Shown here one piece after another: positions 1-22,171 of a stretch of 22,171 nucleotides of DNA. The stretch comes from a virus, in IMG/VR virus record IMGVR_UViG_3300047550_004006, positions 1 through 22,171 of that record. The stretch is one strand, 5' to 3'. Numbering within the stretch: the stretch's first letter is position 1; the number at the start of each line of letters is the position of its first letter. The notes under the pieces were generated by a model. The model made no database searches and was not told the origin of the DNA. It saw nothing but the letters and a program-made list of their open reading frames with translations. The position numbers and the translations under genes were made by a program.

Positions 1-10
1 ATGGATTGAT

Positions 11-763
11 ATGGAATACGATAACAAATTAGTTGAAGAAGCTCCTTACCATCCTGGTTACGAAGGAGCAGTGTTTGCTGATAAAGGTAGACCTCTTAGT
101 CAAATTATTAGAGAAAGACTGAAGCAAAACAATGTAAGGTTCTTTGCCAGTGATAACATTAGTGACTATATTAGCGAGCAAGAAAGAGATTGGCTAGTCG
201 AAGAGCTTGTAGATAAGTTCGCTGGTGTTCTTGACTCTCTAATCATTGATCGAGTAAATGATCCTAACAGTCAGGACACAGCAAGACGTCTTGCTAAGAT
301 GTATGTTTATGAGCTGATGGATGGTCGTTATACTCCTCGTCCAACATCAACATCATTTCCCAATGAAGGACCAGATCGGTTTGAGGGAATGCTGTGTGTA
401 AGAGCAGAGCTAACATCGATGTGTTCTCATCACCACCAACCCGTTAAAGGGATTGCAATTATTGGGATCATTCCAACAGGAAGGGTGATTGGATTATCGA
501 AGTATGTTAGAATTGCTCAGTGGTGTGCTCGTCGTGGTCAATTGCAAGAAGACCTTGTTAATCAAATTGCAAAAGAGATCATGAAGAGTTGTGATACAGA
601 GAATGTTGCTGTTTATATTCAAGCCACTCATGGGTGTATGGAACATCGTGGTGTTGAAGCTCATTCAAGTCTAACACAAACATCTGTAGTTCATGGTCTT
701 TTCCATAACGACTCAGTGAAAGCAGAGTTCTTTAACAATGTGAAGCTTCAATTATCGAAATGA
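11..763 (+). CDS. folE: GTP cyclohydrolase I (FolE)
   Basis: Converts GTP to 7,8-dihydroneopterin triphosphate, the first step shared by folate and 7-deazaguanine (preQ0) synthesis. The 250-aa protein has the family core in its C-terminal half. SMCSHHHQP at residues 136-144 carries the zinc ligands C138 and H141, and the third ligand is C209 in THGCMEHRGV. GRVIGLSKYVRIAQ at 157-170 is the family signature. The N-terminal ~80 residues are the usual variable helical part. The start at 11 follows a TGA in another frame at 7-9, so the gene is probably coupled to an upstream gene outside the window. Its own stop overlaps the next start (ATGA at 760). With a QueD-like and a DpdA-like gene downstream, the likely role is feeding preQ0 synthesis for DNA modification rather than folate, which is inference. 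Confidence 0.95.
   Translation: MEYDNKLVEEAPYHPGYEGAVFADKGRPLSQIIRERLKQNNVRFFASDNISDYISEQERDWLVEELVDKFAGVLDSLIIDRVNDPNSQDTARRLAKMYVYELMDGRYTPRPTSTSFPNEGPDRFEGMLCVRAELTSMCSHHHQPVKGIAIIGIIPTGRVIGLSKYVRIAQWCARRGQLQEDLVNQIAKEIMKSCDTENVAVYIQATHGCMEHRGVEAHSSLTQTSVVHGLFHNDSVKAEFFNNVKLQLSK
41..69 (+). promoter_or_regulatory. Hairpin early in folE coding region
   Basis: GCTCCTT at 41-47 pairs perfectly with AAGGAGC at 63-69, and inside it ACCA at 48-51 pairs with TGGT at 55-58. The composite stem-loop lies about 30-59 nt after the start codon. It is one of several stems at this place in genes of the window. A regulatory role is unproven. Confidence 0.3.
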
Positions 764-1155
764 AAGTTTATCTAGCTAAGTTTGTCAAGAATGGACACAC
801 TGCTTATAAGATTGGTCACACCAAGTGGTTTAAGTCGATCAAACGATTTGAGGATGAGGAATATAATGTATTTGACAATATTGTGATCCTCGATGATATT
901 TACGTTGAACACAAGGATGCTCGTATAGCCAGACTTTGTAGTGAACTAGTAGAAGCCGCACTACAAGGAGTGTTTCCTAAAGGATTTAGACTTGAGGATC
1001 ATTTTGTAACTGAGGCTAATACATTTGACGGTCTTTCAGGAATAACAGAATTTTTTATTTTAGAAGAAGATGTAAGTGAAGACAGGTTAGTAAACATATT
1101 TGCACGTGTAAAGAAGAGAGTCTCTCATATTGTAAGGAAATACAATGGACAATAA
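760..1155 (+). CDS. Possible GIY-YIG / T5orf172-like protein
   Basis: A 131-aa protein. The start MKVYLAKF, then GHTAYKIGHTK at about residues 12-22, a basic stretch with SIKRFEDEE, an acidic helix containing E66, and a closing GITEFFILE segment match the layout of T5orf172/MUG113-type members of the GIY-YIG superfamily (YKIG motif, conserved Glu helix, terminal G-x-TE-x-F). The classical GIY and YIG triplets are degenerate, so nuclease activity is uncertain. The gene overlaps folE by 4 nt and the next gene by 11 nt, so it sits in the same operon as folE, the queD-like gene and the dpdA-like gene. It could be an orphan nuclease domain, possibly working with the modification genes; that is inference only. 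Confidence 0.4.
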   Translation: MKVYLAKFVKNGHTAYKIGHTKWFKSIKRFEDEEYNVFDNIVILDDIYVEHKDARIARLCSELVEAALQGVFPKGFRLEDHFVTEANTFDGLSGITEFFILEEDVSEDRLVNIFARVKKRVSHIVRKYNGQ

Positions 1156-1537
1156 AAGTTTTATTTTTATCACCTTTCAGAAAGAAGGGATTCACCGTTA
1201 TCCAGCTGCAGCAGAAAATCCTGAGCTTGCTACTGGTGATTGGTTAGATGTATCGTTCTTAGCATCACCTCATCGTCATATGTTCCATTTCCGAATTGAA
1301 ATGGAAGTATTTCATGATAACAGAGACGTTGAGTTTATTCAGTTTAAACGTATCGTTGAGAATTGGTACTCACAAGGAACTTTGAAACTTGATTATAAGT
1401 CTTGTGAGATGATGGCTCGCGAACTTCATAGTAATCTATTCAGCAATTGGCCTGATCGTGATTATGTTGTAGAAGTTTCAGAAGATGGTGAGAATGGTTG
1501 TCGAATCTATTTTCCTAAAGAGTCAGTACGTTTATGA
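1145..1537 (+). CDS. QueD/6-pyruvoyl-tetrahydropterin-synthase-like T-fold protein
   Basis: A 130-aa protein with the layout of the QueD/PTPS family. HRHMFHFRIEMEV at residues 43-55 matches the family HGHNY zinc motif followed by a beta strand. KSCEMMAREL at 86-95 corresponds to the PT-x-E-N-L helix, and VVEVSEDGENGCRIYF at 108-123 corresponds to the terminal strand with its conserved Glu. H17 in GIHRYPAA may be the third zinc ligand. QueD makes 6-carboxy-tetrahydropterin from the FolE product, which fits the position between folE and dpdA. The catalytic Cys normally just before HGHNY is absent here (SFLASPHRH), so this may be a variant enzyme or a structural relative. The assignment comes from motifs only. 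It overlaps its neighbours by 11 and 4 nt. Confidence 0.5.
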   Translation: MDNKSFIFITFQKEGIHRYPAAAENPELATGDWLDVSFLASPHRHMFHFRIEMEVFHDNRDVEFIQFKRIVENWYSQGTLKLDYKSCEMMARELHSNLFSNWPDRDYVVEVSEDGENGCRIYFPKESVRL

Positions 1538-2400
1538 TTAATTTTTGTCACATTTCCCCTACTCCATACTTGGAGACTTTTGCGCACCTTAATGGTGCGC
1601 ATATTATTCTTGCACATCTTGTCGAACAAGATGAACAGTATAGAAAGTTCTATCGTAACTTAGATGATGGTAAGCCTAAGATTATGGACAACTCTGCTTT
1701 TGAGATGTTCAAACTTGGTAAACCAATGTATCCATCTGAGAAGCTAATTGATCTTGGCAAGAAAGTGAAAACTGATTACATCGTGATGACTGACTATCCT
1801 CGAGAGCATTGGTCTAAGACGATGGACAAAGCAGTAGAAATGGTTGAGCCAATCAAAGAAGCTGGATTTGGAACTTTCTATTGTCCTCAAAGTGATTTTG
1901 GTGACATGGAGGGACTATTAATATCGATTGAATGGGCTTTAGACAATATTGATATCGACTTGATTGGCTTATCTATCCTCTCATGTCCAATTGCTTGTGG
2001 AGTTAATGAGACGAAGCATAGTGATGGCCTTAGAGATGATGCATATAAAATGCAACGTTTTTTATCTCGTTGGCGCGTATTTAGAGAAATGGAGAAGAGA
2101 AAACTCCTACATAAAGTAGATGGAGCTAAGTTTCATTGTCTTGGAATGGTTGATGGTCCTAGAGAGATTGAGTTGTTAGAAGATTATCATTGGGCAATTT
2201 ATAGTTGGGATTCAAGTGCTGCAATATGGGCTGGATTCAATGGTATCCGTTTTGATGACTCACCTACAGGTCTTAGGTATGGTAAGTTTGAGAAAGAAGT
2301 AAACTTTAATGTTGATGATATACCGTTGTCTAAAATTAATAATGCGATCTATAATTGCAACTACATCAATAATCTTTTAGAGGAACGAAATGAATTATAA
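1534..2400 (+). CDS. dpdA: DpdA-like DNA-guanine transglycosylase (TGT family)
   Basis: A 288-aa TIM-barrel protein related to tRNA-guanine transglycosylase. IMDNSAFEMF at residues 50-59 aligns with the TGT motif DSGGFQ, so D52 is the likely general acid/base. LIGLSILS at 143-150 corresponds to the substrate-pocket GG-x-A segment. HCLGMVDGPREIE at 201-213 matches MG-x-G-x-P-x-D, and YSWDSSAA at 223-230 holds the likely nucleophile D226. The C-terminal CxCxxC/H zinc site of bacterial TGT is not visible; I do not know whether phage relatives lack it in general. Phage DpdA exchanges guanine in DNA for preQ0 or a derivative and protects it from host restriction. It overlaps the queD-like gene by 4 nt and the next gene by 11 nt. 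QueE and QueC are not in the window. The family is clear; the DNA substrate is inferred from context. Confidence 0.8.
   Translation: MINFCHISPTPYLETFAHLNGAHIILAHLVEQDEQYRKFYRNLDDGKPKIMDNSAFEMFKLGKPMYPSEKLIDLGKKVKTDYIVMTDYPREHWSKTMDKAVEMVEPIKEAGFGTFYCPQSDFGDMEGLLISIEWALDNIDIDLIGLSILSCPIACGVNETKHSDGLRDDAYKMQRFLSRWRVFREMEKRKLLHKVDGAKFHCLGMVDGPREIELLEDYHWAIYSWDSSAAIWAGFNGIRFDDSPTGLRYGKFEKEVNFNVDDIPLSKINNAIYNCNYINNLLEERNEL
1562..1601 (+). promoter_or_regulatory. Tandem hairpins in 5' coding region of dpdA
   Basis: CTCCA at 1562-1566 pairs with TGGAG at 1571-1575 across loop TACT. Directly downstream TGCGCACC at 1581-1588 pairs perfectly with GGTGCGCA at 1594-1601 across loop TTAAT. The second stem is G/C-rich in an A/T-rich genome and lies about 48-68 nt after the start codon. 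Its location suggests an effect on translation or mRNA stability, which is inference. Confidence 0.35.
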
Positions 2401-2746
2401 ATTTAAAGAAGATGTATTTTTTGATGAGCTCAGGGATTATGTCGATAGGACTTATGGTGAGCATTACGTAAACAATGGTGAGATCCAAGTTGTGGATGTA
2501 TGGCATGCACGTGGTACACTTTCTACGACAGCAATTGATACAGCATTGAAGTATATGATGCGTTATGGTAAGAAGGATGGTAAGAATAAGAAGGATTTAT
2601 TCAAAGCAGTTCACTATATCATGCTTACAATGTATACTGATGGATTATTAGATAATAAGGATTATATTATTCATGATGAAGCACATATTGAGCCCACACT
2701 CGACTACAACCCTCACGAACACGCAACCAGAGGATTCCCAACCTAA
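2390..2746 (+). CDS. DUF3310-type phage protein
   Basis: A 118-aa protein. The part STTAIDTALKYMMRYGKK at about residues 45-62, followed by NKKDLFKAVHYIML at 66-79, matches the DUF3310 pattern of an Ile-Asp helix, a K-Y-x-x-R-x-G-K segment and a D-L-x-K-A-x-x-Y helix. This family is common in phages and sometimes labelled nucleotide kinase-like, but its biochemical role is not established. It overlaps dpdA by 11 nt, and its last 74 nt overlap the next gene in another frame. Position among nucleotide-metabolism genes fits a role in nucleotide pools or DNA modification, but nothing in the sequence proves it. Confidence 0.55.
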   Translation: MNYKFKEDVFFDELRDYVDRTYGEHYVNNGEIQVVDVWHARGTLSTTAIDTALKYMMRYGKKDGKNKKDLFKAVHYIMLTMYTDGLLDNKDYIIHDEAHIEPTLDYNPHEHATRGFPT

Positions 2747-3173
2747 CGCTGTTGATCTAAGACTTGGGAAAGTCTTTAAGATACATGAATATGTTTTTGA
2801 GATTTCTAACGACCATAAGAAGCATCGTGGTTCAGAAGAAGTTCAACCACTAGCTGATGGATACTACTATCTTGAACCTGGTGATTATGAAGTCGTCATG
2901 GAAAATATTATCCATGTAGGTGAAGGTGAGGCAGGTTGGGTAATCACTCGTTCAACACTCAATCGCAACGGATGTTTCTTAACATCCGGTCTTTATGATA
3001 CCGGGTATCATGGAGTGATGGCTGCTGTTCTCCATGTTGGTGTAGGAATAGCAAAGATCAAACAGGGGACAAGAATTGGTCAGTATATCAGCTTTCAAGC
3101 TGAAAACATTGGTTCATATGATGGTGATTACGGGATCGGAAAACAACATGATAAAAAATATGGAGTCGAATAA
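2673..3173 (+). CDS. dCTP deaminase / dUTPase-family protein
   Basis: A 166-aa trimeric dUTPase/dCTP-deaminase superfamily protein. ILSPHST near the N-terminus and PNAVDLRLGKVF at 24-35 match the Dcd opening. GWVITRSTLNRNGCF holds the Arg-Ser substrate loop, and TSGLYDTGYHGVMAAVLHV followed by GTRIGQYISF matches the conserved D-x-G-Y/F-x-G hairpin and G-x-x-IGQ strand. Such enzymes deaminate dCTP or hydrolyse dUTP, giving dUMP for thymidylate synthesis, in keeping with the dCMP deaminase further on. Motifs do not decide between the two activities. ATG occurs twice, at 2673 and 2676. The unusually long 74-nt overlap with the upstream gene is supported because Dcd-like sequence begins immediately after this start. 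Its stop touches the next gene. Confidence 0.75.
   Translation: MMKHILSPHSTTTLTNTQPEDSQPNAVDLRLGKVFKIHEYVFEISNDHKKHRGSEEVQPLADGYYYLEPGDYEVVMENIIHVGEGEAGWVITRSTLNRNGCFLTSGLYDTGYHGVMAAVLHVGVGIAKIKQGTRIGQYISFQAENIGSYDGDYGIGKQHDKKYGVE
2969..3004 (+). repeat. Two mutually exclusive hairpins inside the dcd-like gene
   Basis: CGGATGTT at 2969-2976 pairs perfectly with AACATCCG at 2981-2988 over loop TCTT. CCGGT at 2986-2990 could instead pair with ACCGG at 3000-3004. They share bases 2986-2988, so only one can form. This is in mid-gene and may be chance. Confidence 0.25.
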
Positions 3174-4033
3174 TGGGTTTTGAAATTAAAGTAAGTATCG
3201 AAGAGCTCCGTAAACGCAAGATATTTCTTGCAACGCCAATGTATGGAGGGCAATGTGCAGGAATGTTTGCAAAATCTGTAGCTGATCTTGCTGCAATTTG
3301 TTCCAAATATCAAATTCCTCTCCAGTTATATTTTCTTTTCAATGAGTCGTTGATTACTCGAGCCCGTAACTATTGCGCAGATGAGTTTATGAGGAGCGAT
3401 GCAACTCATATGATTTTCTTGGATAGTGATATCGGATTCAATCCTCAAGATGTTATTGCATTACTTGCATTGCAAGATGACGACAGTCCATATGATGTGA
3501 TTGGAGCTCCATATCCTAAGAAATGTATCAGTTGGGAAAAAGTCAAGCAAGCAGTAGATAAGGGAATTGCTGATGAAGATCCTAACGTATTGGAGAAGTT
3601 CGTTGGTGACTATGTGTTTAATCCCAAAGGCGATCAAAAAGAGATACCTATTGGTCAACCTGTAGAGGTTCGCGAGATTGGTACTGGTTTTATGATGATT
3701 CGTCGTAAGACATTTGAAAAATATACAGAAGTGTTCTCAGAACTTCATTATAAGCCAGATCATATTCGTACAGCAGCATTCGATGGATCAAGAGAGATCA
3801 TGGCTTTTTTTGACTGTATCATTGATCCGGAAAGCAAACGCTACCTTTCTGAGGACTACATGTTTTGTTATAATGTTCAGAAAGCTGGTATGAAGGTTTG
3901 GTTCTGTCCTTGGATGCAGACACAACACGTTGGGATGTACGTTTTCGGTGGTAGCCTAGCAGACCTAGCATCTATTGGTGCATCTGCTACCGCAGATGCT
4001 AGCAAGATTGGTGGGAAGACTAAAAAGAAATGA
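3173..4033 (+). CDS. Glycosyltransferase family 2-like (GT-A) protein
   Basis: A 286-aa protein with a GT-A fold signature. It opens with a strand IFLATPMYGG at residues 17-26, has ESLITRARNYCADEFM at 58-73, and carries the metal/nucleotide-sugar motif MIFLDSDIGF at 80-89 (D84, D86). Later, EIGTGFMMIRRKTFEKY and LSEDYMFCYNVQKAGMKVWFCPW match the acceptor-side motif with an ED pair seen in GT2 enzymes. No signal peptide or membrane segment is present, so it acts in the cytoplasm. The sugar donor and acceptor are unknown; modified DNA bases or a virion protein are possibilities. It sits between the dcd-like gene (1-nt overlap) and gp45 (ATGA overlap), so it is in the replication operon. The C-terminal tail is Ala/Ser/Lys-rich and low in complexity. 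Confidence 0.7.
   Translation: MGFEIKVSIEELRKRKIFLATPMYGGQCAGMFAKSVADLAAICSKYQIPLQLYFLFNESLITRARNYCADEFMRSDATHMIFLDSDIGFNPQDVIALLALQDDDSPYDVIGAPYPKKCISWEKVKQAVDKGIADEDPNVLEKFVGDYVFNPKGDQKEIPIGQPVEVREIGTGFMMIRRKTFEKYTEVFSELHYKPDHIRTAAFDGSREIMAFFDCIIDPESKRYLSEDYMFCYNVQKAGMKVWFCPWMQTQHVGMYVFGGSLADLASIGASATADASKIGGKTKKK
3216..3231 (+). promoter_or_regulatory. Small hairpin in 5' coding region of the glycosyltransferase
   Basis: GCAAGA at 3216-3221 pairs with TCTTGC at 3226-3231 across tetraloop TATT, 43-58 nt after the start codon. A 6-bp stem is common by chance; it is listed only because of its position. Confidence 0.2.
3965..4002 (+). promoter_or_regulatory. Nested alternative hairpins upstream of gp45
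   Basis: CTAGCATCT at 3965-3973 pairs perfectly with AGATGCTAG at 3994-4002 over a 20-nt loop. The overlapping GCATCTGC at 3980-3987 pairs perfectly with GCAGATGC at 3992-3999 over tetraloop TACC. The two stems share bases 3994-3999, so they exclude each other, like a two-state switch. The element lies in the low-complexity C-terminal coding part of the glycosyltransferase gene, 27 nt before the gp45 start. There is no following T-run, so it is not an intrinsic terminator. Confidence 0.4.
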
Positions 4034-4692
4034 AACTATCAAGTAGAACCCTTCAAGTATTGAAGAACTTTTCTACAATCAATCCTTCATTGTTGTTTAG
4101 GACTGGTAGTGTTATCACTACCATGTCTCCGATGAAGACTGTGATGGCACGTGCAACTGTCAAAGAATCGTTTCCTCAAACTTACGCTATTTTTGATTTG
4201 TCTAGATTTATTGGCGTTCTTTCAATGTTCAATGATCCAGATATCAAGATGGAACAAACTTTCCTTGTGATCTCAGAAAACAATCGGGTTGTCAATTACA
4301 CCTATGCTGATCCAGAAATGATTGTCACACCTCCAGATAAACCTATCAAGTTTCCTGAAGATGCTGAGATTTCTTTTTCAATGCCTGCTGATGTTCTTCA
4401 GTCAGTTTTGAAAGCAATCAACATTCTCCAAATGAGTGAGTTCTCTGTTACTGGTCGAAATAATAAAATTTGTGTTGGTGCTGTTGATACTAAAAACCCT
4501 ACTGGAGATACATACAACATTGAAGTGGGAACTACCGAACACAATTTTAGTATGATCTTTAAATCAGAGAATATTAAACTGATTGCTGGCGACTATGATG
4601 TAAAAATTACTTCACGTGGACTTGGTTACTTCAAAGGAGACGACGTTGATTATTGGATACCAACAGAATCAAGCTCAAACTTCGGTAGCTAG
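4030..4692 (+). CDS. 45: DNA polymerase sliding clamp gp45
   Basis: A 220-aa trimeric processivity clamp that tethers gp43 to DNA and, in T4, also activates late transcription with the late sigma gp55 and co-activator gp33. The opening MKLSSRTLQVLKNFSTINPS matches the start of T4-like clamps (T4 gp45 is 228 aa). Later landmarks are VMARATVKESFPQTYAIFDLSRFIGVLS at about 39-66 and the closing DYDVKITSRGLGYFKGDDVDYWIPTE, typical for the family. The start overlaps the upstream stop in ATGA. The gene order gp45, gp44, then gp62, regA is the T4 order, here with extra genes inserted. Because late-promoter-like boxes are found in this window, this clamp is likely also a late-transcription factor. Confidence 0.95.
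   Translation: MKLSSRTLQVLKNFSTINPSLLFRTGSVITTMSPMKTVMARATVKESFPQTYAIFDLSRFIGVLSMFNDPDIKMEQTFLVISENNRVVNYTYADPEMIVTPPDKPIKFPEDAEISFSMPADVLQSVLKAINILQMSEFSVTGRNNKICVGAVDTKNPTGDTYNIEVGTTEHNFSMIFKSENIKLIAGDYDVKITSRGLGYFKGDDVDYWIPTESSSNFGS
4043..4123 (+). promoter_or_regulatory. Two hairpins in 5' coding region of gp45
   Basis: First stem: GTAGAA at 4043-4048 pairs with TTCTAC at 4071-4076, and within it CTTCAA at 4051-4056 pairs with TTGAAG at 4060-4065 over a GTA loop. Second stem: TGGTAGTG at 4104-4111 pairs perfectly with CACTACCA at 4116-4123 over loop TTAT. They lie 13-93 nt into the gene. RNA structure here could tune clamp translation; not demonstrated. Confidence 0.35.
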
Positions 4693-4843
4693 ATGCCCCG
4701 TTTGTAAATTGTTGATTGAAGATATTAAAGGTTGGCCTTGCTATGACGCTAAATGTCCTACATTATCATGCGTGAAGAATTTCTTTGGGTCGAGCGATAT
4801 AGACCGAAAACTATTGCAGACACAATCCTGTCTAAACAATTAA
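4646..4843 (+). CDS. Possible small Cys-rich (zinc-ribbon-like) protein between gp45 and gp44
   Basis: An overlapping reading frame of 65 aa. It contains RCPVCKLLIEDIKGWPCYD then AKCPTLSC, that is a CxxC pair, a further Cys and a second pair spaced CxxxxC, suggestive of a small zinc-binding module. It bridges the 75-nt gap between the gp45 stop and the gp44 start. A TTG at 4646 is preceded by a strong Shine-Dalgarno AAAGGAG at 4633-4639 with 6-nt spacing; a GTG at 4616 is in frame but has no such site. The last 75 nt overlap gp44, which lacks a clear site of its own, so translation of this frame could be coupled to gp44. The overlaps with two real genes make it uncertain. Confidence 0.35.
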   Translation: MIIGYQQNQAQTSVARCPVCKLLIEDIKGWPCYDAKCPTLSCVKNFFGSSDIDRKLLQTQSCLNN

Positions 4844-5709
4844 AGGCTACATTTCAACAGTTTGTTGATGATAATAACATTCCTAATTTGCTTCTTACTG
4901 GTCGCGCTGGTGTGGGCAAAACCACAGTCGCTCGCGCTATGCTTGATCAGTTGGATTGTGATTATATCGTTATTAATGGGTCCCTTCATGGTAACATTGA
5001 TACTCTTAGAAACGATATTCTTGCTTTTGCTTCTACCGTTAGTTTTAGTGGTGGTAGGAAGTATGTTATTCTTGATGAAGCTGATTACTTAAACCCGAAT
5101 AGTACACAGCCTGCTCTTCGTAATTTTATGGAAGAGTATAGTAAGAATTGTGGATTCATTCTCACTTGTAACTTCAAGAACAAATTAATTGAACCTTTAT
5201 GGTCAAGATGTTCTGTTGTTGAGTTTAAGATTCCTAAAGAAGAGAAACCTTCTCTTGCGTCTCAATTCTTCAAAAGAGTTTGTGATATTTTAGAGAAAGA
5301 AAAAGTTAAATATGTCGATAAAGTAGTAGCTGAGCTTGTTCAAAAGTTCTTTCCAGATTTCAGGAGAACATTGAACGAACTTCAAAGATATGCTGCTACC
5401 GGTGCTATTGATAGTGGGATCCTCTCTAATTTTACGGATGAATCGTTCAAGACTCTAATAGATTTCATGAAGAAGAAAGATTTCAGTAGTGTGAGGAAAT
5501 GGGTTGGTGAGAACAACGATATTGATCCAGTTGTCCTTTTTCGTAAACTATACGATAATGCTTCAACAATGTTAGCAAATAATGCCAGCGTTGCTCAACT
5601 TGTAATGATTATTGCAAACTACCAATACAAGTCAGCTTTTGTAGCAGATCAAGAGATTAATACAACGGCTTGTATGGCAGAACTTATGGTGAACATGGAA
5701 TGGAAGTGA
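4768..5709 (+). CDS. 44: Clamp loader large subunit gp44 (AAA+ ATPase)
   Basis: ATPase subunit of the sliding clamp loader that, with gp62, opens gp45 and places it on primed DNA. The protein is 313 aa (T4 gp44: 319). After WVERYRPKTIADTI it shows Walker A GRAGVGKTT at about residues 45-53, Walker B VILDEAD at about 100-106, a sensor segment FILTCNF, and the arginine-finger motif LWSRC. The C-terminal collar domain follows. The start at 4768 (MREEFLWVERYRPK) fits the family best; an in-frame ATG at 4753 would add five residues. Neither has a good ribosome site, suggesting translational coupling from upstream. It is separated from its partner gp62 by two small genes and dadA. Confidence 0.93.
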   Translation: MREEFLWVERYRPKTIADTILSKQLKATFQQFVDDNNIPNLLLTGRAGVGKTTVARAMLDQLDCDYIVINGSLHGNIDTLRNDILAFASTVSFSGGRKYVILDEADYLNPNSTQPALRNFMEEYSKNCGFILTCNFKNKLIEPLWSRCSVVEFKIPKEEKPSLASQFFKRVCDILEKEKVKYVDKVVAELVQKFFPDFRRTLNELQRYAATGAIDSGILSNFTDESFKTLIDFMKKKDFSSVRKWVGENNDIDPVVLFRKLYDNASTMLANNASVAQLVMIIANYQYKSAFVADQEINTTACMAELMVNMEWK

Positions 5710-5906
5710 TAAAGTCAATACCATTGAAAATGGTTGAATGTGTAGATGGTTCTATTGGATACTTTGTTAAGCAAACAGACCAAGGATATTTAATTAGAAT
5801 ACCGAACAAACACTGGCCATTTCCTGAGCATGTATTTCTTAAACGTAATCAATTTAAATATGTAACTGAAAAACTTTCGGAGCAATTTGATGAAGCACCT
5901 TTCTAA
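5700..5906 (+). CDS. Small conserved-looking phage protein, function unknown
   Basis: A 68-aa protein beginning MEVIKSIPLKMVECVDG. It has alternating strands (SIGYFVKQ, GYLIRIPN) and an aromatic segment HWPFPEHVFLKRNQFKYV, suggesting a small beta-rich fold. I do not recognise a named family. The start at 5700 overlaps the end of gp44 by 10 nt, which is normal for this operon, and its last codons overlap the following gene by 17 nt. An in-frame upstream start inside gp44 is less likely. A 6-bp stem ACCATT/AATGGT at 5720-5734 lies near the start. Confidence 0.6.
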   Translation: MEVIKSIPLKMVECVDGSIGYFVKQTDQGYLIRIPNKHWPFPEHVFLKRNQFKYVTEKLSEQFDEAPF

Positions 5907-6357
5907 CAAGTATACTGCAAAAGTTGTTAAAGATCCTGAAACGGGTGACTCTCTCTTAGAGTTTGATCAAAAGTTTGTTGAAGAACAGGATTGGAGAGTG
6001 GGTGACACTATTAAATGGAATATCACCGATAAGGAAGTAACCATGACTAATGTTGATGCTATAGCAAGAAAAGAAACCGATTATTATCTTGTTGAAACAA
6101 TTAGCATATTCCGTATGAGGTACGTTGTCAAAGCAAAGAGTGCAGAGCATGCTTCTGATGAAGTGGTGATGAATTCTAGTAATACACAGTTTAAAGAGTT
6201 TTCCCAACACCACATAGATGAATCAATTTCATCTACTAGAAAAATGACTAGAGAGGAAATACTAGAGCTATGCAATCAGGATAATGATTACCTTACGTCT
6301 TGGAGTGACGAACAAAAGCTAAAGAATCTTACCAATACTATTGATTATGAAGTATGA
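5890..6357 (+). CDS. Hypothetical protein with AbrB/MazE-like N-terminus
   Basis: A 155-aa protein. The first ~50 residues, SNKYTAKVVKDPETGDSLLEFDQKFVEEQDWRVGDT in outline, resemble the swapped-hairpin AbrB/SpoVT layout: strand, D-P-x-T-G-D turn, hydrophobic strand, then W-x-V-G-D-x-I-x-W. That fold usually binds DNA or acts as an antitoxin-like dimer. A middle segment DYYLVETISIFRMRYVVKAKSAEHASDEVV has a strand-helix pattern, and the C-terminal third is acidic and helical. The ATG at 5890 is used instead of the TTG just before it. It overlaps the upstream gene by 17 nt and dadA by 11 nt. No toxin partner is visible, so it is probably a phage regulator or replisome-associated protein; the function is unknown. 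Confidence 0.6.
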   Translation: MKHLSNKYTAKVVKDPETGDSLLEFDQKFVEEQDWRVGDTIKWNITDKEVTMTNVDAIARKETDYYLVETISIFRMRYVVKAKSAEHASDEVVMNSSNTQFKEFSQHHIDESISSTRKMTREEILELCNQDNDYLTSWSDEQKLKNLTNTIDYEV

Positions 6358-7561
6358 TGTCATAGTAATAGGCGGTGGTGTAATTGGAGTAACCACCGCC
6401 TATTATTTGTGGAAAAAAGGACTTGAGGTCGCTGTTATCGAAAGGAACGATCTTTGTTCAGAAGAAACATCGTTTGGTAACGGTGGTCAGATATCAGTAT
6501 CTCATGCTGAGCCTTGGGCTCATCCTGGTGCTCAGTTTCAAGTTGCCAAATGGTTGATCAGCAAAGACAGTCCTTTGTACTTTAAACCACAATGGGATCT
6601 TCATCAACTTAAGTGGATGTGGGAATGGTTAAAAAATTGTAATCGTTCTAAATGTGAATATAACACTGCTTCGTTGACTACACAAGCGCTTGATTCATTA
6701 ATTGAGTTGAATAAGGTAGTTAAAGATACTAAAATTAAGTATGATAGACTTAAGAAAGGTATCATTCATTTTTATACTGATAGTCATGAGTATGAAAATG
6801 GTTTAGAGGCCGCTAAAGTCATGAGGTTTTATGGACTCAGTATAGAAGAAGTATCTAGAGCATCTATAGTGGAACTAGAACCTTCTTTGGCTGGTTGTGA
6901 TAGAATCTTAGGCGGAACTTACGCTCCAAACGATGAATCGGGTGATTGTAACCTTTTTACTAAGAACCTTGCTAATTGGCTTGAATCTAATGGTGTACGA
7001 TTTTTCTATGATACTGTAGCAATTGCTCAGAAAGATAATTCTCTTGAATGTAGGATGTATGTTTCGAATCATGAAGCTCGATCATTTGGATTGGAAGCTA
7101 AACAGTTTGTGATAGCAATGGGTTGCTATAGTTATCCTTTTGTAAAGATAAACTATGGTAAAGAGCTTCTGATATATCCAGCAAAAGGTAGTTCGGTAAC
7201 CGTTCCGATTATCGACCCATCCAAAGTGACTACTATAAGTCTTACAGATGATGAAAACAAAATTGTATACTCTCGCCTTGGTAATCGTCTCCGTATTGCA
7301 GGTACTGCTGAGCTTGCTGGATGGGATCCTGACGTTAACATTGGACGTTGTAAAGTGGTTGAACAACATGCTAGACGTTTGTTCCCAGAAGGTTGTGACT
7401 GGTCGAAATCGATGTATTGGTCAGGACTCAGACCAACAACCCCATCAAACCTCCCATATGTGGAAAGATTAAATGAAAATGTTGTCCTTAATACTGGACA
7501 TGGAACATTGGGTTGGACTCTTGCTTGTGGATCAGCTTTCAAGGTTTCAAAACTTATATGA
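6347..7561 (+). CDS. dadA: D-amino acid dehydrogenase, small subunit type (DadA)
   Basis: FAD-dependent oxidoreductase that deaminates D-amino acids (D-alanine in bacteria) to 2-oxo acids and passes electrons to the quinone pool at the inner membrane. The 404-aa protein has the FAD motif VIVIGGGVIGVTTAYYL from residue 5, with Glu at the end of the second strand (VIER). Following the family it has SFGNGGQISVSHAEPWAHPG, QLKWMWEWLKNC, PNDESGDCNLFTKNLANWL, YWSGLRPTTPSNLPYV and a closing NTGHGTLGWTLACGS. These closely match bacterial DadA from end to end; the protein ends about 25-30 residues early compared with the ~432-aa E. coli enzyme. The ATG at 6347 overlaps the previous gene by 11 nt, and the TGA overlaps the gp62 ATG. 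A metabolic gene inside the clamp-loader operon is unusual and looks host-derived. Confidence 0.9.
   Translation: MKYDVIVIGGGVIGVTTAYYLWKKGLEVAVIERNDLCSEETSFGNGGQISVSHAEPWAHPGAQFQVAKWLISKDSPLYFKPQWDLHQLKWMWEWLKNCNRSKCEYNTASLTTQALDSLIELNKVVKDTKIKYDRLKKGIIHFYTDSHEYENGLEAAKVMRFYGLSIEEVSRASIVELEPSLAGCDRILGGTYAPNDESGDCNLFTKNLANWLESNGVRFFYDTVAIAQKDNSLECRMYVSNHEARSFGLEAKQFVIAMGCYSYPFVKINYGKELLIYPAKGSSVTVPIIDPSKVTTISLTDDENKIVYSRLGNRLRIAGTAELAGWDPDVNIGRCKVVEQHARRLFPEGCDWSKSMYWSGLRPTTPSNLPYVERLNENVVLNTGHGTLGWTLACGSAFKVSKLI
6366..6405 (+). promoter_or_regulatory. Perfect 14-bp hairpin at the start of dadA
   Basis: TAATAGGCGGTGGT at 6366-6379 is exactly complementary to ACCACCGCCTATTA at 6392-6405, leaving a 12-nt loop. 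The left arm encodes part of the FAD-binding glycines and the right arm encodes TTAYY. The arm begins 19 nt after the A of the ATG. It needs G/C-rich codons (GGC, ACC, ACC, GCC) in an A/T-rich gene. There is no T-run, so it is not a terminator. A role in translation control or mRNA stability is inferred. Confidence 0.65.
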
Positions 7562-7980
7562 GCCCTTTTGATTTTGTCAATGCTATCAACAGCACATCAA
7601 AAAAAGATTTGATTGCTGATGATCCTGATTTGGAAAAATTATACGTGCCGTTTATGGTCAACAGAGCTTTATCATATTTTCCAGATACTGTTCTTCATGC
7701 AAACGAAATGAACTCATATAATACTCTCGACAATAAACTTCAAAACTCTTATCTTCTAAATATCGTTAGACCCTCCAAGCGGTTTGCTAAATGGGTGAAA
7801 AAGCAGGACAATAACGATATTGATCTCGTGATGGAATATTTCGGTTACAACCGCGAAAAAGCTATCCAAGCACTGTCGATCTTGTCTATTGATCAGTTAA
7901 CTATAATTAAAAATAAACTGACTAAAGGTGATACTTATGAGCGTGATCGACAGCCTAGTGGAGGTAACACTTCCAAATGA
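7558..7980 (+). CDS. 62: Clamp loader small subunit gp62
   Basis: Non-ATPase subunit of the T4-type clamp loader (gp44 four copies, gp62 one copy). The 140-aa protein is shorter than T4 gp62 (187 aa) but has the diagnostic middle: FMVNRALSYFPDTVLHANEMN followed by LLNIVRPSKRFAKWVKK, which aligns with [21 protein letters not shown] and VPRGKRYGKWAK in T4. The C-terminal LVMEYFGYNREKAIQALSIL matches the region after it. The start at 7558 overlaps the dadA stop (ATGA). A longer in-frame reading from 7513 lies inside dadA and is unlikely. The 3' end overlaps regA by 44 nt, as in compact T4-like operons. Confidence 0.88.
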   Translation: MSPFDFVNAINSTSKKDLIADDPDLEKLYVPFMVNRALSYFPDTVLHANEMNSYNTLDNKLQNSYLLNIVRPSKRFAKWVKKQDNNDIDLVMEYFGYNREKAIQALSILSIDQLTIIKNKLTKGDTYERDRQPSGGNTSK

Positions 7981-8332
7981 AGAAGATTTTTTAAAGATCA
8001 AAGAGACATTAACTCGTATTGGAGTTGCTTCTAAAAAAGATAGAAAATTATATCAATCTTGTCATATTTTACATAAGCAAGGAAGGTATTACATAGTTCA
8101 TTTTAAAGAATTATTTGCTTTAGATGGAAAACCTTCTAATTTTTCAGATGATGATGTTGGTAGAAGAAACACAATTGCAAATTTATTAGAAGAGTGGGGA
8201 CTTGTAAAATTAGTATTGAAAGACAAATCATCATCTCCTGTCTCTCCTCTTTCTCAGATTAAAATTCTTGCGTATAAAGACAAAGATGGTTGGGAATTGA
8301 TAGCAAAATACAATATTGGACGAAAAAACTGA
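7937..8332 (+). CDS. regA: Translational repressor RegA
   Basis: RNA-binding protein that blocks the ribosome sites of many early phage mRNAs, including clamp, clamp loader and its own in T4. The 131-aa protein is close to T4 RegA (122 aa) over its length: DFLKIKETLTRIGVASKKD, KLYQSCHILHKQGRYYIVHFKELFALDG, RRNTIANLLEEWGLVKLV and the closing WELIAKYNIG correspond directly. It is chosen to start at the ATG at 7937, preceded by AAAGG with about 8-nt spacing; a GTG at 7928 is in frame. It overlaps gp62, and a C-terminal segment (SSSPVSPLSQIK) is longer than in T4. Autoregulation is likely from family knowledge. Confidence 0.95.
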   Translation: MSVIDSLVEVTLPNEEDFLKIKETLTRIGVASKKDRKLYQSCHILHKQGRYYIVHFKELFALDGKPSNFSDDDVGRRNTIANLLEEWGLVKLVLKDKSSSPVSPLSQIKILAYKDKDGWELIAKYNIGRKN

Positions 8333-8333
8333 A

Positions 8334-8771
8334 ATGATTTCTAGATTATGGGATGAAAGGTTTTTAAAACTATCACAACATGTTGCTCAATGGTCTAAAG
8401 ATCCAAGAACTAAAGTTGGAGCTTGTATTGTCAATGAGGATAAGCAGGTGATAGGTCTTGGATACAATGGGTTTCCCAGAGGCGTGATTGATCTTGAGTC
8501 AAGATATGAAGACAGAGAAACGAAACTCCTTTTGGTTGCTCATGCTGAACGTAATGCTTTAGATAATTGTTTTGTTAGTCCAAAAGGAAGCACGTTATAT
8601 GTAACCCACCCACCTTGTAATGAATGTGCTAAGTCAATTATTCAAAGAGGAATAAAAAGAGTTGTAGCTGTTGCCGACAATTCAAGAGTACAGGATAATC
8701 CCAAAGTCACTAAACTAATGTTTGCCGAGGCTGGGGTTGAATATGAAACTTACTCACATCTACCTGAATGA
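8334..8771 (+). CDS. cd: dCMP deaminase
   Basis: Zinc enzyme that deaminates dCMP to dUMP, the main route to dTMP in T4-like phages. The 145-aa protein has the cytidine-deaminase core. KDPRTKVGACIV and GYNGFPRGV bind the nucleotide, HAERNA at about residues 70-75 gives zinc ligand H70 and catalytic E72, and PPCNECAKSII supplies C95 and C98. It is shorter than T4 Cd (193 aa), which carries an extra insertion. The ATG at 8334 comes right after the regA stop; a TTG at 8316 would add six residues. It overlaps the next small gene by 29 nt. It acts in the same pathway as the dcd-like enzyme at 2673. Confidence 0.93.
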   Translation: MISRLWDERFLKLSQHVAQWSKDPRTKVGACIVNEDKQVIGLGYNGFPRGVIDLESRYEDRETKLLLVAHAERNALDNCFVSPKGSTLYVTHPPCNECAKSIIQRGIKRVVAVADNSRVQDNPKVTKLMFAEAGVEYETYSHLPE

Positions 8772-8943
8772 AGAAAAGTTGGATGTAGCTTTTATGTACC
8801 TTGATAAAATGATAGCAATTGGCCACTACGGTGATTGTAAATTTGAGTTGTTGTTTAATGACCAAGTCAGTACGTTTGGAAATGCAATGCAAGCATTTTC
8901 ATATGTTAATAGTATTATAAATACTAATGCTTTAGTGCGCTAG
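8743..8943 (+). CDS. Small hypothetical protein (66 aa)
   Basis: A protein of 66 residues starting MKLTHIYLNEEKLDVAFMYLDKMIAIG. It has a mixed alpha/beta pattern, acidic at first, with no transmembrane segment. I do not recognise a family. The start overlaps the dCMP deaminase end by 29 nt. A late-promoter box (TATAAATA, 8916-8923) lies inside its 3' end, and its TAG stop at 8941-8943 falls inside the first stem of the downstream RNA element, so translation of this gene could disturb that structure in read-through transcripts. Confidence 0.55.
   Translation: MKLTHIYLNEEKLDVAFMYLDKMIAIGHYGDCKFELLFNDQVSTFGNAMQAFSYVNSIINTNALVR
8916..8923 (+). promoter_or_regulatory. T4-type late promoter
   Basis: A perfect TATAAATA, followed by CTAAT, closely matching the extended T4 late box TATAAATACTATT. 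With normal spacing the transcript would begin at G8929, about 10 nt before the pseudoknot stem. It reads towards the RNA element and hsp20. Confidence 0.7.
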
Positions 8944-9002
8944 CAGTCCGAGGTAAGGCTAGCAAAATATTCCTCGGGCCAACGCCTTTTGGGTTGGTTT
9001 TT
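8929..9002 (+). ncRNA. Putative late small RNA or leader: H-type pseudoknot plus terminator
   Basis: From the predicted late start (8929) to the T-run is about 74 nt. Stem 1: GCTAGC at 8939-8944 pairs with GCTAGC at 8958-8963. Stem 2: CCGAGG at 8948-8953, inside the stem 1 loop, pairs with CCTCGG at 8972-8977, extendable by a U-G pair. This is an H-type pseudoknot with loops of 3, 4 and 8 nt, the last being AAAATATT. An intrinsic terminator hairpin follows at once. It could be a stand-alone phage RNA, or an attenuator in front of hsp20, whose own RBS lies 19 nt beyond the T-run. I could not match it to a known riboswitch class. Structure is from base pairing only. Confidence 0.45.
8979..9002 (+). 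terminator. Rho-independent terminator before hsp20
   Basis: CCAAC at 8979-8983 pairs with GTTGG at 8993-8997, and CC at 8985-8986 pairs with GG at 8991-8992 past a one-base bulge, with a TTTT loop. A T-run follows at 8998-9002. It ends the regA-cd operon, and any late transcript from 8929. Confidence 0.7.
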
Positions 9003-9032
9003 AACATTTACTCGCTTAATAAGGAGAACTTT

Positions 9033-9509
9033 ATGACGTATCTTACGCAATTACCTTCTGTGTTTAAAGATTTTGACAAGTATTTTGTAGGATTTGATGA
9101 TTCTTACAACAAACTTACAAAACTTCACGATGATATTACTAAACACATTCCAAACTACCCTCCATACAATATCCGTAAAGTAGATTCCAACAAATATGTT
9201 ATTGAGCTCGCTATTGCAGGATTCTCTACTCAAGATGTTGAAATTACTTTAGAAGATAATAAACTTATCATTTCTGGTAAAGCTCAGGATGATAACGAAA
9301 ACTTCTTGTTCAAGGGTATCGCTAATCGTGCATTTACAAGAACATTTGCAATCGATGATAATATTGAGATCAACGATGCAGCTATGTTGAATGGAATGCT
9401 GCGAATTGCTCTAGAAAGAATTATCCCAGAGCATAAAAAGCCAAAAAAAATTGAAGTTAAGGAAGCTGGTAAATCTTCTAAAAAAGAATTACTAGTTGAG
9501 GATAAGTGA
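9033..9509 (+). CDS. hsp20: Hsp20 / alpha-crystallin small heat shock protein
   Basis: An ATP-independent holdase chaperone of 158 aa. The alpha-crystallin domain runs from about residue 48: YNIRKVDSNKYVIELAIAGFSTQDVEITLEDNKLIIS in outline, then a loop and FTRTFAIDDNIEINDAAMLNGMLRIALER, ending in a basic tail with KKIEVK that resembles the I-x-I/V oligomerisation motif. Start at 9033 is chosen because AAGGAG at 9021-9026 precedes it; the upstream GTG at 8994 lies within the terminator. Hsp20 genes are widespread in T4-like cyanophages, where they may help virion assembly or protect host proteins. It follows the terminator and pseudoknot, so it either has a promoter in the short gap or depends on read-through. 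Confidence 0.93.
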   Translation: MTYLTQLPSVFKDFDKYFVGFDDSYNKLTKLHDDITKHIPNYPPYNIRKVDSNKYVIELAIAGFSTQDVEITLEDNKLIISGKAQDDNENFLFKGIANRAFTRTFAIDDNIEINDAAMLNGMLRIALERIIPEHKKPKKIEVKEAGKSSKKELLVEDK

Positions 9510-9655
9510 TTTCGGTTTTATTTGCAAAACTTAAAGACTTTGTGAGTAGGTGCTCTAACTCCAAAAGAGATGTAGAGCACTACCTTTCACAATCTGTAGA
9601 CCGTGCAGATTTTGAACGCAGAGAACAGAAACTCAAGTACAAAGGATACCTATGA
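9506..9655 (+). CDS. DUF3563-like small protein (49 aa)
   Basis: A short gene starting with GTG at 9506 that overlaps the hsp20 stop, with TTGAGG about 9 nt upstream. The protein begins MISVLFAKLKDFVSR and contains RDVEHYLSQSVDRADFERREQKLK, which fits the DUF3563 pattern (D-x-YL-x-Q-x-x-D-x-x-D-x-E-R-R). Such proteins of about 45-50 aa are frequent in T4-like marine phages and have no known function. It runs into the next tiny gene by an ATGA overlap. Confidence 0.6.
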   Translation: MISVLFAKLKDFVSRCSNSKRDVEHYLSQSVDRADFERREQKLKYKGYL

Positions 9656-9759
9656 TATTTTTTACCACTATTTGGAGATTCCTCGAAGCTATGGCTGAAG
9701 GTCGTAGAATGAGAGTTGAAAAGTCAGTACAGGAATATATTAGAAACCAAAGGATTTAA
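9652..9759 (+). CDS. Very small basic protein (35 aa)
   Basis: ATG at 9652 overlaps the previous stop (ATGA) and is preceded by AAAGGA at 9641-9646. The product starts MIFFTTIWRFLEAMAEGRRMRVEK and ends in a basic helix (YIRNQRI). It has an amphipathic, aromatic N-terminus. No family recognised. The tight overlap on one side, and the next start only 2 nt after its stop with AAAGGA inside its 3' end, support real translation. Confidence 0.4.
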   Translation: MIFFTTIWRFLEAMAEGRRMRVEKSVQEYIRNQRI

Positions 9760-9760
9760 A

Positions 9761-10060
9761 ATGAATAATATATTATGTTTACAATTAGTAAATGGCATGG
9801 AATTAATGGGTAAGTTGGATAAAGAAAATGAAAATAGTATTTCTTTAAAAGACGTAGCCCAAATAGCCACCATACCAAATCAAGCTGGTCAAATGAGTGT
9901 AGGATTGTTTCCTTGGTTACCATATGCCGAAAAAAGTGAGTTTCAAATACAAAATCATAATATAGTAGTTAAATTTATTCCTGGTTTAGATATGGTTAAC
10001 AATTATAATAAATTTTTTGGGTCTGGTATTCAAATTGCTTCAGCTTCTGCTTTAAGGTGA
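9761..10060 (+). CDS. Possible Sm/Hfq-like phage protein
   Basis: A 99-aa protein starting MNNILCLQLVNGMELMGKL. The opening strand, L-V-N-G-x-E-L-x-G turn and second strand (ENSISLKDVAQI) resemble the Sm1 motif of Sm/Hfq-like proteins. After a Pro-rich loop (GLFPWLPYAE), NHNIVVKFIPGLDMVNNYNKFFG could be the Sm2-like strand with a C-terminal helix. Such proteins are found in marine T4-like phages and may bind RNA; here that is inferred from pattern only. ATG 9761 follows AAAGGA at 9749-9754; an in-frame start 45 nt upstream lies in the previous gene. The gene is distinctly A/T-rich. Confidence 0.45.
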   Translation: MNNILCLQLVNGMELMGKLDKENENSISLKDVAQIATIPNQAGQMSVGLFPWLPYAEKSEFQIQNHNIVVKFIPGLDMVNNYNKFFGSGIQIASASALR

Positions 10061-10063
10061 AAT

Positions 10064-10097
10064 CCTAAATAGGGGCATACTCTTTAGAGGAGCCCCT
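10064..10097 (+). promoter_or_regulatory. RBS-hiding hairpin with late-promoter-like box before the endolysin
   Basis: AGGGGC at 10071-10076 pairs with GCCCCT at 10092-10097, enclosing the ribosome site AGAGGAG at 10086-10092; inner CTCT/AGAG can also pair. Just before it is CCTAAATA at 10064-10071, one mismatch from the NATAAATA late box. A late transcript from there would start near 10077 and lack the 5' arm, freeing the ribosome site. T4 lysozyme gene e uses exactly this logic. Confidence 0.5.
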
Positions 10098-10098
10098 A

Positions 10099-10716
10099 AT
10101 GTATTCTTTAGAATTATTACAGAAATTATTTCCCAAAACAAAGGCTGATGTACTGAATCGATACGTTGAACCTTTGAATCAAGCAGCTGGAATGTACTAT
10201 ATTTTAGACACAACAACAAGAGCTGCTGCATTTATAGCACAAGTAGGGCACGAATCAGGTGGATTCAATTTTGTTAAAGAGAATCTTAACTATTCTGCAG
10301 ATGGATTGCTAAAAGTATTTCCCAAATATTTTCCAAACAGGCAGTTAGCAGAACAATATCAAAGAAATCCTCAAATGATTGCCAATCGTGTTTATGGTGG
10401 TCGTATGGGAAATGGACCTGAAACTACTGGAGAAGGTTATAAATTTTGTGGACGTGGTTTGATCCAATTAACTGGTAAGAACAACTATCAAAGAATGGCA
10501 ACTGACTTTCAATGTTCACTTGATGAATGTGTTGCTTACCTTGAAACCCCAACAGGAGCTTGTTATAGTGCTGCTTGGTTTTGGGATGTTAATTTGTTGA
10601 ATGACCTTTGTGATAAAGGTGATTTTGTTACTTTGACTAAAAGGATTAATGGTGGAACAATAGGTCTTCAAGATCGTATGCACCACTATCAACTTGCACT
10701 TCAATTAATGGGCTAG
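10099..10716 (+). CDS. GH19 chitinase-type endolysin
   Basis: Peptidoglycan-cleaving lysin of glycoside hydrolase family 19, 205 aa, covering the catalytic domain only. The first catalytic Glu is E52 in FIAQVGHESGGF, the second E61 in NFVKENLNYS. Further landmarks are GLLKVFPKYFP, IANRVYGGRMGNG and the signature KFCGRGLIQLTGKNNY at about 115-130. The end GGTIGLQDRMHHYQLALQ is typical of phage members. No signal peptide is visible, so a holin (not in this window) or other route must export it. The leader can form a hairpin over the ribosome site, suggesting it is kept silent early. It stands alone between the Sm-like gene and gp43. Confidence 0.92.
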   Translation: MYSLELLQKLFPKTKADVLNRYVEPLNQAAGMYYILDTTTRAAAFIAQVGHESGGFNFVKENLNYSADGLLKVFPKYFPNRQLAEQYQRNPQMIANRVYGGRMGNGPETTGEGYKFCGRGLIQLTGKNNYQRMATDFQCSLDECVAYLETPTGACYSAAWFWDVNLLNDLCDKGDFVTLTKRINGGTIGLQDRMHHYQLALQLMG

Positions 10717-10766
10717 TAGCCTCTCTCTCTTTTTTATAGTATGCTAACATCTCTCATCGAGGTGAT
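10717..10766 (+). promoter_or_regulatory. Gap before gp43: pyrimidine tract and strong RBS
   Basis: A short stem GGCT/AGCC straddles the endolysin stop, followed by a CT-repeat and T-run to 10735, which could be a weak terminator. TATAGT at 10735-10740 resembles a -10 box but has no good -35. GAGGTGAT at 10759-10766 is a near-perfect ribosome site for gp43. Confidence 0.3.
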
Positions 10767-13358
10767 ATGAACTTTTACACTAATATCCACATCCGTGGCA
10801 ACGAAATATTACTTAGGGGATATGAAGCTGGAGAAAAAATCCAGGTTTCTGTTCCCTACAAACCTTATTTGTTTGTAACGTCACATGACAACAACACACC
10901 ATACAGATCACTGAAAGGTGTTCCTGTTAAGAAGTTGGACTTTGAATCAATTAGAGATGCGCGTGAGTTTGTTACAAAGTATAAAGAAGTAGAAAACTTT
11001 TCTATATTTGGTTCAACAAACTATGTGTATACTTTTATCAACGATCGATACAAGGGAGAGATAAAGTATGACCCGTCAAAGATTTCAGTTGTCACAATCG
11101 ATATCGAGGTCTCGTCGGAGGGAGGCTTTCCAAACATTGAACAAGCTGACAAACCAGTTACAGCCATTACTTTATCAAAAAACGGACACATGGTCGTACT
11201 CGGCTTGTTCGAATACGAACCCGAGCAGCAAAATGTAACATACATGCATTGTAATAACGAGAAGGATCTATTAGAAAGATTCATTCAAGTTTGGCGTTCA
11301 AAACAATTCAATCCAGATATCATTACAGGATGGAACGTTGAATTCTTTGATATGCCATACATCGTTAATCGGGTAAGACGTGTTCTTGGTGATTATAGTG
11401 TTAAGAGACTTTCTCCTTGGGAACTGATGTCTTCTCGAGAGTTTGAAATCAATGGTAAGCAAATAGTGTTAGAACAACCAGTCGGTATTACTGTTCTTGA
11501 TTACCTAGGTTTGTATAGAAAGTTCTCATTTTCACAGCAAGAGAGTTATAAACTAGACCATATCGCATTCATTGAACTTGGAGAAAGAAAACTTGACTTC
11601 ATTGCATTGGGTTATGAGACTCTTGATGAGTTTTATAAGAAAGACTATCGTAATTACATCAATTATAATATCCGAGATGTTGAACTTGTTGATCGTTTGG
11701 ATGCTAAGCTCAAGTTATTAGAACAAGTATTTGCATTGGCTTACGATGGCAAGGTAAACTTTATCGATACATTGACAACTGTAAGAATGTGGGATATGAT
11801 TATTCATAACCATTTACTTGAAAGAAATATTGTTGTTGAGAATCCCAAGATCACTGAAAAGCAGAGACAGATTGAAGGAGCATATGTCAAAGATCCTAAA
11901 CCAGGAATGTATGATTGGGTGGTATCATTTGACTTGAATAGTTTGTATCCTCATTTAATCATGCAATACAACATCAGTCCAGAAACATTAGCTGGACAAT
12001 GTATGAAGTTTGCAAATAAAGAACGGTTTGATGATTTTGGTAAACTTATAGATTACTCAGTCACAGATTCGATTACTATGTTTATAGAAGACAAAGCTCT
12101 CGATGACATGTCGATCAGAAACCAGTTGGTAGAGCAGAATGTCACTATGACACCTACTGGATGTATGTTCGATCGTGATTATCAAGGTTTCTTACCTAAG
12201 CTGATGGAAACGATGTACAACGATCGTTCTGAATGGAAAAAAAGAATGATCGATGCAAAGAAGAAGTATGAGATAAACCCTACAGAGGAGTTGCGGAACG
12301 AAATTGCAAGATGTCATAATATGCAGCTTGCAAAAAAGATCCAGCTAAACAGTGCTTATGGTGCTCTATCTAATGTTTATTTTCGTTGGTTTGATCCTCG
12401 TCTTGCTGAGTCAATTACTAAAGCAGGTCAATTATCCATCAGATGGATGGAAAAAAAGATTAATGAATATCTTAATAAATTATTCAAATCAACTGGTGAG
12501 GATTATGTCATTGCCTGTGATACTGACTCGATGTATATTAGGCTTGGACCATTGGTCGAGTCTATTTACAAGGACCAGAAAGATAATGATAAGATTGTCA
12601 AATTCCTTGATAAGGTTTGTGAAGATAAGCTAGAACCGTTTATTGATAAATGCTATGACGAGCTTGCATTGTATGTCAATGCTTTCGATCAGAAAATGAA
12701 AATGAAGCGTGAAGCGATTGCAAACAAAGGAATATGGACAGCAAAGAAACATTATATTCTCAATGTCTATAACTTAGAAGGAGTTCAATATAAAGAACCA
12801 AAGTTAAAGATACAAGGGATTGAGGCAGTAAGAAGTTCTACTCCATCAGCATGCAGAGAGTATATCAAAGACGCTCTGAAAATTATTATGAGTAGTACAG
12901 AAGAAGATCTTGTAAGATTTATAGATTCCAAACGAGTAGAATTTAAATCTAAGCCGTTTGAAGAGATCGCGTTTCCTCGTAGTGTCAAAGATATGAATAA
13001 GTATTACGACTCTAAAGCTGGTTATAGAAAGATTTCTAAAAGTGGCGTACCTATCCATGTTCGTGCTGCATTGTTATATAACCATCTTCTGAAAAAGAAG
13101 CAGCTAGATACTATTCTTAACCCGATCTATGAAGGTGACAAGATCAAGTTTGCTTACATGATGATCCCTAATCCAATCCATGAGAATGTCTTTGCAACTA
13201 CTGGTTCATTACCAAAACAGTTTGGATTGGACAAGTACATAGATTATGATACTCAGTTTGATAAAGCATTTGTGGAACCAATCAAAACAATAGTTAATGT
13301 CATGGGATGGAGAACAGAACGTGCAAGCTCCACGCTTGATGACTTTTTCGGAGATTAA
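10767..13358 (+). CDS. 43: Family B DNA polymerase gp43
   Basis: Replicative polymerase with 3'-5' exonuclease, 863 aa (T4: 898). Exo I is TIDIEVSSEGGFP with D112 and E114, Exo II lies around ITGWNVEFFDMPYI, and Exo III around YNIRDVELVDRL. Polymerase motif A is DLNSLYPHLIM starting at D389. Motif B KKIQLNSAYGALSN lies near 520-533, and motif C CDTDSMY with D585 and D587. The C-terminal STLDDFFGD matches the clamp-binding tail of T4 gp43. The gene is intact and uninterrupted, with no intein or split. It starts after GAGGTGAT and ends 1 nt before the next gene. Position next to uvsX and gp41 is usual in marine T4-like phages. Confidence 0.97.
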   Translation: MNFYTNIHIRGNEILLRGYEAGEKIQVSVPYKPYLFVTSHDNNTPYRSLKGVPVKKLDFESIRDAREFVTKYKEVENFSIFGSTNYVYTFINDRYKGEIKYDPSKISVVTIDIEVSSEGGFPNIEQADKPVTAITLSKNGHMVVLGLFEYEPEQQNVTYMHCNNEKDLLERFIQVWRSKQFNPDIITGWNVEFFDMPYIVNRVRRVLGDYSVKRLSPWELMSSREFEINGKQIVLEQPVGITVLDYLGLYRKFSFSQQESYKLDHIAFIELGERKLDFIALGYETLDEFYKKDYRNYINYNIRDVELVDRLDAKLKLLEQVFALAYDGKVNFIDTLTTVRMWDMIIHNHLLERNIVVENPKITEKQRQIEGAYVKDPKPGMYDWVVSFDLNSLYPHLIMQYNISPETLAGQCMKFANKERFDDFGKLIDYSVTDSITMFIEDKALDDMSIRNQLVEQNVTMTPTGCMFDRDYQGFLPKLMETMYNDRSEWKKRMIDAKKKYEINPTEELRNEIARCHNMQLAKKIQLNSAYGALSNVYFRWFDPRLAESITKAGQLSIRWMEKKINEYLNKLFKSTGEDYVIACDTDSMYIRLGPLVESIYKDQKDNDKIVKFLDKVCEDKLEPFIDKCYDELALYVNAFDQKMKMKREAIANKGIWTAKKHYILNVYNLEGVQYKEPKLKIQGIEAVRSSTPSACREYIKDALKIIMSSTEEDLVRFIDSKRVEFKSKPFEEIAFPRSVKDMNKYYDSKAGYRKISKSGVPIHVRAALLYNHLLKKKQLDTILNPIYEGDKIKFAYMMIPNPIHENVFATTGSLPKQFGLDKYIDYDTQFDKAFVEPIKTIVNVMGWRTERASSTLDDFFGD

Positions 13359-13359
13359 A

Positions 13360-14001
13360 ATGATTAAAGATTTAAACAAACCAGAATTTATAAAAAACTT
13401 TTTTACAGGAGAAAAAAAGATTAATTTTGGGTGGAAAGAATGTGAGGATGCTTTAAATAAATCTATTTTTTATAAAAATTTGGAAATTATTGATAATGTT
13501 AGTAAATCAAAGGTTCAATTAAGTTTACTAGAAAGTTATTGGTTTGATAAAATTTTAGATATAAAAGAAATTTCCAATTTGATTAGTGTAAATTCTTTTG
13601 TTTTGCTCAACATGAGCGCATATAATAATAGTTTATCTTCTGTTTGTGGTTATATTGAAAACCAGTTTAATTGCCAAGCTGATGTTCACATTTACGGTGG
13701 TTTAAACACTCATTGTAAATCTTTTAAAATTCATAATGATAGTCCTAACAACTTAATTGTTCAGTTGGAAGGTACTTGTGAGTGGTTCATATACAATGAA
13801 AGAATAAACCATTCTATTAATTTAGATTCAGATGAAAACCTTACCTTAGTTATTAAAACTGTTTTAGAACCTGGTGATGCTATTTTTATCCCAAAGAATC
13901 AACTTCACCGATGCAATCCTCTCTCAAAAAGAATTTCAGCAAGTATCCCTTTTTTTGGAAATTTTGTTTCTAAAAGAGGGTGGATTAATTTGGAGGCATA
14001 A
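13360..14001 (+). CDS. JmjC/cupin-like Fe(II)/2-oxoglutarate oxygenase
   Basis: A 213-aa protein. The C-terminal half has the double-stranded beta-helix pattern: SFKIHNDSPNNLIVQLEG with the iron ligands H125 and D127, a W-F-x-Y strand, VLEPGDAIFIPKNQLHRCNP with the third ligand H183, and RISASIPF. This H-x-D...H layout matches Cupin_4/JmjC-like oxygenases, such as ribosomal-protein hydroxylases of the YcfD type. The substrate is unknown. ATG 13360 follows GGAG (13350-13353); a longer reading inside gp43 is rejected. The gene is strikingly A/T-rich compared with gp43, so it is probably a later acquisition. Its stop touches the next gene's start. Confidence 0.6.
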   Translation: MIKDLNKPEFIKNFFTGEKKINFGWKECEDALNKSIFYKNLEIIDNVSKSKVQLSLLESYWFDKILDIKEISNLISVNSFVLLNMSAYNNSLSSVCGYIENQFNCQADVHIYGGLNTHCKSFKIHNDSPNNLIVQLEGTCEWFIYNERINHSINLDSDENLTLVIKTVLEPGDAIFIPKNQLHRCNPLSKRISASIPFFGNFVSKRGWINLEA

Positions 14002-14244
14002 ATGAAACAATCGATTGATGATTTTGATTTTGGTTTCACTACAGAGCAGGATACAACTCCTGCTCTTGCTGAATCTTTGAATGACTATAAATGTAGAATG
14101 GAAAGAATGTATAAGGCTATACTTCCTTTACTAAACAATCTTGAAAAAAATCCTGATCAAGAAATGATAAAATGGCCTAATAGGGACAAAAAAATAAAAG
14201 AATTTAAACTTAAATTAAAAAATATTTTGGAAGGTAAAGAATGA
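14002..14244 (+). CDS. Small conserved T4-like phage protein (80 aa)
   Basis: An 80-aa acidic-then-basic protein: MKQSIDDFDFGFTT at the start, a helix with RMERMYKAILPLLNNLEKNP, and a WPNRDKKIKEFKLKLKNIL end. From memory, similar short proteins with a DDFDFGFT opening and a LLNNL-x-KNP-x-x-x-x-x-WPNR core sit beside uvsX in marine T4-like phages; the role is not known. The DFDFGF opening looks like a short peptide docking motif. Translation is likely from GGAGG 6 nt upstream. It overlaps the next gene by 4 nt. Confidence 0.6.
   Translation: MKQSIDDFDFGFTTEQDTTPALAESLNDYKCRMERMYKAILPLLNNLEKNPDQEMIKWPNRDKKIKEFKLKLKNILEGKE
14043..14066 (+). promoter_or_regulatory. 9-bp hairpin in 5' coding region of the 80-aa gene
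   Basis: AGAGCAGGA at 14043-14051 pairs perfectly with TCCTGCTCT at 14058-14066 over the loop TACAAC, 41-64 nt after the start codon. No T-run follows. Confidence 0.35.
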
Positions 14245-14867
14245 TTTATTTCAAATCAGAAGGGAAGCTGCCAACATACAGTAAAGATTTTACTGAACCT
14301 AAAGGAGCTGCTCATGATAATTCAGGAAGTACTTACTTCACTGAAGCAATAGAAAAAAGATTTAAAGGAGAGCAAATTTACTATCTTGATCTTGGATGTG
14401 CAGGTGGTCAACTTGTTAAAGATATGCATGATAAAAGACATTTTGCTTTTGGAATAGAAGGATCACCTTTTCAAAAGCAAGAGAAAAAAAATAATTGGCC
14501 TTTAATTCCAAACAATCTATTTGTTGCTGATATTACAGAAAAGTTTAGATTTTATTCATACGATGAAAATGGTCAAAGTACTAAAATTTTATTTGATGTT
14601 ATTTCTGCATGGGATGTTTTAGAACACATTCCTGAAAATAGGATTCCAGGACTAATCGAAAATTTAGTAAAGAATCTTAAACCTAATGGTTTTTTTGTTT
14701 GTGGTATTGCAGATTTTGAAGATGAAGGATATCATGTAACTCTACATGACAAAGAATGGTGGATTAAATTTTTTGAAGATCGTAGAATGAAGTTTGTTGA
14801 GGAAGATCCTCAAGAACTAGCTAGAAAATCTAGCTTTCATCTTAAATTTAAACTTGCGGAGATTTGA
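14241..14867 (+). CDS. Class I SAM-dependent methyltransferase
   Basis: A 208-aa protein with a Rossmann SAM-binding domain. Motif I is YYLDLGCAGGQLVKDM (residues 47-62), the acidic post-I residue is E in FGIEGSPF, and FDVISAWDVLEHIPENR is the motif II/III region typical of Methyltransf_11/23 families. LVKNLKPNGFFVCGIAD is the following strand. There is no DPPY or PCQ motif, so it is not a standard DNA adenine or cytosine methyltransferase. The substrate is unknown; small molecules, sugars or protein are possible. It is A/T-rich and inserted just before uvsX. A 7-bp stem CAGTAAA/TTTACTG at 14279-14295 lies near its start. The stop overlaps the uvsX ATG. Confidence 0.7.
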   Translation: MIYFKSEGKLPTYSKDFTEPKGAAHDNSGSTYFTEAIEKRFKGEQIYYLDLGCAGGQLVKDMHDKRHFAFGIEGSPFQKQEKKNNWPLIPNNLFVADITEKFRFYSYDENGQSTKILFDVISAWDVLEHIPENRIPGLIENLVKNLKPNGFFVCGIADFEDEGYHVTLHDKEWWIKFFEDRRMKFVEEDPQELARKSSFHLKFKLAEI

Positions 14868-15892
14868 TGACCGATTTTTTTAAGTCGTTAGTTAAAGAAC
14901 TTAAAGACCCAAATACTTCCATACTAGAAGATGGTGAATCATCTGCAGAGTTCAGCGGTTGTATAGATACAGGCTCTTACATTCTAAATGCTGTATTGTC
15001 TGGAAGCCTTTATGGAGGGGTTCCAAATAATAAAATCACAGCATTTGCTGGTGAATCTGCTACTGGAAAAACATTCTTTGTCCTTGGTGTTGTCAAACAG
15101 TTTTTAGAAGATAATCCAACTGGTGGTGTGATCTATTATGACACTGAAGCAGCAGTAACAAAAGATATGATGTCTAAGCGTGGAGTTGATACTAAGAGGG
15201 TTGTCATTGCAGAACCAGACACAATCCAAAAGTTTCGTACACATGCAATGAAAGTTTTAGAATCATATGAAAAACAACCAAAAGATTCAAGACCACCTAT
15301 GATGATGGTATTGGATTCATTGGGGTTGCTATCAACGACGAAAGAAGTAGAAGATACTACAGAAGGCAAAGATGTTCGCGATATGACTAAATCGCAAGTA
15401 ATTAAAGGTGCCTTCAGAGTATTGACTCTCAAGTTAGCACAAGTCGGTGTACCAATGTTAGTTACTAATCACGTTTACGAACTTGTAGGATCATATGTAC
15501 CAACAAAAGAAATGGGTGGTGGATCAGGACTCAAATATGCTGCCAGCACTATTGCGTTCCTCGGTAAAAAGAAAGAAAAAGATGGAGACGGTGACGTCAT
15601 TGGAAACATTATCAAAGTGGCGATGCAAAAGTCTAGGTTCACTAAAGAGCACTCAAGAGTCGAAGTGTTACTTACTTTCGACAAAGGATTAGATCGCTAT
15701 TATGGTTTGTTGGAGTTAGCTGAGAAACATGGTATCTTCAAGAAAGTATCGACAAGATACGAACTTCCAGATGGATCTACTGCATTTGGTAAACAGATCA
15801 ACAACAATCCAGAAAAGTATTACACAACAGAAGTAATGGAGCAGCTCGAACTAGCTGCAGCTAAAGAATTTAAGTATGGGTTAGGAGAATGA
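14867..15892 (+). CDS. uvsX: RecA-like recombinase UvsX
   Basis: Strand-exchange ATPase for recombination-dependent replication and repair, 341 aa (T4: 391). N-terminal SGCIDTGSYILNAVLSGSLYGGVPNNKITAFAG leads into Walker A GESATGKT at residues 62-69. VIYYDTEAAVT is the catalytic Glu region, MMMVLDSLGLLSTTKEVED is Walker B with the UvsX-type KEVED, and LVTNHVYE plus GGGSGLKYAA matches T4 (INHTYE, GGGTGPMYSA). The T4 acidic C-terminus is much shorter here. ATG 14867 is used, with a TTG just upstream. It ends in an ATGA overlap with a methyltransferase gene. Confidence 0.95.
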   Translation: MTDFFKSLVKELKDPNTSILEDGESSAEFSGCIDTGSYILNAVLSGSLYGGVPNNKITAFAGESATGKTFFVLGVVKQFLEDNPTGGVIYYDTEAAVTKDMMSKRGVDTKRVVIAEPDTIQKFRTHAMKVLESYEKQPKDSRPPMMMVLDSLGLLSTTKEVEDTTEGKDVRDMTKSQVIKGAFRVLTLKLAQVGVPMLVTNHVYELVGSYVPTKEMGGGSGLKYAASTIAFLGKKKEKDGDGDVIGNIIKVAMQKSRFTKEHSRVEVLLTFDKGLDRYYGLLELAEKHGIFKKVSTRYELPDGSTAFGKQINNNPEKYYTTEVMEQLELAAAKEFKYGLGE

Positions 15893-16485
15893 TAGAAGAT
15901 TTTGTTAGACGTTCTTTAGCTACTATTCCGTCAGCTTGGGGTGATGGAAATTGTCGAGGTCACATAGATGTTGCTCAATTTTTGATTAAAGAAATTAAAC
16001 CTCAAATTACTGTTGATCTTGGTGTAGATTATGGATACTCTCTTATTTCGCTTGCTTATAATAATCCGGGTATGGTGTTTGGCATAGATTGTTTTGAAGG
16101 TGATGAATGGACAGGTATTAGGAATACTTATGAATATGTAAATCAAAAAATTCAAGAATTAAATTTTAATAATGTCAAACTTGTGATAGGGTACTTTGAT
16201 GACATAATTAAAACTTGGTATCTTCCAATAGACATTTTACATATTGATGGTTTTCATTCATATGAAGCTGTTAAAAATGATTTTGAAAAATGGTCTCCTT
16301 ACGTTAAGAAAAACGGAGTTATAATGTTTCATGATACTAACAGTCACGACAGTAGGTTTGGTGTGAAACAATTTTTTAATGAATTGGATTTACACAAAGT
16401 GGAATTTTTTAATCACCAAGGATTAGGTGTAGTTAGTAAAAACCAACAAATTATCGAACAATTAAAAAATTTCAAACATGATTGA
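15889..16485 (+). CDS. SAM-dependent methyltransferase (Methyltransf_24-like)
   Basis: A 198-aa protein. SAM motif I is TVDLGVDYGYSLISLA at about 40-55, VFGIDCFEGDEW gives the acidic residue, and DILHIDGFHSYEAVKNDFEKWSPYVKKNGVIMFHDT is the hallmark of the Methyltransf_24 family, with the HIDG-H-x-Y segment and FHD metal-like residues. Members often act on sugars or cell-surface compounds. With the glycosyltransferase at 3173 it could belong to a glycan or base modification route, but they are far apart. It is more A/T-rich than uvsX and gp41, between which it sits, overlapping both by 4-8 nt. Confidence 0.7.
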   Translation: MIEDFVRRSLATIPSAWGDGNCRGHIDVAQFLIKEIKPQITVDLGVDYGYSLISLAYNNPGMVFGIDCFEGDEWTGIRNTYEYVNQKIQELNFNNVKLVIGYFDDIIKTWYLPIDILHIDGFHSYEAVKNDFEKWSPYVKKNGVIMFHDTNSHDSRFGVKQFFNELDLHKVEFFNHQGLGVVSKNQQIIEQLKNFKHD

Positions 16486-17842
16486 AAAGAGTGTAATCTC
16501 TAATCTAATCCTTGACGAACAATACTTCAGAAAAACAATTCCGTTCATAAAAGAAGAATACTTTCACGATCAAACTCACAAAGCTACGTTCAGGTTGATT
16601 GATCAGTACGTTAAGAAATACTCAAAGCAACCTTCTAGAAAAGCTCTGTTGATTGATCTTGAAGAGACTACTCTTTCACATGATGAAGTAAAAAACGTTA
16701 AGGAATTTGTAGATAACCTTGATAGTGATCCTATCAAGGACAAAGAGTGGCTACTTGATCAGACTGAAAAGTTTTGTCAAGATAAAGCTGTGTATAATGC
16801 TATTATGAATAGTATCCAAATTTTAGATGGAAAAGGTGATAAAGGAAAAGGTGCTATTCCTCAGATACTTTCAGATGCTCTCGCTGTGTCGTTTGATACA
16901 CACATTGGGCATGACTTTTTAGAGGACTATGAACAACGATATGACTTCTACCATAGAAAAGAAGAAAAGGTTCCATTTGATCTCGACTATTTCAACAAAA
17001 TTACAAAAGGTGGTCTTGCACGCAAAACCCTTAATATTGCTCTTGCTGGTACTGGGGTTGGTAAGTCTCTCTTTATGTGCCATTGTGCTGCATCTAACCT
17101 CACTAAAGGACTCAATGTTCTATACATTACGCTAGAGATGGCAGAGGAGAAGATTGCTGAAAGGATCGATGCTAATCTTCTTAATGTGACGATCGACGAA
17201 CTTTCAATGCTTCCTCTAGATGCATATCAAAAAAAGATTGATCGTGTCAGAGGAAAGACAGCTGGTAAGTTGATCATTAAAGAGTATCCAACTTCATCAG
17301 CAGGATCAGCAAACTTTAGACATTTGTTGAATGAGCTAAAAGTTAAGAAAGGGTTTCTACCGGACATCATCTATATCGACTATCTAAATATTTGTATGTC
17401 TTCTAGATTCAAGCACGGATCAAATATTAATTCTTATATCTATGTTAAAGCGATTGCAGAAGAGTTACGTGGTTTGGCGGGCGAGTTCAATGTTCCCATT
17501 GTCTCTGCGACTCAGACTACTCGCTCTGGATATACAAATACGGATCTTGGACTCGAAGATACATCAGAATCGTTCGGATTGCCAGCAACAGCAGACATCA
17601 TGTTTGCCCTCATCAGTTCAGAAGAACTCCAAGACCTGAACCAAATGATGGTCAAGCAGTTGAAGAATCGTTACAGCGATCCATCGATCAACAGGAAGTT
17701 CGTCATCGGTGTAGATAGAGCAAGGATGAAACTTTATGACGTTGAACAACACGCTCAGCACGACATCATTAACGACTCACCAGCGTTTGACTCAACGCCG
17801 TCCGGCAAGTTCGATAAAAGCACGTTCAAAGACTTCCATTAG
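16478..17842 (+). CDS. 41: Replicative DNA helicase gp41 (DnaB family)
   Basis: Hexameric 5'-3' helicase of the replication fork, 454 aa (T4: 475). The N-terminal ~150 residues are the helical primase-interacting domain (QYFRKTIPFIKEEYFHDQTH). The RecA-type core shows Walker A ALAGTGVGKS ending at S197, LYITLEMAEEKIAERIDANLL (the DnaB catalytic Glu strand), Walker B IIYIDYLNIC, and a later SATQTTRSGY motif. The C-terminal region is acidic and low in complexity, with SPAFDSTPSGKFDKSTF. The last ~400 nt are clearly richer in G/C than the rest of the window. ATG 16478 overlaps the upstream gene by 8 nt. Confidence 0.95.
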   Translation: MIEKSVISNLILDEQYFRKTIPFIKEEYFHDQTHKATFRLIDQYVKKYSKQPSRKALLIDLEETTLSHDEVKNVKEFVDNLDSDPIKDKEWLLDQTEKFCQDKAVYNAIMNSIQILDGKGDKGKGAIPQILSDALAVSFDTHIGHDFLEDYEQRYDFYHRKEEKVPFDLDYFNKITKGGLARKTLNIALAGTGVGKSLFMCHCAASNLTKGLNVLYITLEMAEEKIAERIDANLLNVTIDELSMLPLDAYQKKIDRVRGKTAGKLIIKEYPTSSAGSANFRHLLNELKVKKGFLPDIIYIDYLNICMSSRFKHGSNINSYIYVKAIAEELRGLAGEFNVPIVSATQTTRSGYTNTDLGLEDTSESFGLPATADIMFALISSEELQDLNQMMVKQLKNRYSDPSINRKFVIGVDRARMKLYDVEQHAQHDIINDSPAFDSTPSGKFDKSTFKDFH

Positions 17843-18263
17843 ATGTACATTTGATAAAAAAGTTTCAGTTCATCATAAAAAATTACTAAAGAGAGGTTTA
17901 GAATTTTTTGGAGATTATTTGTTTTCAAACAAGATTAAACCTTTTATAGGTATTCACTTCAATGTGAGTAACATTAAAGATCATGGAATGATAGAAGTAC
18001 AAGAGTATGTTCATAGAAAACCTAGGATGTTTGAAATAACGATTAAAAAAACGTTGTGTGATAAATCATTCATCTCTACTCTTGCTCACGAGTTAGTTCA
18101 TGCAGAACAATATGCATATGGTAGGTTGTCCGAATTTGACTTTTTATGGGATGGGGTAGATTATACTGGAAAGTCATATCATGAATTTCCTTGGGAGCAT
18201 GAAGCTAGGATGTTTGAATATATTTTGTATAACCTTTACAAAGAGAAATATGGAAATTCTTAA
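17838..18263 (+). CDS. SprT-like zinc metallopeptidase
   Basis: A small SprT/Spartan-type protein. STLAHELVHAEQYAYG contains the HExxH zinc motif, and the later WEHEARMFEYIL helix supplies the third ligand region. The conserved part begins IRCTFDKKVSVHHKKLLKRGLEFF immediately past the gp41 stop. No ATG, GTG or TTG exists there; the ATT at 17838 is the best-placed start. An in-frame ATG at 17736 would add 34 low-complexity residues that look like a shadow of the gp41 tail. Spartan proteins cleave DNA-protein crosslinks, so a replication-linked role is plausible. The catalytic motif makes the family call good; the start is uncertain. Confidence 0.75.
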   Translation: MRCTFDKKVSVHHKKLLKRGLEFFGDYLFSNKIKPFIGIHFNVSNIKDHGMIEVQEYVHRKPRMFEITIKKTLCDKSFISTLAHELVHAEQYAYGRLSEFDFLWDGVDYTGKSYHEFPWEHEARMFEYILYNLYKEKYGNS

Positions 18264-18573
18264 CACAATTGTTTCAATGATTGGATGGATTGTTCTATTC
18301 CATTTCTGCGTTACTGTAATCACTTTACTACGCGAAAGGAACAATAGTTCTTTCACGCAAGAGTACTTTCAACCTCCTCCCAAAGAAATTAAAGTTGAGA
18401 TAACAAAAGACGGTGATCAATTTTATTTTTGGAATGAGGATAGTGGTGTTTTCCTTGCTCAAGGTAAGGATATAGAAGAAATCTTTGACAAATGTAGTAA
18501 AAGCTACCCTAACACAAAATTTTACATTCCTAAAGAGAAAGCAGAAAAGATAGGACTTAATGTAATAGCTTAG
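18250..18573 (+). CDS. Small membrane-anchored protein (107 aa)
   Basis: One N-terminal transmembrane helix, ILNTIVSMIGWIVLFHFCV from about residue 3 to 24, followed by a charged linker and a soluble domain EIKVEITKDGDQFYFWNEDSGVFLAQGKDIEEIFDKC in outline. That part has strand-turn-strand-helix order. The end is YPNTKFYIPKEKAEKIGLNVIA. Function unknown. The ATG at 18250 lies inside the end of the SprT gene (14-nt overlap), a normal arrangement here; upstream in-frame starts are not needed. A 7-bp hairpin with loop AATA occurs at about 18331-18358. The stop is 1 nt before the tRNA. Confidence 0.6.
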   Translation: MEILNTIVSMIGWIVLFHFCVTVITLLRERNNSSFTQEYFQPPPKEIKVEITKDGDQFYFWNEDSGVFLAQGKDIEEIFDKCSKSYPNTKFYIPKEKAEKIGLNVIA

Positions 18574-18574
18574 A

Positions 18575-18653
<79 letters not shown>

Positions 18654-18661
18654 AATAAATA
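18654..18661 (+). promoter_or_regulatory. Late-promoter-like box AATAAATA
   Basis: AATAAATA directly after the tRNA CCA end fits NATAAATA, the late box of T4-like marine phages. A start near 18667 would put the RNA 5' end 2 nt before GAGGAAG, the ribosome site of the following small gene. Confidence 0.4.
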
Positions 18662-18677
18662 CAAGTTTGAGGAAGAT

Positions 18678-18866
18678 ATTATCAAATTATCATCATTTCA
18701 ACCATCACTTATTAATGATTGGGCAGTCAAAGTAAGTACTTTGAATGGTGTAATTTGTATTGTTATGACAAATATTCACAGTGCTCAGACTCTTGTTAAT
18801 TTTTTTGATAATGAAGCTGACGCTCACAAACATATTGAATACTGGGTAGAGAACTACAGCACATAA
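18678..18866 (+). CDS. Small gene (62 aa) with apparent ATT start
   Basis: An open frame of 62 codons with no ATG, GTG or TTG at its beginning. The product reads IIKLSSFQPSLINDWAVKVS then GVICIVMTNIHSAQTLVNFF and ends in a charged helix EADAHKHIEYWVENYST. The strand-rich, hydrophobic pattern and the fact that it fills the gap with normal codon use suggest a real gene. From memory, similar short proteins with DW-x-VKVS and MTNIHS are seen in marine T4-like phages. GAGGAAG at 18669-18675 is placed correctly for ATT at 18678. The open frame continues back to the tRNA end without another start. Function unknown. Confidence 0.5.
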   Translation: MIKLSSFQPSLINDWAVKVSTLNGVICIVMTNIHSAQTLVNFFDNEADAHKHIEYWVENYST

Positions 18867-18882
18867 TAGGGATTTTTATTTC

Positions 18883-18890
18883 CATAAATA
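18883..18890 (+). promoter_or_regulatory. Late-promoter-like box CATAAATA
   Basis: CATAAATA differs from the T4 late box only in the first, variable position. The expected start near 18896 gives a leader of about 13 nt containing GGAG (18900-18903) before the ATG at 18909. It would drive the three large genes at the end of the window. Confidence 0.55.
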
Positions 18891-18908
18891 TTTCATCATG
18901 GAGTTTTT

Positions 18909-19979
18909 ATGGCAAATTCTAATCTGTATTCTGATTTTGGATCTTGGTTAAATAAATCTATTTCTAAGTACAACTATCAAGTTGCTCCTCTTGCTCCATC
19001 TGGAAAACCTGGTAAAGTTGTAAAATCCCTTAGAGAATACAGATTACAGCTAATAAACAAACAAAATGACACATCAGATCAACTTATTGATGGTTTAAAA
19101 ACAATTCTTTCTAAAAACAAAGAAATTTCTAAACTTTCCTTTAATACCATTTCTCCTAATAGCTCAAAATTTCCTAGTTACACATTTAAATACGATGGAC
19201 AAGAATTTGATATTATTGTAGCTAGAGGAGCAAACAAAGGTGAAAATTTTGAAGTATCTACCATTAAAGATTTAGCTTCTTTTTTTAAGACAAATAAAGG
19301 AAGTGACAATTATAAAAAACTTATCAACCAATTAAATGAAGCTTACAAACCTTTTTCTTCTGTTGAAATCATTAATGTAGAACAAAGAAAAGGTTCTACT
19401 AAAAAGGAAGGTATAGCTATTGAAAAATTGGGAGCTATAATTGGGGATATTGTTCTTACTGATATGTCAAAAAATAAATGGTATATTTCTTTGAAGGATG
19501 TTAACGGAGCTACATTCAGTAGCTATTCTGGTGCATCAACTTTATTTGATAGTGAAGGCACATTACAACCAAATTCTCCCGGAGCAGAGTTTTTAGAGGC
19601 TTTTGGTGTAGATTTAAACAGAGTTCAAGAAGGTTTTGATCAAAGAAAATATAAGAATTCCACTCCTCCTTTAAGAAAAAAAATTCCTGTAAAAAAATTA
19701 GATCAATCTAAAATTAAGCCTATTATGGAACGTGCTTGGGGAATGAATTATTTTTATGTAAGAAAACAATCCAATGGTTGGAAAGTATTTTGGATAGATA
19801 GAAATAAGTTAAACAAACTAATTTCAAACATTTCAATTCAAGATATTAAATATCCTAGTACTTCATCAAAGCAAATATCAATTTTGTTTGGAAATAGTGA
19901 GCAAGACTATCTTATAGAAATGAGGAACTCTAAAGCAGGTGAATATCCAAACGATGTTAAAATTAAAGTAAGACCGTAA
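18909..19979 (+). CDS. Unknown 356-aa late gene; nuclease-like fold possible
   Basis: A basic, A/T-rich gene product starting MANSNLYSDFGSWLNKSISKYNYQVAPLAPSGKPGK. No clear family is recognised. The middle has YTFKYDGQEFDIIVARGAN and GDIVLTDMSKNKWYISLKDVNGATFSSYSGAS. The acidic D followed by W-x-I-S-L-K-D recalls the D...E-x-K-like core of restriction-type nucleases acting on DNA, but this is weak. The C-terminal region has a beta-rich NYFYVRKQSNGWKVFWIDR section. There is no signal peptide or membrane helix. It has a good RBS (GGAG), a late box upstream, and its stop overlaps the next start (TAATG), so the two genes are co-expressed late. Confidence 0.6.
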   Translation: MANSNLYSDFGSWLNKSISKYNYQVAPLAPSGKPGKVVKSLREYRLQLINKQNDTSDQLIDGLKTILSKNKEISKLSFNTISPNSSKFPSYTFKYDGQEFDIIVARGANKGENFEVSTIKDLASFFKTNKGSDNYKKLINQLNEAYKPFSSVEIINVEQRKGSTKKEGIAIEKLGAIIGDIVLTDMSKNKWYISLKDVNGATFSSYSGASTLFDSEGTLQPNSPGAEFLEAFGVDLNRVQEGFDQRKYKNSTPPLRKKIPVKKLDQSKIKPIMERAWGMNYFYVRKQSNGWKVFWIDRNKLNKLISNISIQDIKYPSTSSKQISILFGNSEQDYLIEMRNSKAGEYPNDVKIKVRP

Positions 19980-21832
19980 TGAACTTATTAGAAGCCAAAA
20001 CAATATCAAAAGAAAAAGCTCAAAAAGAGTTTACTGCTACTAAGAAAAAGGAGCATAGTGAACTTGAGGAAAAGCTAAAGCACCTTGAGCACCCAGAAGA
20101 TCATATGTTAAATGCTGGTTATGCTGGTTTTCATCATGCTGTAAACACTTTACATCAAGCACATGGTATTCTTTCAGGTCATGAAACAGATGCTAAAGTA
20201 TCAGAAAAGTTTGATGGTTCTCCATCTGTAGTTTTTGGAAGGCATCCTGAAACAGGAAGAGTGTTTGTAACAACTAAATCTGCTTTCAATCAAAATCCTA
20301 AAATAAACTATACAGATCATGATGTAGATACTAATCATGGCCATGCTCCAGGGTTAGCAAGTAAGTTAAAAGAAACTTTAAAACATATCCATAAAATATT
20401 ACCTGCTGGACCTGGTGTCTATCAGGGGGATTTACTTCACTCTGAAGAAGATGTAGAGAAAAAAGATGGCAAGTATCAGTTTACTCCTAATACCATTACT
20501 TACTCTACACCTGTTAATAGTGAAGAGGGTAAAAAAATTACCAAGTCAAAAATCGGACTTGCAATCCACACAAAATACAATGGAAAGAGATGGGATGATT
20601 TAAAAGCCGAATATAATCCTGACCTCAAAGATTTCAAAGAACATCCAGATGTTCATGTTGTTAAACCAGACTTAAAGTTAGATCCTAAAAAATACTCTCC
20701 AGCATTAAAGAAAACATTTAATGATGAGATGGCAAAAGCTGATCAAGCATATAAAGATGCTGACCACACTCCCACAGAGCATGTAGAAGCTCATCATACT
20801 CCTTTCAAGTCTTACTTAAACCAACAAATTAACGCTGGAAAGAAGCCTTCTATTGAAGGATATAAAAAATGGTCAACTGAGAAACACCAAAAGGATATTG
20901 ATAAACTTAAAACTCCAGCTGTAAAGGCTGCTAAATCAGCAAGGCATGATCTTGCTATGAGGTTAGTTGATGAAAATAGTAAACATTTCAATGCGTTAAT
21001 TAAGACACATAATCATTTAATCAATGCTAAAAATGCGTTGGTAAAAGCATTTAATCAATCACAGAAATTTGAAACTCACGTTGATGGACAACCTGTCAAG
21101 ACTGAAGGAACAGTGATATCAGTCAATAACAGACCATCCAAACTAAATGACAGAGAAGAGTTTAACAGATTAAATGCTCTTAAATCTAAAAACAGAAAAC
21201 CAGTTACTGAAGAGCATACTAATAATTCACATGTTACTTTTGCATTTGGAAGGATGAATCCTCCTACTACTGGTCATGCTAAACTAGTTGAGAAAATGCA
21301 TGAGGTAGCTAAAGAAAAAGGTGGTCCTGTTCATCTAGACGTTTCACACTCTCATGAACCAAAGAAAAATCCATTAGATCCACAAACAAAAGTAAAACAT
21401 GTAAAAAGATTTTTCCCTGGTACTCATGTAGAAGCTGCAACTAAAGAACATCCTAGTTTCTTACATCGCCTTTCTAAACTTCATCAAGCTGGTTATCACC
21501 ATGTTACAGTGGTTGCAGGGTCAGATAGAACAGAAGAGTATAAACATTTAATACATAAGTACAATGGAGTTCATGGTTCTCATGGACACTTTAATTTTAA
21601 ATCTCATGAAGTAGTTTCTTCTGGAGCAAGAGATCCAGACTCAGAAGGAACAGAAGGAATGTCAGCTTCTAAAATGAGGAAACATGCAAGTGAAGGAAAC
21701 TACAAAGAATTTAAAAAAGGTGTTCCTGAGCATGTTTCTGAAAAACATTCTAAAGAAATGTATGATGATGTTAGAAAAGGATTGGGAATTAGGGAATCGC
21801 TTAGTTTTATGAAGTTTTTTAGGCAGGGATAA
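19979..21832 (+). CDS. Bifunctional protein: ligase-like nucleotidyltransferase plus NMNAT-like domain
   Basis: A 617-aa protein unusually rich in His, Lys and Glu. The N-terminal half has SEKFDGSPSVVFG (K77-x-D-G), then GVYQGDLL and KIGLAIHTKY, like motifs I, III and IV of DNA/RNA ligases and capping enzymes, where Lys would carry AMP. The middle is a helical linker. The C-terminal ~200 residues start with VTFAFGRMNPPTTGHAKLV (residues 419-437), matching the HIGH-type (T-x-GH) motif of nucleotidylyltransferases such as NMNAT/NadR, and end with MSASKMRKHASEG (561-573), the S-x-S/T-x-x-R motif. I recall comparable proteins from marine T4-like phages labelled DUF6267 or nucleotidyltransferase. 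The activity is untested; it may join or activate nucleotides such as NMN. Confidence 0.65.
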   Translation: MNLLEAKTISKEKAQKEFTATKKKEHSELEEKLKHLEHPEDHMLNAGYAGFHHAVNTLHQAHGILSGHETDAKVSEKFDGSPSVVFGRHPETGRVFVTTKSAFNQNPKINYTDHDVDTNHGHAPGLASKLKETLKHIHKILPAGPGVYQGDLLHSEEDVEKKDGKYQFTPNTITYSTPVNSEEGKKITKSKIGLAIHTKYNGKRWDDLKAEYNPDLKDFKEHPDVHVVKPDLKLDPKKYSPALKKTFNDEMAKADQAYKDADHTPTEHVEAHHTPFKSYLNQQINAGKKPSIEGYKKWSTEKHQKDIDKLKTPAVKAAKSARHDLAMRLVDENSKHFNALIKTHNHLINAKNALVKAFNQSQKFETHVDGQPVKTEGTVISVNNRPSKLNDREEFNRLNALKSKNRKPVTEEHTNNSHVTFAFGRMNPPTTGHAKLVEKMHEVAKEKGGPVHLDVSHSHEPKKNPLDPQTKVKHVKRFFPGTHVEAATKEHPSFLHRLSKLHQAGYHHVTVVAGSDRTEEYKHLIHKYNGVHGSHGHFNFKSHEVVSSGARDPDSEGTEGMSASKMRKHASEGNYKEFKKGVPEHVSEKHSKEMYDDVRKGLGIRESLSFMKFFRQG

Positions 21833-21833
21833 C

Positions 21834-22171
21834 ATGGCACAGTTTAGAAAAGATACTCATCAATATCTCAACGATGGTAGAACGATTTTTGAGGTGATGA
21901 TGTTAGCTGACCAGTATGGAAATCTGGTTGGTCCTGCAAATCCTTCAGGAACAGCTGTTGATGCTTTTGGCAGAGCAAGAGTTTCTACTCCTTTCACTCT
22001 ATATGACTCGACTCATATTAGTTTTGATAACAATAAAGAAAACTCAGCTAACACGTCGACAGGAACTTACACATACGCTGCAAACACAGCATCAATTAAT
22101 TTAACTGTCGACACAACTTCTGGCGCTTACGTTTATAGAGAATCAAAGAAAGCGTTTGCATACCAACCTGG
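21834..22171 (+). CDS. Virion structural protein, N-terminal part
   Basis: A gene beginning ATG at 21834 after AGGCAGGG and running off the window end with no stop, 112 codons visible. The start MAQFRKDTHQYLNDGRTIFEVMMLADQYGNLV and AVDAFGRARVSTPFTLYDSTHISFDNN, then a repetitive Thr/Ser/Ala beta-rich part, then RESKKAFAYQP, match a phage structural (tail or baseplate-type) protein in which GRARVS-x-PFTL-x-DS and F-x-YQPG are conserved. It lies 1 nt after the previous stop and is the first clear late structural gene. The exact virion location is not decided. Confidence 0.65.
   Translation, partial: MAQFRKDTHQYLNDGRTIFEVMMLADQYGNLVGPANPSGTAVDAFGRARVSTPFTLYDSTHISFDNNKENSANTSTGTYTYAANTASINLTVDTTSGAYVYRESKKAFAYQP

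Follow-up and report, generated by a model that had tools for sequence, protein, structure and literature searches.

A putative late-promoter-linked hairpin switch at a GH19-type endolysin gene in a freshwater relative of phage T4

In phage T4, a leader hairpin on the lysozyme gene e lowers synthesis of the enzyme about 100-fold, a block that is relieved on late transcripts, which lack the 5' portion (PMC3014915). Relief of an RBS hairpin by a late promoter has also been described for I-TevI, with similar arrangements at I-TevII, I-TevIII, segB and Aeh1 mobE (PMC3014915, PMC2988022). Together with T4 soc and 49, these are late genes on early polycistronic RNA that carry RBS hairpins, as proposed here, but no endolysin is among them, the set consisting of homing endonuclease genes and other T4 genes. 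Among phages that do have gene e, Aeh1, 44RR, 25 and 31 show no apparent structure of this kind, and many T4-like phages, cyanophages among them, have no gene e (PMC3014915). The gp55 late promoters are TATAAATA in T4, CTAAATA in Aeh1 and NATAAATA in S-PM2 (PMC1524935, PMC2984593, PMC2988020). T4 late RNA begins 6 nt past TATAAATA, which occupies -13 to -6; for the T4-like phage Aeh1 the late consensus is predicted to be CTAAATA, placed at -12, and for T4 it is TATAAATA (PMC1524935).

Here we describe a leader of comparable design in a 22,171-nucleotide stretch of viral DNA (the window), whose source appears to be a freshwater relative of T4 that apparently silences its lysin early by means of an RBS-hiding hairpin. 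The main genes of the window all lie on the + strand, and the set comprises T4-type gp45, gp44, gp62, RegA, Hsp20, a phrog_527 gene, the lysin, gp43, UvsX and gp41; the nearest polymerases in the phage collection belong to Synechococcus phages, at about 50% identity. The lysin is co-directional with the surrounding replication genes, an order that would place a late gene downstream of early genes, and in several relatives (for example, L091-L093 and L142) phrog_527 is followed directly by gp43. A terminator scan found none between the phrog_527 gene and the lysin, and early RNA should therefore cross the lysin. The first-pass annotation had placed the enzyme in GH19, a family different from that of T4 lysozyme, in agreement with its match to endolysin family phrog_181 and to solved endolysins and with the lack of BLASTP similarity to T4 lysozyme (E=27). 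An Rfam search gave no match in 8880-10160 and, across the whole window, only a tRNA at 18575. Within the clamp-loader region, 6341-7561 encodes an FAD-dependent oxidoreductase that by eye resembles D-amino-acid dehydrogenase. The features of the lysin leader and its neighbors are as follows:

9761..10060, + strand: phrog_527 gene immediately 5' of the lysin (family match)
10064..10071, + strand: late-promoter-like CCTAAATA, gp55-type, at -13 to -6 (sequence; T4 and Aeh1 consensus, PMC1524935; core kept in L004)
10070..10076, + strand: left (5') arm UAGGGGC of the RBS hairpin (last 2 promoter bases and the next 5; ends at predicted -1)
10077, + strand: predicted late RNA start (+1), by the T4 rule of 6 nt past the motif's last base (PMC1524935)
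10086..10092, + strand: Shine-Dalgarno (SD) AGAGGAG, read from the sequence
10092..10098, + strand: right (3') arm GCCCCUA, between SD and AUG (sequence, folding)
10099..10716, + strand: GH19-type endolysin, 205 aa, phrog_181 (family match, solved endolysins)
10767..13358, + strand: T4-type DNA polymerase gp43, immediately 3' of the lysin (family match)

The sequence from 10060 to 10101, AAATCCTAAATAGGGGCATACTCTTTAGAGGAGCCCCTAATG, spans the promoter motif, hairpin, SD and start codon. The first-pass annotation had described AGAGGAG as enclosed by AGGGGC/GCCCCT, with a late-promoter-like motif ending on the first base of the left arm, and both points are borne out: AGGGGC occupies 10071-10076 and GCCCCT 10092-10097, and CCTAAATA ends at 10071. 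One further pair, U10070-A10098, makes the stem 7 bp and perfect (10070-10076/10092-10098), and the final two bases of CCTAAATA are common to the promoter motif and the left arm. The last G of the SD (10092) opens the right arm, the remaining SD bases lie in the loop, where folding allows a weak GAG-CTC pairing, and the endolysin ATG at 10099 stands immediately 3' of the right arm. The -13 to -6 placement and the Aeh1 consensus CTAAATA (PMC1524935) predict a start at 10077, one base past the left arm, which agrees with the earlier proposal that late RNA begins beyond it. Because this predicted start falls past the left arm, late RNA should be unable to form the stem.

On the long RNA, the helix is predicted to sequester the RBS, at an opening cost of 11.5 kcal/mol compared with 5.3 kcal/mol on late RNA. 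With T4 gene e as a positive control, the script used for the window gave the same predicted pattern (16.3 early versus 1.9 late kcal/mol; 2/1600 shuffles), and with +1 predicted at 10077 the proposed analogy to gene e holds at the level of sequence. The 5.3 kcal/mol that the late form is predicted to retain, above T4's 1.9, weighs against a switch. As at gene e (PMC3014915), early RNA would cross a lysis gene, and the 5' arm of its RBS hairpin overlaps or adjoins the putative late promoter. The two loci differ in several respects: the window lysin is GH19-type and shows no BLASTP similarity to T4 lysozyme, its stem is unrelated in sequence, its gene slot adjoins gp43, its single putative promoter has C at -12, most of the SD stays outside the stem, which takes up the SD-AUG spacer instead, and the switch is a predicted one.

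We consider it probable that the window leader is a two-state translation switch of the gene e type, set by promoter choice, with the mechanism inferred as follows. Transcription from upstream early promoters would yield RNA that enters the lysin with the left arm included, and this long RNA would fold the hairpin, trapping the SD in a small loop and closing the spacer between SD and AUG in pairs that extend to the last base ahead of the AUG. The hairpin would block 30S binding, so that no lysin would be made while the replication genes are expressed. Later, the late sigma factor gp55, with the gp45 clamp, would take over RNA polymerase and make RNA from about 10077; such RNA, without the left arm, would expose AGAGGAG-CCCCUA-AUG and allow lysin to be made. 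Where RNA starts, whether early RNA reads through and how translation of the window lysin responds are our inferences; the analysis itself shows the sequences, the gene order, the difference in predicted energy, the conservation, and the fact that the architecture recurs in other T4-like phages.

The main alternative, which we regard as unlikely, is a chance stem, in which the complementarity between the C-rich spacer and a G-rich run that follows an AT-rich promoter-like string is coincidental, and conservation reflects only the promoter and SD. The 45-nt leader has an MFE of -15.5 kcal/mol, with 5/200 dinucleotide shuffles equally stable, and its RBS opening energy is the highest among the 26 gene starts listed in the window. 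When the bases around the TAAATA core were shuffled with the G's retained, the observed opening energy was reached in 42/1600 shuffles (p ~0.03), a frequency that leaves some room for chance. The leader is tied for 7th in perfect-stem strength among 512 gene starts (window plus relatives). Also on the side of chance, six genes lacking TAAATA equal or exceed its score, and one pair is broken in the relative L004. The leader hairpin on its own is suggestive, and the case therefore rests on comparison.

Among close relatives, the leader from -36 to -1 is unchanged in L002, L003 and L005, where lysin third codon positions are 0.86, 0.81 and 0.71 identical, respectively, and the upstream gene 0.50-0.60. 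At these third-position rates, 36 bases would stay unchanged with probabilities of 4e-3, 4e-4 and 5e-6, respectively. L004 has no phrog_527 gene, and the bases ahead of its promoter differ; it retains CTAAATA, the SD and the right arm, with a G-to-A change in the left arm and two 1-nt deletions; its hairpin has lost one pair and its AUG has shifted closer. Its predicted opening cost is 12.0 early and 3.8 late, a difference of 8.3 kcal/mol. The helix is thus identical in three relatives and one pair shorter in L004, and in L094 its place is taken by a stem that differs in sequence but follows the same design. A conserved RBS with unpaired flanks, which the first-pass annotation had named as evidence against its proposal, was not seen in these genomes: the leaders of L002, L003 and L005 match that of the window exactly, and the early/late difference is predicted to remain in L004. 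No compensatory changes were seen in the stem within the window lineage, which weighs against a switch. A scan with the DNA pattern TAAATANGGGC..GGAGCCC recovered the window's own lineage; the 16 other matches inspected were unrelated inverted repeats, many of them terminator-like, and were set aside.

The chance account fares less well against stems of the same design but unrelated sequence at GH19 lysins in several other T4-like lineages, which seem to have built such hairpins independently. In L094-L096, the corresponding slot holds a lysin of 63% identity with the leader GATTTCTCCTAAATA...AGGAGAAATCAATG, in which there is a 10-bp stem of unrelated sequence whose left arm ends in the promoter's CCT, paired with the SD; the predicted opening cost in L095 is 13.9 early versus 3.8 late kcal/mol (9/1600 shuffles). 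The L075 lysin is preceded by TATAAATA enclosed in GGCTCC/GGAGCC and lies beside gp41 (54% to the window's) in a phage that also carries UvsX and a T4-type polymerase. On the L075 contig, that polymerase gene (G021:C1:9811-13184) is apparently split into two open frames of 502 and 370 aa. The Vibrio phages pv27, phiTY18, phiKT1024, Va1 and SRILMA have AAATACTCTAAA/TTTGGAGTATTT, 12 pairs including one G-U, with the promoter's AAATA included in the left arm; shuffle tests gave 7/400 for pv27 and 6/400 for SRILMA, both of which encode a gp55 homologue. L213 has the stem TGGTTGC/GCAACCA. In L210, L475, L487 and L517, the AUG itself pairs with bases 5' of a TTAAATA, two pairs are changed on both sides, and 90.3% of cells are paired versus 24-46% with a slid partner; the shuffle control, limited to these four sequences, was not decisive (41-215/500). 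The TTAAATACTGCTATAA of this lineage also occurs in the upstream coding end of related phages, and its promoter role there is therefore less sure.

Other GH19 lysins do without the hairpin. G018 provides a natural control, since its lysin overlaps the end of the upstream gene, does not adjoin gp43 and has a leader with neither promoter motif nor hairpin. The GH19 lysin leaders of Mel-JY01, PhiW-14 and immuto likewise show neither motif nor hairpin, and the device is therefore not general to GH19 lysins. The LR756500 leader has the motif without a strong hairpin, and L060, L190/L192, L225, L240 and L254/L258 have TAAATA without a hairpin.

Association between motif and hairpin was measured in GH19 leaders from two lysin searches, counting TAAATA 12-62 nt upstream and setting an opening threshold of at least 10 kcal/mol. 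In this first set, 6/17 TAAATA leaders reached the threshold compared with 0/91 motif-free leaders, which argues against a chance stem; with the discovery lineage removed and lineages counted by eye, the figures were 4/10 versus 0/91 (Fisher 5e-5). A replication set, partly kin of L210, was weaker and gave 3/13 versus 1/32 (p 0.07) by the opening criterion and 4/13 versus 0/32 (p 0.005) by the early-late difference (ddG). Across all gene types, 16/80 for TAAATA compared with 38/340 for decoy hexamers (p 0.03) is a modest association, and we therefore do not assert a genome-wide claim for all late genes. Judged by this comparative sequence evidence, the window hairpin is beyond chance, and a lock of the gene e type has apparently evolved repeatedly for a non-homologous lysin.

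If CCTAAATA were inactive as a late promoter, the hairpin would always lower lysin translation, making it constitutively weak. CCTAAATA, a putative promoter, differs from the described gp55 promoters, carrying CC where T4 has TA at -13/-12; this weighs against a switch, and its contrast with the TATAAATA that precedes gp23 in the relatives G018 and G005 favors constitutive weakness. On the other hand, the predicted late consensus of Aeh1 is itself CTAAATA (PMC1524935), every copy has the motif directly against the left arm, and the CTAAATA core persists in L004 despite different upstream DNA, and we judge constitutive weak translation to be quite improbable. Like gp55 promoters elsewhere, the window motif has a TAAATA core about 6 nt ahead of the predicted start; gp45 is encoded in the window, and the relatives encode gp23 and gp55 (phrog_234; G005, G007, G012, G014, G016, G017 and G018). 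ATAAATA occurs 3 times on both strands of the window versus 9.5 expected in shuffles, always on the + strand and twice shortly upstream of genes, a scarcity that fits avoidance of stray late promoters. A transcription terminator or protein-binding DNA operator of the upstream operon is highly improbable: the inverted repeat does lie at the upstream gene's end, and T4 I-TevI binds such promoter-proximal sites (PMC2988022), but the arms in L094, L075 and pv27 are entirely different in sequence and spacing, and the terminator reading is rejected because the stem has no U-tract and is absent from the terminator scan.

The gene e-type reading of the lysin leader has a possible counterpart elsewhere in the window, at an ORF with the following features:

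18882..18888, + strand: left arm CCAUAAA of the second candidate switch, overlapping late-promoter-like CATAAATA at 18883-18890
18906..18912, + strand: right arm UUUAUGG, containing the AUG of ORF 18909 (folding)
18909..19979, + strand: ORF 18909, 356 aa, phrog_8438 (family match)

The predicted opening cost of this leader (CCATAAA/TTTATGG) is 14.6 early and 2.3 late (1/1600 shuffles). G018 has a homologous small upstream ORF, and the leader that follows it carries CATAAATA with a hairpin of its own (29/1600); G002 has a similar leader (55/1600), again with a different hairpin at CATAAATA and with upstream sequence that matches by eye; the positions of these two CATAAATA-hairpin genes apparently match that of ORF 18909.

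Further hairpins accompany such motifs. At 8916-9032 of the window, upstream of hsp20, TATAAATA is followed by the hairpin GCCAACGCC-TTTT-GGGTTGGTTTTT, which could be a terminator, an attenuator or a regulatory leader; promoter and hairpin recur with sequence changes in L365 and, shortened, in L004. L280 (G005) has at 8939-8981, at a head-tail adaptor gene (phrog_211), a 13-bp perfect stem ATAAAAATCTCCT/AGGAGATTTTTAT around CCTAAATA (0/1600 shuffles). A strong RBS hairpin with a stem including TATGGGGTC/GACCCCATA follows CCTAAATA at 681-712 of L099, on a gene directly preceding gp43; this gene differs from the window lysin but occupies the same slot.

These cases raise a broader idea, which we offer tentatively and with more doubt than conviction: late promoter motifs in T4-like phages may generally double as 5' arms, with promoter bases (CCT of CTCCTAAATA, or AAATA) pairing with the SD or AUG, and late genes in early operons, lysins above all, may repeatedly evolve such overlap with unrelated stems. 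The cases it would cover, with the same reservation, are the window lysin, ORF 18909, the G005 neck-like gene, L099, L094, L075 and the Vibrio phages.

In summary, although this kind of switch is itself known, our analysis adds the GH19 lysins of distant T4-like phages to its range and points to the T4 lysozyme switch as a solution that has recurred, not a quirk of close T4 relatives. The combination of TAAATA and an arm complementary to the RBS provides a signature by which late genes concealed in early operons can be searched for, and the cultured Vibrio phages that carry it offer testable systems. Our results suggest that, where a lysin lies among early genes, premature lysis is averted by a late promoter that overlaps the 5' arm of an RBS hairpin, the stems being new each time and the enzyme family a different one.
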